64,000 nucleotides of DNA, taken from the NCBI RefSeq assembly GCF_025628895.1, contig NZ_JAOTJC010000002.1, positions 1 to 64,000 of the forward strand, in the 5' to 3' direction. Positions 1-64,000 of this stretch are shown here, piece by piece. The notes beneath the pieces were generated by a model. It ran no database searches. It saw only the letters and a list, made by a program, of their open reading frames with translations, and was not told the DNA's origin. A program made the translations under genes and the position numbers. The stretch comes from Alteromonas salexigens. GTDB lineage: Bacteria; Pseudomonadota; Gammaproteobacteria; Enterobacterales; Alteromonadaceae. Numbering within the stretch: the stretch's first letter is position 1; the number at the start of each line of letters is the position of its first letter.

Positions 1-72
1 GGTATGGATTTAAAACACCTTGGGAGATGAAGAATGATTATGCGTGATCAATGTTGCACTTGGGAGTTGATA

Positions 73-576
73 CTAAGTGCCATTGCTAAATTTTACCTTT
101 TCTGCCAATAAAGGAGACCAAGGAATGAATAGTGGACGACTGTCTTTGCTATCTTCAATCTCTAGCTTTGCTACTTCGTGCCCCAAGCATTGGAGTATTT
201 CTATATCAATTATTTTCCCCAATTCGACTGACCTAAAATGTCTAGACCGCCCGAACAACAAATTATCTCCATCTATCCTAGCAGAGCATGATAGAAACTT
301 ATTTTCAAAAGGAACTGCTCCAATTGCATATTCCGACTGATAAAAATATGAATTTTTGATGCTTTTTCCGAAACAGTCTAAGAATTTTGAGTGATGTCGC
401 CTATAGCGATATATTCTCAAAAAGAACGTAACTCCAACAGCCAAGAAAGATAGAAAAACTGATAACCACAGATTTACGCCCATAAAAACTAAGCCAACTA
501 GTACACAAAAAGCAGGCAATACGAAAAGGGCCAATGAATGCGCGACTCTTTTGTGTTTGGGGAAATTTATGTCCAT
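73..576 (-). CDS. Integron cassette gene: unknown two-helix membrane protein
   Basis: I do not recognise this 167-residue protein. Residues about 13-31 and 34-53 are two hydrophobic segments separated by a very short turn, followed by a basic stretch (RIYRYRRHH) that should face the cytoplasm. The remaining ~110 residues are soluble and beta-rich by eye; a segment near GRSRHFRSVELGKIIDIEI looks loosely like a bacterial PH-type domain, which is only a guess. The ATG lies 15 bases inside the neighbouring attC site and has an AAGGA ribosome site just upstream, the typical arrangement of a gene in an integron cassette. It reads away from the integrase, as cassette genes normally do. The region is AT-rich compared with the core genes. 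Its own attC should lie to the left of position 73 and is not clearly contained in the window. Confidence 0.7.
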   Translation of the reverse strand: MDINFPKHKRVAHSLALFVLPAFCVLVGLVFMGVNLWLSVFLSFLAVGVTFFLRIYRYRRHHSKFLDCFGKSIKNSYFYQSEYAIGAVPFENKFLSCSARIDGDNLLFGRSRHFRSVELGKIIDIEILQCLGHEVAKLEIEDSKDSRPLFIPWSPLLAEKVKFSNGT

Positions 577-590
577 TACATCCTTATGGC

Positions 591-705
591 ATATAACACC
601 CGCATAACGGGCAAAAATACGTAGGCTACAATACCAAGCGAAGCGAGGGAGCCTACGTATTTTTGTCCCCAGCGAGCGCAGCGAGTGTTAATGCGTTTGT
701 TAGGT
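591..705 (-). other. attC recombination site of integron cassette 1
   Basis: On the minus strand the site starts with ACCTAAC (705-699, R'' box, fitting RYYYAAC) and ends with GTTATAT (597-591, R' box, one mismatch to GTTRRRY). Inside, CGCATTAA (695-688, L'') pairs with TTATGCG (607-601, L') leaving one unpaired base in L'', as expected for the extrahelical base that directs strand choice. A perfect 15-bp stem (613-627 with 650-664) closes the 22-base variable terminal region. The length of 115 bases is within the known attC range. The site directly follows the stop codon of the 723-1004 gene. Everything here is seen in the sequence; only recombination activity is inferred. Confidence 0.92.
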
Positions 706-722
706 GGAAAAGTAAACACAAC

Positions 723-1004
723 CTAGGGTTGGATTAGCAGTGAATTGCCGCATTTTTTACACCGAAGCTCTACATACATTAAAAGTTTGGTGTAAATACC
801 ACAGACCGAAGCGACAATGCCTGCAATGAACACCTGCAAGATTGAAGGAGCAAAGAGCACTAAGGACAAAAATGCAATGGCATAAAAGATTAGTGCAATT
901 GAAAGAAGCGCATTCCATATGTTTTTTGAAAAGACATATTCCGCCTCGTTGTAACAAAGCAAACAGCAAGCGATATCTTTTTTCTTCAATCCAAAGGTAA
1001 ACAT
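723..1004 (-). CDS. Cassette 1 gene: small membrane protein with CxxC motifs at both ends
   Basis: I do not recognise this 93-residue protein. It begins MFTFGLKKKDIACCLLC, so a CxxC pair sits at residues ~14-17. Two hydrophobic helices follow (about 30-51 and 54-75), and a second pair, CKKCG, lies near the C terminus. With two helices, both ends face the same side of the membrane, so the four cysteines could form one zinc-ribbon-like site built from both termini; that is an inference. An upstream TTG would add six residues, but that codon straddles the attI/cassette junction, so ATG at 1004 is preferred. The AGGTGA that can serve as its ribosome site is part of the recombination core itself. 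As first cassette it is in the position usually best expressed. Confidence 0.75.
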   Translation of the reverse strand: MFTFGLKKKDIACCLLCYNEAEYVFSKNIWNALLSIALIFYAIAFLSLVLFAPSILQVFIAGIVASVCGIYTKLLMYVELRCKKCGNSLLIQP

Positions 1005-1013
1005 TCCAGTTTC

Positions 1014-1020
1014 ACCTAAC
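1014..1020 (-). other. attI core site / junction with first cassette
   Basis: The minus strand reads GTTAGGT at 1020-1014, an exact GTTRRRY core, about 265 bases from the integrase start. Recombination cuts between G and TT, so cassette 1 runs from 1019 to 597 (423 bp). The same heptamer occurs at the start of the attC site (699-705 on the plus strand), as expected when a circular cassette has been inserted here. Confidence 0.82.
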
Positions 1021-1282
1021 AATTTACTAGATCCCCAACCGGTCTGATTCCCAAAACCGAAACGGGGTTTTTAGTTTTTATAATAACCAGAGATTACGCG
1101 ATAATTCCCCAATACGAAAGTGAAAAACCATCGTGGGGCTTTCTGCTCATGAACTAAAAACACCAAAACGCCTGAATAATTTTGGTGGTGTACTTTGCTC
1201 ATGGTGAGTACCGAAACCCGGCCAACGGTCAGTATTTTTCGAAAAACTTTGCCGGTAGGCTGCTTTTTATTTTCCACCGCCT
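1021..1282. other. attI region and divergent leader between cassettes and intI
   Basis: This 262-bp stretch holds attI and should contain both the integrase promoter and the cassette promoter Pc. I could not find a convincing -35/-10 pair for either, nor a LexA-type CTGT...ACAG box. A foldable element is visible on the plus strand: CCCC at 1033-1036 and CGGT at 1040-1043 can pair with ACCG at 1056-1059 and GGGG at 1064-1067, followed by TTTTT. It resembles an intrinsic terminator pointing towards intI but has an internal loop, so this is weak. A possible GTG-started ORF on the minus strand (1071-1277) has no ribosome site and is treated as chance. Confidence 0.5.
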
Positions 1283-2251
1283 ATGAAATCTAAGTTTATC
1301 GCTGCTCTCTATGAATACATGATTATGAAGCGCTATGCCAAGCGCACTATTGAGACCTATCTCACCTGGATAGCCGATTACATTCGCTTTCATAATCTAA
1401 CCCACCCTGAGCAGCTAAACGCGACACACGTAGAAGCTTACTTAACCCATCTGGCCATTCGGCGGAAGGCCGCGGCATCTACTCAGGCCACCGCATTGAA
1501 TGCGTTGGTGTTTCTGTACGCCAAGTATCTGGAGCAACCGCTGCCGCAGGAAATGAATTTTATTAATAGCGGGCGCGAGCGTAAATTACCAGTGGTGCTT
1601 ACTCAGCAAGAGGTGAAAGCGTTGTTGGGGCGTGTTAGCCAGCAACATTACCTGGCCGTTGCCATGCTGTATGGCAGTGGACTCAGGCTCATGGAGTGTG
1701 TGCGACTGCGCGTGGGGGATATCGATTTCGATTATAAATGCGTACGCATCTGGTTCGGTAAAGGCGGCAAGCATCGGGTAGCCACCTTGTCAGAGTCGCT
1801 TATTCCGCTGCTGGAAACCCATATTACAAAAGCCACTGAGTTACTGGAGCGCGATGTGCAGGTACCCGCATTCGCCGGTGCCTGGCTACCTGACGGCCTG
1901 CGCAAAAAATACCAGGCCCGTAACCGTAAACTGGAATGGCAGTACCTGTTCCCTTCGCACAAGCTGAGTATCGATCCCGAAAGTAATCAGTTGCGCCGCC
2001 ATCATATCGACGAAAAGCAAATCCAGCGGGCAGTGCGCCGGGCGGCCAATGATGCCGGTATTATCAAGCATGTAACGCCGCATACTCTGCGCCACTCCTT
2101 TGCCACCCACTTGCTACAGTCCGGTGCCGATATCCGTACCGTGCAGGATCAGCTCGGGCATGCCGATGTACGCACAACCCAAATTTATACTCACATACTG
2201 CAACAGGGCGCGCACGGGGTGGTCAGCCCATTATCGAATCTTACTCTTTAG
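1283..2251 (+). CDS. intI: Integron integrase, tyrosine recombinase of the IntI family
   Basis: This 322-residue tyrosine recombinase is full length and appears intact. The N-terminal SAM-like core-binding domain spans about residues 4-90. The catalytic residues are R135 (GSGLRLMECVRLR), H267 and R270 (HTLRHSFATH), H293 (LGHADVRTT) and Y302. An extra segment at about 195-225 (LPDGLRKKYQARNRKLEWQ) between the catalytic boxes is the IntI-specific patch that separates integron integrases from XerC/D; it lets the enzyme bind the extrahelical bases of folded attC sites. It should catalyse attI x attC insertion and attC x attC excision. It is transcribed away from the cassettes, the standard integron layout, with attI directly upstream. 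Chromosomal (sedentary) rather than plasmid origin is inferred from the core genes to the right and the absence of transposon parts or resistance cassettes. Confidence 0.94.
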   Translation: MKSKFIAALYEYMIMKRYAKRTIETYLTWIADYIRFHNLTHPEQLNATHVEAYLTHLAIRRKAAASTQATALNALVFLYAKYLEQPLPQEMNFINSGRERKLPVVLTQQEVKALLGRVSQQHYLAVAMLYGSGLRLMECVRLRVGDIDFDYKCVRIWFGKGGKHRVATLSESLIPLLETHITKATELLERDVQVPAFAGAWLPDGLRKKYQARNRKLEWQYLFPSHKLSIDPESNQLRRHHIDEKQIQRAVRRAANDAGIIKHVTPHTLRHSFATHLLQSGADIRTVQDQLGHADVRTTQIYTHILQQGAHGVVSPLSNLTL

Positions 2252-2302
2252 ATGGCTTGGAGATTAGTATTAACCCTATTCGTTACCGGCCCCGTTATAC
2301 CG

Positions 2303-3220
2303 TCAATTTCTTACTACAAAGGGCAAATTAATTTTTGCTGCATTGACTTCTGAAACCCATAAGTAGTTGCCAACCCGAAGGTCAACGGTCACGTAGCCAT
2401 GATTTCCTGCTCGCATGTGTTCCAACCCGCCCAGAAAATTCACCGGAGCCGGAGCGCGCAACCCACCAACGTTAGTCCAATCCATCCAGAAATAAAGTCT
2501 TTCCAAATCGGGAGTAGACCCCAGTTGGGCCAGATTGAGGTCATAGGGCATAAATCCATCGGGATCTTCGTCAATGTTTATGCGGAATGTATACTTACCC
2601 GGCGGAATTTCGCGGGGGCCGGTTACCCCTGAATTTGTGACTGTTAAGGTATAATCTGCTTTCGGAGGCGATTTAATTAATGGTGATGAGCCCACCTCTA
2701 TTTGCTTAAGCATGCCCATGGCCGTGTGCCATTTACCATCTGGCGCCTTTACGTAACATTCAACCAGATATGTTCCTGGTCGCTGAATATTGAATGTCGC
2801 ACTGGAAGTGCGGCCAGGTGATAATAAACCAACCCCTCCTACCCATGTCATCTGCAGGCCCCATTCGGGAATATTTTGTTCAAAAAAAGGTCCAATATCC
2901 GATTTTGATAATTCACCACCGCGTAAACTTTCCATTAACGTTTCGAAGACAGGGACAACATGCTCAAGTTGGTCTTCGATAGTTTTACCGTCCGCCAAAC
3001 GATACATAGCTACGAAGTGTACTTGATTACCCTTATTGGAAAATGAGAAGGTGTTCCAGCCCATCGATAAGCTATCTGGTGCTTGAATTTCGTATTCTGT
3101 GGTGATGATGGGCACTACATCACCATGTTGTGGGTTGGCAAGGGCGTGGCGACTGGTAAGGGTAAACACCATTAGAAATAACCCAAACACTCCTCCTTTG
3201 ATCAGGCGTAGCGCGTTCAT
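2303..3220 (-). CDS. Secreted cupredoxin-like protein of unknown function
   Basis: The 305-residue product has a clear signal peptide (hydrophobic core to about residue 27, cleavage near HALA/NP). Two similar beta-rich halves follow: about 38-180, ending in a stretch PGTYLVECYVKAPDGKWHT plus AMGM, and about 188-300. The first half has a His in VHFVAMY and a Cys...His...Met order near residues 155-170, reminiscent of a type-1 copper centre, but the Cys-His spacing (9 residues) is longer than in classical plastocyanins and azurins, so copper binding is uncertain. The second half lacks these residues. The ATG is preceded by GGAG. It lies between the integrase and fadA, on the opposite strand to intI, so it is probably the first ordinary chromosomal gene beside the integron. 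Confidence 0.6.
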   Translation of the reverse strand: MNALRLIKGGVFGLFLMVFTLTSRHALANPQHGDVVPIITTEYEIQAPDSLSMGWNTFSFSNKGNQVHFVAMYRLADGKTIEDQLEHVVPVFETLMESLRGGELSKSDIGPFFEQNIPEWGLQMTWVGGVGLLSPGRTSSATFNIQRPGTYLVECYVKAPDGKWHTAMGMLKQIEVGSSPLIKSPPKADYTLTVTNSGVTGPREIPPGKYTFRINIDEDPDGFMPYDLNLAQLGSTPDLERLYFWMDWTNVGGLRAPAPVNFLGGLEHMRAGNHGYVTVDLRVGNYLWVSEVNAAKINLPFVVRN

Positions 3221-3305
3221 GGCAGGCTCCGTAACAGGATTGCTTCATATATATGCGAATAAGCCTAGTCTAAACGCATGGGATATCAACTTGCCTAAAG
3301 GCAAT

Positions 3306-3329
3306 AAAAAAGGGCCCGCAGGCCCTTTT
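3306..3329 (-). terminator. Intrinsic terminator of fadBA
   Basis: The stem AAAAGGGCC / GGCCCTTTT with loop CGCA gives a T-rich tail when read leftward. It lies 17 bases past the fadA stop codon, so it should end the fadBA transcript. Confidence 0.88.
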
Positions 3330-3345
3330 CCTCATCGCGAGCGGT

Positions 3346-4527
<1,182 letters not shown>

Positions 4528-6678
4528 TTATGCGAAGTAAGATTTACCGTCGGCGGCCATTTGGCGCACGCCGTCTGTTACCTGGTAAATCGGTCCTAAG
4601 TGAGCGTATTTGTCAGCCATTTCAACAAAGTTCGCTAACCCAATTGTTTCTATCCAGCGGAAAATGCCCCCACGGAACGGCGGGAAGCCTAAACCGTACA
4701 GCAGCGCCATGTCGGCTTCCGAGGCACTGTCTACAATGCCTTCTTCCAGACAACGAATGGCTTCGTTGGCCATGGGCACCATCAGGCGGGCAATAATTTC
4801 GTCTTTGTCAAAATCACGGCTGTCAGCCACATGCGATTGCATCAGACCATATGCATCCTGCGAGGCTTCTTTGGTGGGACGACCGCGCTTGTCGGTGCCG
4901 TATTCGTAAAAGCCTTTGCCGTTTTTCTGGCCCAATCGCTCAGCGTTAAACTGAATAGTGACCGGATCGTTGCCAATTTTCTGCATCCGCTCTGGTATAC
5001 CGTCGGCCATTACACCGGCGGCGTGATCCGCAGTGTCCATGCCGACGACATCAAGCAGGTAGGCAGGGCCCATTGGCCAGCCGAAGTCTTTTTCCATCAC
5101 TTTGTCCACTTTCGCAAAGTCGGCACCGTCGAGTACCAGCTTGCTGAAACCGGCGAAGTAAGGGAATAGCACGCGGTTAACCAGGAACCCCGGGCAATCG
5201 TTCACGACAATCGGGGTCTTGCCCATTTTCAGCGTGGCCGCAACCACTGCCTTGATGGTAGCGTCTGAGGTTTTTTCGCCACGGATAATTTCAACCAGCG
5301 GCATACGGTGAACCGGGTTGAAGAAATGCATGCCACAGAAGCGCTCGGGGTGCTTCAGGTTACCGGCCAGCTGATCGATGGAAATCGTTGAAGTGTTTGA
5401 GCAGATAATGGCATCGTCGGCCACCGTCTCTTCCACTTCTTTTAGCACCATGCCTTTCACTTTCGGATTTTCTACCACAGCTTCAATGACCAGGTCGGCA
5501 TCTTTCAGCGTGGAATATTCCAGTGTGGGAGTAATCGCATTAAGGGTGGAGGCCATTTTCGTCGCGTCGACTTTGCCGCGCTGCATGCCTTTACCCAGAA
5601 TTTTCGCGGCTTCCTTGAGACCCAAATCCAGGGCATCGCGGTTAATGTCTTTCATGACCACAGGTTGGCCTTTAGACGCCGCCTGATAAGCAATACCGCC
5701 GCCCATAATGCCTGCGCCCAGCACGGCGGTCAGGTTGATGGCTTTGTCAGAGGCCTTCGCCTGCTTCTTTCCTTTGCCTTTCACCAGTTGGTCAGACAGG
5801 AAAATACCAATTTGTGCTTTGGCCGCATCGGTTTTGGCCAGTTTCACGAAGCCTTCATTTTCCAGCTTCAGCGCACCGTCGCGATCCAGTCCCGCAGCAT
5901 TCTTCACGGTTTCCACCATCATGTGCGGCGCCGGGTAGTGCTTACCGGCTTTGGCAGCAACCATAGCCTGTGCGGTAGAGAAACTCATGGTGGCTTCGTT
6001 TTTATTCAGTGACAAAGGCGCTTTTTTCGCTGTGCGACGCTTTTCCCTGTCAATTTTGCCGGCGGCAGCATCTTTCAGCATAGCCAGTGCAGCGTCACGC
6101 AATTTATCGGGCGCGACTACAGCATCCACGGCACCTTCCTGCAGCGCCTGCGGGCCTTTGCGATCTTTACCGGTGGTCATCCACTCCAGTGCATTGTCAG
6201 AACCAATCAGACGTGGCAGACGCACCGTGCCACCGAAGCCAGGCATTAGCCCCAGCTTCACTTCTGGCAGACCAATCGACGCCGACGTATCGGCTACCCG
6301 TAAGTCACAAGCCAGGGTCATCTCACACCCGCCACCCAGTGCAAAGCCGTTCACGGCAGCAATGGTAGGGAAGGGTAAGTCTTCAAAGCGGTCGAAAACC
6401 TGGGAGGTTTTGCCTACCCAGCTAAGGATTTCGTCATCGTTCTTGCTGAATAAGTCGGTAAATTCGGTGATGTCGGCGCCCACAATGAATGCAGACTTGC
6501 CACTGCGTACCAGAACGCCTTTCACATCGTCGCGGCCTTTCAGTGCCTGAGTGGCTTCATCCAGCTCGCTTACGGTCTGGCGGTCGAATTTGTTAACCGA
6601 ACCGGCGGCATCAAACACCAGCTCTGCAAATCCGTCGTCAAGCAGGCTGACGGTCAGACTCTTGCCTTCGTATATCAT
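4528..6678 (-). CDS. fadB: Multifunctional fatty acid oxidation protein, alpha subunit
   Basis: FadB combines enoyl-CoA hydratase/isomerase and L-3-hydroxyacyl-CoA dehydrogenase in the aerobic beta-oxidation complex. With the start chosen here the protein has 716 residues. Crotonase domain: E119 ([12 protein letters not shown]) and E139 (GLPEVKLGL) match the two catalytic glutamates of E. coli FadB exactly. Dehydrogenase domain: the NAD-binding GAGIMG lies at 321-326 and the catalytic His in GMHFFNPVH near 451. A longer reading frame opens at 6714, but AAAGGAG sits six bases before the ATG at 6678, and the resulting N terminus ([10 protein letters not shown]) fits the family, so the longer start is rejected. 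A PsrA-like operator lies about 170 bp upstream. Confidence 0.96.
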
Positions 6679-7147
6679 TATCATCTCCTTTGGCATTGGC
6701 CAGGGTGCCAGCACGTATTGCCCGGTGTTGGGTACAAGGTGGAAAGCACGGCATTTCGCCGCCTCATCTCTCCCCGGTTATCTGTGCTGACGCGTTAGGG
6801 TGGATTGATTCTTGTCAAAGCCACACGAAATTTCAATGAAAAATTCAAACAACTGTTTAATTTACGCAAAAGATGGCGGCTTGTGAACATAATTCAAGCT
6901 CGAATTCATCCAGCTACCTAGTATAATGGTAGTTACTCATGGTGATAGCCAATCCTTACAATAACAAACCACCATATAGAGCACAGCGGAAGGCAAGAGG
7001 TTCCGTCAGCAAACTCGGAACGCACACGTTACACTTTTTGTGCAGGTGTCCTTCGGCAGTGAGTTGGCTGCGAGGCGGTACGAAAGTCGCATGCATTTCA
7101 CCCGCATGCTCAGAAGTTATCAGGAATTCTCGGGTAGGATGGCAATA
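6679..7147. other. Divergent fadBA / slt intergenic region
   Basis: These 469 bp separate leftward fadBA from rightward slt. Apart from the PsrA-like box, a TTGACA-like hexamer for the minus strand occurs at 6818-6813, without a good -10 partner. No conserved small gene or RNA was recognised. Confidence 0.5.
6846..6859. promoter_or_regulatory. Putative PsrA operator upstream of fadBA
   Basis: CAAAC-AACT-GTTTA fits the published PsrA consensus (G/C)AAAC-N2-4-GTTT(G/C) except for the last base, inside a longer partial palindrome (ATTCAAAC...GTTTAAT). PsrA, a TetR-type repressor released by long-chain fatty acids, controls fad genes in several gammaproteobacteria including Alteromonadales. The distance of about 170 bp to the fadB start is acceptable for a long leader. 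The assignment is an inference from one site. Confidence 0.4.
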
Positions 7148-9169
7148 ATGGAAGTAGAGGTAAAACAAGCAGGATATATCCGTCGCACAGGCGGGTGGTT
7201 AGTAATGTTATGTTTGGTGGTCGCCGGTCTGGCCGACGCTGCCCCGTTGTTACCGCAAGACGGCAAAGATGCCCAGCGCGAGGCGTTTGTAAGCCTGGAA
7301 AAGGCCATTCATACCACCCCAACCAGCAAGTTTCCCCAGTTAAACAGTCAGTTTGAGGCGCTGGAAGGGTACCCCCTGTACCCCTATTTGGTGCGCCAAC
7401 GGCTGTTACGCCAGCTGAACATTCGTCAGCGCAACGAAGTGGAGCAGTTTTTATCGGCTTACGATGGCGACCCCTTCGTTTATAGTTTCCGCCGGCGCTG
7501 GCTGCAATACCTGGCCGAAAAAGGCCATAAAGAGGCATTTCTTGCCAGCTACCGCGACAATATGGGCGCAGCAATTACCTGCCAGTATCTGGAATATCAG
7601 CTGGAAGAAGCCACCAATCCGGTGTATTGGCTGTCCAAAGTGGATGACATCTGGTTATCCGGGCAATCTCAGCCAAATGAGTGCGACGATTTGTTTGCAC
7701 GGTGGCGCGAGCAGGGCCTGATGACCGATGAAAAACTGCTTACCCGTATTCGTAAAGCGGCAACGGGCGGCAATGTCCGGTTGGTGCCCTACCTGCAAAA
7801 GCGGCTGGCTGACGAAAATTATTACTTAGCCGATCTATGGGAGCAGGTTCGCCGGGCACCGCGGACCGCGCTCAAAAAGTCCCGGTTTCCGCTGACTAAC
7901 AAAGCTGAAGAGGCCCGCATTCTGGCCTACGCGCTGGAACGGCTGGCGTGGCAGTCGGCAGATGACGCCGTGAAAGGGTATTTCTTGTGGCAGCCGAAAG
8001 GTGTTTTCAATGCTGACCAGCTGACAGACATTCACCGCGCCATTGCGTTGAGTATGGCCATTGATAATCACCCTGATGCCCGGGAATGGTTGATGAAAGC
8101 CGACGCGCCTGGCGCCGATGAAGACGTCAAACGCTGGCACGTGGCGTATCTGCTGCGCCAGCAACAGTGGCAGCAGGTGCTCACAGTCATCGGCAATGCG
8201 CCAGACTCGCGCCAGGACGAAGACAACTTTCAGTACTGGCGGGCGCGCAGCTTTGATGCTTTAGGCATGCCTCAGCAGGCCTCGTATTTTTACGAAACGC
8301 TGGCCGGGGAGCGCAGTTTCTACGGCTTCTTGGCCAGTGCTAAACTGGCCAAGAAGCCCTCATTAATGCACCGTCCCACCCCACGGGATCCTAACGCCAT
8401 TGCCGAAATCAGAAATCAGCCGGCGGCGAAACGTGCCTATGAGTTCTTGCAGTTAGGCAGACTCATTGACGCCCGTCGGGAATGGCGCCACCTGCTGTTA
8501 AATCTGGACAGCAGCCGGGTAAAAGATGCGGCTATCCTGGCCAGCGAGTGGGGCTGGTACGATCAGGCCATTGTCAGTTTTGCCCGCAGCGGTTACTGGG
8601 ATGATGTGGAACGGCGCTTCCCGCTGGCCTACGAGCCGGAGTTTTCCTCTGTCGGCAAGACATATAACGTGCCCCGCGCCTTTGCCATGGCGATTGCCCG
8701 CCGGGAAAGCTCGTTTATGTCAGATGCAGTCTCACCGGCAGGTGCTACCGGCCTAATGCAGCTTATGCCGGGCACTGCACAGTATATTGCCGAGCAACGG
8801 GTTAACCGCAAAACCCTGTTTGAACCTGACAAAAATCTCGACTTCGGGGTGCAATATTTGCGCTACCTGATGGATAAGTTGGATGACAACCCGGTGCTGG
8901 TGTCGGCTTCCTACAACGCGGGCTGGCGACGGGTGCTGAAATGGTTGCCGGAAAAGCAGGCATTGCCCACCGACATCTGGATTGAAAATATCCCGTACCG
9001 GGAGACTCGCCATTATGTGAAAGCGGTGCTGGCGTACCGGTATATCTATGAGCAGCAACTTGGCGAACCCTCGGAACTGTTCAATGAGCTGGCCACCCGT
9101 CCTATTCCGGCTGCCACCTCCATCGTCGAGAGCCAGTCTACCGGACAGTTGCAGCTGGCACCGCAATAA
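7148..9169 (+). CDS. slt: Soluble lytic murein transglycosylase (Slt70-like)
   Basis: This periplasmic enzyme cleaves the MurNAc-GlcNAc bond of peptidoglycan and leaves 1,6-anhydro ends. It has 673 residues from the ATG at 7148, which has AGGA eight bases upstream; the frame is open back to 7040, but the extra residues do not look like Slt. A signal peptide follows (GGWLVMLCLVVAGLADA). A long alpha-helical superhelix (the Slt70 ring) fills about residues 40-495. The catalytic domain carries the expected acid, E520 (ARRESSF), then the substrate motifs GATGLMQLMPGTA and SYNAGWRRV. The gene is monocistronic. Released anhydromuropeptides would be imported by an AmpG-type carrier such as the one at 45594-46958. 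Confidence 0.93.
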   Translation: MEVEVKQAGYIRRTGGWLVMLCLVVAGLADAAPLLPQDGKDAQREAFVSLEKAIHTTPTSKFPQLNSQFEALEGYPLYPYLVRQRLLRQLNIRQRNEVEQFLSAYDGDPFVYSFRRRWLQYLAEKGHKEAFLASYRDNMGAAITCQYLEYQLEEATNPVYWLSKVDDIWLSGQSQPNECDDLFARWREQGLMTDEKLLTRIRKAATGGNVRLVPYLQKRLADENYYLADLWEQVRRAPRTALKKSRFPLTNKAEEARILAYALERLAWQSADDAVKGYFLWQPKGVFNADQLTDIHRAIALSMAIDNHPDAREWLMKADAPGADEDVKRWHVAYLLRQQQWQQVLTVIGNAPDSRQDEDNFQYWRARSFDALGMPQQASYFYETLAGERSFYGFLASAKLAKKPSLMHRPTPRDPNAIAEIRNQPAAKRAYEFLQLGRLIDARREWRHLLLNLDSSRVKDAAILASEWGWYDQAIVSFARSGYWDDVERRFPLAYEPEFSSVGKTYNVPRAFAMAIARRESSFMSDAVSPAGATGLMQLMPGTAQYIAEQRVNRKTLFEPDKNLDFGVQYLRYLMDKLDDNPVLVSASYNAGWRRVLKWLPEKQALPTDIWIENIPYRETRHYVKAVLAYRYIYEQQLGEPSELFNELATRPIPAATSIVESQSTGQLQLAPQ

Positions 9170-9172
9170 CCA

Positions 9173-9197
9173 GCACCCGGCCTGTTCGGGCCGGTGC
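9173..9197 (+). terminator. GC-rich hairpin after slt, weak terminator candidate
   Basis: GCACC-C-GGCC pairs with GGCC-GGTGC around a TGTTCG loop, four bases after the slt stop. No T-run follows, so it may instead be an mRNA-stabilising end structure. Confidence 0.3.
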
Positions 9198-9296
9198 GTC
9201 AGCAGATCCTTCCATTTGCTAATGCTGAGAGTGGCGGCTGGCGGGACCATACGTCACTTTTACCGCCAGATGTGTTACCCTGTTGGGCGTTTTTAA

Positions 9297-10739
<1,443 letters not shown>

Positions 10740-10747
10740 GCATTAGG

Positions 10748-10773
10748 AAGGTGAGGGCAACGCCCTCACCTTT
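10748..10773. terminator. Bidirectional terminator between pepQ and S9 peptidase
   Basis: GGTGAGGGC (10750-10758) pairs with GCCCTCACC (10762-10770) around a three-base loop. It is flanked by AA on the left and TTT on the right, between two convergent genes. Confidence 0.8.
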
Positions 10774-10777
10774 ACTG

Positions 10778-12826
10778 TTATTGCACCGACGCCTGTAAGC
10801 TCTGCTTAACCTCAGGCAGATACTCGCCGCCATGCACTATCTGAATGCTGGCATCGTCAAAATCATCTCCTATCGGTTGAACCCGTCCACCCAGACACTC
10901 ACCCAGAAACGATTCTGCCACTGCGAAAAATGACAGCCGGTTTTCTGGTTTCTGAAAGCCATGGCCTTCATCGGGGTAGAGTACATACGTGACCGGAATA
11001 TCCCGCTCTTTCATGGCTGTCACTATCTGGTCTGATTCAGCCTGCTTCACCCGTGGATCATTGGCGCCCTGCGCAATCAGCAATGGACGCTGTATGTTAT
11101 CTACGTGGGTCAGTGGCGAACGCTCTTTCAGCATCGCCAGCCCTTCCTCGGTATTGGGGTCACCAATAGCATTGTGGAAAACGGTACGAAAACTTTCCCA
11201 GTATGGCGGGATGGACTCAAGTAATGTGACCAAATTAGACGGTCCCACAATATCCACCCCGCAACTAAAGGTGGTCGGCGTAAACGTCATGCCGACCAGT
11301 GTGGCGTAACCGCCAAAGCTGCCACCCATAATGGCTACCTCGTCAGCGCGGGTAATTCCCTTGGCTATCGCCCAGTCTTTAGCATCCAGAATGTCGTTGT
11401 GTATGGCACGAGCCCATTCGTGGTTGCCGGCATTCAAAAAGGCTTTACCGAATCCGGTAGACGACCGGAAATTTACCTGTAGCACGGCGTAGCCACGGTT
11501 ACTCAGCCACTGAGCTATGGCGTCATATCCGAAGCTGTCGCGTCCCCACGGGCCACCATGCACCAGCATTACCAGTGGCGCCGGATGCTCTGCTTTGCCA
11601 TCCTGGTCAGGGTCGGCGGTGAGTGGCAGGGTGAGGTAACTGACCAATTCAAGCCCATCGCGGGCCGGGATCACCACTCCCTGCATTTGCGCAAGCTGAT
11701 GGTTGTCGAGTTGGGGCTGAGTAACAAACAGTTGATCGAGTGTGCCGGTTTGCGTGTCATAGATTTTGTAGACCGGCGAGCGATCACTCTCGTCGACATA
11801 CACAGTCCAGTACCGGTTATCCAGCGTTTGCGCGAGCACTTCGGTGCCGCCGCTCACCTTTTCATTCAGCTGCTGAATCATGGCTGCATAGCGGCGCTCA
11901 ACCGGGTGAAAAACAGGTTGAATGTAATCCAGCACATACGCTACCGGAGCATGGGTTTGCGGGTGCATCAGTACACCGGTAACGTCTACTTTGTCGCTCT
12001 GCGCAATCACCGTGGGGGTGTCCTGGCCGAGGGGGAGGTGGACTAATGCAGCGGTATCACGGTTGCGGCTGTCGAGCATATACACGCCCGTATTGTCGGC
12101 ATCAAAGCCAAGAATCTTTGTGGTCAGTACATCGGGCTGGGGAATGGACAACCAGGTTTTCCACTGCCCGTTGTGCTGAGACAATATTTCGGTACTGCCG
12201 TTGTCCAGCGCCCGCATAGCCAGCCGGACATTCAGGTTATGATCGGCATAGAACTCAGCCACGCCAGGGTTTTCTGCCTCAAGCGTGCGCTTGCCGGTGG
12301 CAAGATCAACGCGATAGGCATCATGCCATCGGGCATCACGATCATTCATACCCACCAGCACCACCCCGGGAACCGTACGGCTCTGGCTGATAAGCTGCGC
12401 CTGCACGCCTGCATAGGGAGTTAAGTCGGTAATCTTTCCGCTGTTGAGATGCACACTGTACAAATGCCAGTTCTCATCGCCGTCCTGATCCTGCATGTAC
12501 AGGACATGTTCGCTGTCCAGCGCCCAGAAATGACTAGGCACGCCCCGATTGCCATCATGGGTAACTGGTTCGGCGCTATTAAAATTGTCACGGTCGCCTA
12601 CCCAAATTTCCATCACCCCGTTTACAGGGGCACGAAAGCTCATTTTCGTTCCATCAGGACTCAGCCGGCCCTGATAGCGGGTGGGGTTGCCGAACAATAC
12701 ATCACGCTCAATGAGCGGGGGGGGTGTTATGTCGTTGGTACTGGTTAGCCGATTATTGTCACTGGCACAGCCAGTGAGCATGGCAGTAAATACCGTGAGT
12801 AAGAATAAATAAAATAGTTGTTTCAT
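10778..12826 (-). CDS. Lipoprotein S9 family prolyl oligopeptidase-like peptidase
   Basis: The 682-residue product has a lipoprotein signal (MKQLFYLFLLTVFTAMLTGC) with lipid-anchored C20, so it should be attached to a membrane in the envelope. A beta-propeller of about seven blades (residues ~35-390) precedes an alpha/beta-hydrolase domain with the catalytic Ser503 (GGSFGGYA), Asp590 (GANDPRV) and His622 (DEGHGF). This is the layout of dipeptidyl aminopeptidases/acylaminoacyl peptidases (peptidase family S9). It probably degrades peptides in the periplasm. The ATG at 12826 is chosen because it gives the signal peptide; the open frame continues to 12913. It stands alone between pepQ and ispB. 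Confidence 0.88.
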   Translation of the reverse strand: MKQLFYLFLLTVFTAMLTGCASDNNRLTSTNDITPPPLIERDVLFGNPTRYQGRLSPDGTKMSFRAPVNGVMEIWVGDRDNFNSAEPVTHDGNRGVPSHFWALDSEHVLYMQDQDGDENWHLYSVHLNSGKITDLTPYAGVQAQLISQSRTVPGVVLVGMNDRDARWHDAYRVDLATGKRTLEAENPGVAEFYADHNLNVRLAMRALDNGSTEILSQHNGQWKTWLSIPQPDVLTTKILGFDADNTGVYMLDSRNRDTAALVHLPLGQDTPTVIAQSDKVDVTGVLMHPQTHAPVAYVLDYIQPVFHPVERRYAAMIQQLNEKVSGGTEVLAQTLDNRYWTVYVDESDRSPVYKIYDTQTGTLDQLFVTQPQLDNHQLAQMQGVVIPARDGLELVSYLTLPLTADPDQDGKAEHPAPLVMLVHGGPWGRDSFGYDAIAQWLSNRGYAVLQVNFRSSTGFGKAFLNAGNHEWARAIHNDILDAKDWAIAKGITRADEVAIMGGSFGGYATLVGMTFTPTTFSCGVDIVGPSNLVTLLESIPPYWESFRTVFHNAIGDPNTEEGLAMLKERSPLTHVDNIQRPLLIAQGANDPRVKQAESDQIVTAMKERDIPVTYVLYPDEGHGFQKPENRLSFFAVAESFLGECLGGRVQPIGDDFDDASIQIVHGGEYLPEVKQSLQASVQ

Positions 12827-13020
12827 GGGGTGGCCCTCAATGTTGAATAACAAGGGCCAATACGGCATGAGTGAACTCGTTGTCCCTAACTCGTCGCCTG
12901 AAAAATATAGCACAAAATGAAAATTTCACCGCAAATCTGAGGTGTTGATGCAGAGGGCATGGCCGGGCAGGGCTAGAGAGGGTTTAGAGGGTAAATTGTT
13001 GGTATTGAAAACTGGAAGCG

Positions 13021-13041
13021 GGCACCGTTATGGACGGTGCC
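13021..13041 (-). terminator. Hairpin just after ispB
   Basis: GGCACCGT (13021-13028) pairs with ACGGTGCC (13034-13041) around five bases, starting seven bases past the ispB stop. It lacks a clear T tail, so termination is uncertain. Confidence 0.4.
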
Positions 13042-13047
13042 ATCCGA

Positions 13048-14022
13048 TTAATTGGTGCGTGCTACCGACAGGTGGGCAAGACTGATAAGGGCTTGTTTGT
13101 AAGGAGAGTCGGTAATCGGCGCCAGGGCTTCAATGGCCATGGTCACTTCTTCATTTGCCCGAGCCGTGGTGTATTCAATGGCGCCGGTATCCGCCATAAT
13201 GCCCTGAATGCGTTTTAAGTGCGCCAGGCCGTCGCTGTTTTCAATGGCACTGCGGATAAGCGTACGATCAGCCTCGTTGTCAGCATGCCACATGGCGTGT
13301 AACAACGGCAGCGTTGGCTTACCCTCTGCAAGGTCATCCCCGGCATTCTTACCCATGTCATCACTGTCAGCGGTGTAATCCATAATATCGTCGGCCAGCT
13401 GGAACGCGGTGCCTAAATGCTTACCGTACTCCTGCATGGCGCGTTCAATGTCTTCGTTCTGCTCGGTGAGGACCGCAGCCAGCTGCGTAGCGGCTTCGAA
13501 CAGGCGCGCAGTTTTACCGTATATCACGTCGAAATAGCGGGTTTCCGTGGTATCGGGGTCGTTGCAGTTCATCAGCTGCAGCACTTCGCCCTCGGCGATC
13601 TGGTTAGTGGCTTCTGACAAAATATCCATTACCCGCATACGCTGCAGGCTCACCATCATCTGAAAAGAGCGGGTATACAGAAAATCACCTACCAGCACCG
13701 ATGCCTGATTGCCAAAGATAGCGTTGGCGGTTTCTCTGCCGCGACGCAGGGTAGACTCGTCTACCACATCATCGTGCAGCAACGTGGCGGTATGAATAAA
13801 CTCAATAATCGCCGCCAGCGTGTGGTGCTGTGTATTGTTAATACCCATAGCCCGGGCGGCCAGAACTGTCAGTAACGGGCGCAGGCGCTTACCACCACTG
13901 TTAACGATGTAAAATCCGAGTTGGTTTATTAATGCAACGTCAGAATCAACTTGTTGTTGAATCAGGGCATTCACCGCTTGCATGTCGTCATGAGTCAGCG
14001 AACGGATCTGGTCTAAGTCCAT
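13048..14022 (-). CDS. ispB: Octaprenyl diphosphate synthase
   Basis: This all-trans polyprenyl synthase builds the ubiquinone side chain from farnesyl diphosphate and IPP. It has 324 residues (E. coli IspB 323). The first aspartate-rich motif is at D84-D85-D88 (LLHDDVVDE) and the second at D211-D212-D215 (QLADDIMDY); GGKRLRP near residue 44 binds IPP. Start: the ATG at 14022 aligns with the family start (MDLDQIRSLT...), although its ribosome site is weak; a GTG at 14091 would add 23 unconserved residues. It is divergent from rplU-rpmA-obgE, the same order as in E. coli. Confidence 0.94.
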   Translation of the reverse strand: MDLDQIRSLTHDDMQAVNALIQQQVDSDVALINQLGFYIVNSGGKRLRPLLTVLAARAMGINNTQHHTLAAIIEFIHTATLLHDDVVDESTLRRGRETANAIFGNQASVLVGDFLYTRSFQMMVSLQRMRVMDILSEATNQIAEGEVLQLMNCNDPDTTETRYFDVIYGKTARLFEAATQLAAVLTEQNEDIERAMQEYGKHLGTAFQLADDIMDYTADSDDMGKNAGDDLAEGKPTLPLLHAMWHADNEADRTLIRSAIENSDGLAHLKRIQGIMADTGAIEYTTARANEEVTMAIEALAPITDSPYKQALISLAHLSVARTN

Positions 14023-14426
14023 AGGCGAGGGTAACTTTTCAGTCTGGCTATTGTTGACGCTGATTGTACCTGAAACAGTGCGACTATCCACCTGATTGAC
14101 CCATAAAACACCTCACTTACCTTATTTATCTGTCTGCGAATGGCTACGTTAGTAGTTGACCGTTTGCGGCAATGCCAGACAAGCGGCGCAGTAGAGTACG
14201 CAGCCACCGCTCCCCGGATCGCTTGGGATCATTCCGTGATCACACCGGTGGCTGCGGAGTGTGGCGTGTTTTTGAACTAGCCGGGAGGGCAAAGTATCAG
14301 TATAATGATCAGCAGTTTACCGAATCGCCCGGTGAGATATATCGATATGAGAACTGACTTTTCAGGCCCCTCGTGACGAAATTCTCACAACGGGTGAAAA
14401 ATAATCGGTTTTTATGGTTTTCAGGG
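14023..14426. other. ispB / rplU divergent intergenic region
   Basis: About 400 bp with no recognisable gene. It must contain the ispB promoter, which I could not place; the rplU promoter lies at its right end. Confidence 0.45.
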
Positions 14427-14455
14427 TTGTGATCCCCGGATGTTTCACGTACAAT
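14427..14455 (+). promoter_or_regulatory. Sigma-70 promoter of rplU-rpmA
   Basis: TTGTGA (14427-14432), a 17-base spacer and TACAAT (14450-14455) form a good sigma-70 promoter. Transcription would start near 14462, giving a leader of about 47 bases. The leader contains GGCGC repeats that can pair just upstream of the GGAG ribosome site of rplU. Confidence 0.65.
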
Positions 14456-14508
14456 TCGCGCCCTGTTTTTTGAATTGAAGCGCCAAGTGGCGCAGAGCGG
14501 AGTTTAGT

Positions 14509-14820
14509 ATGTACGCGGTTTTCCAAAGTGGCGGTAAACAACACCGTGTGGCCGAAGGCCAAACCGTTCGTCTTGAAAAAATCGAAGTCGCACCAGGCGA
14601 ATCGGTTGAATTCGACAAAGTATTAATGGTTAGCAACGGTGACGATGTAAAAATCGGCACGCCTATCGTTGCAGGTGGTAAAGTGACAGCAGAAGTGATT
14701 ACTCACGGTCGTGGCGATAAAGTAAAAATCGTTAAGTTCCGTCGTCGTAAGCACTCTCGTTCACAAATGGGTCATCGTCAGTGGTTCACTGAAGTGAAGA
14801 TCACTGGCATTAACGCATAA
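14509..14820 (+). CDS. rplU: 50S ribosomal protein L21
   Basis: 103 residues, the usual length. It begins [18 protein letters not shown] and carries the conserved C-terminal [19 protein letters not shown] region that contacts 23S rRNA. It assembles early in the 50S subunit. GGAG precedes the ATG. It is the first gene of a conserved rplU-rpmA pair, 15 bases before rpmA, driven by the promoter at 14427. Confidence 0.98.
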
Positions 14821-14835
14821 TAGGAGCACGAACAC

Positions 14836-15093
14836 ATGGCACATAAAAAAGCTGGTGGTAGTACCAAAAACGGTCGCGATTCCGAAAGTAAACGCCTTGG
14901 TGTGAAGCGCTTCGGTGGTGAGTCTGTGCTTGCGGGTAACATCATTGTTCGCCAACGTGGTACGCGTTTCCACGCCGGTGACAACATGGGTATCGGCAAA
15001 GACCACACCTTGTTCGCACTGAAAGACGGTAAAGTCCAGTTCGACGTGAAAGGGGCTAAAAATCGTAAGTACGTGAGCATCGTAGCTGAGTAA
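14836..15093 (+). CDS. rpmA: 50S ribosomal protein L27
   Basis: 85 residues, starting [16 protein letters not shown]. The basic N-terminal arm reaches the peptidyl transferase centre. AGGAG precedes the ATG. The gene is followed by a strong terminator, so obgE probably has at least partly separate transcription. Confidence 0.98.
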
Positions 15094-15122
15094 GCGCGAA
15101 AGCACTCACCGAACAGGTTTTG

Positions 15123-15150
15123 AAAAAACCCCGCACTCGCGGGGTTTTTT
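15123..15150 (+). terminator. Intrinsic terminator after rpmA
   Basis: CCCCGC (15129-15134) pairs with GCGGGG (15139-15144) around ACTC, flanked by six A and six T. A canonical strong terminator that could also act leftward. Confidence 0.93.
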
Positions 15151-15391
15151 GTTTTTGTACAATGGCTCGCACCGCCGGTACTGGCACGATTACCAGAAAC
15201 GGCCTAAAACCTTGTGCTCACATCGGGCCAATGGTGTAAAATATATGCATACCCCTTAAATAATTCGCAGGCACAGGCAGTGTCGTGCAGGTCATGTGGT
15301 GAAAACACCAGGTCACCAGATGAATTGGGTATGACTCATGCGCCGGCGCGGTCGGCAACAAACTCACAGTCATTATGACGCGGAGCGATAG

Positions 15392-16552
<1,161 letters not shown>

Positions 16553-16565
16553 ACAGGGAGACATC

Positions 16566-17060
16566 ATGCGCATTGCGATGATTGCCGCTATGGCAGCCAA
16601 CCGGGTTATTGGTGCAAATAATGAAATGCCCTGGCATCTGCCAGCGGATTTGAAGCACTTCAAGTCGGTGACCATGGGGAAACCGGTTATCATGGGGCGC
16701 AAAACGTATGAGTCTATCGGCAGGGCGCTGCCCGGCCGCACTAATATCGTCATCACCCGCCAGCCTGATTACCAGCTGGCGGATGCGCAGATAGTAAGTG
16801 ATCCGGACAAGGCGCTCACTCTGGCTGAGCGCACCGAGACTGATGAAGTGATGATCATTGGTGGCGGCACCATCTATGAGGCGTTTATGCCTTACACCGA
16901 TACCCTGTACCTCACTCACATCGAGGCTAATGTTGAGGGCGACACCCGTTTCCCCGACTATGAAGCCGTTGGCCAGTGGCGGGAAGTCGCCAGTGAGCAC
17001 CGGGCGGCAGATGAGCGTAATGAGTACGCCTGTCGCTTTGTGACGTTAAAACGCTTATAG
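16566..17060 (+). CDS. folA: Dihydrofolate reductase
   Basis: The 164-residue enzyme reduces dihydrofolate to tetrahydrofolate with NADPH, feeding the one-carbon pool that ThyA (40458) oxidises. Conserved parts: IAAMAANRVIGANNEMPWHL near the N terminus, the catalytic Asp in PADLKHFK at about residue 27, GRKTYESIGRALPGR for NADPH binding, and IGGGTIYEAFM. It follows obgE by 13 bases with a GGGAG ribosome site, so the two are probably cotranscribed. Confidence 0.96.
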   Translation: MRIAMIAAMAANRVIGANNEMPWHLPADLKHFKSVTMGKPVIMGRKTYESIGRALPGRTNIVITRQPDYQLADAQIVSDPDKALTLAERTETDEVMIIGGGTIYEAFMPYTDTLYLTHIEANVEGDTRFPDYEAVGQWREVASEHRAADERNEYACRFVTLKRL

Positions 17061-17082
17061 CCGTTAAGTTCAGGATAAACAC

Positions 17083-17313
17083 ATGCATAAGGAAATGGTG
17101 TTGGTTGGCGTGCTGGTGTTGGCCGGCTGCAGCGCTACCCCTCAGCAATTGGTCTACGAAACGGTAGAAAATGCAGCTCAGAAACAACGTGACGACATGG
17201 AGGGGGTTGGCAACATTACCCCCGCCCGTAGCGACCGAAGTAACGGCGAGTATCTTACCGTAGGTTTTATTCAGGCCGCGCTCAATGCGCTGTTCGGTAA
17301 CCGCGAGAGTTAA
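17083..17313 (+). CDS. Small putative lipoprotein of unknown function
   Basis: A 76-residue protein with a short signal and lipobox (MHKEMVLVGVLVLAGC, lipidated C16), leaving a mature part of about 60 residues. It has no recognisable domain; the middle is polar and the C terminus is an amphipathic stretch (GFIQAALNALFG). It starts 22 bases after folA in the same direction, so it is likely the last gene of the obgE-folA transcript. Confidence 0.65.
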   Translation: MHKEMVLVGVLVLAGCSATPQQLVYETVENAAQKQRDDMEGVGNITPARSDRSNGEYLTVGFIQAALNALFGNRES

Positions 17314-17350
17314 GCCATCGGCACGGGTGCGCCCGTCAAAATTCACATGT

Positions 17351-17374
17351 AAAAAAGCCGCGACGACCGCGGCT
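17351..17374 (-). terminator. Terminator of the rpoS transcript
   Basis: AGCCGCG (17356-17362) and CGCGGCT (17368-17374) form the stem. Read leftward it ends in six T, so it stops transcripts coming from rpoS; read rightward it has no T-run. Confidence 0.85.
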
Positions 17375-17464
17375 CAGTAAAGGTAGTAAGCAGGTTCCAT
17401 TTACACAGTTTCCCGCCCGCGCTCATCTAAGCGCGTGCAGTTAACCGCGTGAGTGTAAAACCGG

Positions 17465-18463
17465 TTAGCCGTTCATTCTGGCAAACAGGTTTTCCAGCGT
17501 CAGTCCCTGATGACCCAGCGTGTCGCGCAGACGTCGCAGCGCTTCCACCTGGATTTGTCTCACCCGCTCCCGGGTCAGGCCAATTTCCGCACCCACATCT
17601 TCCAGTGTGGACGGCTCATAACCCATCAGGCCAAACCGGCGAGCCAGTACTTCCCGTTGTTTAGGGTTGAGATCTTTCAGCCATTTTACAATATTGCATT
17701 TAATGTCGGAGTCCTGCAGGTTTTCTTCCGGGCCGTACTCTTTTTCATCGGCCAGAATATCCAGCAGCGCCTTGTCGTTCTCCCCGCCAATTGGCGTGTC
17801 CACCGACGTAATACGCTCATTCAGTCGCAGCATACGGCTAACGTCTTCTACCGGCTTCTCCAGCGCGTCTGCAATTTCCTCGGCAGTGGGCTCGTGGTCC
17901 AGTTTCTGGGACAATTCACGGGCGGCACGCAGATAAATATTCAGCTCTTTTACGACATGGATGGGCAGACGAATGGTACGTGTCTGATTCATAATCGCCC
18001 GCTCGATGGTTTGCCGGATCCACCAGGTTGCATAGGTAGAAAACCGGAACCCGCGTTCGGGGTCGAATTTTTCAACGGCCCGGATCAGGCCAAGGTTGCC
18101 TTCTTCAATGAGGTCAAGGAGTGCCAGACCGCGATTGTTGTAACGGCGGGCAATTTTTACCACCAGGCGCAAGTTACTGACTATCATGCGCTTGCGGGAG
18201 GCTTCACAGCCGCGTAGTGCCCGACGTGCAAAATACACTTCTTCTTCTGCGGTCAGGAGTGGCGAGTAGCCTATCTCACCCAGATACAGCTGGGTGGCGT
18301 CGAGGTTCTTGGGAAGTTCCTCGGGGGTTACGACGATGTCCTCGTTATCGGTTTCAGCGTCTTCGTTAAGGGTTTCGCCAGCTTTCAATTGGGCTGACAT
18401 TTCCATTTCATCTAACTCATCGCGAGATTTTGGTTCGATTACAGCATTTTTAATATGACCCAC
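17465..18463 (-). CDS. rpoS: RNA polymerase sigma factor RpoS
   Basis: Stationary-phase and general-stress sigma factor, 332 residues. The acidic N-terminal region (~1-50) is followed by sigma region 1.2 ([16 protein letters not shown]), region 2 with core binding and -10 recognition ([17 protein letters not shown] ... [17 protein letters not shown]), region 3, and region 4 with the -35 helix-turn-helix ([19 protein letters not shown]). It lacks the long region 1.1 and insert of RpoD, which separates it from the housekeeping sigma. It lies 74 bp downstream of nlpD; in enterics the main rpoS promoter is inside nlpD, and the same is likely here. Confidence 0.97.
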
Positions 18464-18537
18464 AACTGCATCTCCTGCTTAATTGGTTACCTTATGACGT
18501 TATCTCCTTTCATTTCTTATTATTGTTTATTGTTATG

Positions 18538-19392
18538 TTAGCGTTGTGCTGGCAGATACCGCAGTGGATCTAATGACTTGCCACGATATCTCACTTCAAA
18601 ATGAAGCCTTACCGAATCTGTTCCGCTATTTCCCATGGTGGCAATTTGCTGACCGGCGGTCACCCATTGCTGTTCTTTCACGGCGACGCTGTCGTTGTGC
18701 GCGTATGCACTTAAGAAGGTGTCGGTATGTTTTATTATGATTAGATTTCCGTACCCTCTCAGCGCATTGCCGGAGTAGACTACTTTCCCATCGGCGGCAG
18801 CCAGAATTGCTGTGCCTCTGGCGGCCTGAATATCTATACCTTTATTGCCGGATTCCTGCTTACTAAACGTTGCTACCAACTTTCCGGTGGTCGGCCACAC
18901 CCAGCGTTCTACCTTGCTCGGGAAGCCCTTTGTCGACCGTTTTTTGACGCTTTTAGACGGCTTTTTGGCACGTTTAAGTGGCTGGCTATTAACAATTTTT
19001 TCACTTTCACCATACGCCTGCTCTTTTGGCCGGTCAACAGTATTTGTATATACTTTAGTCGTGGTCTGACCTGTTTTTTTAGGGGCTGAACTTGCTTTTT
19101 TAGCAATTTTCGGTGGCGGGGTCACTCGCAGGGTCTGGCCCGGATAGATCGGGTACGGCGGGCTGAGGTTGTTATACCGTGCAATATCGCGGTAATCGCT
19201 GCCGGTGTACCAGGCAATGGCGTACAGGGTGTCGCCTTTTTGCACCTGATAGGTACTGTCGGTATAGCCCTGGTCTTCTTCAGGCTGGCTATCCAGAATA
19301 ACCACGGGCGCGGGCGGTGTGCTACCGCACCCGTTCAGAGCCAGTAAGGCCAGTAAAATACTGGTGTATGCGACGCCTCCTGCGAACTTCAT
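18538..19392 (-). CDS. nlpD: NlpD: LysM/LytM lipoprotein, amidase activator
   Basis: NlpD is an outer-membrane lipoprotein that activates the cell-separation amidase AmiC. It has 284 residues from the ATG at 19392, which gives a lipobox (LLALLALNGC); the frame upstream overlaps yqaA and is rejected. A LysM domain lies at ~45-92 (YQVQKGDTLYAIAWYTGSD), followed by a basic linker and a C-terminal LytM (M23) domain. The metal-binding residues of active LytM enzymes are lost: the HxGxD motif reads NKGIDI, and HLHFE reads RLHFEV. It is therefore an activator rather than a hydrolase, as known for this family. It lies 10 bases after yqaA and upstream of rpoS. Confidence 0.94.
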   Translation of the reverse strand: MKFAGGVAYTSILLALLALNGCGSTPPAPVVILDSQPEEDQGYTDSTYQVQKGDTLYAIAWYTGSDYRDIARYNNLSPPYPIYPGQTLRVTPPPKIAKKASSAPKKTGQTTTKVYTNTVDRPKEQAYGESEKIVNSQPLKRAKKPSKSVKKRSTKGFPSKVERWVWPTTGKLVATFSKQESGNKGIDIQAARGTAILAAADGKVVYSGNALRGYGNLIIIKHTDTFLSAYAHNDSVAVKEQQWVTAGQQIATMGNSGTDSVRLHFEVRYRGKSLDPLRYLPAQR

Positions 19393-19402
19393 GGTCAGGC
19401 CT

Positions 19403-19981
19403 TTATCTGAGTAACAGGTAGGCCAGTATCGCCAACGCCACCACCAGCCAGCCGAGCACTTCCACATACTGGCGAAGCTTAGCTTCCATAGCAGAGCCGC
19501 CCCATCGCATCAGACCGGCCACTAAAAAGAACCGCGCACCGCGGCCCACCGCAGAGGCCAGCACGAAGGGCAGAAAGGCCATTTGCAAAAAGCCGGCGCT
19601 GATAGTGAACACTTTATAGGGAATAGGTGAGAAGCCCGCCAGGAATATCACCCACACGCCATACTCGGTGAACCAGTGCATGGCCTGATCCAGCTTGGGC
19701 TGGTAGCCCGCCGACACAATCAGCGGCTGCAACCAGGCCTCAAAGGCGAAATAGCCCAACACGTACCCGGCAATACCGCCCAGCACTGAGGTCAGCGTAG
19801 TCAGCAGCGCAAAATACCACGCGCGGGAGGGCTGAGAGAGCGCCATGGGCGCCAGCATGACATCCGGGGGAATAGGGAAGAACATGGACTCAGCAAAACT
19901 GAGACCGCCCAGGTAGCGGCTGGCATGTCGGTGGCGGGACCAACGGATAGCCATGTCGTAGCAAGGCTGGAAAATTTTCAC
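19403..19981 (-). CDS. yqaA: YqaA-type SNARE-associated (DedA-like) membrane protein
   Basis: 192 residues. It contains the DedA/VTT motifs [15 protein letters not shown] and [16 protein letters not shown], with about four or five membrane helices. Relatives help to flip or traffic polyprenyl phosphates and phospholipids; the exact role of YqaA is not known. Start: a GTG overlaps the pcm stop codon (GTGA) with AGGAG seven bases upstream, giving translational coupling; the open frame upstream, inside pcm, is a shadow. In this order group yqaA commonly sits between pcm and nlpD. Confidence 0.85.
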
Positions 19982-20613
19982 ATCAGGTCTCCTGCAACCA
20001 GCGGTACGAAGCGCACGGCTTCTACGGTTTCGGTGATAAGCTCGCCGTCGGTGCGGTCGATACACAGCAATGATTGTTGTTCATCCCCCACCGGAATGAC
20101 CAGGCGCCCACCTTCTTTTAGCTGATCGCACAGATCCTGCGGCAGACTGCTGGCCGCTGCGGTCACGATAATGGCATCGTACAGCCCTTTCGAGGGCCAG
20201 CCTTTCCAGCCGTCGCCATGCTTCATCGCAATATTGTGCAAATCAAGCTGGTTCATGCGTCGTTTGGCCTGAAACTGCAAAGTTTTTATGCGCTCTACTG
20301 AGAACACCTTATCAAACAACTGGGCCAGAATAGCGGTCTGATAGCCCGAGCCTGTACCAATTTCCAGTACCCGTTGCGGCGGGTTGGGCGCACCCAGCAG
20401 TAACTCTGTCATCTTCGCGACTATATAGGGCTGGGAGATGGTCTGCCCCTGGCCAATCGGCAGGGCGGTATTCTGATACGCCTTGTGCTTAAGGGCGTCA
20501 GGTAAAAAGGCGTCACGGGGTGTGCCAGCAATGGCGTTCAGCACATTCTGGTTTCTTATCCCTTCCGCATACAATAGCTCTGCCAAAGCCTGGCCTTTTC
20601 TCGATGTTCTCAT
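19978..20613 (-). CDS. pcm: Protein-L-isoaspartate O-methyltransferase
   Basis: Repairs isoaspartyl damage in ageing proteins by methylation with S-adenosylmethionine, important in stationary phase. 211 residues. It has the substrate motif [17 protein letters not shown], the SAM-binding [11 protein letters not shown], and VERIKTLQ. Its stop overlaps the yqaA GTG. Linkage of surE, pcm and rpoS is conserved in proteobacteria. Confidence 0.96.
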
Positions 20614-20669
20614 GGTTTTTTATCGTTTTCCTTATTAAACCCAGTCGGTGTACGCGGCGGCCTGTATCC

Positions 20670-21413
20670 TTACTTGGCCATCCACGCTTTCATATCGTCC
20701 AGACTCTGGTACGCGGTCATATCAACACTTAGCGGTGTAACTGAACAGTAATTGCTGGCTACCGCCTCAAAGTCGGTGCCGGGACCGGCGTCCTGTTCAG
20801 CACCAGCCGGGCCGTACCAGAAAATTTGCCGGCCAAACGGGTCGGTATCTTCCACCATGCCTTCGGCACGGTGGCGGCGGCCCTGACGGGTCACTTTAAT
20901 GCCCTGCAATTCCTCGTAGGGAATATCCGGGACATTCACATTTAAAATCTGATTCGCCGGTAACGGATGCCGTTGCAGTTTGGCAATAATGTCCAGCACC
21001 ACTCTGGCAGCGGTTTCAAAATGTTTACCTTCTTTGCCCACCAAGGATACGGCAATGGCAGGCAGGCCCATATACCGGCCTTCGGTGGCTGCTGCAACAG
21101 TGCCTGAATAAATCACATCGTCACCCAGGTTGGCGCCGTGATTAATGCCGGAGACAACCAATTCAGGATCTTCTTTTAAAAACCGGTTTACCCCCAGGTG
21201 GACACAGTCAGAGGGCGTGCCATTTACCGAATAAAAGCCGCTTTCCATGCGCTGGATGCGCAAGGGCTGATGTAATGACAGGGCATTAGACGCGCCACTG
21301 CAGTTGCGATCCGGCGCAATTACCGTGACGTCATGCTCGCTGGCGATGGTCTCGTGTAACACCGCCAAACCTTTGGCGAAGACACCGTCATCGTTACTCA
21401 TTAAAATTTTCAT
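20670..21413 (-). CDS. surE: 5'/3'-nucleotidase SurE
   Basis: A metal-dependent nucleoside monophosphatase/exopolyphosphatase linked to survival in stationary phase. 247 residues. The metal-binding pair D8-D9 (MSNDDGVFAKG), the NCSGASNAL loop and GINHGANLGDDV with its Asn are intact. The ATG at 21413 has AGGTAAG upstream and starts 12 bases after truD. An internal ATG at codon 5 is less likely because the family begins MKIL. Confidence 0.96.
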   Translation of the reverse strand: MKILMSNDDGVFAKGLAVLHETIASEHDVTVIAPDRNCSGASNALSLHQPLRIQRMESGFYSVNGTPSDCVHLGVNRFLKEDPELVVSGINHGANLGDDVIYSGTVAAATEGRYMGLPAIAVSLVGKEGKHFETAARVVLDIIAKLQRHPLPANQILNVNVPDIPYEELQGIKVTRQGRRHRAEGMVEDTDPFGRQIFWYGPAGAEQDAGPGTDFEAVASNYCSVTPLSVDMTAYQSLDDMKAWMAK

Positions 21414-21425
21414 TCGCTTACCTGT

Positions 21426-22493
21426 TTACACGCTGTTGATCGGGTTTACTGTCTCAATACACTCACGCAGTACAGAGGTGGCAAAGCAGCCGCTGGGCAG
21501 GCTGAAAGACAGCGTTAATGTATCACCCTTAGTTACCCATTCAAGCTGCTGCGGCCAGATTTTTATAGGGCGGCGCTCCTGTTCAAAGCCGGTGGTCTGC
21601 AAAAAGTCAGAGACATGGGAATAAGTGCTGGCCAGATTACTTTCCATGGTCCGGGCCTGCGACTGGGAGGGCAGCTCGCCGTCCCCCCAGAGCGGGGCGG
21701 TCGGAGACAGATCGGCCTCTTCATAGCGGGCCTGCAATTCGCTGTCGGTGCCATCATTGACAAAAAAGCTGTTGGAGCCTTGTAGCATAACCGCGTCGCC
21801 GGGAAGCACGGTGTCGAAGGTGTTAGTAGCAATCCGGTGGGAAATGACTTCATTAAACAACCAGCTGCGCAACGCCGACAAGGCCATTGAACGCTTGTTG
21901 CGGTGACGAATGGTTTCGCCAGCAATCATACGCTCAGCTAACACCAGGTTGCCGCCACGCATGACTTCGCCCTGATCGTTCATCCGCATCACACCAAAGC
22001 GCTGCTCGCCGTAATAATTCGGTACGCCCTGGGTACTGATTTGCTGCAGCTTTTCTTCGACGGCTTCGGGGTTAATAACCTGACGAAGCTGAATCTGAAA
22101 TGCATTGCCTTTTAACTGCCCGGTTTTAAGTTTCTTGTGATGACGGGTGTGACGCAATACCCGTACTCCTTCCAGGTTGAAACCGGAAAAATCAAAGTCA
22201 TCCTGGCCGGGGGCGTGCAGGCCGAACCATTGGCGGGTCACGGCATATTTGTCCTTGCGTCCGGCATAGGTCACCTGACGCAACGGTAACCCGGTATGGC
22301 GGGCGATCTGCTCGGCTAAATAAGCGGTATTGGTATTTTCTTTTTCTACAAAAATGAACTGGTGTTCGCCCTCGCCGGAAGGCTGATAACCGAGATCTTC
22401 GGTGACCTGAAAGTCATCGGCCTGAAACTTAAAGATACCGGTGGATACCGGATGGCCATATCGGTATTCCCAGTGTTGGGTAGTTAGCTCCAT
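21426..22493 (-). CDS. truD: tRNA pseudouridine(13) synthase
   Basis: TruD makes pseudouridine 13 in tRNA-Glu. 355 residues. The catalytic aspartate is D81 in [14 protein letters not shown] (D80 in E. coli). The TruD insertion domain lies roughly at 150-300 (NYYGEQRFG..., then [17 protein letters not shown]). The start codon overlaps the ispF stop by 10 bases and uses GAAGGAGG within ispF, so the two are translationally coupled. Confidence 0.96.
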
Positions 22494-22969
22494 GAGCCCT
22501 CCTTCTGGATAAGCACCACCGCATGGGCGGCAATGCCTTCTTTACGGCCGGTATAACCGAGCTTTTCAGTGGTGGTGGCTTTCACATTAATTGCATCCAA
22601 GCTGCTGCCACAGTCCTCGGCAATGCGTGCGCGCATGGTGTCGATGAAAGGGGCCATTTTGGGCGCCTGGGCTACGATGGTCATGTCGGCGTTTACCAGC
22701 TGATAGCCTTGCTCGCCAAGCAAACCCATCACGTGACGGAGCAGTCCCCGGGAGTCGGCGCCGGCAAATTCGTCATCAGTGTCCGGGAAGTGCTTGCCAA
22801 TATCACCCATGGCCGCGGCGCCTAACAGCGCATCGCACAGTGCGTGCAGAAGTACGTCACCGTCGGAGTGAGCCAGTAAGCCCTGGCTGTGTTCAATCTG
22901 TACACCGCCTACGGTGATGGGGCCATCGCCGCCAAACTTATGTACATCGAAACCGTGTCCTATTCGCAT
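22484..22969 (-). CDS. ispF: 2-C-methyl-D-erythritol 2,4-cyclodiphosphate synthase
   Basis: Fifth step of the MEP isoprenoid pathway. 161 residues. The zinc ligands D8 and H10 ([10 protein letters not shown]) and the [20 protein letters not shown] and [11 protein letters not shown] motifs are conserved. It follows ispD by 20 bases and overlaps truD. Its product feeds the isopentenyl diphosphate used by IspB (13048). Confidence 0.97.
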
Positions 22970-22989
22970 TAAATAACCTGTGTGATTCG

Positions 22990-23685
22990 CTAAGTCTGTT
23001 GTTGTAAATAAAATGCCGCCAGCGGCAAATCGGCCGGGCGGGTAATTTTGATGTTCGCCGGATTGGCGTCAATGAGCGCAACCTCAAACCCGGCCAGTTC
23101 CATTGCCGATGCTTCATCGGTAATCGGCTGCCCGGCTGCCAGACCATCGGTCAGCGCCTGTCTGAGCAGGCCAGTGGGGAATAACTGCGGGGTCAGGGCG
23201 TGCCACAAGTCGTCGCGGCTTTCTGTGTGGGCCACGGTAGCCTGACCGGCATGAGCCCGTTTCATGGTGTCCCGCACCGGCGTGGCCAGGATCCCGCCGG
23301 CTACATCATCGCGATCGGTGACCGTAAGCAGGCGATCGATATCCTCATGATCCAGACAGGGGCGGGCAGCATCATGTACCAGCGCCCAACTGTCATCCGA
23401 TAAGGCCCGCAGGGCATTGAGTACTGAATCGGCCCGCTCGTTACCGCCGGTGACTGTGGTCAGCCACGGACTGCCGGCTACTGGCAGGTCGGTAAAGTAG
23501 GGGTCGTCTGGATGTAACGCTACAATCACTTCGCTGATGGCTGCATGGGAGGCCAGCGCGTTCAGGGTATGTTCGAGAATGGTTTTACCAGCCAGTGTCA
23601 GGTATTGCTTCGGACGGTCTGCCTGCATGCGGGTGCCAATGCCAGCGGCAGGGATAACAGCATAAATGGCGGGTTTGGTGCTCAT
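22990..23685 (-). CDS. ispD: 2-C-methyl-D-erythritol 4-phosphate cytidylyltransferase
   Basis: Third step of the MEP pathway, forming CDP-methylerythritol. 231 residues. It has the nucleotide-binding N terminus [27 protein letters not shown] and [11 protein letters not shown]. It starts three bases after ftsB, a tight and common pairing. Confidence 0.96.
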
Positions 23686-23688
23686 AAG

Positions 23689-23988
23689 TTATTCATTTTC
23701 GGCTGGCAGAATACGATAAAAGGTTTCTCCTTCCTTGACCAGTCCCAGCTCGTTGCGGGCCCTTTCTTCAATGGCTTCCAGACCGATTTTAAGGTCGTTA
23801 ATGTCGGCCTTGAGCAGAGCATTGCGCTGCACCAGATTGGCGTTCTGAAGAGACTGATCGTGTACTTCCTGTTTACGTGCCAGGTAGTCGGGGATGCTGT
23901 TTTTGCCTGACCATAGCCGATACTGCAGCAATACCAGCAACAGCACTAATACTATGGTAACCCATTTATCTTGCCACACGGCTTTCAC
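23689..23988 (-). CDS. ftsB: Cell division protein FtsB
   Basis: A 99-residue bitopic membrane protein of the FtsQ-FtsB-FtsL divisome subcomplex. A short cytoplasmic start, one membrane helix (~9-24, VTIVLVLLLVLLQYRLW), a periplasmic coiled coil (~34-72) and the conserved ARNELGLVKEGETFYRI segment match the family. It is the first gene of the leftward ispD-ispF-truD-surE-pcm-yqaA-nlpD-rpoS run. Confidence 0.95.
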   Translation of the reverse strand: MKAVWQDKWVTIVLVLLLVLLQYRLWSGKNSIPDYLARKQEVHDQSLQNANLVQRNALLKADINDLKIGLEAIEERARNELGLVKEGETFYRILPAENE

Positions 23989-24107
23989 CTGTTGTAATCA
24001 GAAAGTGGTGTAATGCGAAGTACAACGCAGACGCAGTGCCTTCTGCGCCTGCATGAGGGCTATTATGCCGCGATGTGCGGTCAATGCAAACAGAACCACT
24101 TGCCGGG

Positions 24108-25817
24108 TTAGTTGTTGTTTCCCAGTTTACTTTTCAGTTTGTCGAACAGTTTGCCTTTCTGGGCATCGATCAGGCTGGTCAGTTGCGTTTCCAGCAAGGC
24201 TTCCAGCGCTTCCGAGTCGCCCTGAGCAGCGCTAAGCATGGCATTAACATCCACCAGTTGTGCGGCCGCAGCGTCCTGTTGCTGACTGACCATGGCGTTC
24301 AGTTTGCTGTTCAGCTCATTAAGCTTGTCCTGTTGGGAAGCGGTGAGCTGGGAAAGCGCGGCCTGGGCCAGTTGGTTATCCAGATCCGATTTAATGCTGA
24401 AGTCCGGGTCAGCCAGGGTGCCGTTCAGTTGCATGTTAATGTCCAGACTGCTGAGTGACTGCAATGCCTGTGCGATGCCCCGGGTGATCTCGCTATTGCC
24501 GGAGGCCTCCATTACCAGTTCACGCAAATCGATATTGCCGCTGCCGGTCAGGGCGTTATCCGTCACTGTCATAGAGCCTGAGGTTGCCATCAGGGCTTTT
24601 TGCAACATGGCGGACAGTTTTTCACTCTGGCTAAACGAAATATCCGCCAGGCTGACGCCGGCCAGTGACCATTCCTGTGCAGCATCCACACCGTCACTGT
24701 CTATCCAGAACTGACCACTGGACTCGAACTGTTTTAACAGTTCTCCAGCGGCCGCAATGCTAAAGGTAGTGGGCTCGCCGACCAGGGGGTGAGTATTGGT
24801 AATGTTCTGCCAAACGCTTGAAATGGTTTCTTCCTTCCACTTTACGGTCACATCAGCCTGGCGCACCAGAATCGAGGGCAGGTCGGTGGGTTCTTCCGCA
24901 GCGCCCTCTTTTTCCTGAATCAGGGGCAGCACAATTTGCACAGCAGCCATCAGGTATTCGGTATATTCGGCGGCTTTGTCACCGAACACGAACTGAGTTA
25001 CCTGCTCCAGCGCGGCGGAATCGCCGGCTACAATGCCTTTCAGCAACTCGTAGTCCTGAGCAGGCGCTGCTTTCAGATTTGCCACGCTTTCCCGCAGGGC
25101 TTTTTTGGCTTCACTGGCGTTCGTGGTGAACTGACTAATTTGCGCTTTGTCTGCGCGAATTTCCTCTTTCAGCTTGTCGAGGGTTTCCCGGGCCTGGAGA
25201 AGCGCCTGTGGATCTTTGGGATCGGTGTCTTTTAGTTGCTGAATTTGGGTCTTGTAGTAATCCAGGCGTTCGCTGTCGGGTAATGCTTCATAATTTTCTT
25301 TCAGACCGTCGGCGTACTTGGCGTAAGTTTGCTGTGCCTGCTCAACTGCCGCGGAGGTTTTAAGCGGGTTGCGCGCCAGCAATTCGTCCACGGTCGGGAT
25401 CGCCTCCTGAGCCTTGGCCTTTATCTCGTCGAAAGAGAGTGAGTTAGTGGGCTGGCGATACACCTCTCCCGGGGTCTCGCGGGGCTGATCAAACTGCACA
25501 TCCAGCAAGTCCAGATTATTGACAATGACCCGGTCTGACAATAAGGGCAGCAGTTCAACATCAGCGCGGGCGGTGCCCACCAGCACTTTGTTGCGGGAAG
25601 GCGTGGCGGCATCGGTCAGGCCGATGCCCTGCATTTCCACTTCGGCGGGGTACAGGGAGTGATCAAACTCAGCAATATTGACTTCCGCGCCATAAGATTC
25701 CGAAAGCTTGCCTTCCACAATACTTTTAATAATGACGTTGGCAAACAGCCAATAGGCAACCACCGGCAGAATAATGACTGCCAGTACAATATAACGACGC
25801 TTAACTTTTCCGCTCAT
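24108..25817 (-). CDS. TIGR03545 family membrane protein, AsmA-like
   Basis: 569 residues from the ATG at 25817, chosen for its strong AGGAGG site; the longer frame to 25928 has none. One N-terminal membrane helix (~8-28) anchors a large periplasmic part. The first section (IKSIVEGKLSESYGAEVNIAEFDHSLYPAEVEMQGI) resembles the start of AsmA/YhdP-type proteins that bridge membranes in lipid transport. The middle (~130-270) is predicted coiled coil, and the C-terminal third again has AsmA-like repeats (GSGNIDLRELVMEASGNS). The family is widespread in gammaproteobacteria but has no established function. It is transcribed towards ftsB with a gap of about 120 bp. Confidence 0.75.
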   Translation of the reverse strand: MSGKVKRRYIVLAVIILPVVAYWLFANVIIKSIVEGKLSESYGAEVNIAEFDHSLYPAEVEMQGIGLTDAATPSRNKVLVGTARADVELLPLLSDRVIVNNLDLLDVQFDQPRETPGEVYRQPTNSLSFDEIKAKAQEAIPTVDELLARNPLKTSAAVEQAQQTYAKYADGLKENYEALPDSERLDYYKTQIQQLKDTDPKDPQALLQARETLDKLKEEIRADKAQISQFTTNASEAKKALRESVANLKAAPAQDYELLKGIVAGDSAALEQVTQFVFGDKAAEYTEYLMAAVQIVLPLIQEKEGAAEEPTDLPSILVRQADVTVKWKEETISSVWQNITNTHPLVGEPTTFSIAAAGELLKQFESSGQFWIDSDGVDAAQEWSLAGVSLADISFSQSEKLSAMLQKALMATSGSMTVTDNALTGSGNIDLRELVMEASGNSEITRGIAQALQSLSSLDINMQLNGTLADPDFSIKSDLDNQLAQAALSQLTASQQDKLNELNSKLNAMVSQQQDAAAAQLVDVNAMLSAAQGDSEALEALLETQLTSLIDAQKGKLFDKLKSKLGNNN

Positions 25818-26262
25818 AGTTCCTCCTGAACCCTGCTCGCACAATGCGATTCTCAGTGTATGCGATTGCTCTGACGCAGTAAAATAGCCGGTGATTACAT
25901 ATACCGGACGGCCGGGGAAAGTGATCATTCAGACCACGGCCAGTCACGCTGATATAAGCTCGTCTTCCACAGCAATGGGATCCTCTCAGATCACCGCTTA
26001 ATATACGATTTAATGTTTGCGGCAAACTGCCCGCAAAAGTTGACACAACGGGCTTCCCAGATGCCGCGACTGTGCTAGTATCCGCGACAATTCAGCGCTA
26101 TCTTGATCTTCCTGTTGGTAGTGGTAGTTAAAAGGGTTAGGACGCGGTCTGCCCGCGACAATTTTTTTACCCGCTACCGTGGCGAAAACCTTGCCACGAT
26201 GGCACTTATCGGTTTCCACAGGGAAGCATTTTTTCAAACCGGTTTAACACATAAGGGTTGCA
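25818..26262. other. Divergent TIGR03545 / putA intergenic region
   Basis: 445 bp without a convincing gene. A TGC-TAGTAT extended -10 element (about 26073-26081) could belong to a putA promoter, but no -35 partner is clear. GTGGC and GCCAC form a small hairpin about 80 bp before putA. Confidence 0.35.
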
Positions 26263-29200
26263 ATGCTCACGAACGACGATCTTTATACAACAACGCCTCT
26301 GCGGCAACGGATACGCGACTACTATCGAATCAGCGAGTCAGTAGCCATTGACCAGATCCTTCCGATTGCCGAGGTAAACCCTCGTGCACGCAGCCGTGCC
26401 TGGGAACGGGCCCGTAAAATGGTGCTGCAGATCCGTCGTGATCAGGAAGGTCACGGCGGCGTAGATGCCCTGCTGCATGAATATTCTCTGTCCACCGCAG
26501 AAGGTGTGGTACTGATGTGTCTGGCCGAAGCATTATTGCGGGTGCCAGATCAGGAAACCCAGGACGAATTGATCCGGGACAAATTATCAAAAGGCCAGTG
26601 GACCCCCCATCTGGGCAACTCAGAATCTCTGTTTGTTAACGCCTCGGCGTGGGGCCTGTTGCTTACCGGTAACATGGTGAACTATGCCGATAAGCGCAAA
26701 AAAGAACAGTTCGGTCTGCTTAAGCAAACTCTGGGTCGGCTCGGCGAGCCGGTGATCCGCCGGGCAATGAACATTGCCATGCGCGTTATGGGACGTCAGT
26801 TCGTTATGGGTGAAACCATTGAAGACGCCGTCGATCGCGCTCAGGAAAAGGAAAAGAAAGGCTACGTTTATTCCTACGACATGCTGGGCGAAGGTGCCCG
26901 CACTATGAAGGATGCCGACCGTTACTATGATGCGTACGTGAAAGCCATCAAGGTCATCGGTAAAGCGGCAAAAGGACGTGGTCCCAAACGTTCACCGGGT
27001 ATATCGGTGAAGCTATCCGCCATTCACCCGCGCTTTGAGTTTCTGCAGCGCGAGCGGGCGATGGAAGAGATCCCCAAGCGGCTGAAAGACTTGTGCATGA
27101 TGGCCAAAGAGTACGACATTGGCCTGACCGTCGATGCAGAAGAAGCCGACCGCCTGGATCTGTCACTGGACATTATCGAAAAAGTCTTCAGCGACGATGA
27201 CTTAGACGGCTGGTCCGGCTTTGGTCTGGCGGTACAGTCATACCAAAAACGCGCGATTCACGTGATTGAGTGGCTACGCGAGCTGACCCTGCGGGTTGGC
27301 CGGACCTTGCAGGTACGCTTGGTGAAAGGCGCGTACTGGGATACCGAAATTAAGCTGACGCAACAGGGCGGACTGGAAGAATTCCCGGTATTTACCCGCA
27401 AATCGTCTACCGACGTGTCGTATCACGCCTGCGCCAACCGTCTGCTGGACTACCGCGATACTATTTACCCGCAGTTCGCGACACACAATGCGTACACCGC
27501 CTCGGTGATCATCGAACTGGCCGGTGACGACAAAGAAGGGTTTGAATTCCAGTGTCTGCACGGCATGGGCGATACCCTGTACGATCAGGTGGTAACCGAA
27601 GAAAAAATTCAGTGCCGGGTGTATGCACCGGTAGGCGAGCACGAAGACTTACTGGCATACCTGGTTCGCCGGTTGCTGGAAAATGGCGCCAACTCGTCGT
27701 TTGTTAACGCCATTGTAGATGACGAAAAACCGGTGGAGTCGCTACTGGAAGACCCGGTAGAGAAAACCCAACGTCTTAAAGTACGTTACAACAAGCTGAT
27801 TAAGACGCCGCGCGGTTTGTATGCGCCGGAGCGGGACAATTCCCGTGGTCTGGACCTGACTGACGTGAATGCGGTTCATGCGTTACAACATGAGCTGGCG
27901 CGCTGGAAAGACTTCTACAAGGTAAAAGAAAGCGAGCTGCCTGAAGGGGCGACGCCGGTACGCAGCCCGTCTAACCACAGTGATATTGTGGGTTATCATA
28001 TTTATGCCACCAAAGATGACATGCTGGCGTCATTGGACAAAGTCCACGAGGGCTTCCAGGCATGGTCAAAACGTGCGGTGGAAGAACGTGCTGAAATTCT
28101 TAACCGCACTGCGGATGCCCTTGAACGCCACATGGCTGAGCTTATCGCCATTTGTGTGCGGGAAGCCGGTAAAGTGGCGCAGGACAGCATTGACGAGGTG
28201 CGCGAAGCCGTCGATTTCTGCCGCTATTACGCCGTACGTGCGCAGGAACTGTCAGAAGATCAGCGCTTGTTACCCCGTGGTGCCACCCTGTGTATCAGCC
28301 CGTGGAACTTCCCACTGGCGATCTTCATGGGGCAGGTTGCAGCGGCCCTGGTGACCGGTAACACGGTTCTGGCCAAGCCAGCCGAGCAAACCAGTATCAT
28401 CGCTAAACGTGCGGTAGAGATCATGCATTCGGTGGGCTTGCCGGAAGATGCGCTGCAACTGATCATCTCACCCGGGAAAGGCGTGGGTGAAACCCTGCTG
28501 CCGGATGAGCGTATTAAGGCGGTGATGTTCACCGGCTCAACCCAAACCGGTACGCTGATTTCACAAACCCTGGCAAACCGCGGTGGTGAGCAGGTACCAC
28601 TGATTGCCGAAACAGGCGGTCAGAACTGCATGATCGTGGATTCCACTGCGCTGCCTGAACAGGTGGTGGATGACGTGGTGCATTCTGGTTTCCAGAGTGC
28701 CGGACAACGTTGTTCTGCCCTGCGGGTGCTGTTCGTGCAGGAAGACATTGCCGATAAGCTGACCGAAATGCTGATTGGCGCGATGAAAGAGCTGCATGTC
28801 GGCGACCCGGCTTATCTGTATACCGACATTGGTCCGGTAATCGACGGTAAGGCTCTGGGCACCCTGACCGACCATGTAGAGTACATGGAAGGCAAAGGCA
28901 AACTGCTGTACCGCGCGGACCTCCCGGAAACCGCCAATAATGGCACCTACTTCCCCCCCACGTTGTATGAAATTGACAACATCAATGTGCTGGAGAAGGA
29001 AGTGTTTGGTCCGGTAGTGCATATCGTCCGCTTCAAGGCCAAAGAACTGGATGATGTACTTGCGCAAATCAACAGTACCGGCTACGGCCTGACCATGGGT
29101 GTGCATTCACGGATTGAAGAGCGGGGCCACGAACTGGCCGCGAAGAGTCGCGCCGGTAACGTATATATTAACCGCAATATGATTGGTGCCATTGTAGGTG

Positions 29201-30063
29201 TGCAGCCCTTCGGTGGGCGCGGGTTATCGGGTACCGGGCCGAAGGCCGGTGGTCCCAACTACCTGCCTCGTCTGATGATGGAACGTGCGACACCTAAACC
29301 TACCCAGCTTGACGATGTGGAAGGGGAAGATACGGCACTGATGGGTGACGACCGGGTGTCCGACCAGGCCGCAGAACTGATGAAAAATGCCATGCAGGTG
29401 GAAGACAAATGGCGTCATACGCCACTTAACGACCGCTTATCCATGGTGCGTCAGCTGCTCGCCAAAGTCGCCAAAGTGGACATCATGGACGAGCTGGCGG
29501 ACGATTTGAATCGCACCCTGGCTACATCTCGTCAGCAGCTGACCTCTATCGAGCGCCGTCTGGCTAAGCCAACCGAGCTGCCAGGGCCAACCGGTGAGTC
29601 GAATAAACTCTACCTGGAGCCCCGTGGCGTGCTGTTGTGTTTCGCCGATAAAGACGTGACCTTCGAGTACTGGATGCTTTCCATCGTCACTGCACTGGCA
29701 ACCGGTAACGTGGTGGTGTCAGTGGTCTCGGAAATCTTCTATGAAGAGGCCCTGGAATTCCAGAGTAATCTGGAAGCCACCGGCGCACCGAAAGGTATTT
29801 TCCAGGTGGCCAAGCTGTCATACTTCGACGCCCTGTTGATGGACGAGAACCTGTCAGGCGTGGTGGTAGATTCCAGCACCGAACGGACAGCCAGAATCTC
29901 TGCCATGCTGTCGTCACGGGTAGGCGCTATATTGCCGGTGATTACCGCGGAATATAACGACAAGCTTATTCAGCGACTGATGACGGAAAAAACCATCAGT
30001 ATTGATACCACGGCATCCGGCGGTAACACCTCGCTGATGACGCTGGTGGAAGACGATGAATAA
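26263..30063 (+). CDS. putA: Bifunctional proline dehydrogenase / glutamate semialdehyde dehydrogenase
   Basis: PutA oxidises proline to glutamate in two steps with substrate channelling, passing electrons to quinone via FAD. 1266 residues. It lacks the N-terminal ribbon-helix-helix of E. coli PutA, so it should not repress its own gene. The PRODH barrel spans ~170-480, with SVKLSAIHPRF, LTVDAEEADRLDLSL and LVKGAYWDTEIK. The ALDH domain spans ~560-1010, with E783 (AETGGQN) and the nucleophile C817 (SAGQRCSALR). The last ~200 residues form the ALDH-like C-terminal domain that closes the tunnel in type-B PutAs (NKLYLEPRGVLLCFADKD). AAGGG precedes the ATG. A strong terminator follows. Confidence 0.97.
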   Translation: MLTNDDLYTTTPLRQRIRDYYRISESVAIDQILPIAEVNPRARSRAWERARKMVLQIRRDQEGHGGVDALLHEYSLSTAEGVVLMCLAEALLRVPDQETQDELIRDKLSKGQWTPHLGNSESLFVNASAWGLLLTGNMVNYADKRKKEQFGLLKQTLGRLGEPVIRRAMNIAMRVMGRQFVMGETIEDAVDRAQEKEKKGYVYSYDMLGEGARTMKDADRYYDAYVKAIKVIGKAAKGRGPKRSPGISVKLSAIHPRFEFLQRERAMEEIPKRLKDLCMMAKEYDIGLTVDAEEADRLDLSLDIIEKVFSDDDLDGWSGFGLAVQSYQKRAIHVIEWLRELTLRVGRTLQVRLVKGAYWDTEIKLTQQGGLEEFPVFTRKSSTDVSYHACANRLLDYRDTIYPQFATHNAYTASVIIELAGDDKEGFEFQCLHGMGDTLYDQVVTEEKIQCRVYAPVGEHEDLLAYLVRRLLENGANSSFVNAIVDDEKPVESLLEDPVEKTQRLKVRYNKLIKTPRGLYAPERDNSRGLDLTDVNAVHALQHELARWKDFYKVKESELPEGATPVRSPSNHSDIVGYHIYATKDDMLASLDKVHEGFQAWSKRAVEERAEILNRTADALERHMAELIAICVREAGKVAQDSIDEVREAVDFCRYYAVRAQELSEDQRLLPRGATLCISPWNFPLAIFMGQVAAALVTGNTVLAKPAEQTSIIAKRAVEIMHSVGLPEDALQLIISPGKGVGETLLPDERIKAVMFTGSTQTGTLISQTLANRGGEQVPLIAETGGQNCMIVDSTALPEQVVDDVVHSGFQSAGQRCSALRVLFVQEDIADKLTEMLIGAMKELHVGDPAYLYTDIGPVIDGKALGTLTDHVEYMEGKGKLLYRADLPETANNGTYFPPTLYEIDNINVLEKEVFGPVVHIVRFKAKELDDVLAQINSTGYGLTMGVHSRIEERGHELAAKSRAGNVYINRNMIGAIVGVQPFGGRGLSGTGPKAGGPNYLPRLMMERATPKPTQLDDVEGEDTALMGDDRVSDQAAELMKNAMQVEDKWRHTPLNDRLSMVRQLLAKVAKVDIMDELADDLNRTLATSRQQLTSIERRLAKPTELPGPTGESNKLYLEPRGVLLCFADKDVTFEYWMLSIVTALATGNVVVSVVSEIFYEEALEFQSNLEATGAPKGIFQVAKLSYFDALLMDENLSGVVVDSSTERTARISAMLSSRVGAILPVITAEYNDKLIQRLMTEKTISIDTTASGGNTSLMTLVEDDE

Positions 30064-30090
30064 TGCCCGCTTAACCGCAGGCTGAAACAA

Positions 30091-30118
30091 AAAAAGCGCG
30101 ACTCAGTCGCGCTTTTTT
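30091..30118 (+). terminator. Intrinsic terminator after putA
   Basis: AGCGCGAC (30095-30102) pairs with GTCGCGCT (30106-30113) around TCA, flanked by A and T runs. It can serve both putA and the leftward SH3-domain gene. Confidence 0.93.
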
Positions 30119-30159
30119 ATTGCTAATGAAACCATCTGCACGGCAGCAGTATTACGTCA

Positions 30160-30762
30160 TTACATCCACTGGTCGTTACGGCGACGCTTCTTCGGTATGA
30201 AGGTCAGTAATACACCCAGAATAATGCCTACCCCGGCAACCAGCCCCCCGCGGGTAAACCAGCGCACCAGTTCATCCTGATCGGCACGATCGAGCTTGGT
30301 GGACAACTGGGTAATTTCCTCAGTTTGCTCATCGGTTTGTTTAGTTAACCGCGCCACCTGTTGGCGGGCTTCATTCAGTTGTTGCCGTAACCGGGTGGTT
30401 TCCTGTTGCGCTGCCTGCAGGCTGGCCTGACTGTCAGCCAGTTGCTCACTGATCATGGGCAACTGTTCGGCCATCGACATGGTATTACTGACATACTTGG
30501 TCTCTACCCAGCCTTCACGACCTTCATCATCGGTGATCTGAGTAAATTCCTGTTCCTGGTTACGTTGCAGCACCGTAATCGGCGTGCCGGCTTCAATCGA
30601 GCCCAGAATACGGTAGTTGCGGCCGGGTCCCGCGTGCATGAACACAAAAAGATCGTCCCGGATATAGTGAGAAGAGGACGCCTCTAAATTGCTGGTATCC
30701 TGCAGGCCAAATGCCTGACATGACATCGCAATCAGTGCGACCGAAAGCCACCTTCGAATCAT
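30160..30762 (-). CDS. ygiM: SH3-domain membrane protein, YgiM / TIGR04211 family
   Basis: 200 residues from the ATG at 30762, which opens a signal peptide (MIRRWLSVALIAMSCQAFG); the frame to 30825 is an extension without support. A bacterial SH3b domain lies at ~30-95 (YIRDDLFVFMHAGPGRNYRILG ... GREGWVETKYVS), then a coiled coil (~100-160, rich in Q and E), one membrane helix (~168-187) and a basic tail KKRRR. It is probably a periplasmic sensor or cell-wall-binding domain held by the inner membrane; its function is unknown. Divergent from ygiF, the same neighbour as in E. coli. Confidence 0.85.
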   Translation of the reverse strand: MIRRWLSVALIAMSCQAFGLQDTSNLEASSSHYIRDDLFVFMHAGPGRNYRILGSIEAGTPITVLQRNQEQEFTQITDDEGREGWVETKYVSNTMSMAEQLPMISEQLADSQASLQAAQQETTRLRQQLNEARQQVARLTKQTDEQTEEITQLSTKLDRADQDELVRWFTRGGLVAGVGIILGVLLTFIPKKRRRNDQWM

Positions 30763-30995
30763 AGTTAATCCATACGCTAAGAAAAAATCACTGACGATGG
30801 TAGGGCTTGCCTGCGCTAAAGGCAAGTCTGCCGTTGTCTGCCGCGCGAATTCAGGGCCTCTGCACAGGCGTATTTCTACCCTTAATGGGGGCAGAAACAG
30901 CGGGTAGGGTGGGCACGCAGGCCGGGGGCGCCGGCGTTGCTAATCCCCGGCGACAGCGGTAAGGTTAGCGCAACATAAGTAATGACAGTCCCGGC

Positions 30996-32501
30996 ATGGC
31001 AGAAATAGAGTTAAAGTTTGTTACCCAGCAAAGTGTCACTGCGCCTTTCAAAGACAAGGTGCTTCCTGAACTTAAGCGACAGGGGATGCAGGTTTCCGCA
31101 GCCCGGCAGATGCGCCTGCAAAACGATTATTACGACACCCCGGAACATGATTTTCAGGCGCGTAAAATGGGCTTTCGGGTGCGCGGCAACGATGGCGAGT
31201 TCGAACAAACCCTGAAAACTCACGGCGAAGTCAGTGGTGGCTTGCACGAGCGGGCGGAATACAATGTGCCGCTGCGCAACAGTCAGCCGGATTTGACCCT
31301 GTTCGATGACAGGATCTGGCCGGCGGGATTTGATGTAAGTTCGGTGACGGGCACCCTGACTCGTCAGTTTACCACCGACTTTAACCGCACGGCTTACGAT
31401 GTCACGGTGGAGAATACCGTGGTGGAAGTGGTGCTGGATGAGGGCGAGGTGACTACCGGCAAAGCGGATGCCCCGATTTATGAAATCGAGCTGGAGCTGA
31501 AATCAGGTGATGTCAGCGGCCTGTTTGGGATTGCCCGGGCAATTAACGATGCCCTGGCCGTACGCTTAAGTGATGTGTCGAAAGCCGCCCAGGGCTATCA
31601 GCTACTGCACGGTATCCGGCCTCAGGTTAAGCCGCTGCCTGACTTTCTGCCGCTTAGCCGTAACTGTTCCACCGAAGACGCGTTTGCTGCCGCACTGCAC
31701 TGCGCGCTGTCACACTGGCAAACCCACGAACATCTGTTTATGGCTACCGGCTCAATTAAAATGCTGGCAGAGGTGGCAAAGAGTCTGCGCCTGATGCTGC
31801 AAAGCGTATCCCTGTTTTTGCCGGTTCTGCAATGTCCGGCCATGCTGTCGCTGCACAAGCAATTGTTAAACTATGCGCAGGAATGGCTATGGCAGGATGA
31901 TCTCCAAAGCCTGCGGTATCTGTTGTCGAAAAAGAGTCTGTTTAATAAAACCCTGGCTCGCCACCCGTCCCTGATGAGTTACCTGCAAGGCCGCAAGGCC
32001 GGACTGTTGCAGGCACACGACCCGCAAGCGCTGTTTTTCGGTACGCACGGCACGGCGGTCAAACTGTCGGCCTCGGCTATCCTGAATAACCGCCCGTGGC
32101 GCAGTGATGCTCAGGGCTACGACATGCCTGTGATGGAGCATGCGAAAGGGTGGCTGTCGCAGGGCTGGCAAACCGTGCAGCAAAGCATGCCCGCCAACCG
32201 TGATATGACCGCGACCAATTACACCTCTATTGAAATTATGCTTCGGCAAACCTTGTGGAACGGCTTCTTATTGGCTGACCTGTTTGTGGAAGAACGAGGG
32301 ACCTTCCGGGCACCCTGGCTCGACTTACTGACGGGCATCGACGAACTCCGGGCCTTACTGATGCTGCGCACCACAGTGCGGGAAGCTGAGCCTGAAGGTA
32401 TGCTTGAACTGGAAAACTGGATAAATGAAAAAATGGCAAACCTGCTTAAGGTCATGGAACAAACCCGGCAGGTGGCGATGCAGGGTGATATGTACTGGTA
32501 G
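30996..32501 (+). CDS. ygiF: CYTH-CHAD inorganic triphosphatase
   Basis: 501 residues. The N-terminal CYTH domain (~1-205) begins MAEIELKF, the ExExK metal/triphosphate-binding motif, and forms a tunnel that hydrolyses inorganic tripolyphosphate in E. coli YgiF. The C-terminal CHAD domain (~225-490) is a basic helical domain that binds polyphosphate. In E. coli ygiF precedes glnE; here the next gene is an unrelated membrane regulator. Confidence 0.9.
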   Translation: MAEIELKFVTQQSVTAPFKDKVLPELKRQGMQVSAARQMRLQNDYYDTPEHDFQARKMGFRVRGNDGEFEQTLKTHGEVSGGLHERAEYNVPLRNSQPDLTLFDDRIWPAGFDVSSVTGTLTRQFTTDFNRTAYDVTVENTVVEVVLDEGEVTTGKADAPIYEIELELKSGDVSGLFGIARAINDALAVRLSDVSKAAQGYQLLHGIRPQVKPLPDFLPLSRNCSTEDAFAAALHCALSHWQTHEHLFMATGSIKMLAEVAKSLRLMLQSVSLFLPVLQCPAMLSLHKQLLNYAQEWLWQDDLQSLRYLLSKKSLFNKTLARHPSLMSYLQGRKAGLLQAHDPQALFFGTHGTAVKLSASAILNNRPWRSDAQGYDMPVMEHAKGWLSQGWQTVQQSMPANRDMTATNYTSIEIMLRQTLWNGFLLADLFVEERGTFRAPWLDLLTGIDELRALLMLRTTVREAEPEGMLELENWINEKMANLLKVMEQTRQVAMQGDMYW

Positions 32502-32540
32502 ATTGAATCATCAATTAGGACAACATAGGAACGCACACGG

Positions 32541-33653
32541 ATGGTTCACTACACACTGTTCATTTGCACCACCCTGTATGTGGTGGTGCTGATTCGGTTT
32601 TGGGTCTGTCATGAGCAGCTGCCCGGGCGCAGGTGGTTATTAGTGGCGGGGCTGTTATGGCCTCTGCTGTTAGCCGATGAGTGGCTCAGGTATCATCAGC
32701 TCAGCGAACTGGCATGGCTGCTGGGACTGAGCGATTTTATCGCGCCGCTGGTGATGGCATGCGGTTACCGCGCAACCAAGCTGCTGGTACTGGCGCGGCC
32801 GGTAAGTCAACGTGCCAGATTGTGGATCCCGGCATGGATAACTGTGTTACTCCAGGCGGCCACCATTTTCATACCTCTTGAAGCACGGCAAGGCTGGCTG
32901 GACACCTCACCGGTGGGACAACCATTGAGCTGGTGGCCGGTGTATATGGTAAATATGGCCAGTGGTTTCGCTGTGTTGTTGTACGGCATTCTGATGACCG
33001 AACTGGTGCAGCAGTACCATCATTATCTGAATCATCAGGTCGTGGACACTCACCGCTACCGCATACGCGGCCTGACAACAGCCGCAGGCTTAAGTGTCGG
33101 GCTGGCATTTGTCAGTATTCTGGTGGTCACCGCGGCCGCTTTCGGCTTTTTGCCGCTGGCTAACTGGCAAACCCTGAATCATCTGGTGATGGCAGGGGGG
33201 TCAATCGGGGTATTGTTTAGTCTGACGGCCTCGCATGTATCCTCTCCGAGTCCCCTTGATTATACGGTGCTGGAAGCCAGTGAGGCTGATCAACATGCCA
33301 TGCGCGCTGCGCTGGCAAAAGCCGAGCGCACCATTATTGAAGATAAACTCTATAAGCCATTAGGCCTTACCCTGCGTCAGTTTTGTCAGGCGGCAGACGT
33401 GGATCCGACTATGCTGGCGGTGGCACTGCGGGTGCAGCAGCAAAAAAGCTTTCGCGCGTGGGTGTTTCACTACCGCTTCGAATATGCCAAAAAAGTGTTG
33501 TTGCGCTCAGATATCCGTCTGTCTCGAGTGACAAGGCGATTAGGCATCGATAAAGACCAACGGCTCTGTGATGCGCTGGCCCGGCATTTACAGGATCCTG
33601 ACCCGGGTCGCAGCCCGCAGGCAACGAGCACTACCAAGGCGGTGGCCGAGTAA
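32541..33653 (+). CDS. Membrane-anchored AraC-like transcriptional regulator
   Basis: 370 residues in two parts. Seven hydrophobic segments (about 3-22, 32-48, 57-76, 93-112, 132-151, 178-204 and 212-232) form a membrane sensor-like region with Trp-rich ends. Residues ~262-345 resemble an AraC/XylS DNA-binding domain: a first helix-turn-helix at ~276-300 (LTLRQFCQAADVDPTMLAVAL), then the linker helix FRAWVFHYRFEYAKKVLL with the typical R...E.AK..L pattern, and a shortened, degenerate second helix-turn-helix (~323-350, RLSRVTRRLGIDKDQRLCDAL). Seven-helix AraC regulators exist in several bacterial groups, but the ligand is unknown. It starts 39 bases after ygiF, possibly in one transcript, and converges on mutH. 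Function is inferred from architecture only. Confidence 0.7.
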   Translation: MVHYTLFICTTLYVVVLIRFWVCHEQLPGRRWLLVAGLLWPLLLADEWLRYHQLSELAWLLGLSDFIAPLVMACGYRATKLLVLARPVSQRARLWIPAWITVLLQAATIFIPLEARQGWLDTSPVGQPLSWWPVYMVNMASGFAVLLYGILMTELVQQYHHYLNHQVVDTHRYRIRGLTTAAGLSVGLAFVSILVVTAAAFGFLPLANWQTLNHLVMAGGSIGVLFSLTASHVSSPSPLDYTVLEASEADQHAMRAALAKAERTIIEDKLYKPLGLTLRQFCQAADVDPTMLAVALRVQQQKSFRAWVFHYRFEYAKKVLLRSDIRLSRVTRRLGIDKDQRLCDALARHLQDPDPGRSPQATSTTKAVAE

Positions 33654-33672
33654 GTCTTCGTTCAGTGCGGTG

Positions 33673-34347
33673 TTATCCGAACATCCGCGCCAGAATGGCT
33701 TCGGTGAAAGACTTGCGCAGATAAAAGCCGCGCGGGCGGGTCTGGATGCGCTCGCCATCTTCATTTAAGGCGTCTGTGAGCACTTTGCCGCTGGCGGCCT
33801 TGGGACGGATATGCAACGCATTGCCCTGACGCGCGGTGATAGCCTCCACCTTGCCCAGCGCGATCATTTCAGTCAGCTCTTCCCAGTCCTGTCGTAGTTC
33901 CAGATCTTCTGCTGCGTCGGGCGACCACAAAAAACCGCTGGCCACCCGGCGATCAGCCAGCGGGATCTGCCGGTCGCCTTCCAGGGGGAGCCACAACACC
34001 TGTTGCAGTTTATTGCGCACGTTTGACGTTTCCCAGGTTACCCCGGTTTGCCCGGCCAGCGGCGCATAGCACACATAGGTGGTTTCCAGCGGGCGGAAGG
34101 CCGCATCAATGGGGATAGTTTTCAGTTCTATACCCAATTCAGGAAAATCCTGTTGCGGTTTAGAGCCGGCGGTGGCGCCCAGCCACTTTTCAATCAGCAT
34201 CCCCGGCCAGCCTTTGTGACGCTGCAGGTTAGCCGGAATGGCCACGTTTGCGAGGCTGGCTAATTCCCCCAGAGACAGCCCGGCTATGGCCTGGCAGCGT
34301 GCCAGCAAGTCGTCGGCAGAGGTAGGCGGCGTGTGAGGGGGCTGCAT
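33673..34347 (-). CDS. mutH: DNA mismatch repair endonuclease MutH
   Basis: MutH nicks the unmethylated strand at hemimethylated GATC when activated by MutS-MutL, so its presence implies Dam-directed repair in this organism. 224 residues. Catalytic residues E53 (LIEKWLG), D67, E74 and K76 ([11 protein letters not shown]) match E56, D70, E77 and K79 of E. coli with a constant offset of three. It is divergent from rppH-ptsP, the usual neighbours in this group. Confidence 0.96.
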
Positions 34348-34452
34348 AAGTCACCTTCGTGTTTACCAATGGGTAAGTATTAATACTTTGAAAGGGCAAC
34401 AGTTTATGGTCAAATGCCAGAATAGAAAAGTTTATCGTGCCCGGGAGTCTAT

Positions 34453-34983
34453 GTGATAGATGCCGACGGATTCCGTGCGAATGTGGGCATAGTGATTTGC
34501 AACAAAATGGGTCAGGTATTTTGGGCAAGGCGTTATGGTCAGCATTCATGGCAGTTTCCTCAAGGCGGAATTGATGACGGGGAAACTGCAGAACAAGCGA
34601 TGTATCGGGAGCTCCATGAGGAAGTAGGGTTAACGCCAAAAGACGTAACCATACTCAACGTAACGCGCAACTGGTTACGATACAAACTACCTAAGCGGCT
34701 TATCCGCCAGGGTAGTAACCCGGTATGTATTGGACAAAAACAAAAGTGGTTTTTACTGCAACTGGACTGCAACGACAGTGATGTCGATGTACTGAAAACA
34801 GGCCATCCTGAATTTGACGATTGGCGTTGGGTAAGTTATTGGTATCCAATACGTAATGTGGTGTCCTTTAAGCGTGACGTGTACCGACGGGTAATGAAAG
34901 AATTCGTGGGGACCGCCATGCCAGCCGTACAACGGCAACCGCATCAGCACAACAGGCGTCAGCGAAAGCGCAGACGTATGTAG
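34453..34983 (+). CDS. rppH: RNA pyrophosphohydrolase
   Basis: RppH removes pyrophosphate from the 5' end of mRNAs and so triggers RNase E decay. 176 residues. The Nudix box at 38-60 ([20 protein letters not shown]) has catalytic glutamates E53, E56 and E57 as in E. coli. The start is GTG with GGGAG seven bases upstream, giving [12 protein letters not shown], the family start. The C terminus is basic ([12 protein letters not shown]). Only eight bases separate it from ptsP. Confidence 0.96.
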
Positions 34984-34991
34984 GGGGCAGG

Positions 34992-37310
34992 GTGGAACAG
35001 CAAGCCGGCAAAGGGAGTATTCTGACGACGCTAAAAAGCATCGTGCAGGAGATTACCCAAATCCCGCAGCTCGACAAGGCGCTGTTCCGCCTGGCTACCC
35101 GCGTAAAACAAACCATGCAGGTGAATTCCTGCTCCATCTACCTGGCCGACTACGACACCCAGGAATTCGTGCTTAAGGCAACTGACGGCCTGCATCCGGA
35201 TGCGGTGGAACAGGTACGCATTGGTTTCTCCGAGGGCCTGATTGGTCTGGTGGGGCAGCGTGAAGAACCGCTGAATATCGAAAACGCCCACGAGCACCCC
35301 CGCTTTAAACACTACCCTGAAGTTCACGAAGACAATTACAACGCGTTTTTAGGCACGCCGATTATCAATCAGCGCAAGGTGCTGGGCGTGATCACCATGC
35401 AGCAGCAGGACATGCGGCGCTTCAGTGAAGATGAAGAAGCGTTCTTAGTTACCCTGGCGGCCCAGCTTGCACTGGAAATTACCAATGCGGAAATTCGCGG
35501 TGCACTGTCGAATCTTTCGGCGGTAAACACCGTGCCGGCACAGAAGAACGTGCGTGGCGTCGCCGGCTCTCCGGGGCTGGCCATTGGTATTGGTTATGCC
35601 CCTGACCGCAAAATCGACCTGCGCGACTGGATGGTGCGGCATACCGACGACATCGACACCGAAATTCACCACTACCGTAAAGCCGTGGAAGTTACCCGCA
35701 GCCATGTGGATGAGTTGTCAGGGCGGCTGGATGAAAATATTCCCGACGATGTGAAGTCCATTTTTCAGCTTTATCATCACCTGCTCGATGCCAATAGTTT
35801 AGGACGGGAAGTGGAAGCCAAAATTCGCGAGGGCTGGGATGCGGCCTCGTCGCTGAAAATGGTGGTAGAAGTGTACGCCTCCCGTTTTGAGGCCATGGAC
35901 GATTCCTACATGCGCGAGCGGGCCATCGATATTATCGACCTCTCTAACCGTATCCTCACTAATATTCTGATTGAGTCCCGCGGCCACACTATCGTTGAGC
36001 GGCAGCCCACCGCAGATAGTATTCTGGTTGCCCAGGAAGTCAGCGCCACCATGCTGGCTGAATTTCCCCGGGATAAACTGAAAGGCATCTTGTCTATTCG
36101 TGGCTCGAATAACTCCCACGCGGCTATCCTCGCCCGCGCCATGGGGGTGCCTGCGGTGATGGGCTGTCAGAACGTGTCGCCGGGTTTGGTAGAAGACAAG
36201 GAAATTCTGCTGGATGGGTATTCCGGCGAAGTGGTGGTTTCCCCGGAACGTAATATCCGCAATGAGTTTATTCATCTGATTGAAGAAGAAGAGGCCATTT
36301 CCGAGCGGATTAATGCCGACAGTGACAAGCCCTGTGAAACCTCTGATGGTTGCCGGATCGCCCTGTATATGAACGCTGGCCTGTCTGCCGAAATCGAATT
36401 GCACGCCGGCGCCTGTGGCGACGGTATCGGGCTGTACCGAACCGAAATACCCTTTATGTTACGGGAGCGGTTCCCCTCCGAGCAGGAGCAAGTTCAAATT
36501 TACCGCCAGGTGCTGGAGTCGGCGCCTACACTGCCAATTACCATGCGCACGCTGGATGTGGGCGGCGACAAGCCGCTGCCTTATTTTCCGATTAACGAGG
36601 AAAACCCCTTTCTTGGCTGGCGGGGGATTCGCCTGACCCTGGATCATCCGGAAATTTTCCTGGTACAAATTCGTGCCATGCTACGGGCCAGTATCGGGCT
36701 GGGGAACTTGCAGATGATGTTGCCCATGATCTCCTCAGTGGGCGAAGTGCAGGAGGCGCGCCGGCTCATAGAGCAGGCTTTTTATGAAATCAGTGACGAA
36801 ATCCGGGGCACAGACCAAACCCTCATCCGGCCCAAGCTTGGGATCATGCTGGAAGTGCCTTCGGTGCTGTACCTGCTGCCTCAACTGGCGCGCTACGTCG
36901 ATTTCTTCTCGGTAGGCAGCAACGATTTAACACAATACCTGCTGGCGGTGGATCGTAATAATACCCGGGTAGCCAGCCTCTACAATGCCTACCACCCGGC
37001 GGTACTCAGCGCCTTGTACGATATTGTGCAGCAGGCTAACAAAGCAGAGGTGCCGGTGACCGTGTGCGGAGAAATTGCCGGCGAACCCGGTGGCGCCATT
37101 CTGTTGATGGGCATGGGCTATCGTAAGCTGAGTATGAACGCGTTTAATATACGCAAAATAAACTGGCTGATCCGCAATGTCAGTCTGGAGGAAAGTAAAG
37201 GTCTGCTGGCCTGTGCGCTCACCGCCCATTCGCAGGACGATGTGTTCAGACATATCAATCAATACCTTGAACGCAAAGGTCTGGGTGGCCTCATCCGCGC
37301 CGGCGCCTGA
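34992..37310 (+). CDS. ptsP: Phosphoenolpyruvate-protein phosphotransferase PtsP (EI-Ntr)
   Basis: First enzyme of the nitrogen PTS: it takes phosphate from PEP and passes it to NPr, and senses nitrogen status through its GAF domain. 772 residues. The GAF domain spans ~15-165, the linker/HPr-binding domain ~175-300, the phosphohistidine domain has H376 (SNNSHAAILARAMGVPAVMG), and the PEP-binding TIM barrel ends with C692 (VTVCGEIAGEPG). The start is GTG after a G-rich ribosome site. It is cotranscribed with rppH. The downstream lgt-thyA genes, adjacent in many gammaproteobacteria, are separated here by a PAS receptor gene. Confidence 0.96.
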   Translation: MEQQAGKGSILTTLKSIVQEITQIPQLDKALFRLATRVKQTMQVNSCSIYLADYDTQEFVLKATDGLHPDAVEQVRIGFSEGLIGLVGQREEPLNIENAHEHPRFKHYPEVHEDNYNAFLGTPIINQRKVLGVITMQQQDMRRFSEDEEAFLVTLAAQLALEITNAEIRGALSNLSAVNTVPAQKNVRGVAGSPGLAIGIGYAPDRKIDLRDWMVRHTDDIDTEIHHYRKAVEVTRSHVDELSGRLDENIPDDVKSIFQLYHHLLDANSLGREVEAKIREGWDAASSLKMVVEVYASRFEAMDDSYMRERAIDIIDLSNRILTNILIESRGHTIVERQPTADSILVAQEVSATMLAEFPRDKLKGILSIRGSNNSHAAILARAMGVPAVMGCQNVSPGLVEDKEILLDGYSGEVVVSPERNIRNEFIHLIEEEEAISERINADSDKPCETSDGCRIALYMNAGLSAEIELHAGACGDGIGLYRTEIPFMLRERFPSEQEQVQIYRQVLESAPTLPITMRTLDVGGDKPLPYFPINEENPFLGWRGIRLTLDHPEIFLVQIRAMLRASIGLGNLQMMLPMISSVGEVQEARRLIEQAFYEISDEIRGTDQTLIRPKLGIMLEVPSVLYLLPQLARYVDFFSVGSNDLTQYLLAVDRNNTRVASLYNAYHPAVLSALYDIVQQANKAEVPVTVCGEIAGEPGGAILLMGMGYRKLSMNAFNIRKINWLIRNVSLEESKGLLACALTAHSQDDVFRHINQYLERKGLGGLIRAGA

Positions 37311-37460
37311 GTTTCTGTTCAACAAGCTTGGTTGAAAATTGTTCAAGGGGCCAACCTGCCCGCCGATAACAGCGAATCTTAATTAAAGTGCTGCCCTGCC
37401 TTGTTGGTTGCCCCGGGTGTGCTATAAGAATACTTGCCGATTATGAAAGGGAGAGTCGTA

Positions 37461-38753
37461 ATGCTGTTTTCACGCAGGAAGCTGGACATTGAGCCGGTGA
37501 AGGATCCACTCACCAAAGAGCGTCTGGAAAACTTCAGTGCCATTGTCGCCAATATGGGAATGATTGCCTTTAGTCTGGATGGCGAGGTGCTGGATGTAAA
37601 CGAGGCCTTTCTTGAAGCGGTAGGTTACACCCGGGATGAAGTGCTGGGCACACACCATAAGCAGTTTTGCCCGCCAAGTCTGGTGGCCTCCACCGCATAT
37701 CAACAGTTCTGGCGCGACCTCGCCGCCGGTAAGTCATTCAGCGGCCAGTTCCAGCGGGTCAATAAACGGGGTGACACGCTCTGGCTGGAAGCGACCTACT
37801 TTCCGGTAATAGATGACCATGGCAAGGTGTTACGGGTAGTCAAACTGGCGACTGATATCACCCAAAAACACGTAAAGGCAACCGATAACCAGGCGCTGCT
37901 GGCCGCATTGGATCAGTCCATGGCAGTGATTTCCTTTACCACAGACGGTCATGTTCTGGATGCGAACGAAAACTTTCTGACCACCATGAAAGTCTCACTG
38001 AATGAGATCAAAGGTAAACACCACCGTAAGTTCTGCAGTGATGAGTTTTATCGTGAAAACCCGCAATTCTGGCAACAGCTTGCCAGCGGCGATTTCCAGA
38101 CCGGCCGATATCAACGCGTTAATGGCGAGGGTAAAACGGTGTGGCTGGAAGCGACCTATAACCCGGTCCGGGATGAGACCGGAAAGGTCACCAAGGTTAT
38201 AAAGTTCGCCACAGATATCACCTCCCGGGTGGAGGCTGCGCAACATGCGATCCAGATGGCGACAGATACCTCGGTGACGTCTGCGAAAAATACCGAAGAC
38301 GCCATCGGGTCACTGAACACGGCAGAATCTATTTCTGACGCCATTCGCGAACAGGTCACCCAGGCCAACACCAGCAGCGAAAAGCTCGCTGCTCAGTCTG
38401 CCGATATCCGCAACATCGTCGGCACCATCCGCAGCATTGCCGAACAGACGAATTTGCTGGCCCTGAATGCTGCCATCGAAGCGGCGCGGGCCGGTGAAGC
38501 CGGGCGTGGGTTCGCGGTGGTTGCCGATGAAGTGCGCACACTGGCGGGAAGAGCCAGTTCGGCCACCGAAGACATAGAAGATGTGGTGGCCATCAACGCG
38601 CAGCTTATCGACAATATACATATCCAAATGGAGGATATCGATAAGAGTGCATCCGACGGTCAGCAAGCGGTCTCGTCGGTGTCAGCCAGCGTTGAACAGG
38701 TGAAACACGGCGTGAATAAACTCGTCAACGCGGTGAAGCAGCTTATTCAGTAA
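37461..38753 (+). CDS. Soluble PAS-PAS methyl-accepting-type signal transducer (BdlA-like layout)
   Basis: 430 residues from the ATG at 37461 (GGGAGAG upstream); an upstream ATG at 37434 has no ribosome site. Two PAS domains of the same type (about 25-140 and 147-262) each end in a near-identical VVKLATDIT / VIKFATDIT, so the second looks like an internal duplication. The remainder is a short MCP signalling domain whose hairpin tip reads [19 protein letters not shown] and [15 protein letters not shown]. There is no membrane helix, so it is cytoplasmic. This architecture is that of Pseudomonas BdlA, which links redox or nutrient cues to c-di-GMP and biofilm dispersal; equivalent function is inferred. 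FAD binding (as in Aer) is possible but unproven. Confidence 0.85.
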
Positions 38754-38823
38754 TCCACAGCGAAAGTCGATTATTTGCCGGTAGCTTTGTGGTACGCTAC
38801 GGGCAAATAATAAGGACGCGCTA

Positions 38824-39630
38824 ATGGAACCCATCACAATCATTTTCCTCAGCTGCCTGGCTTTGGGAACGGTTGTCGGCTTGCTTGCCGGCATGCTGGG
38901 GATTGGCGGTGGCCTCATCATTGTGCCGGTACTGTCCTATCTGTTGATACATCTGCTCCCTCTGTCAGCAGACATCGTTATGCCGGTGGCTGTGGCCACC
39001 TCCTTATCGACCATCATTTTTACCGGTAGCTCCTCTGCACTGGCCCACTATCGGCTGGGAAATCTGAAAAAAGAACTGGTTGTTACCACTGGCGTGGCCA
39101 TCGCCCTTGGGGCGATAATCGGCGCGCAGGTCGCCAGCAGTATTTCCGGTTTGTTACTGAAAAATATTTTTGCCGTACTGGTTATCTTAATTGCGGCGCA
39201 GATGATATTTAATAAACGGGAAGCCTCCCGGTTTCCCGCCAACCGGCCCATTCTGGCAATAGTGGGGTTATTTACCGGGGTGATCAGCGCGCTGATGGGC
39301 ATTGGCGGCGGCGCATTACTGGTGCCCTTGCTGATATTTTTCCAGGTTAATATGCGCCATGCCATAGGCTGTGCAGCCATTAGTGGCCTGTTTATTGCGT
39401 TATTTGGTACCGCCAGCTTCGTGCTGGCCGGTTGGGGTAACCCGGCACTGCCGGAAGGCGCGGTAGGCTATGTTTATTTGCCTGCCACCTTTGGTATTGT
39501 AGCAACTTCTATATTTACCGCGAACTGGGGGGCCAAACTTGGCCAGAAAACCAATACGCGGGTGTTAAAGTGGATACTGGCTGCCCTGCTGGTAGTGGTG
39601 AGTATCCGTATGATTTCAGGATTGGAATAG
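38824..39630 (+). CDS. TauE/SafE (TSUP) family membrane permease
   Basis: 268 residues with about eight membrane helices in two homologous halves; each half has the glycine motif GMLGIGGGLIIVPVL (~25-40) or LMGIGGGALLVPLL (~155-170). The family exports or imports sulfite, sulfoacetate and related anions; the substrate cannot be told from sequence. AAGGA precedes the ATG. The stop lies three bases before lgt, the regular position of this gene in ptsP-TSUP-lgt-thyA clusters. Confidence 0.9.
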   Translation: MEPITIIFLSCLALGTVVGLLAGMLGIGGGLIIVPVLSYLLIHLLPLSADIVMPVAVATSLSTIIFTGSSSALAHYRLGNLKKELVVTTGVAIALGAIIGAQVASSISGLLLKNIFAVLVILIAAQMIFNKREASRFPANRPILAIVGLFTGVISALMGIGGGALLVPLLIFFQVNMRHAIGCAAISGLFIALFGTASFVLAGWGNPALPEGAVGYVYLPATFGIVATSIFTANWGAKLGQKTNTRVLKWILAALLVVVSIRMISGLE

Positions 39631-39633
39631 TTC

Positions 39634-40440
39634 ATGACAGACAGCAGTTATCTGGTTTTTCCCAGTATCGACCCGGTGATATTCAGTCTCGGGCCACTGA
39701 GCGTGCGTTGGTACGGTTTGATGTATCTGGTGGGGTTCATCGCCGCCTATTTACTGGCCCATAAGCGGCTGGAAAACACCAACTGGAGTAAGGATCAGCT
39801 AAGCGACCTGCTGTTCTGGGGCTTTGTGGGGGTGATTGTCGGTGGCCGTCTGGGGTATGTGCTCTTCTACCAGTTTGGTATGTTTCTGGATAATCCGCTG
39901 TACCTGTTTAAAATCTGGAGCGGCGGCATGTCGTTTCATGGTGGCCTGCTGGGCGTCATTGCCGCGCTGTACTGGCAGTCAAAGCGCATGCAAGCCCGCT
40001 TTCTGGAAGTGGGCGACTTTGTTGCGCCCTTGGTACCCATAGGTCTGGGGGCCGGCCGCATTGGTAACTTTTTGAATGCGGAGCTGTGGGGACGCACCAC
40101 CGACGTTCCCTGGGCGATTATCTTTCCCGGCGCCGGTGGCGAGCCCCGTCACCCCTCTCAGCTGTATGAGTTTGCGCTGGAAGGGGTAGTCTTATTTGCC
40201 ATCTTATGGTTATATTCAGCTAAGCCCCGTCCGGTGGGAGCGGTGAGTGGTCTGTTCCTGCTAGGCTATGGTTGCTTCCGGTTCATTGTGGAGTATTTCC
40301 GCGAGCCCGATGCCCATATCGGCCTTTATCAAATGGGGTTGAGCCAGGGGCAGCTACTGTGTCTACCCATGATTGCACTGGGCATTTGGCTGCTGGTGCG
40401 TGCTTACCGAAGCACCCCTGCTGCCACTAAAAAACAATAA
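39634..40440 (+). CDS. lgt: Phosphatidylglycerol-prolipoprotein diacylglyceryl transferase
   Basis: First enzyme of lipoprotein maturation: it transfers diacylglycerol to the lipobox cysteine in the inner membrane. 268 residues and about seven helices. The Lgt signature [14 protein letters not shown] lies near 145-158, and the catalytic-region HGGLLG at ~105. It would act on the lipoproteins in this window (S9 peptidase, NlpD, the 76-residue lipoprotein and the PrsT-like protein). Confidence 0.97.
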
Positions 40441-40457
40441 CAAGAAAGATTTCCAGT

Positions 40458-41291
40458 ATGAAAGAATACTTGCAACTGATGCAACATGTCCGTGACAACG
40501 GCGTGAAGAAAGAAGATCGCACCGGTACCGGCACCCTGAGTGTGTTCGGGTATCAGATGCGCTTCGATTTGGCCGCAGGCTTTCCGTTGGTCACCACCAA
40601 AAAGTGCCATCTGAAATCGATCATTCATGAGTTGCTGTGGTTTCTGAAAGGCGATACCAATATTGCCTATCTGAAGGAACATGGTGTGTCTATCTGGGAT
40701 GAATGGGCCACGGAAGATGGCGAACTGGGGCCGGTGTACGGTCACCAGTGGCGGTCATGGGATGCTGGCGACGGCTCTGTCGTGGATCAAATTGCTGAGG
40801 TGATTCAGCAAATTAAAACCAACCCTGATTCCCGGCGCTTACTGGTCAGTGCATGGAATCCCTCTGTACTGCCCGATGCTGACGACAGCCCCAAGCAGAA
40901 TGCCGCAAATGGTAAACAGGCCTTGCCGCCGTGTCACACCCTGTTTCAGTTCTATGTACTCAACGGAAAATTAAGCTGTCAGCTATATCAGCGCAGCGGG
41001 GATATTTTTCTTGGCGTGCCGTTCAATATTGCCAGCTACGCTCTGTTAACCCTGATGGTGGCGCAGGTCTGCGACCTCGAGCCGGGCGAGTTCATTCACA
41101 CCCTAGGCGATGCTCACCTGTACCTTAACCATCTGGAGCAGGTGAATACCCAGTTAGCCCGGGAGCCCTTCCCCAGGCCCACTATGAAGCTGAACCCCGA
41201 GGTGCGGGATATTTTCGGTTTTACCTACGATGACTTCACGCTGGAAGGCTATCAGTCGCACCCTCCCATTAAAGCCCCGGTTGCCGTATAG
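40458..41291 (+). CDS. thyA: Thymidylate synthase
   Basis: Converts dUMP to dTMP using methylene-tetrahydrofolate and returns dihydrofolate for FolA. 277 residues versus 264 in E. coli. The nucleophile is C159 ([12 protein letters not shown]), 13 positions later than E. coli C146. The difference is a polar insertion at about 140-153 ([15 protein letters not shown]), just before the active-site loop. [19 protein letters not shown] and the C-terminal ...APVAV are conserved. It follows lgt by 17 bases. Confidence 0.96.
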
Positions 41292-41300
41292 GAGCTACCT

Positions 41301-42326
41301 ATGACTACTCCCGTGCTTATCTGCGACGACTCTGGCTTCGCCCGCCGCCAGATGGCGCGGTCTATTCCGGATGGCTGGGACGTCGACATTGCCTTTGCCG
41401 GCAACGGCGAAGAAGCGCTCACCCTGATCCGCGAGGGCAAGGGGGACATTATGTTTCTGGACCTCAACATGCCGGTAATGGACGGCTACCAGACCATGCA
41501 GGTGATCCGCGAACAGGATTTACCCTGTCTGGTGATTGTGGTGTCGGGGGACGTACAGCCGGCAGCGCGGGAGCGCATGTTAGCGCTGGGTGCGCTGGAC
41601 TTTATCCGTAAACCCATTGATAACGCCACGCTGACAACCTTACTTAATCAGTACGGCATTTACAGTGGAGACAGTCAGGCGAATGCCCGTCAAAACCTGC
41701 CAGCCAGCGATGCCGCCTTAGGTAAAGATGACAAACTGGATGCATACCGTGAGCTGGTGAACGTGGCCATGGGCCGTGCGGGAGAAAACCTGGCTAAGTT
41801 GTTGGGGGAGTTTATTGACTTACCCATCCCCAATGTGAATGTCATTGAAAGCAATGAATTGCATATGGCCATTGCCGAAATTAATCACAATGACAGTGTC
41901 TCGGCGGTGTCCAAAGGGTTTATGAACGCCGGCATTAAGGGGGAGGCGCTGGTAATATTCAATGACACCAATGCCGCGAACATCGTGGAGTTATTGGGTT
42001 ACGATACCCGGCAACCCTCAGCTCAGCTGGAACTGGAAGCACTCATGGATGTGTCTAATATTCTGATTGGCGCATGTCTGAACGCGCTGTCTGATCAGCT
42101 CAACGTACACTTCAGTCATTCCCACCCAATCCTGCTGGGGCGTCATCAGGGCCTAGATGCACTTCTGCATGGCCATGTATCCCGCTGGAATAAAATCATG
42201 GCGGTGGAAATAGGTTACGCCATCAAAAGCCGTGATATCAGCTTCGATTTACTGCTGTTGTTTCCTGACGAAGCGATGGAGCATATCTATAGTCGGCTGG
42301 TGGCATCCGAGGAGCCATTATCATGA
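41301..42326 (+). CDS. Response regulator with CheC-type phosphatase-like domain
   Basis: 341 residues. An N-terminal receiver domain (~1-120) has D9-D10, phospho-acceptor D54 (FLDLNMPVMDG), S82 and K104, all intact. A CheC/FliY-like domain (~143-335) follows. Its first active-site helix DAYRELVN (147-154) fits the CheC pattern (D/S)x3Ex2N exactly; the second, EALMDVSN (246-253), has Asp in place of the Glu, so that site may be weak or dead. CheC domains dephosphorylate phospho-CheY-like receivers. Its stop overlaps the start of the GGDEF gene (ATGA), so the pair is translated together. GGAG precedes the ATG. The partner kinase may be the convergent hybrid kinase at 43287; that is inferred. 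Confidence 0.85.
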   Translation: MTTPVLICDDSGFARRQMARSIPDGWDVDIAFAGNGEEALTLIREGKGDIMFLDLNMPVMDGYQTMQVIREQDLPCLVIVVSGDVQPAARERMLALGALDFIRKPIDNATLTTLLNQYGIYSGDSQANARQNLPASDAALGKDDKLDAYRELVNVAMGRAGENLAKLLGEFIDLPIPNVNVIESNELHMAIAEINHNDSVSAVSKGFMNAGIKGEALVIFNDTNAANIVELLGYDTRQPSAQLELEALMDVSNILIGACLNALSDQLNVHFSHSHPILLGRHQGLDALLHGHVSRWNKIMAVEIGYAIKSRDISFDLLLLFPDEAMEHIYSRLVASEEPLS

Positions 42327-43282
42327 GTGATGCGACCGGTTTTTCTCAGTTGCACTGGCAACATGAACTGCTCAGTTCCATCGAAGTGGGCATTGTGGTG
42401 CTGAACAAAGACTTCACAGTGGAAGTGTGGAACCAGTTCATGGAAAACCATTCCGGACTGCTGCCCAGCCGCATTTGCAATACGCCACTGTTTTCCCATT
42501 TTCCTGAAATCGACGAAGCCTGGCTGCGGGCCAAAGCGGACCCGGTGTTTTCACTGAAAACCCCGGTATTTCTGATTTGGGAACAGCGGGAGTACCTGTT
42601 TCGTTTCGGCAGCACCCGACCAATTACTTCAGACTCTGAAACCATGTTTCAGAATGTCACTATGTTCCCGCTGCCCTCCACAACGGGTGAAGTGGAGCGC
42701 TTGTGTATGCTGGTGTATGACGTGACCGACCAGGCGATGGGCAAGCGGCGGGTTGAACGACTGAATGAAGAACTTAAGGTGATGAGCCGGGTAGACGGGC
42801 TCACGGGGTTGTACAACCGCCGCTACTGGCAGGAGCGGTTCGACTACACCTTCAAGCTCGCGCAGCGCCGTAATAAACCTACCACGGCCATGATGCTGGA
42901 TATCGACCACTTTAAAGCCGTGAACGATACCTATGGCCATCAGGCCGGGGATAAAGTTATTCAGGCTCTGGCTCAGGTAGTCAAAAACAGTGTCAGGGAA
43001 ACGGATCTGGCCGGACGCTACGGCGGCGAAGAGTTCGCCGTGATACTGACCGACTCCAGCCTGGACAATGCCACCAAGGTGGCCGAGCGTATCCGCGAGC
43101 AGGCAGAGGCGCTAACCGTTGAACATGACGGGCAGCACATCCGTTTCACGGTCAGTCTCGGGCTGGCTGAATTTAACCAACAACATCCCTCGTCACTGGC
43201 GTGGCTGGAGCTGGCCGACCAGGCATTGTATGCCGCCAAACAGAACGGCCGTAATCAGTATCGGGTGCACGGCAAAGCATAG
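42323..43282 (+). CDS. PAS-GGDEF diguanylate cyclase
   Basis: 319 residues. A PAS-type N-terminal domain (~12-135, beginning LLSSIEVGIVVLNKDFTVEVWN) is linked by a short coiled coil to a GGDEF domain (~155-315). The active site is GGEEF at 234-238, preceded by an allosteric I-site RETD at 225-228 with the correct five-residue spacing, so an active, product-inhibited c-di-GMP synthase is expected. There is no membrane segment. The ATG overlaps the stop of the REC-CheC gene. It ends four bases from the stop of the convergent hybrid kinase. Confidence 0.93.
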   Translation: MSDATGFSQLHWQHELLSSIEVGIVVLNKDFTVEVWNQFMENHSGLLPSRICNTPLFSHFPEIDEAWLRAKADPVFSLKTPVFLIWEQREYLFRFGSTRPITSDSETMFQNVTMFPLPSTTGEVERLCMLVYDVTDQAMGKRRVERLNEELKVMSRVDGLTGLYNRRYWQERFDYTFKLAQRRNKPTTAMMLDIDHFKAVNDTYGHQAGDKVIQALAQVVKNSVRETDLAGRYGGEEFAVILTDSSLDNATKVAERIREQAEALTVEHDGQHIRFTVSLGLAEFNQQHPSSLAWLELADQALYAAKQNGRNQYRVHGKA

Positions 43283-43286
43283 CCTG

Positions 43287-45491
43287 TCAGCTTACGGTGA
43301 GCGCCAGACGCAAGGTGTTTTTCAGTTCCTGATAGGTGATGGGCTTAACCAGATGATAGCGGATCCCTGCGTTGTAAGACTTTTCCTTGTCAGACTCGAA
43401 GGCATTGGCAGTAGTGGCAATGATGGGAATTGTCATGCCCATTTCCCGCACAATTCGCGCCACATCCAGACCACTGATATCGGGCAGGTTAATATCCAGT
43501 AAAACCGCATCATAGACATTTTCCCGTAAAGCGTTCAGCGCATCATCCCCGGTGAATACCAGGTCAGGCTGATAGCCCAGATTACTCACCATGGTATTAA
43601 TAATTTCTGCATTAATGGGCTCGTCTTCAACAATCAGAATGCGTTTGCCAAACAGACGCACCGTCAGGTCGCGGTCGGGTAATGCCAGCTGGTGAAGGGT
43701 GTCGATAAACCGGGAGCGGTCGAGGGGCTTAATAAACACCTGCCAGGCCGAGACCTCACTATTTGCCACAATGTTGGCAATATCCGGAGTGGCACTCATC
43801 AGAATGAGTGGCGGAGTCTTTTTGCCGAACATCGCACTGATGGTGCGCGCCAGTTCGATACCACTGATGCCGGGCATGTAGAAGTCGGCGATGATCCCCG
43901 CGTAGTGGGCAATGTCATCGTGACGCGCCAGTAACTCAGAGCCTGATTTGAAGGTATCCGCCCGAAAACCTTCGCTTTCAATAATATTTCCCACGTAGAG
44001 ACGACTGATTTCCAGATCATCGACCACCGCAAAAACCGCATCGCTTTGTTCTACCCGGGGCGTGGGCGCCGCCGTGCTGCGGTGCAGGGGAATGGTGAGC
44101 ATAAATTCGCTGCCCACCCCCAGTTGGCTGGACACACTGATCGTGCCGCCAATGGCTTCCAGGTGCTGCTGCGCCAGGGTCAGGCCCACGCCGGCACCGG
44201 CATAGCGGCGGGTTTCACCGGCATCAGCCTGGTAGAAACGTTTAAAAATTTGCTCCTGCTCAGACTCTGCAATGCCAATTCCGGTATCGGTGATTTTCAC
44301 GGTTAACAGAAAACTACCCTGTTCAACTTTCAGGGTAACCAGCACGCTGACAAAGCCTTTCTCGGTAAACTTAACCGCATTGTCGAGCACGTTTTTAATG
44401 GCCTTACCGATATTCGACGGATGCCCGGTGACAAACTGGGGCAACTGGCTTTCGCAGCGCATCGTGAAGTCGAGACTTTTCTGGCGACAGGCGGAAGACA
44501 TGGGAGCAAAGCACTCTTCCATCAGTTTTATCAGGTCGAACTGCTCTTCTACCGGCTTGTGGTTGGCGCTACTGACATCAATGATATCCAGCAGATTATT
44601 CGTCATTGCCAGCAACCGAAAGCTGGCCTGTTCCGCTTGTTGGATCAGGGTTTCCTGCTTCGAACGCATATTGGGTATCAGCTCAAGGGCGCCAATGATG
44701 GCGCTGATAGGCGTCCGAAATTCATGACTCATTTTCGACAGAAAATCGACCTTCGTACGATGCGCCATTAGCGTGTTCTGACGTTCCCGCTCAGCATTGC
44801 GCCGGGCCGTATTTAATTCAGAAAACTGCCGCGAAATAATGGTTTCCAGCGGCCTGAACAGCAACCATACCGACAACAACATCAAGACTATCAGGGTGAT
44901 CCACATAGTGGCCTCATACCAGCGTTGATTGTGTAACTGCGTGTTCAGCCGTTCTTCGTATAAATCCACCGCTCGATCCAGTCTTTCCAGTAGTCGGCGG
45001 GTTTCGGTAATACGGGGGAGTTTGACTAATGTCAGTGACGCAGGGTCGCGGTTTGCGATTTCCAGCGCCCGTGCAGCATAGTTATTGACCACGTTGTCCA
45101 GTGACAACAAACCGCGAAAATAGTGTTCATGCTGGGCATCAGACAAACTGACAAGACGACCCTGGAATGTCCGGCTGCCGGATAATACGGCATGATTAGC
45201 AAGGAACTCTTCGGTGAGTGTGCGTAATTCGTTCTGGAGCGGGGTAATAGACTGGATAACGGAGCTTTCCACCACATTATGCTGCAGCAGCGCAATTCGC
45301 TGGGAGAGCATACGCTGTTTGCCGGCTATATTAATCAGCGCGGGCAAAGGCTCTTTGGCAACGTGGGTGTACTGGAAAAAAAGCACGAATGCCGTCATTA
45401 CCACGGCGATAACGCTTAGCGCGATAACGTAGGTTCGGGTAACCTTTCTGCGAAGCGGGTCGGGGGCGTCCATGTAGCCTGTCCATGCCAA
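43287..45491 (-). CDS. Hybrid sensor histidine kinase with PilJ-like sensor and two receivers
   Basis: 734 residues. Membrane helices at ~20-41 and ~194-213 enclose a periplasmic helical domain starting ALINIAGKQRMLSQRIALLQ, the type IV pili methyl-accepting/NarX-like sensor motif. The HisKA domain has H256 (SKMSHEFRTP), then HATPase (NVLDNAVKFTEKG, DTGIGI, GAGVGL). Two receivers follow: ~485-600 with D536 (ADFYMPG) and ~616-732 with D666 (LLDINLPDISG). There is no Hpt domain, so phosphate must pass to a separate protein or be used internally. The start could also be the ATG at 45473, which is closer to the family N terminus. It converges with the REC-CheC/GGDEF pair, a likely partner set. 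Confidence 0.92.
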   Translation of the reverse strand: MAWTGYMDAPDPLRRKVTRTYVIALSVIAVVMTAFVLFFQYTHVAKEPLPALINIAGKQRMLSQRIALLQHNVVESSVIQSITPLQNELRTLTEEFLANHAVLSGSRTFQGRLVSLSDAQHEHYFRGLLSLDNVVNNYAARALEIANRDPASLTLVKLPRITETRRLLERLDRAVDLYEERLNTQLHNQRWYEATMWITLIVLMLLSVWLLFRPLETIISRQFSELNTARRNAERERQNTLMAHRTKVDFLSKMSHEFRTPISAIIGALELIPNMRSKQETLIQQAEQASFRLLAMTNNLLDIIDVSSANHKPVEEQFDLIKLMEECFAPMSSACRQKSLDFTMRCESQLPQFVTGHPSNIGKAIKNVLDNAVKFTEKGFVSVLVTLKVEQGSFLLTVKITDTGIGIAESEQEQIFKRFYQADAGETRRYAGAGVGLTLAQQHLEAIGGTISVSSQLGVGSEFMLTIPLHRSTAAPTPRVEQSDAVFAVVDDLEISRLYVGNIIESEGFRADTFKSGSELLARHDDIAHYAGIIADFYMPGISGIELARTISAMFGKKTPPLILMSATPDIANIVANSEVSAWQVFIKPLDRSRFIDTLHQLALPDRDLTVRLFGKRILIVEDEPINAEIINTMVSNLGYQPDLVFTGDDALNALRENVYDAVLLDINLPDISGLDVARIVREMGMTIPIIATTANAFESDKEKSYNAGIRYHLVKPITYQELKNTLRLALTVS

Positions 45492-45582
45492 TACATCTTC
45501 TCAACAATAGACCGGATCGCAGGGACTTGGCAATAAAAATGCGGTGAATATTTGTACTTGTCTATGCGTGCAGGTGGCTGGT

Positions 45583-45605
45583 AACCCGGCAGATTACGCC
45601 GGGTT
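45583..45605 (-). terminator. Hairpin spanning the stop codon of the AmpG-like gene
   Basis: AACCCGGC (45583-45590) pairs with GCCGGGTT (45598-45605) and the TAA stop lies in the loop. No T tail follows leftward; it may protect the mRNA end rather than terminate. Confidence 0.3.
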
Positions 45606-46958
45606 GCGGGGGCTTTTGGGGGTATTAACCTGCTCCAGCCGGATGACGTGGTGACGGATGCTGCGCAAAAACAACAGGCTTGGGATCACCATCAGCGCCG
45701 TTAAGATGAAAAATGCACTCCAGTTACCATCGAGACCATCCACGATAAAGCCACTGCCAGAGGCAAGCAAGGTCCTGCCTGCCACGCTGAGCGAAGCCAT
45801 CAATGCGTACTGTGAGGCACTGAACGCCCTGTTACACAGTAGCGATATAAATGCCACCATGGCGACCGCGCTCCAGGCAGCGGTAAAGCCGTCGACGACC
45901 ACCGTAGCGGCAAACAATAGCTTATTAGGACCGGCCTGTGCCATTACCGCAAACATCAGGTTTGACGCGGCCATGGCGATCCCGGCTATCATCAGCCCCC
46001 GGTAAATTCCATAACGGATGTTGACCATCCCGCCAATTAACGAGAACACAATCGTGACCCACCAGTTGAGCAGTTTAGAGAGGGTGCCGATATCGGTATT
46101 GCTGAAACCGATTTCCTTGTAAAACACAATACTCATGCGGCCGAGAAATGCCTCGCCGATTTTAAACAGAAAAATAAACAGCAGCATGGACAGGGCAATC
46201 CGTACTCCGTTGCGGGTAAAGAAATCACGGAAGGGCTCTACCAGGGTGACCATTAGCCACGCAGAGACCCGTTTTATGGCTTTATCACCGTTCTCGCCGA
46301 GTACGTGTTCGTAGCGCAGCATGGCATCCTTATGAGCCTGCTCACGGTCTATATCAGGCTCTTTTGCCAGTAACGTAGCCACCACCAGCACGAGCATGGT
46401 GCCAGCCAACACCAGGTAAATATCCGGCCAGTACCAGCTGGCCGTGTCGGCCAGGAAAAACGGGATAGCCCCGAGTCCGCCGTAACCGGTCCACCAACCG
46501 GCCGTGGCCAGTGAGGACGCCGCTGACAATTTATCTTTTTCATGTTCTTCAATGACATCGATGCGGTACGCATCAATGGCTATGTCCTGAGTGGCAGAAC
46601 AAATGGCGATAAGCAAGCCGGTGAACGCCAGATAAAATAGCGCGCTCTGGGCACTGAGCTGGGACATGATGAGGCAGCATAGCGCAATCCCTAACTGCAT
46701 CAGGCTAATCCAGCCACGGCGCTGACCTAACCATAGCGGGCGTATACGGTCGAGCAGCGGCGACCACAAAAAGTTCACCGAATAGACAGCAAAAATAGCC
46801 CCGAACAGGCCAATAGCCGACCGGGACAGACCCTCATCTTTTAGCCACGCGGATAATACCGAGCCAATCATTACCCAGGGAAAGCCACTGGCAATGCCGA
46901 ACAGAAAAATACTCAGAAGACGGCGGTCGCGAAACGCACGCAGGGTAGATAACAACAC
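45594..46958 (-). CDS. ampG: AmpG-like MFS permease, probable muropeptide importer
   Basis: 454 residues and about 12-14 membrane helices. The N-terminal pattern FLFGIASGFPWVMIGSVLSAWLKDEG and FLWSPLLDRIRP matches the AmpG branch of the major facilitator superfamily, which imports GlcNAc-anhydroMurNAc peptides for wall recycling. A long cytoplasmic loop between the halves (~205-240) is present. The start codon is GTG with AGG eight bases upstream. It would complement Slt (7148), which makes the anhydro-muropeptides. Substrate assignment is by family only, as several paralogues are common in Alteromonadales. Confidence 0.8.
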   Translation of the reverse strand: MLLSTLRAFRDRRLLSIFLFGIASGFPWVMIGSVLSAWLKDEGLSRSAIGLFGAIFAVYSVNFLWSPLLDRIRPLWLGQRRGWISLMQLGIALCCLIMSQLSAQSALFYLAFTGLLIAICSATQDIAIDAYRIDVIEEHEKDKLSAASSLATAGWWTGYGGLGAIPFFLADTASWYWPDIYLVLAGTMLVLVVATLLAKEPDIDREQAHKDAMLRYEHVLGENGDKAIKRVSAWLMVTLVEPFRDFFTRNGVRIALSMLLFIFLFKIGEAFLGRMSIVFYKEIGFSNTDIGTLSKLLNWWVTIVFSLIGGMVNIRYGIYRGLMIAGIAMAASNLMFAVMAQAGPNKLLFAATVVVDGFTAAWSAVAMVAFISLLCNRAFSASQYALMASLSVAGRTLLASGSGFIVDGLDGNWSAFFILTALMVIPSLLFLRSIRHHVIRLEQVNTPKSPRNPA

Positions 46959-47027
46959 AACTCAGCCTGGAAAAAAGGTTTGCGCTATTGGATCATGTAT
47001 CCGCAGAGGGTGCAACCCTGACGAGGG

Positions 47028-47351
47028 TTATGGACGAATGCCTATACAGTCAAAGGGGCAAATTCCCTTATCTTCGAGATAAAGCATGCAGGTGGTCATT
47101 TCTTCCACCAGGTAGGTGTCGTATCTGAGCTTATCTTCCGGCCAGTAGTGGGTTTGGTGGAGCAAATGCCAGAATACCCGCTCTTTTTGCGTATAAGGGT
47201 GCTCGAGGGTGTATTGAACCTGTGCCCATTCTTCCAGTGTGTCCCAGAAAAACAGATCCAGCTCAGCAAACGGGAGGTCACCAGACCAGAAGTTTCGAAG
47301 ATAGAAGCAGAGCTGCCGGGCTTTTAATGCAATGAAGGGTTCGACTTTCAC
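47028..47351 (-). CDS. Small conserved-looking cytoplasmic protein of unknown function
   Basis: 107 residues, rich in Trp, Tyr and Leu, with no signal or membrane helix; it reads as a compact helical protein. It contains three cysteines near the C terminus (TTCMLY, GICPFDC). The start is GTG. I do not recognise the family. It lies about 70 bp upstream of the AmpG-like gene in the same direction and may be cotranscribed. Coding nature is supported by length and lack of a better frame, not by homology. Confidence 0.55.
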   Translation of the reverse strand: MKVEPFIALKARQLCFYLRNFWSGDLPFAELDLFFWDTLEEWAQVQYTLEHPYTQKERVFWHLLHQTHYWPEDKLRYDTYLVEEMTTCMLYLEDKGICPFDCIGIRP

Positions 47352-47499
47352 AATAAAACTACCTGTGTGCCTCAGTTCGGTTAATTATAGTCTGCAACGC
47401 CAGGGATTGCGTTATCACACCGTAAAATTAGTATGAGACTCAGGAAAACACGAAATAAAAAAATAAATTGTTACCAGCATGCGCTCTATGGGGGGAGGG

Positions 47500-48369
47500 T
47501 CACCAGCCTAAGTAACTGATCCAGCCGTATATTTCACCGCTAAGCCAGTTAACAAAGGGGGCGTTCGCAGAGCGCCCGTCGGCACTGGCCGTGTTAACCG
47601 CCTGGAGTTGACGCTGACGGTACTGAAGCTTAAGTGCGGTGCGTGCCGCATTGCGGCGTTTGGTGGCGGTGTCCCGTTGCCAGGGATTAGCCATGCTGGT
47701 ACTGATATCAAGCAGCGGAAAGCCAGTCTGTGCCATCAGGCCAGGTAGCTCATGATTGTATTCACGTTGTGGCCAAAAGGGGGCGATAGTGATCATGGAG
47801 TCTGGCGGTGCGAGTGTGTCTGATGCGGACAATGCCAATAACTGCGCGGCGGTCATGCCACTGGCAACCACCAGCCGGTAGCCTTTGTAGGAGGTCAGAT
47901 AATTATTGAGCGCGGTCATTAGCTGCAGCAGTTGCGCCTGCGAGGCTGCATAATTGACCGCGGGTGTGACTGACGCCGACATCGGGTGAGGCTGAGTGGC
48001 GGTCTCGCCGGTAGTCTCTGTCGTCTGCGTCGCCGGGGCGCCTGTTACCAGCAACGACGGACTCACCAGGGTATGCCAGCCCTTCGTGTTCAGGGCAAAC
48101 GCCAGTTCCCGGGCTGAGGCAAGGTTGAGGTTCTGCGTGCCTTCCTCTACCAGAATAATGATCACGCCGCGCACCAGTGGCAGGGAAGCTTCGGAAAATA
48201 ACACCGGTACCGTTTGTTCACCGGCCAGGACCGTCTGGTATTCGCCGGGAAAAAACTGCCGGGCTACATCAGCAGCACGCACACTGGCACCGGCGGTGTT
48301 GGCCAGTGCTGTCAGGATTAGCGCCAGTGCGCCAGCTAGTTGTGTGAGTCGCCTGTTCATACTCTTCAC
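47500..48369 (-). CDS. DUF3530 family periplasmic protein, alpha/beta-hydrolase-like
   Basis: 289 residues with a signal peptide (LAGALALILTALANTAGA). The mature part has the alternating pattern of an alpha/beta-hydrolase (GVIIILVEEGTQNLN, GYRLVVASGMTAAQLLAL), with GMTA where a hydrolase would have GxSxG, so catalytic activity is doubtful. A Thr/Ala-rich insert (~110-135) looks like a flexible loop. Family function is unknown. The start could be GTG at 48369 or ATG at 48360; neither has a good ribosome site. It follows rluA by 79 bp on the same strand. Confidence 0.7.
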   Translation of the reverse strand: MKSMNRRLTQLAGALALILTALANTAGASVRAADVARQFFPGEYQTVLAGEQTVPVLFSEASLPLVRGVIIILVEEGTQNLNLASARELAFALNTKGWHTLVSPSLLVTGAPATQTTETTGETATQPHPMSASVTPAVNYAASQAQLLQLMTALNNYLTSYKGYRLVVASGMTAAQLLALSASDTLAPPDSMITIAPFWPQREYNHELPGLMAQTGFPLLDISTSMANPWQRDTATKRRNAARTALKLQYRQRQLQAVNTASADGRSANAPFVNWLSGEIYGWISYLGW

Positions 48370-48448
48370 GGTCAGTTAATTACTTACCCTACTGTGACAG
48401 GTTATCGCCCGGCCGTCGAAATCCTGTAGCGCTGAGGCGACCGTCAGC

Positions 48449-49159
48449 TTAACAAAAAGGTGAGGTGGCAGGCAGTGGTTCGGGCTGGGTGTCCATGAAC
48501 GGCACGGGGGCCGTGAACAGCATGGTTTCACCAGTATGCGGGTGGGTAATCTGCAAACTCTCAGCATGCAGTTGCAGGCGGGAAGCCATAGCTTTGCCTT
48601 CCTCGTTGGCATATAAACGGTCGCCCAGAATAGGGTGGCCGATAGCCAGCATATGCACCCGCAGCTGATGTGAGCGACCGGTGACCGGATATAACGCAAC
48701 GGTAGTTTCTTTATCATTGCCGTCAATGCGCTCGTAGCGGGTCAGTGATGGCTTACCGTTCTTATGGTCAACCTTCTGCTTAGGCCGGTTTGGCCAGTCT
48801 ACTATCAGTGGCTTGGCGACCTCACCCTGAGAGACCTTCATTTCCCCGTAAACCCGGGCATAGTAACGTTTGCGCGTTTTACGGGTTTCAAACTGCTTGG
48901 AGATATGGCGGTGCGCTGCTTTGTTCAGGGCCATGATCATAATACCCGAGGTAGCCAGGTCCAGCCGGTGAACCACGGTGGCAGTCGGGTATACCTGTTG
49001 CACCCGGCGGGCCAGTGAATCTTTGTGCGCTTCCGCTCGGCCGGGCACACTCAATAGCCCACTGGGCTTATTGGCGACCACGATATGATCATCCTGATAA
49101 ACCAGGGTGAGGTAGGGCGAGTAGGGCGGCTGGTAAACAAAATCCGGATTGTACGGCAT
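48449..49159 (-). CDS. rluA: Dual-specificity pseudouridine synthase RluA
   Basis: Modifies U746 of 23S rRNA and U32 of some tRNAs in E. coli. 236 residues. The catalytic motif HRLDLATSGIMI is near residues 64-75, and NKPSGLLSVPGR, DWPNRPKQKV and GRSHQLRVHMLAIGHPILGD are RluA signatures. It lacks an S4 domain, as RluA does. It follows rapA by 11 bases with GGAGAG upstream, the same neighbour as in E. coli. Confidence 0.95.
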   Translation of the reverse strand: MPYNPDFVYQPPYSPYLTLVYQDDHIVVANKPSGLLSVPGRAEAHKDSLARRVQQVYPTATVVHRLDLATSGIMIMALNKAAHRHISKQFETRKTRKRYYARVYGEMKVSQGEVAKPLIVDWPNRPKQKVDHKNGKPSLTRYERIDGNDKETTVALYPVTGRSHQLRVHMLAIGHPILGDRLYANEEGKAMASRLQLHAESLQITHPHTGETMLFTAPVPFMDTQPEPLPATSPFC

Positions 49160-49170
49160 TTGGCTCTCCG

Positions 49171-51996
49171 TTATGGGTTGTTTACAACAACGCGTAGTGC
49201 ATCGAGTTGGACATCGGCCTGCTGAATGACCTTGTCCAGCGCCTGCAGCTGCTGCTCAATGAAGGCGATCTCAGTGTCACGCACCGCAGGATTACGCTTT
49301 TGCAGGTCCTGCAAACGCTGGATTTCACCATTCAGAGTGCTGTGCATCGCCGTCAGGGCGTCGTGCTGGATCTGGTTGGCCTGCTGGTGGGCCAGCTTGC
49401 GGGCCGTTTCCAGTTGCAGCGTAAGTGGCTGATGCAGGGCTTTGGTCAACTGATGGGCGACTTTGCGCCCGGCTGGCCGGTGTACATCAAAGCTGTGGTC
49501 GGCCTGTTTGCCGTTGGCATCCAGACAGATACGAATAGGCGTCTGGGGCAGGAAGCGTCCCAGCTGCAGGCTTTTCGGTGCATTGGCCTCCAGGGTAAAT
49601 AAGGCTTCTAACCAGTAGGCACCCTTGGGCAGTGTGGCATCTTTAATAAAGCCAATGCTGGCCTTGCCATGCACATCGGTCAGGATCATATCAATGGCGT
49701 TATGCACCAGCGGGTGGTCCCAGCTCAGAAAGTGGACGTGTTCCAGCGTGGTGGCTGCGCGCCGTTTGTAGGTCACTGTCATGCCCTCGGGATCCAGCCC
49801 AGGCAACTGCGATACCATAGACTCGGTGGAGCGCAGAATAAAACAGTCGTTCCCCTGTTCTTCCTGTTGCACACCAATGGCGTCGAACAGGCGCCCCATG
49901 AACCGGGACAGGTCCTGCGAACTGTCCAGCTCAATAATGTCTTCTAATAACTGTTCAACCCGTCCTTCACCGGAGGCGTTGAGTTCGAGTAAGCGGTCCC
50001 GCCCGGCTTCAAGCTGACTCTTCAGCTGTCGGTTAAGCGTCTGACTGGTTTCTACCAGCTCGGCGCTGGCCAGCATGTCATCGGGAGACAGGCACGCATG
50101 GGTGAGCATGTCTGCGACCTGCTCGTACACACCCGCGCCGGTAGGACAGGTTTCCTCAAACGCGTTTAACCCTTCGTGATACCAGTCCAGCAACACGTGC
50201 TGGGCGGTATGTTCAAGGTACGGCACGTGGATATTCACATCCTGAAGCTGGCCAATGCGATCGAGGCGTCCGATGCGCTGCTCCAGCAAGTCAGGAGTAA
50301 GGGGCAAATCGAACAGCACCAGGTGGTGGGCGAACTGAAAATTACGTCCTTCACTGCCGATTTCGCTACACAGCAGAATTTGTGCGCCGTCTTCCTCTTC
50401 AGAAAAATAGTGGGCAGCTTTATCCCGCTCGACGATACTCATGCCTTCATGGAATACACTGTGCCGGATCCCCGACTGCTGGCGGATAACTTCACCGAGT
50501 TGCTGCGCGGTCACTGCGCTGGCGCAGATAAGTAAGACTTTCTCCGGTTTAACCTCGGGTAAAAAGTTCAGTAGCCAGTCTACCCGCGGGTCCAGACTGG
50601 TCCAGTCAGAAACCACACTGGGTTGGCGCTCCGGATAGAGGGCGTCGGTTAAATCGCCGCCGTGAATGGCCCCGTCATAAGCCTGGGGAGCAGGTAACGG
50701 ATAGGACGACAGATGACGCTCAGGAAACCCGTCAATGCCTGACCGGCGGTTACGGAATAGCACCCGGCCCGTGCCATGACAGTCAATGAGCTGGTGCAAC
50801 AGGGCATAGCGAGCCTCGCCAGTATCCAGAGAGTCGGTGTGCGCCATCACGTCAGGGGCAAAGTCGTTGAGCACTTTCATTTGATGGGCATCTGGCTGGG
50901 TATCCGACAACAGCGGTGCGACCGCATCGGCCAGCTGACTGTAACGGGATTCCTCGTCCAGGAAGGCGTTATAGTCGTGAAAACGTGCAGGGTCGAGTAA
51001 GCGCAGACGGGCGAAGTGGCTTTCATGACCCAGCTGGTCCGGCGTCGCAGTAAGCAGCAGTACTGCCGGCGTGGCGGTGGCCAGGCTTTCAATGCACTGG
51101 TACGCCGGTGACGGTGCGTCGGCGGACCAGGCCAAATGATGAGCCTCATCGACAATCAGCATGTCCCAGCCGGCTGCCATCGCCTGCTCGTGACGCTGTG
51201 GGTTATTGCTCAGAAAATCAATACTGCATAACACCAGCTGATCATTTTCAAACGGGTTTTCACCTTCCTCGTCCAGTGCTTCACAGCGGCTTTCATCATA
51301 AATAGAGAACGCCAGATTGACTCTGCGCAGCATCTCCACCAGCCACTGATGCACCAGGGAGTCCGGCACTACAATGAGTGCGCGGGAGACTCGGCCGGTT
51401 TTCATCTGCCGGTGCAGAATAAGTGCGGCTTCGATGGTTTTACCCAGTCCTACTTCATCTGCCAGCAGCACCCGGGGGGCGTGACGATTACCTACTTCTG
51501 AGGCAATGTGAAGCTGATGGGGGATAAGCGAGATACGCGCACCGCCAAGTCCAATGGTGGAGGAGCGCTGATATTCATACTGATGATTCAGCGAATTCAG
51601 GCGTAGATCAAACCATTTGGGCTTATCCAGCTGGTTGTTAAACAGCCTTTTTTCCGGTTGGTTAAGGCGGATATGCGGGTCGAGCAGGGCTTCAGACAGC
51701 CGTGCGTCGGCTTTGGTATCTTCGCGCAGGCCGTGATAGATCAGTGCGCCCTGGGTCTCTTCGGTGTCGGTGACCGTCATTGTCCAGCCATCCTGGCTTT
51801 TTACGGTTTCACCCACCTCAAACGTCAGTCGGGTCAGCGGCGCTTCCTGCTTAGTGTAGATTCGGCTTTCACCGGTTGCCGGGAATAGCATTTCAACGGA
51901 ACGAAAATCGACGCTGATGACAGCACCCAGCCCCAGCTCTGTTTCAGTGTTACTCAACCAGCGCTGACCCACTGAAAACGAATTATCTACACTCAT
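49171..51996 (-). CDS. rapA: RNA polymerase-associated Swi2/Snf2 ATPase RapA
   Basis: RapA binds RNA polymerase and uses ATP to recycle stalled enzyme. 941 residues (E. coli 968). Tandem Tudor-like N-terminal domains lie at ~1-110, the helicase core has Walker A DEVGLGKTIEA near 170, DEAH (IVDEAHHLAWS) and motif VI (EQRIGRLDRIGQ), then the RapA-specific C-terminal domain with a coiled-coil end. GGTGAG precedes the ATG. It is the first gene of the rapA-rluA pair. Confidence 0.96.
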   Translation of the reverse strand: MSVDNSFSVGQRWLSNTETELGLGAVISVDFRSVEMLFPATGESRIYTKQEAPLTRLTFEVGETVKSQDGWTMTVTDTEETQGALIYHGLREDTKADARLSEALLDPHIRLNQPEKRLFNNQLDKPKWFDLRLNSLNHQYEYQRSSTIGLGGARISLIPHQLHIASEVGNRHAPRVLLADEVGLGKTIEAALILHRQMKTGRVSRALIVVPDSLVHQWLVEMLRRVNLAFSIYDESRCEALDEEGENPFENDQLVLCSIDFLSNNPQRHEQAMAAGWDMLIVDEAHHLAWSADAPSPAYQCIESLATATPAVLLLTATPDQLGHESHFARLRLLDPARFHDYNAFLDEESRYSQLADAVAPLLSDTQPDAHQMKVLNDFAPDVMAHTDSLDTGEARYALLHQLIDCHGTGRVLFRNRRSGIDGFPERHLSSYPLPAPQAYDGAIHGGDLTDALYPERQPSVVSDWTSLDPRVDWLLNFLPEVKPEKVLLICASAVTAQQLGEVIRQQSGIRHSVFHEGMSIVERDKAAHYFSEEEDGAQILLCSEIGSEGRNFQFAHHLVLFDLPLTPDLLEQRIGRLDRIGQLQDVNIHVPYLEHTAQHVLLDWYHEGLNAFEETCPTGAGVYEQVADMLTHACLSPDDMLASAELVETSQTLNRQLKSQLEAGRDRLLELNASGEGRVEQLLEDIIELDSSQDLSRFMGRLFDAIGVQQEEQGNDCFILRSTESMVSQLPGLDPEGMTVTYKRRAATTLEHVHFLSWDHPLVHNAIDMILTDVHGKASIGFIKDATLPKGAYWLEALFTLEANAPKSLQLGRFLPQTPIRICLDANGKQADHSFDVHRPAGRKVAHQLTKALHQPLTLQLETARKLAHQQANQIQHDALTAMHSTLNGEIQRLQDLQKRNPAVRDTEIAFIEQQLQALDKVIQQADVQLDALRVVVNNP

Positions 51997-52484
51997 ATCT
52001 CACCAACCTGATAAATGGGGGCGGTATTGTACGCATTGCCGCCAAGCCTGAAAAGCGCTGATTATCAGCCATGTCTGATTCGGGTTAAATTGGCCGGGTG
52101 ACTGCCGCGGGTCAGCGGCTCCCAGCCTGCTTTTTGCTCAGCAGCACAGGCAGGACGCCAGTTACTGCTAGTGTAGCATACGCGGGAAGGCTGAGAGTGG
52201 TTCGACCCCAGGGAGCACAGGGGCTGAACATTCACCCGTATTACCATTATGCGGTTAGCCGAGCACTTTATTGCTGGCAGCTATTCGGGAGTGTGGGGTC
52301 GCCCGGCGCGTGTAAAAAAACTTGCAGAAAAAAAGTGCGCATCGGCACAAACTAGATTATGGTGAAATTGTAAGTCGACGCGACACGGAGTGGTTGTCCG
52401 GATCGACCCACAACTGCTCCAGAGCGTGACTCCTCGTTGCACGTCAGCAATTAGGCGGGCCTGATTTACCTACTGGAGCGACGG
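51997..52484. other. Long leader / intergenic region between rapA and phoH
   Basis: 488 bp between divergent genes with no convincing ORF. The part next to phoH is rich in inverted repeats. A possible sigma-70-like element is not clear. The hairpin at 52387-52420 is listed separately; shorter pairs such as CCTGC/GCAGG occur near 52128-52153. A long structured 5' leader of phoH or a small RNA is possible. Confidence 0.4.
52387..52420 (+). promoter_or_regulatory. Hairpin in the phoH upstream leader
   Basis: GGAGTGGTTGT (52387-52397) pairs with ACAACTGCTCC (52410-52420), 11 bp including two G-U pairs, around a 12-base loop. It lies about 65 bases before the phoH start. Confidence 0.45.
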
Positions 52485-53882
52485 ATGCCAAGACAAAAAT
52501 CAACCGAAACCAAAATCTACGTCCTAGACACCAATATCTTGCTACACGAACCGCACGCATTTTTGTCGTTTAAAGAAAACGACGTGGTAGTGCCGATGAC
52601 GGTACTCGAAGAGCTCGACTACATCAAAGACAGTAAGAAGGACGTGGCGCGTGATGCCCGGGTATCCATTCGCGCAATGGAAGACTTGCTGCACGATGCC
52701 ACCCCCGAGGACATGCTGGCGGGTGTCTCTATGGAAGGCATCGGCGCCGGTGACACCGCACCTACCGGTAGCCTGTCTATTTTCACCGATCTCAATATGG
52801 TGGAGTCGCAGCAGGTATTTACCAGCAACGAGAACGACAACCGTATTATCAATGTGGCGTTGCATCTGCAAAAAACCTACGCGCCACAACAGGTGATACT
52901 GGTCACCAAAGATCTCAACATGCGGCTAAAGGCCAAAGGCGCCGGGCTCGCGCATGTGGAAGATTACCGCACCGATCAGTTAATCAGTGACATCAAGTAC
53001 CTGTCCCGTGGCTATCACCGGTTTGAAGGAAACTTCTGGGAACAGGTCAAGAGTGTGGACAGTCGCTCCGAGGGGCGCGACACTATCCATACTATTCCCC
53101 GTAATGTGCTGCCCGAAGCCTACGTAAACGAGTTCCTGCTGGATGACACCGAGCAGTTTGCAGGGCTGGTTGAGTCGGCTTCCAGTGACTCTCTGGAAGT
53201 CCTGGACTTAGGTTATGAACGGTTGATGGGCCGGCATGCCTGGGGGATCACGCCAAAAAATATAGGCCAGGCAATGGCGTTGCATTCGCTGCTTGACCCG
53301 CACATTGACCTGGTCATTCTCACGGGCCCGGCGGGCAGTGGGAAGACACTGCTGGCGCTGGCGGCAGCGCTGGAAATGGTAGTCGAACGTAACATGTACG
53401 ATAAAATTATCGTGACTCGCAGCACCCCGGAAATTGCCGAGTCGATTGGCTTTTTGCCGGGCACCGAAGAAGAAAAAATGCTGCCCTGGCTGGCCGCGAT
53501 AACCGACTCACTGGAAGTGCTGCACAAGCACGATGAAAATACCAAAGGCTCGATGAGTTACATCATGGAGAAAGCCAACATTCAGTATAAATCGGTCAAC
53601 TTCATGCGGGGACGCAGTATTCAGAACGCCATTGTTATCCTGGATGAATCACAAAACCTGACGGCCTCCCAGCTGAAAACCATCATTACCCGGTGTGGTG
53701 AAGGCACCAAGCTGATTGTGGGGGGGAACCTGGCGCAAATTGACAGTAATTATCTGTCTGCGGTGACCTCAGGCTTAACATATCTGGTAGAGAAGTTTAA
53801 GGACTTTTCCGGCAGTGCCACCATCAACCTGGATGGCGTAGTGCGTTCGCGGCTGGCGGAGTTTGCGGAACAGCAGTTGTAG
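52485..53882 (+). CDS. PIN-PhoH fusion ATPase (PhoH2/YlaK type)
   Basis: 465 residues. An N-terminal PIN RNase domain (~10-150) starts YVLDTNILLHEP with its acidic residues, and DLNMRLKAKGAG closes it. A PhoH-type P-loop ATPase spans ~245-460, with Walker A GPAGSGKT at 281-288 and Walker B VILDESQNLT. PhoH2 proteins of this layout unwind and cleave RNA in some bacteria and resemble toxin-antitoxin derived enzymes; no antitoxin-like gene is visible upstream. GGAG precedes the ATG. It is unlike the ybeZ-linked PhoH, which lacks PIN. Confidence 0.92.
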   Translation: MPRQKSTETKIYVLDTNILLHEPHAFLSFKENDVVVPMTVLEELDYIKDSKKDVARDARVSIRAMEDLLHDATPEDMLAGVSMEGIGAGDTAPTGSLSIFTDLNMVESQQVFTSNENDNRIINVALHLQKTYAPQQVILVTKDLNMRLKAKGAGLAHVEDYRTDQLISDIKYLSRGYHRFEGNFWEQVKSVDSRSEGRDTIHTIPRNVLPEAYVNEFLLDDTEQFAGLVESASSDSLEVLDLGYERLMGRHAWGITPKNIGQAMALHSLLDPHIDLVILTGPAGSGKTLLALAAALEMVVERNMYDKIIVTRSTPEIAESIGFLPGTEEEKMLPWLAAITDSLEVLHKHDENTKGSMSYIMEKANIQYKSVNFMRGRSIQNAIVILDESQNLTASQLKTIITRCGEGTKLIVGGNLAQIDSNYLSAVTSGLTYLVEKFKDFSGSATINLDGVVRSRLAEFAEQQL

Positions 53883-53889
53883 ATCGGGT

Positions 53890-53927
53890 CTGCTGCCCGG
53901 GGGAGTGCAATTGCACCCGGGCAGCAG
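53890..53927 (+). terminator. Strong GC-rich hairpin after phoH
   Basis: CTGCTGCCCGGG (53890-53901) pairs perfectly with CCCGGGCAGCAG (53916-53927), seven bases after the stop codon, and TGCAATTGCA inside can extend the fold. No T-run follows, so it may be a terminator helper or a decay barrier. Confidence 0.5.
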
Positions 53928-54085
53928 TATAACGACGTAACAGTAAATAAGGGGGCGGCACCACTGCCCCCGATATCTTGCATGGGGGACTGCAACAGGG
54001 CCACACAGCTGCCGGTCGCACTCAGCTATGCAGCACGCACTGGCCAGTCATCGTTCACCGCTACCCGGGGGCACCCCGCCTACTG

Positions 54086-56209
54086 TCAGAAGCTGTATTC
54101 CATCCCCAGGTTCACCGTGGTGCCTAAGCCTTTAACACGGTATCCGCCATACGTGTAGGCCTGTGCCCTGGCCGGAAAGTAATCTTCATTCAGTAAATTC
54201 TGAACACCGAAGAAGCCCCGCAAGTTATCTGCAAAGGTATAGTGACCATTCAGGTTAACCACATGGTAACTATGAACCGGTGCCTGATCGGTGCTGTAGT
54301 TACCCTCTGTGTCGGGTTCGAACCGGTCACGATCACCCACGAACAGGTATTCGACGGCGAGTCTGGTGCGGTCGTCAGGCCGCCAGTTAGCGATCACTGT
54401 GGCCTTTGGCGGGTTAATTGTTCGCCCGCCCAGATACACGTCCTCCTGTGTATCTTTCCCTTCCACGTAGCTGTAGGTAGCGGTTACGTCAATCGAAGAC
54501 GAAAAGTGATAATTTACCAGCCCTTCATAGCCCCAGATTTCTTGTGGTGCACGAACGGGCAGATAAACGCCGGTTTCTGCATCGAATCGTGTAGACGTGC
54601 CAAGTTCCGATGTACTGAAGTAAGCGGAGAATTCAACGCGCAAATCGGCGCCCAGTTGGGAGGTAAAGCCAGCCTCATAGTTGTCGATTACAGAGGCTTC
54701 CGTTCTTATATTTGTTATATCCGTGACGGTAGCAGTTCGTAATAATCGGCCGGTATCGGAGATATCGGCACCCTGGGAATAGCTGATAAAGGGGTGAAAC
54801 GCATCGTTCAGCTGGTATTTAAGCGCCAGGTTATAGGTGGTCGCCTGATAGTCAATTTCGCCTCCGTCTACCGCTACAGAGACTGAACACTGGTCTGCCT
54901 GCCGGCATAACCGCAGGGTAGTGTAGTCATCTACACCTAATGTTATGTGTTCGTTTCTGATCCCCGCTTTAAGAATAAAATCATCTGCGAACAGCCATTT
55001 AGATTGCAGAAAGCCAGCCAGATTCTGCATATCCATTTCGGGCACCCACACCCGCCCATCTACCAGTGGCTGAGAGGTAACGTCGTTCAGAGCATCTATG
55101 CCATAGATAAATGTGGCTTCGACACCGCTGTAGTCAAGCTGGCTACTGAAGGTGGCGCGCAGTCCCTTTTTCTGAGATTTTATGACGGATTGCCCGCCAT
55201 CGTACCCTTCGGCAGGGTTGGCCAGACTAGGGGAGTAGAAAAACACATTTTCAATATTCTGCTGGTAATAATCGACTACCAGCTCGGTATTCGTAAAGAT
55301 GTCTGAATCTTCGTACGTGACCATCAGGTTGGTATTGCCATCTGGTCCTTGTGGTTCCCCCTGCTTTTGTAAAGGACTGGCAACGTGTATGGCGAGATCT
55401 TTGTGGCCGTCGTTGACGTCTCCCAGGTCGGTTTTCTGTTGGGAACGATAATAGTTGTAGGCAACCTGAAATGTTTTATCGTTATCTATATCGAAGCCGA
55501 CTTTCGCGAAATAGTTTTGTGAAACGGTATCAGACAAACCATATTGCAGCCCCAGAATATCTCCCTGAGCATCCCGTTGCACACCGTTTTCCTCAACGCT
55601 GGAGGTAAACAGATACTGCCACCTGTTGCTTCGGCCAGTTACAGCGGCCTCAACCCGTACTCCTGCGCTTTCATCTGCCCGCACGGCACTGAACCGACTG
55701 GATACAGCCACCTCACCTGATATGCCATCCTCTGTCTGTGAGGAGCGAGTGATGTAGTTAACAATTCCGCCAGCCGCGCCGTTGCCGAAAATAGACGTCG
55801 CACCCTTAATGACCTCGATGCGTTCAATAGCGCTGGGATCCAGCGTTTTTACGCCCAACGACCCATTACGCAGTGGGGTAGACTGGGGTACGCCGTCAAT
55901 CATGATGAGCGGCGCGCGGCCTCGCAATGTTTGCCCCGTATTACTGGAGCTGCCAGTATCCGGGCCCATACCGGGAACATAGATGGCCAGTAAGCTCTGT
56001 AGCTCCGGGGTAACCCGTAAATGCTCCTGAATTTCCTCCGCACTTATAATTGTCACCGAAGCCGGCACTTCATCAATGCTCTCAACCACACGACTGCCGG
56101 TGACCACGATGCGCTCTACGTTCTCATTTGCCATAGCGTTTGCTATGAAAGCACTACAAAGCAGGGGGGCAAACACTCGTATGTTTAAGGGGTTTATTGT
56201 TGATTTCAT
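54086..56209 (-). CDS. TonB-dependent outer membrane receptor, probable siderophore uptake
   Basis: 707 residues from the ATG at 56209, which opens a signal peptide (FAPLLCSAFIANAMA); the frame to 56251 is rejected. The plug domain (~28-150) has ERIVVTGSRVVESIDEVPAS and IEVIKGATSIFGNGAAGGIVNYITR. The 22-strand barrel follows and ends with the C-terminal aromatic residue (GMEYSF) needed for insertion. The plug and barrel resemble siderophore/catecholate receptors, but the ligand cannot be named. A Fur-like box lies just upstream, and a PepSY membrane protein precedes it on the same strand, which supports iron uptake. Confidence 0.92.
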   Translation of the reverse strand: MKSTINPLNIRVFAPLLCSAFIANAMANENVERIVVTGSRVVESIDEVPASVTIISAEEIQEHLRVTPELQSLLAIYVPGMGPDTGSSSNTGQTLRGRAPLIMIDGVPQSTPLRNGSLGVKTLDPSAIERIEVIKGATSIFGNGAAGGIVNYITRSSQTEDGISGEVAVSSRFSAVRADESAGVRVEAAVTGRSNRWQYLFTSSVEENGVQRDAQGDILGLQYGLSDTVSQNYFAKVGFDIDNDKTFQVAYNYYRSQQKTDLGDVNDGHKDLAIHVASPLQKQGEPQGPDGNTNLMVTYEDSDIFTNTELVVDYYQQNIENVFFYSPSLANPAEGYDGGQSVIKSQKKGLRATFSSQLDYSGVEATFIYGIDALNDVTSQPLVDGRVWVPEMDMQNLAGFLQSKWLFADDFILKAGIRNEHITLGVDDYTTLRLCRQADQCSVSVAVDGGEIDYQATTYNLALKYQLNDAFHPFISYSQGADISDTGRLLRTATVTDITNIRTEASVIDNYEAGFTSQLGADLRVEFSAYFSTSELGTSTRFDAETGVYLPVRAPQEIWGYEGLVNYHFSSSIDVTATYSYVEGKDTQEDVYLGGRTINPPKATVIANWRPDDRTRLAVEYLFVGDRDRFEPDTEGNYSTDQAPVHSYHVVNLNGHYTFADNLRGFFGVQNLLNEDYFPARAQAYTYGGYRVKGLGTTVNLGMEYSF

Positions 56210-56247
56210 TATGCTATTTCCTGAAGAGGGAATAGCGTAATGGTAAT

Positions 56248-56266
56248 TCAAATGATAACTATTATC
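56248..56266. promoter_or_regulatory. Fur-like box upstream of TonB receptor
   Basis: Read on the minus strand, GATAATAGTTATCATTTGA agrees with the 19-base Fur consensus at 13 positions. It lies about 40 bases before the receptor ATG and next to the stop of the PepSY gene, so the receptor probably has its own iron-repressed promoter. Confidence 0.6.
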
Positions 56267-56274
56267 AATTGCAT

Positions 56275-57369
56275 CTATTTCTTTTTACGGCCAGATTCTC
56301 GCTTGGCCCAGCAATAAACCCCTGAAATAAGAAAAAATACCGGCGATAGCGCGATGAGTAGCCATACCACCTGCACTACCGGGCCGGCGAAGTCGCCAAT
56401 ATGAAATTTGTATTTAAAGTTCCATACCTGTGTGGCAACGGAGGTTTGTGAGGCGTCGTACACTGGCAGAGTGTCGCCGGTATACGGGTCGCTCCAAATC
56501 CAGCTGTAGGCATGTGATTCTTGCGGCATTTTGACCCTGAGTCCGACCGGCTCAGTAGGGGTAGCAGGCAAATAGATACGGAATAATTCGGCTTGCGGTA
56601 AGGCCTGAAGCCCGTTTTTGACGGCCCGGTCGATATTGGGTTTTGTTCCACTGTCAATGAGTGGCGGCGCGGGGCGTGGTGCAATCGTACCCGGCGATAA
56701 CGTATTTACTACAGCTGTGGTGGGGACTTTCCAGTTAAACGCGATCCCTGAAAAGCTGATTAGCAGTAAAGGCACAAACAGCATCACGCCCGCTACCGTG
56801 TGCAGCTGATAGATGACTATTTTCGCCTTGGCTGAAAACCTGACAGTTAATCTTTTCAGTCGCTTTTTAGGCATCACCCATAACACGAAACCCACCAGCA
56901 CTTCGAACATAAGCAGTACCGCGATGACGCTTACCCAATCACGCAACGGAGTCGCGCCCCCATCGTCACGCAGTAACAGCCACCGGTGAGTGGCCATTAG
57001 AAAGCCATACAGCTGGTCTTCGAATGCGTAGGTTAATAATACGCTGCCGGTATAAGGATTCACGCTGGCGTACTCGCCGTCCTGAAACCTGAACTGCCAG
57101 GCCCAGTTCTCGCGGTCGGGTTCAAGGCTGATGGCTGCTACCGGGGAGCCTTTGACTGCTTCGGCCCTCTCTATCAGCGTATCAACATTCATCGTCGCCG
57201 AGCGGGTGGGCACGGTCCAGTAGTGGGGATTAATCTCGCCCTGAATATCTTTGGCGTAAATAAGTAATGCGCCAGTGACGCTAAGGGTAATGACAAATAA
57301 TCCGGTAGTTAATGCAATCCATAGGTGACAATGACGCAGAAACTTTCTGACAATAACTTTTGCGTTCAC
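56275..57369 (-). CDS. PepSY-associated TM protein (PiuB-like), iron-uptake accessory
   Basis: 364 residues. Four membrane helices (about 14-37, 146-167, 187-210 and ~325-347 from this start) enclose two periplasmic segments with PepSY-like sequence (VDTLIERAEAV...ISLEP and ASVNPYTGSVL). The motifs HLWIALTTGLFVI and MATHRWLLLR with conserved His fit the PepSY_TM/PiuB family, several of which reduce ferric siderophores at the inner membrane; that role is inferred. Start: GTG at 57369 with AGAG upstream is preferred; a TTG at 57414 would add 15 residues. A Fur-like box lies about 70 bases upstream. Confidence 0.82.
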   Translation of the reverse strand: MNAKVIVRKFLRHCHLWIALTTGLFVITLSVTGALLIYAKDIQGEINPHYWTVPTRSATMNVDTLIERAEAVKGSPVAAISLEPDRENWAWQFRFQDGEYASVNPYTGSVLLTYAFEDQLYGFLMATHRWLLLRDDGGATPLRDWVSVIAVLLMFEVLVGFVLWVMPKKRLKRLTVRFSAKAKIVIYQLHTVAGVMLFVPLLLISFSGIAFNWKVPTTAVVNTLSPGTIAPRPAPPLIDSGTKPNIDRAVKNGLQALPQAELFRIYLPATPTEPVGLRVKMPQESHAYSWIWSDPYTGDTLPVYDASQTSVATQVWNFKYKFHIGDFAGPVVQVVWLLIALSPVFFLISGVYCWAKRESGRKKK

Positions 57370-57436
57370 AAGAGACTCTGAGTTAGTTGAAATAAGCGGT
57401 GTTATCGGCTCCAACTATACAGAAACTGATACAAAT

Positions 57437-57455
57437 GTTAATGGTAATTGTTTTC
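57437..57455. promoter_or_regulatory. Fur-like box upstream of PepSY gene
   Basis: On the minus strand GAAAACAATTACCATTAAC agrees with the Fur consensus at 13 of 19 positions. Together with the box at 56248 it suggests that both genes are iron-repressed. Confidence 0.5.
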
Positions 57456-57536
57456 ATTTGCGTGTTTGAGCCGTTGACTTTCATCAGCGTTTGGCCTGCG
57501 GGATCGCAATGTACGCAGTTCTGCTCTAAAAAGGGG

Positions 57537-58508
57537 TTACTGAATGGCTTCCAGTACGTAACGCTGGTTGCGTACTGCCATTACGGTATCGGGGGAGACC
57601 TGGCCGAACGGCAACTGCGCGGGGCCGGTGGGGTCAAACAGCACGAAGTCACGGTTGTTGTGTTTTAAGGTGGTATCCCCTGCCACAGGGGCTATGGCTA
57701 AGCCGAGCAACGCATGCTGGTCTAGCAGCACCAGTACCATGGGGGTGGACGGCAGAAAGGCTCTGACAATGGATGCAGCCAGCACCGCCTTGCTGTCACA
57801 GTCGCCGAGATTCTGGGATAGCAGGGTGAACGGCGGAGAGAATCCGGCACCATGACTGTCCGCCCGGTCTTCCAGCGTATCGTACGGAATACTCTGTAAC
57901 CAGCCCAGCATCAGGTTCATATAATTTCTGGCATCGGACTGCTGATCTACTTTCTCATAAAATGCCTGCGACAACGGAATAAGCGCCATGGTGTTTTCTG
58001 ACACATAGCGGACATGGTCCGGTTTAATGGCGGGCTGATTCATGGGCGTGCGATATTCGGTGAAGTAGTGCTCATCAAGGTATTCATCGAAGGCCAGTTC
58101 ACGGGCGCGGGTCAGTTGCTGCTTTACCTGCGTAATCTGGTTATTGTTACCGGCCACCACGGCCATTTGAATGTCGTTCCCCCGCTGACTCAGGTTCACC
58201 CGCGCTACTCTGGGATCGATCTCTCTGGCTGATTTCAGCATTTCCACATACACATAGCGTTGGGCAATGGCAGGCCGGTAGGCGGTCTGCTGCAAGGGCA
58301 CGTCGGCAAGTGCCTCGCGGGCAAGCGTAAAGCGCACCGACTGCATGGCATTATTGCGATCGACCCACTGATAGTGAAAGCCGAAGCCGGTGTCGGTGGT
58401 GGTTCGCTCAAAAAATTGTTGCCGAGCGCCTGCGTCACTGCCCCAGCCCAGTAGGCAGATCAGCATCAGTGTGCGGCAAGATGGCAAACACTTAGGGAAT
58501 ACAGTCAT
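57537..58508 (-). CDS. Periplasmic transglutaminase-like cysteine protein, function unknown
   Basis: 323 residues with an N-terminal signal-like segment (TLMLICLLGWGSDAGA). A transglutaminase/papain-like core is suggested by C237 in SQNLGDCDSKAVLAASIVRA, H265 in LLDQHALLGLA and D292 in LFDPTG, in the right order and spacing for a Cys-His-Asp triad. The first ~150 residues match nothing I know. Such domains act as peptidases or amidases on envelope proteins. It lies about 120 bp upstream of the PepSY-TonB pair on the same strand, with the Fur-like box between them, and is probably not part of that unit. Confidence 0.65.
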   Translation of the reverse strand: MTVFPKCLPSCRTLMLICLLGWGSDAGARQQFFERTTTDTGFGFHYQWVDRNNAMQSVRFTLAREALADVPLQQTAYRPAIAQRYVYVEMLKSAREIDPRVARVNLSQRGNDIQMAVVAGNNNQITQVKQQLTRARELAFDEYLDEHYFTEYRTPMNQPAIKPDHVRYVSENTMALIPLSQAFYEKVDQQSDARNYMNLMLGWLQSIPYDTLEDRADSHGAGFSPPFTLLSQNLGDCDSKAVLAASIVRAFLPSTPMVLVLLDQHALLGLAIAPVAGDTTLKHNNRDFVLFDPTGPAQLPFGQVSPDTVMAVRNQRYVLEAIQ

Positions 58509-58578
58509 CTACCCATTATGGTGAGCGGTTAGCTATCCGGCAAGTTTTTCACGGCGAGGATGTCTGAGCCAGCCATTC

Positions 58579-58624
58579 GCCAGGCCGGCCATTAGCCTTT
58601 CGCCAGGCAGGTCACTAGCCTTTC
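58579..58624. repeat. 23-bp imperfect tandem repeat over the end of cysG
   Basis: Two adjacent 23-base units (58579-58601 and 58602-58624) differ at three positions. The right unit contains the last codons and stop of cysG (read leftward, AAAGGCTAG), so the left unit carries a copy of the same end (AAAGGCTAA). A third partial copy (GAATGGCT, leftward) follows. Confidence 0.8.
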
Positions 58625-60015
58625 TGTGCTTCAGGGGTAAACCAGTCCAGTGAATTGTGCAGTGCGACCACGCCACCCACGATGATTAAGGTAGGCGCTT
58701 GCAGGGTTGCCGTCATGGGATTGTTTAAAATGGTGTCCAGCGTGCCGGTGACCACTTTTTGATTTGCAGTGGTGGCCGATTGCACCAGGGCGATAGGCGT
58801 GGTGGCCGCCAACCCATGGGCAATTAGCTTTTCGCAGATGACAGACAGCCCGGTAAGCCCCATGTAAAATACCAGCGTCTTGTTCGGCTGTGCCAGTGAT
58901 GGCCATGCCAGGTCAATGGTGCCGTTGCGCAGGTGACCGGTAGCAAACTCCACCGACTGCGCGTAATCCCTGTGGGTAAGCGGGATCCCGGCGTAACTGG
59001 CGGCGCCGCTGGCGGCGGTAATACCGGGCACCACCTGAAAATCGATCCCCGCACTGATGAAGGTTTGAATTTCTTCTCCGCCCCGACCAAAAATAAACGG
59101 ATCACCGCCTTTCAGCCGTACTACCCGGTTGCCTTTTTTGGCTTCACTGACCATCAAGGCGTTGATTTCTTCCTGAGGCAAAGTGTGATTACTGCGGGCT
59201 TTGCCGACATAGATTTTTTCTGCGTCCCGGCGTACCAACTCGAGAATTTGCGGGGACACCAGTCTGTCGTACACCACCACGTCGGCTTTCTGCATTAATC
59301 GCAACGCACGGAACGTGAGCAAGTCCGGGTCACCGGGGCCGGCGCCCACCAGGTACACCTGACCTTCTGTATTGGAATCAGTGGCGGCGGCGTGTAAGGC
59401 TTTATGGAATGCCCGCTCGGCCTGCTGATCCTGACCTTTCTCGACATACTCAGCGATATCACCATCCAGTACATCTTCCCAAAAATAACGTCGTGCAGTG
59501 ACCCCCTTCAGGGTTTGCTTGACCTTATCGCGAAACTTTTCTGAGAAGGCGCCCAGACGACTTAAATTGGTGGGCAGCACGGTTTCCAGTTTCTGGCGCA
59601 GATAGCGCAATAAAACCGGGGCCACGCCGCCACTGCTCATGGCCACAATAATCGGTGAGCGGTCCACAATAGATGGAGTAATAAACTGACACAGAGGGGT
59701 ATTGTCGACCACATTGACCAGTACTTTCTGTGCACGGGCGAGGTCGTGGACATGTTGGTTGACCATTTCATCGCTGGTGGCGATAAACACCATATCCTGA
59801 TGCTGCAGGTCGTTATCGGCGAACTCCCGCTCAATGAGTGTGACCTGCTCAGATTCTGCTAACCGGCGTACGGTGTCGCAAACCCAGGGGGCGACCACGG
59901 TGATGGTGGCAGGTGTTTTCATGATGAGTTCCAGCTTACGCGCCGCCACTTCACCGGCGCCCACAATCAGGCAGCGTAAGTTTTTGGCGTCGAGAAACAG
60001 CGGAAAGTAATTCAT
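58615..60015 (-). CDS. cysG: Siroheme synthase CysG
   Basis: A trifunctional enzyme making siroheme for sulfite and nitrite reductases: precorrin-2 dehydrogenase/ferrochelatase in the N-terminal part (~1-200, NAD-binding CLIVGAGEVAARKLELI) and uroporphyrinogen-III methyltransferase in the C-terminal part (~210-460, VYLVGAGPGDPDLLTFRAL, then KGGDPFIFGRGGEE). 466 residues from the ATG at 60015; a GTG five codons earlier has no ribosome site of its own. It lies downstream of deaD on the same strand, separated by a hairpin. The stop codon lies within a tandem repeat. Confidence 0.95.
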   Translation of the reverse strand: MNYFPLFLDAKNLRCLIVGAGEVAARKLELIMKTPATITVVAPWVCDTVRRLAESEQVTLIEREFADNDLQHQDMVFIATSDEMVNQHVHDLARAQKVLVNVVDNTPLCQFITPSIVDRSPIIVAMSSGGVAPVLLRYLRQKLETVLPTNLSRLGAFSEKFRDKVKQTLKGVTARRYFWEDVLDGDIAEYVEKGQDQQAERAFHKALHAAATDSNTEGQVYLVGAGPGDPDLLTFRALRLMQKADVVVYDRLVSPQILELVRRDAEKIYVGKARSNHTLPQEEINALMVSEAKKGNRVVRLKGGDPFIFGRGGEEIQTFISAGIDFQVVPGITAASGAASYAGIPLTHRDYAQSVEFATGHLRNGTIDLAWPSLAQPNKTLVFYMGLTGLSVICEKLIAHGLAATTPIALVQSATTANQKVVTGTLDTILNNPMTATLQAPTLIIVGGVVALHNSLDWFTPEAQKG

Positions 60016-60039
60016 GAAATTTTTGGTCACCTAAAACGA

Positions 60040-60065
60040 GAATTGGCGCTATTTTGCGCCAATTC
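60040..60065 (-). terminator. Hairpin between deaD and cysG
   Basis: GAATTGGCGC (60040-60049) and GCGCCAATTC (60056-60065) form a perfect 10-bp stem with a six-base loop. Read leftward it is followed by TCGTTTTAGG, a poor T tract, so it may be a leaky terminator of deaD or a feature of the cysG leader. Confidence 0.5.
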
Positions 60066-60129
60066 TTATAGTTTCAAAAGCAACAAATCGCGCCAAGTTA
60101 TAGTTTTAGGTTATAACCTGGCTGGGCTG

Positions 60130-61845
60130 CTATGACTTGCGTTTACGGCTGTCTTTACGCTTCGGTGGCGTGTCTGACCATTCGCGGATGTTCAGACGCT
60201 GACCGGCGACACGGGTGCCCTGTAGCAAATCCTGGGTTTCCTTCGGCATGCCTTCCGGCAAGTCTACGGTACTGAACTTATCGAAAATCTCGATAGCACC
60301 GATATTTTTCGAGCTGATGTCGGCTTCGTTAGCGATGGCGCCCACAATATTGCCCGGCTTGGCACCGTGGCTGTGGCCTACATCAATGCGGTAGCGCTGC
60401 ATACCGGCTTCCGGGCTGCGCTTGGCGCGCGGACCTTTTTTGGTGCGGTCCCGATCACGGCCCTGTGGGCTGCGTTCCCGCTCACGTTCACGGGGTGGTT
60501 TGCTGTTCAGGTCGGGACGATCCCCTTCTTTCAGCAGCAATGGTTCATCACCCTGGGCAACTTTAATCAGTGCCGCCAGTAATACTTCCGGCGATGCTTC
60601 AGACTCGCTCTGGATCATGTCCACAATTGGCATGAGCGATTCCAGCGAGTCGTCTTTAGTGGCTTCCATGACTGACTGTTTGAAGCGCGCCAGGCGGGTT
60701 TCATTCAGTTCACTGATAGAAGGAATTGGCATCTGTTCAATGCTTTGACGGGTAGTTTTCTCGATCGCGAACAACAGACGCTTTTCACGGTGCGAGATGA
60801 ACAGGATGGCGTCACCGGTACGTCCGGCACGACCTGTCCGGCCAATACGGTGAACGTATGACTCAGTGTCATGGGGAATATCATAGTTGATAACGTGGCT
60901 GACGCGCTCGACGTCCAGACCCCGGGCTACCACATCGGTGGCGACCAGAATATCAATCTTGCCCTGCTTAAGTTTGTTCACCGTGCGCTCACGCGCCGCC
61001 TGAGGAATATCGCCGTTGAGTGCTTCAACGTCAAAACCCCGTGCAGCCAGCTTGTCTGCCAGTTCAACTGTGGCCGTCTTGGTGCGCACAAAGATAATCA
61101 TGCCGTCAAACGGCTCGACTTCCATAATGCGGGTCAGGGCTTCCAGCTTGTGGTGCCCGGAAACCTGACAGAAGCGCTGGCGAATGGTGCTTGCCGTGCT
61201 GACTTTAGAGGCAATTTTTACGTGCTTGGGATCGTTCAGATACCGTTGGGTAATCTTTTTGATCGGCCCGGGCATCGTTGCTGAGAACAGTGCTGTCTGA
61301 CGTTCTGCCGGGGCGTGACTGAGGATTAGTTCAACGTCATCGATAAAGCCCATACGTAACATTTCGTCAGCTTCGTCGAGTACCAGAAACTTCAGACCAC
61401 TCAGGTCCAGCGTTTTACGTTTAATATGGTCGATGACCCGGCCCGGCGTGCCCACTATCACCTGTACGCCGCGCTTCAACTGGCGAATCTGGTTGTCATA
61501 AGATTGCCCGCCGTATACTGGCAATACTTTAATTTTCTTACTGAAACTTGCATACACCTGAAACGCTTCAGCAACCTGTATTGCTAGCTCACGGGTCGGC
61601 GCTAACACCAGCAGTTGTGGGGTTTTCGCGTCTGCGTCTATATTGGCCAGCATAGGCAGCGCGAACGCAGCCGTTTTCCCTGTCCCGGTTTGTGCCTGCC
61701 CAAGCAGGTCGTGGCCTTCCAGCAGCAAAGGAATACTTTCCGCCTGGATGGGTGAAGGTTTCTCGTAGCCAACTTTTTCTAAGGCTTGTAAGATGGGTTC
61801 AGGTAGGTTTAGGTCGCTGAATGTCGTTTCGACAGTGTTGGTCAT
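60130..61845 (-). CDS. deaD: ATP-dependent RNA helicase DeaD (CsdA)
   Basis: A cold-shock DEAD-box helicase for 50S assembly and mRNA decay. 571 residues. Helicase core: Q motif, AQTGTGKTAAF, PTRELA, VLDEADEML, SATMP and HRIGRTGRAGR. The C-terminal region has an Arg/Glu/Asp-rich linker (~440-475) and the DbpA/CsdA RNA-binding domain (RYRIDVGHSHGAKPGNIVGA), then a basic tail KRKDSRKRKS. AGGA precedes the ATG. Divergent from the TPR lipoprotein gene. Confidence 0.96.
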   Translation of the reverse strand: MTNTVETTFSDLNLPEPILQALEKVGYEKPSPIQAESIPLLLEGHDLLGQAQTGTGKTAAFALPMLANIDADAKTPQLLVLAPTRELAIQVAEAFQVYASFSKKIKVLPVYGGQSYDNQIRQLKRGVQVIVGTPGRVIDHIKRKTLDLSGLKFLVLDEADEMLRMGFIDDVELILSHAPAERQTALFSATMPGPIKKITQRYLNDPKHVKIASKVSTASTIRQRFCQVSGHHKLEALTRIMEVEPFDGMIIFVRTKTATVELADKLAARGFDVEALNGDIPQAARERTVNKLKQGKIDILVATDVVARGLDVERVSHVINYDIPHDTESYVHRIGRTGRAGRTGDAILFISHREKRLLFAIEKTTRQSIEQMPIPSISELNETRLARFKQSVMEATKDDSLESLMPIVDMIQSESEASPEVLLAALIKVAQGDEPLLLKEGDRPDLNSKPPRERERERSPQGRDRDRTKKGPRAKRSPEAGMQRYRIDVGHSHGAKPGNIVGAIANEADISSKNIGAIEIFDKFSTVDLPEGMPKETQDLLQGTRVAGQRLNIREWSDTPPKRKDSRKRKS

Positions 61846-61887
61846 TAATGGTCCTGATGCTTGAGGGCGTGACGTCCGAAAAAAGAC

Positions 61888-61918
61888 TTGCCGGCAAAGG
61901 TTGCAAAACTTGTATTAT
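61888..61918 (+). promoter_or_regulatory. Possible promoter of the PrsT-like gene
   Basis: TTGCCG (61888-61893) is followed after 17 bases by TGTATT, or after 19 by TATTAT (61913-61918). Either gives a leader of about 80 bases. Weak match; it overlaps the deaD promoter region. Confidence 0.3.
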
Positions 61919-61943
61919 ATTAGAATAACGGGTCAGTTGCCAT
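61914..61943 (-). promoter_or_regulatory. Probable sigma-70 promoter of deaD
   Basis: On the minus strand a perfect TATAAT (61919-61914) is preceded after 18 bases by ATGGCA (61943-61938), four of six matches to TTGACA. The start would be near 61907, a leader of about 60 bases. Confidence 0.45.
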
Positions 61944-62003
61944 GCAATACTCAAGTCGTCTGCCCGGAACACGTCGAATAATAACTAACTCCAGGTGAAC
62001 AGG

Positions 62004-64000
62004 ATGATAAATAACACTTTTTTCAAACGGACTTTTGTACACGCGAGTATGGCGGTGTGTCTGGCGACTACCCTTTCTGGCTGCAGTGAGTCTTCGCTGG
62101 AAGAACGTCTGGCTGCCGCAGAGGCCTATATTGCCGAAAATGACAGCCAGGCAGCCATCATTGAATATAAAAATGCCATTCAGCAGGCACCGGAGGCACC
62201 CGCCCCCCGTTTTGCGCTGGGTAAACTGTATCTGCAAAAGGGCGACTATCAGGGGGCTGAAAAAGAACTGAACAGAGCGCTGGAGCTGGGTCAGCCCGCT
62301 GCTGATGTCGTCCCGTTACTGTCACAGGCATATCAACAAACCGGCGCTGAAAATGCGCTTTTAGATCTCGATCACCAAAGCAGTGACCTTACATCGGTAC
62401 AAAAAGCTGAAGTCGGTTTCTATAAGCTACAGGCGCTCGTTAAGCTGGATAAAGAGAACGAGGCCCGGGAGCTGCTGAACGAATTACGCGGTCTGGACAC
62501 ATCCAGCGTCTATAAAGGGCTAATAGACTCCTACGCCGCCATTCTTAATGAAGACTATGATAAGGCCCTCACCGAGACGAAGGCGTTGCGTGAACAGGCA
62601 CCGCTGAATAAAGATGTATTAATGCAGTTGGCCAGGCTCCATTTGAATATGGAGCAGACCGAGCAAGCAATAGAAGTCTACCAGACGTACGTGGAACGGT
62701 ATCCGAAAGACATCGATAACCGTTTTGCACTAATTACGCTGTTGTTTGATATGAACCGGTTATCGGAAGCCAAGCCACACGTAGATGAACTGTTAAAAGT
62801 AAACAGCGAACATGGGCTGTTAAACCAGTTCAAAGGCATTATTGCGGCCTCCGAAGAGGACTTTGAGTCAGCACTCGGGTTATTAGAAAAAGCCATCCAG
62901 AACGGACGTAATGAGCCGGTAGTAAGATTAATTGCAGGCTACAGCGCGTATCAACTGGCCGATTATGAAGCGGCCAGCCGTCACCTCTCTATGGTGGCGT
63001 CGGTACTGCCGGATAACCACGCCGGGTTGCGTATGTACGCAGATAGCTTGCTACAGCAGGGCGAAAGTGCGGATGCTACCGAAGTCCTTAGCCGGTTAAC
63101 CGGTGACGTTAGTGAAGATGCTGCGCTGTTTTCCAAAGCCGGTTTTCAGCTGCTCAAAGAGGGCAATGTTGTCGATGCGCAGAAAATGATCGAGCGGACA
63201 TCAGCGATAAGCTCGACCTCTGAAGATCTTGCTAAACTCGGCGTTTTGCAGCTTTCGTTAAATGATATCGAGGGGCTGGTTAACTTAGAGGCAGCAGTGG
63301 AGAAAGCCCCTGATTCCAATGTCACCCAGCGCACGCTGCTTACCGCTTACGTAGCTACCGGGCAACTGGAAAATGCGCGCAAGCTGGCAAAAAAATGGAT
63401 AGAAAAGGAGCCTGACGGCGTCGCGCCACTGCTTGCGATGACGGAAATTTTACTTCTGGAAAAGAATACTGAACAGGCTAAGCAGTATCTTGATCAGGCG
63501 CTGGCGCAGGAACCTGTAACGTCCAACGTAATCATGATGAAAGCGCGTTTTGAGCTAGCTACCGAGCAAGCACAACAGGCGGAAGCAACCCTGCAGGGGC
63601 TACTTAATGAGGAACCTGCCAACCTGCAAGCTATTTCTATGTTGTATTCCTCTAAGGCTGAGGACGGCGCCCCCGAATTAATAAAGCACGTTGAAGAGCA
63701 GCTCTCCAACCAACCTGATAATACCAACATGCGCATACTGCTGGCCCGTATGTATTTTGCTGAAGGCAACAGTGAGCAGGCGCTAGCAACGCTGGACAGC
63801 ATCAGCGCAGATAAGTCCTCGCCTATGGATATGTGGAATCTGAAAGGTCAGACGTTATTGAAAGCAAACAAGCTGGAGGCTGCCAGAGCGCATTTTGAAG
63901 AATGGCTTGAACTTTATCCTCAGGATAAGAACGCAGCCCTGGGTATGCTGCTAGTCATGGATGTTAGCAACCAGTATCAGGACGCGCTGAGCTTTGCGGA
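62004..64000 (+). CDS. TPR-repeat lipoprotein of the PEP-CTERM system (PrsT-like), 3' end outside window
   Basis: The frame is open from the ATG at 62004 to the window edge (665 complete codons); the family usually has about 900 residues. The N terminus carries a lipobox (LATTLSGC, lipidated C27). Many tetratricopeptide repeats follow; the first, AAIIEYKNAIQQAPEAPAPRF, then LGKLYLQKGDYQGAEKEL, has the phrasing typical of TIGR02917 (PrsT), which is linked to PEP-CTERM/exosortase sorting and exopolysaccharide gene clusters. It probably sits on the periplasmic face of a membrane as a protein scaffold. AGGTGA precedes the ATG by five bases. No exosortase or PEP-CTERM protein is in the window, so association with that system is inferred from family only. 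Confidence 0.82.
   Translation, partial: MINNTFFKRTFVHASMAVCLATTLSGCSESSLEERLAAAEAYIAENDSQAAIIEYKNAIQQAPEAPAPRFALGKLYLQKGDYQGAEKELNRALELGQPAADVVPLLSQAYQQTGAENALLDLDHQSSDLTSVQKAEVGFYKLQALVKLDKENEARELLNELRGLDTSSVYKGLIDSYAAILNEDYDKALTETKALREQAPLNKDVLMQLARLHLNMEQTEQAIEVYQTYVERYPKDIDNRFALITLLFDMNRLSEAKPHVDELLKVNSEHGLLNQFKGIIAASEEDFESALGLLEKAIQNGRNEPVVRLIAGYSAYQLADYEAASRHLSMVASVLPDNHAGLRMYADSLLQQGESADATEVLSRLTGDVSEDAALFSKAGFQLLKEGNVVDAQKMIERTSAISSTSEDLAKLGVLQLSLNDIEGLVNLEAAVEKAPDSNVTQRTLLTAYVATGQLENARKLAKKWIEKEPDGVAPLLAMTEILLLEKNTEQAKQYLDQALAQEPVTSNVIMMKARFELATEQAQQAEATLQGLLNEEPANLQAISMLYSSKAEDGAPELIKHVEEQLSNQPDNTNMRILLARMYFAEGNSEQALATLDSISADKSSPMDMWNLKGQTLLKANKLEAARAHFEEWLELYPQDKNAALGMLLVMDVSNQYQDALSFA

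Follow-up and report, generated by a model that had tools for sequence, protein, structure and literature searches.

attI copies at integrase-free cassette arrays suggest that one integron integrase acts in trans in Alteromonas

Overview

Comparison of integron sequences across the genus Alteromonas suggests that one integrase probably fills several chromosomal attI platforms in trans. The analysis started from a window of 64,000 bp of Alteromonas salexigens (positions 1 to 64,000 of NZ_JAOTJC010000002.1, here contig C14), and "the window" denotes that whole stretch. In the proposed mechanism, a single IntI, made at C14, would recombine cassettes at its own attI and would do the same in trans at attI copies elsewhere on the chromosome that carry arrays without an intI gene; in this genome, the trans platform would be C9:17516-17702. 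We infer that such orphan attI are real IntI substrates, which may have arisen either by intI loss from complete integrons or by copying of them. A broader proposal, to which we give slightly less than an even chance, is that of a distributed integron: a single integrase gene would serve several attI platforms, each selected as a point of cassette entry and expression, and these platforms would outlive the replacement of integrase lineages and re-adapt to the resident enzyme through L-box changes and conversion by the linked leader.

The integron end in the window

The window carries a full-length intI gene (1283..2251, plus strand), as a first-pass annotation had stated from the sequence. Its product of 322 aa scored 452 bits against TIGR02249 in a profile search (cutoff 265), with a match covering positions 2-315 of 315, and its best solved relative was IntI4 (2a3v; 385 bits over residues 1-320), with 131 bits for XerA and 79 bits for XerD among the other solved structures. 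All three Xer models remained below their cutoffs (XerA, 189.5 for 220; XerD, 163.6 for 329.6; XerC, 154.1 for 335.15). In a tree, the protein clustered with other integron integrases, and the two Xer-like proteins of the same genome, which are partial sequences on long branches, were separate (support 100/99). The grouping with XerC/D that the annotation had named as the outcome speaking against it was thus not observed. The profile span, the match to 2a3v and an LER motif at residue 188 together indicate the extra domain of integron integrases. This intI was the sole match above the TIGR02249 cutoff in the genome. An integron integrase in this genome is ordinary for the family: one was found over the cutoff in 215 of 295 family genomes and in 56 of 59 Alteromonas genomes, and the closest integrases came mostly from Alteromonas species, plus one from Salinimonas. 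No LexA box (CTGT-N8-ACAG, at most one mismatch) was found before window base 10921, and hence no sign of SOS control in that interval; SOS (LexA) control of intI is not universal. Beyond intI lie fadA (3346-4509) and fadB (4528-6714), both on the minus strand (3346..6714), and this flank serves to recognise the intI-linked site in relatives.

On the other side of intI, the minus strand carries attI and a conserved leader (1014..1202). The attI core GTTAGGT was exact at 1020-1014, as annotated, and conforms to GTTRRRY; the crossover lies between 1019 and 1020, and relatives bearing the leader diverge on the cassette side starting at this crossover. The first cassette is 423 bp long, also as annotated (597..1019, minus strand), and contains an ORF (723-1004, about 93 aa) for which no Pfam family scored above its cutoff. 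Its attC (591..705, minus strand), whose last 6 bases are part of cassette 2, folds as the annotation had described and scored 113.6 bits against an attC covariance model, being itself one of the 10 sites from which that model was built. In the alignment of these 10 attC of the genome, 14 of 26 stem pairs were altered on both sides, with pairing kept, in one or more sequences, so that folded stem and covariation both identify an attC in the window. Rfam returned nothing at 591-705 and one chance-level match in window 1-3000. With intI, attI, cassettes and attC in place, the interpretation as the end of a chromosomal integron proved right.

What lies beyond the first cassette agreed less well with the annotation. 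Cassette 2 (77..596, minus strand) is cut at 76/77, and its ORF (73-576, 167 aa) enters the end of a repeated IS-like element (1..76, no strand assigned), which exactly matches the first bases of contig C11 and has a diverged partial copy at C12:395128-395177. As the window begins at base 1 of C14, the contig starts inside this IS-like end truncating cassette 2, and the array cannot be traced leftward; the claim that it continues past the left edge does not hold as stated. The suggestion of a possibly long array is not borne out on C14, which has one whole cassette and one cut. Further attC exist elsewhere in the genome.

A second attI in the same genome

At least 13 attC occur in this draft genome on three contigs, one of them in the window, a lower bound given that 150 of 933 candidates were scored, that other attC types are missed by the model (an example is found in genome G304) and that arrays are cut at contig edges. 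A simple attC scan yielded many chance matches, and the covariance model was used instead. By convention, a superintegron is an array of 20 or more cassettes. A lack of attC-like folds, the other outcome that the annotation had set against itself, did not materialise. Its view of an otherwise ordinary chromosome has to be given up, since there are two more attC groups, on C9 and C11, and the C9 group begins at a second attI without integrase.

Indeed, window 1016-1202, comprising attI and leader, recurs with 91% identity at C9:17516-17702, with a hybrid sensor histidine kinase gene behind it instead of intI. The array at this copy comprises 8 attC (C9:9186-17266) and includes a ParDE toxin-antitoxin cassette. 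No IntI match was found in the 20-kb C9 stretch (L007), which qualifies the array as a CALIN (at least two attC with no intI nearby). From the crossover outwards, the C14 and C9 leaders were identical at 20/20, 38/40, 54/60 and 54/63 positions, then at 29/77, and the first cassettes at the two attI were unrelated (18/60 identical). The first cassette at the C9 attI (L007:17270-17519) has no ORF of at least 80 aa, and part of it (17311-17395) is repeated at 7288-7372 with 73% identity.

On C11, 4 attC were found (L009:802-4852) with no attI seen, and an IS3-like transposase region, recognised by eye, interrupts this group. We considered the C11 array as a continuation of the window array and rejected it: both contigs start with the same IS-like end, and the frame behind it, compared by eye, differs from cassette 2.

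Type-A orphan leaders across the genus

Leaders of the window's type, named type A, were searched for with a model (R2) built from 19 leaders, scoring 44 candidates per genome. With this model, which like a model R1 derives from the same loci under study, a type-A leader was found in 44 of 59 Alteromonas genomes at E <= 0.001. We examined 77 leaders in 39 genomes, that is the strong matches and part of the weak ones. Fourteen were intI-linked, with a full integrase 84-126 bp behind the leader; three were followed by an intI fragment (G301, G318 and G333); 59, in 38 genomes, were orphans; and one at a contig end was not classed. One orphan lies 1.4 kb before a linked intI, while the other 58 had no integrase match within 1.5 kb. 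Almost every genome with a linked leader (13 of 14) also held an orphan. On the cassette side, an attC in the expected orientation was present within 3 kb at 38 of the 59 orphans and one in the wrong orientation at none (0/59); the remaining 21 had no attC within 3 kb on that side, which counts against the trans reading. Outside the genus, a less sensitive search of the 295 family genomes, with 8 candidates scored in each genome listed, matched five genomes of other genera, with best scores of 26-32 bits. In ten genomes, two same-strand leader copies stand about 2-8 kb apart within one site (L186, L194, L198, L175, L176, L180, L182, L183, L184 and L083).

These counts bear on the simplest alternative, namely an ordinary single sedentary integron whose leader happened to be duplicated once, to C9, without further effect. 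Such a view would suit an integrase family as common as this one and the standard anatomy of the window, but we regard it as hardly credible in view of the type-A orphan leaders in 38 genomes, many of which occupy conserved sites and adjoin arrays oriented as expected, and of a second kind of orphan.

Type-B orphans

Other Alteromonas have an integrase 57-59% identical to the window IntI, with a different attI (type B), and further integrase types (C, D and E) occur in a few members of the genus. A type-B attI-region query had matches in 30 of 59 genomes. From those listed, 20 places away from intI were selected, and none of these 20 stretches carried an integrase. An attC in the expected orientation was present at 19 of them, at one only at 4.3 kb, and at the remaining place a contig end lies 282 bases away. 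At one type-B orphan attI (L283, in G337), a single attC in the expected orientation is followed by 11 in the opposite orientation.

The conserved core of type-B orphans measures only about 58-60 bp. At all three multi-locus sites the attI was the better conserved part: median identity was 1.00, 0.87 and 0.89 over the first 60 bp, and 0.88, 0.64 and 0.74 over the next 100 bp. In G327, G337, G304 and G309, the orphan attI was 87-92% identical to the genome's own linked attI and the next 100 bp 57-58% identical; in G333, G315 and G149, the 100 bp beyond the orphan attI were 71-86% identical.

Conserved sites with different first cassettes

When grouped by flanking genes, orphans recurred at the same chromosomal sites. 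One site lies beside a polyribonucleotide nucleotidyltransferase gene (14 genomes), others near an FAD-linked oxidase gene (6 genomes), near an LppC gene (5) and beside a DEAD-box helicase-like gene named by eye (4), and there are other sites too. The intI-linked site with fadA/fadB behind the leader was common to 11 flanks from 10 genomes. Type-A orphans at the same site had similar leaders and flanks, and the first 60 bp of the cassette were in common in none of 122 same-site pairs, or none of 117 usable ones, as five pairs involving locus G327_L183_5618, with a mis-set crossover, were left out. The linked site gave the same picture (0/36 pairs), and a common first cassette was found in one of 48 type-B same-site pairs, hence in one of 165 usable same-site pairs for both attI types together. 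These comparisons are between species and are undated except where cassettes are nearly identical, and a few identities of 0.03-0.17 are artefacts of free end gaps. At one site (V), the attI was no better conserved than the flank, which counts against the trans reading.

According to a second alternative, orphan attI arrays are inactive relics, that is complete integrons that lost intI and whose cassettes were loaded before that loss. The intI fragments behind three leaders and the 21 of 59 type-A orphans without attC within 3 kb are what one would expect of relics, and Xanthomonas CALINs have been tied to lost integron activity in the accessible text of one study (PMC12444791). We nevertheless consider this alternative unlikely, as species with the same integrase-free flank had a common first cassette in 0/117 type-A and 1/48 type-B pairs. 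Because same-site flanks are shared and first cassettes differ, loading seems to have continued after intI loss. A decay of orphan arrays where IntI has been lost was considered for G306 and rejected: the type-A orphan attC there are weak (29-39 bits), and the type-B array reaches 114 bits.

Cassettes shared between arrays of one genome

We then compared arrays inside each genome and measured the ends of shared blocks against attC ends. G304, a draft genome with one intact integrase and one broken copy, has a 361-bp block that serves as the first cassette of an orphan attI and recurs, 100% identical, inside the linked array. This cassette (L286, before the crossover) ends in an attC-like site (83 bases) that belongs to another type and is missed by the model; it has a long inner inverted repeat and, by eye, no evident gene, and the orphan array holds a further copy of most of it (277 bp, 99.6%). 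Since the two copies are 100% identical, the sharing of this first cassette is recent, which further argues against relics loaded before intI loss. In G321, a single-contig genome with one integrase match, a whole cassette of 427 bp (99.8%) occupies the first position at the linked attI and an interior one in an orphan array, and another of 342 bp (99.7%) is interior in both, with block ends coinciding with attC ends. G219 has one cassette (87%) in first place at two orphans, one of type A and the other of type B. A 466-bp block of G319 (98.9%) starts at an orphan crossover but does not reach the attC and so does not represent the transfer of a whole cassette, and in G333 a shared block (95%) is cut by the contig edge. 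The G319 block and, for the G304 cassette, the other attC type and the further partial copy count against the trans reading. The remaining within-genome blocks were mostly interior or more diverged, with a long one in G308, and carry no weight in the argument. Between species, a related cassette ending in TGTAAGTAAATGACGCCTAA takes the first position at six attI copies, which span both types and five species, namely L188 and L296 (G219), L193 (G324), L189 (G329, with the intI side cut by a contig end), L164 (G317) and L302 (G302).

The block boundaries matter for a third alternative, in which the leader is kept as a promoter and not as a recombination site, and cassettes arrive by homologous recombination or gene conversion. 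The type-A leader is conserved as far as about 165 bp from the crossover, possibly a greater length than attI function requires, and this would fit a promoter, as would the transcription of all three Alteromonas cassette regions reported in the sections at hand of an earlier study (PMC4119200) and the G319 block, which falls short of a whole cassette. We judge this alternative improbable, still more so than relics, because the type-B orphan core spans only about 58-60 bp, identity over the next 100 bp being 57-58% in four genomes, and because the G304 and G321 blocks begin and end at cassette boundaries, which homologous exchange would not favour. In the trans reading, the longer leader of the window's attI type may also carry the cassette promoter (Pc) of orphan arrays. 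A consensus promoter scan gave 4 matches, compared with 4.1 in shuffles, and did not locate Pc. A conserved RNA structure in the leader was rejected at the alignment used, as RNAalifold predicted 0 pairs for 68 leaders on the cassette-transcript strand.

Orphan L-boxes and the resident integrase

The L-box and spacer of orphans follow those of the genome's own linked attI, with 19 of 19 letters identical in A. salexigens (G000). For 19 orphans, the own linked (or fragment-linked) leader had a mean rank of 2.84 among 16 and came first for 7, and none of 5000 shuffles of genome labels reached so low a rank, although close species share variants and phylogeny is uncontrolled in this ranking. Two findings count against the trans reading: type-A orphans also occur where the only intact integrase seen is of type B, with a different L-box, and type-B orphans are present in genomes that have an integrase of type A (G256, G278, G308, G319 and G321). 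In G278 (L090, L092), the leader of the orphan at the nucleotidyltransferase site matches the linked leader of the same genome at 91% and looks different from the others at that site, as if it had been converted.

Significance

Cassette arrays without an integrase are widespread, and they are frequently interpreted as remnants. Should many begin at a functional attI open to use by an integrase located elsewhere, these arrays would be active parts of one system. Counts of integron platforms would then change, the way in which the integrase-free Alteromonas regions described in 2014 come to be expressed would find a possible explanation, and the origin of integrase-free arrays could be tested by searching for attI copies. 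Linked and orphan attI in one cell also offer natural pairs for learning what an integrase needs at attI.

Comparison with known systems

Alteromonas arrays resemble the Vibrio cholerae superintegron in having intI, attI, attC with covarying stems, several cassettes without a Pfam family and a toxin-antitoxin cassette (ParDE in the C9 array). They differ from it in that a genome carries several attI platforms, the majority of which, among those examined, lack intI, and in that the attC of A. salexigens, at least 13, are spread over three contigs and do not form a single long array. Like CALINs, the C9 array and many arrays beside the orphan leaders of relatives have attC and no intI nearby; unlike them, they start at an attI matching that of an integrase gene of the genus, and their cassettes differ between species. 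According to the portions of its description available, attI detection by IntegronFinder 2.0 is confined to class 1 (PMC9024848), so an attI at integrase-free arrays would go unseen.

Several published systems come close. In Xanthomonas, CALINs at conserved loci away from intI have been reported, in a paper whose introduction notes that CALINs can be mobilised in trans; the parts of it available to us do not describe attI at those arrays (PMC12444791). In the Shewanella prophage M16-3, a complete integron and a CALIN begin with the same attI, but this is one inactive prophage, for which the text at our disposal describes no turnover, conserved sites or genus-wide pattern (PMC9892861). Other studies, as far as their accessible passages go, deal with CALINs or the loss of integrases and mention no attI at arrays of this kind (PMC9229058, PMC9668308, PMC3607928). 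In the open-access literature, with subscription papers outside the scope, no other attI-bearing integrase-free arrays across a genus were recognised. A further precedent comes from the same genus: a three-region Alteromonas integron was described in 2014, with attC arrays, which are transcribed, at two further integrase-free chromosomal regions (PMC4119200). That system shares with ours the integrase-free attC arrays at further chromosomal regions, whereas its attI was described, in the sections available, only within the integrase region and without a trans mechanism. Integrase-free arrays of Alteromonas have thus been known since 2014, and the attI found here at the start of such arrays is new relative to those sections of that report.
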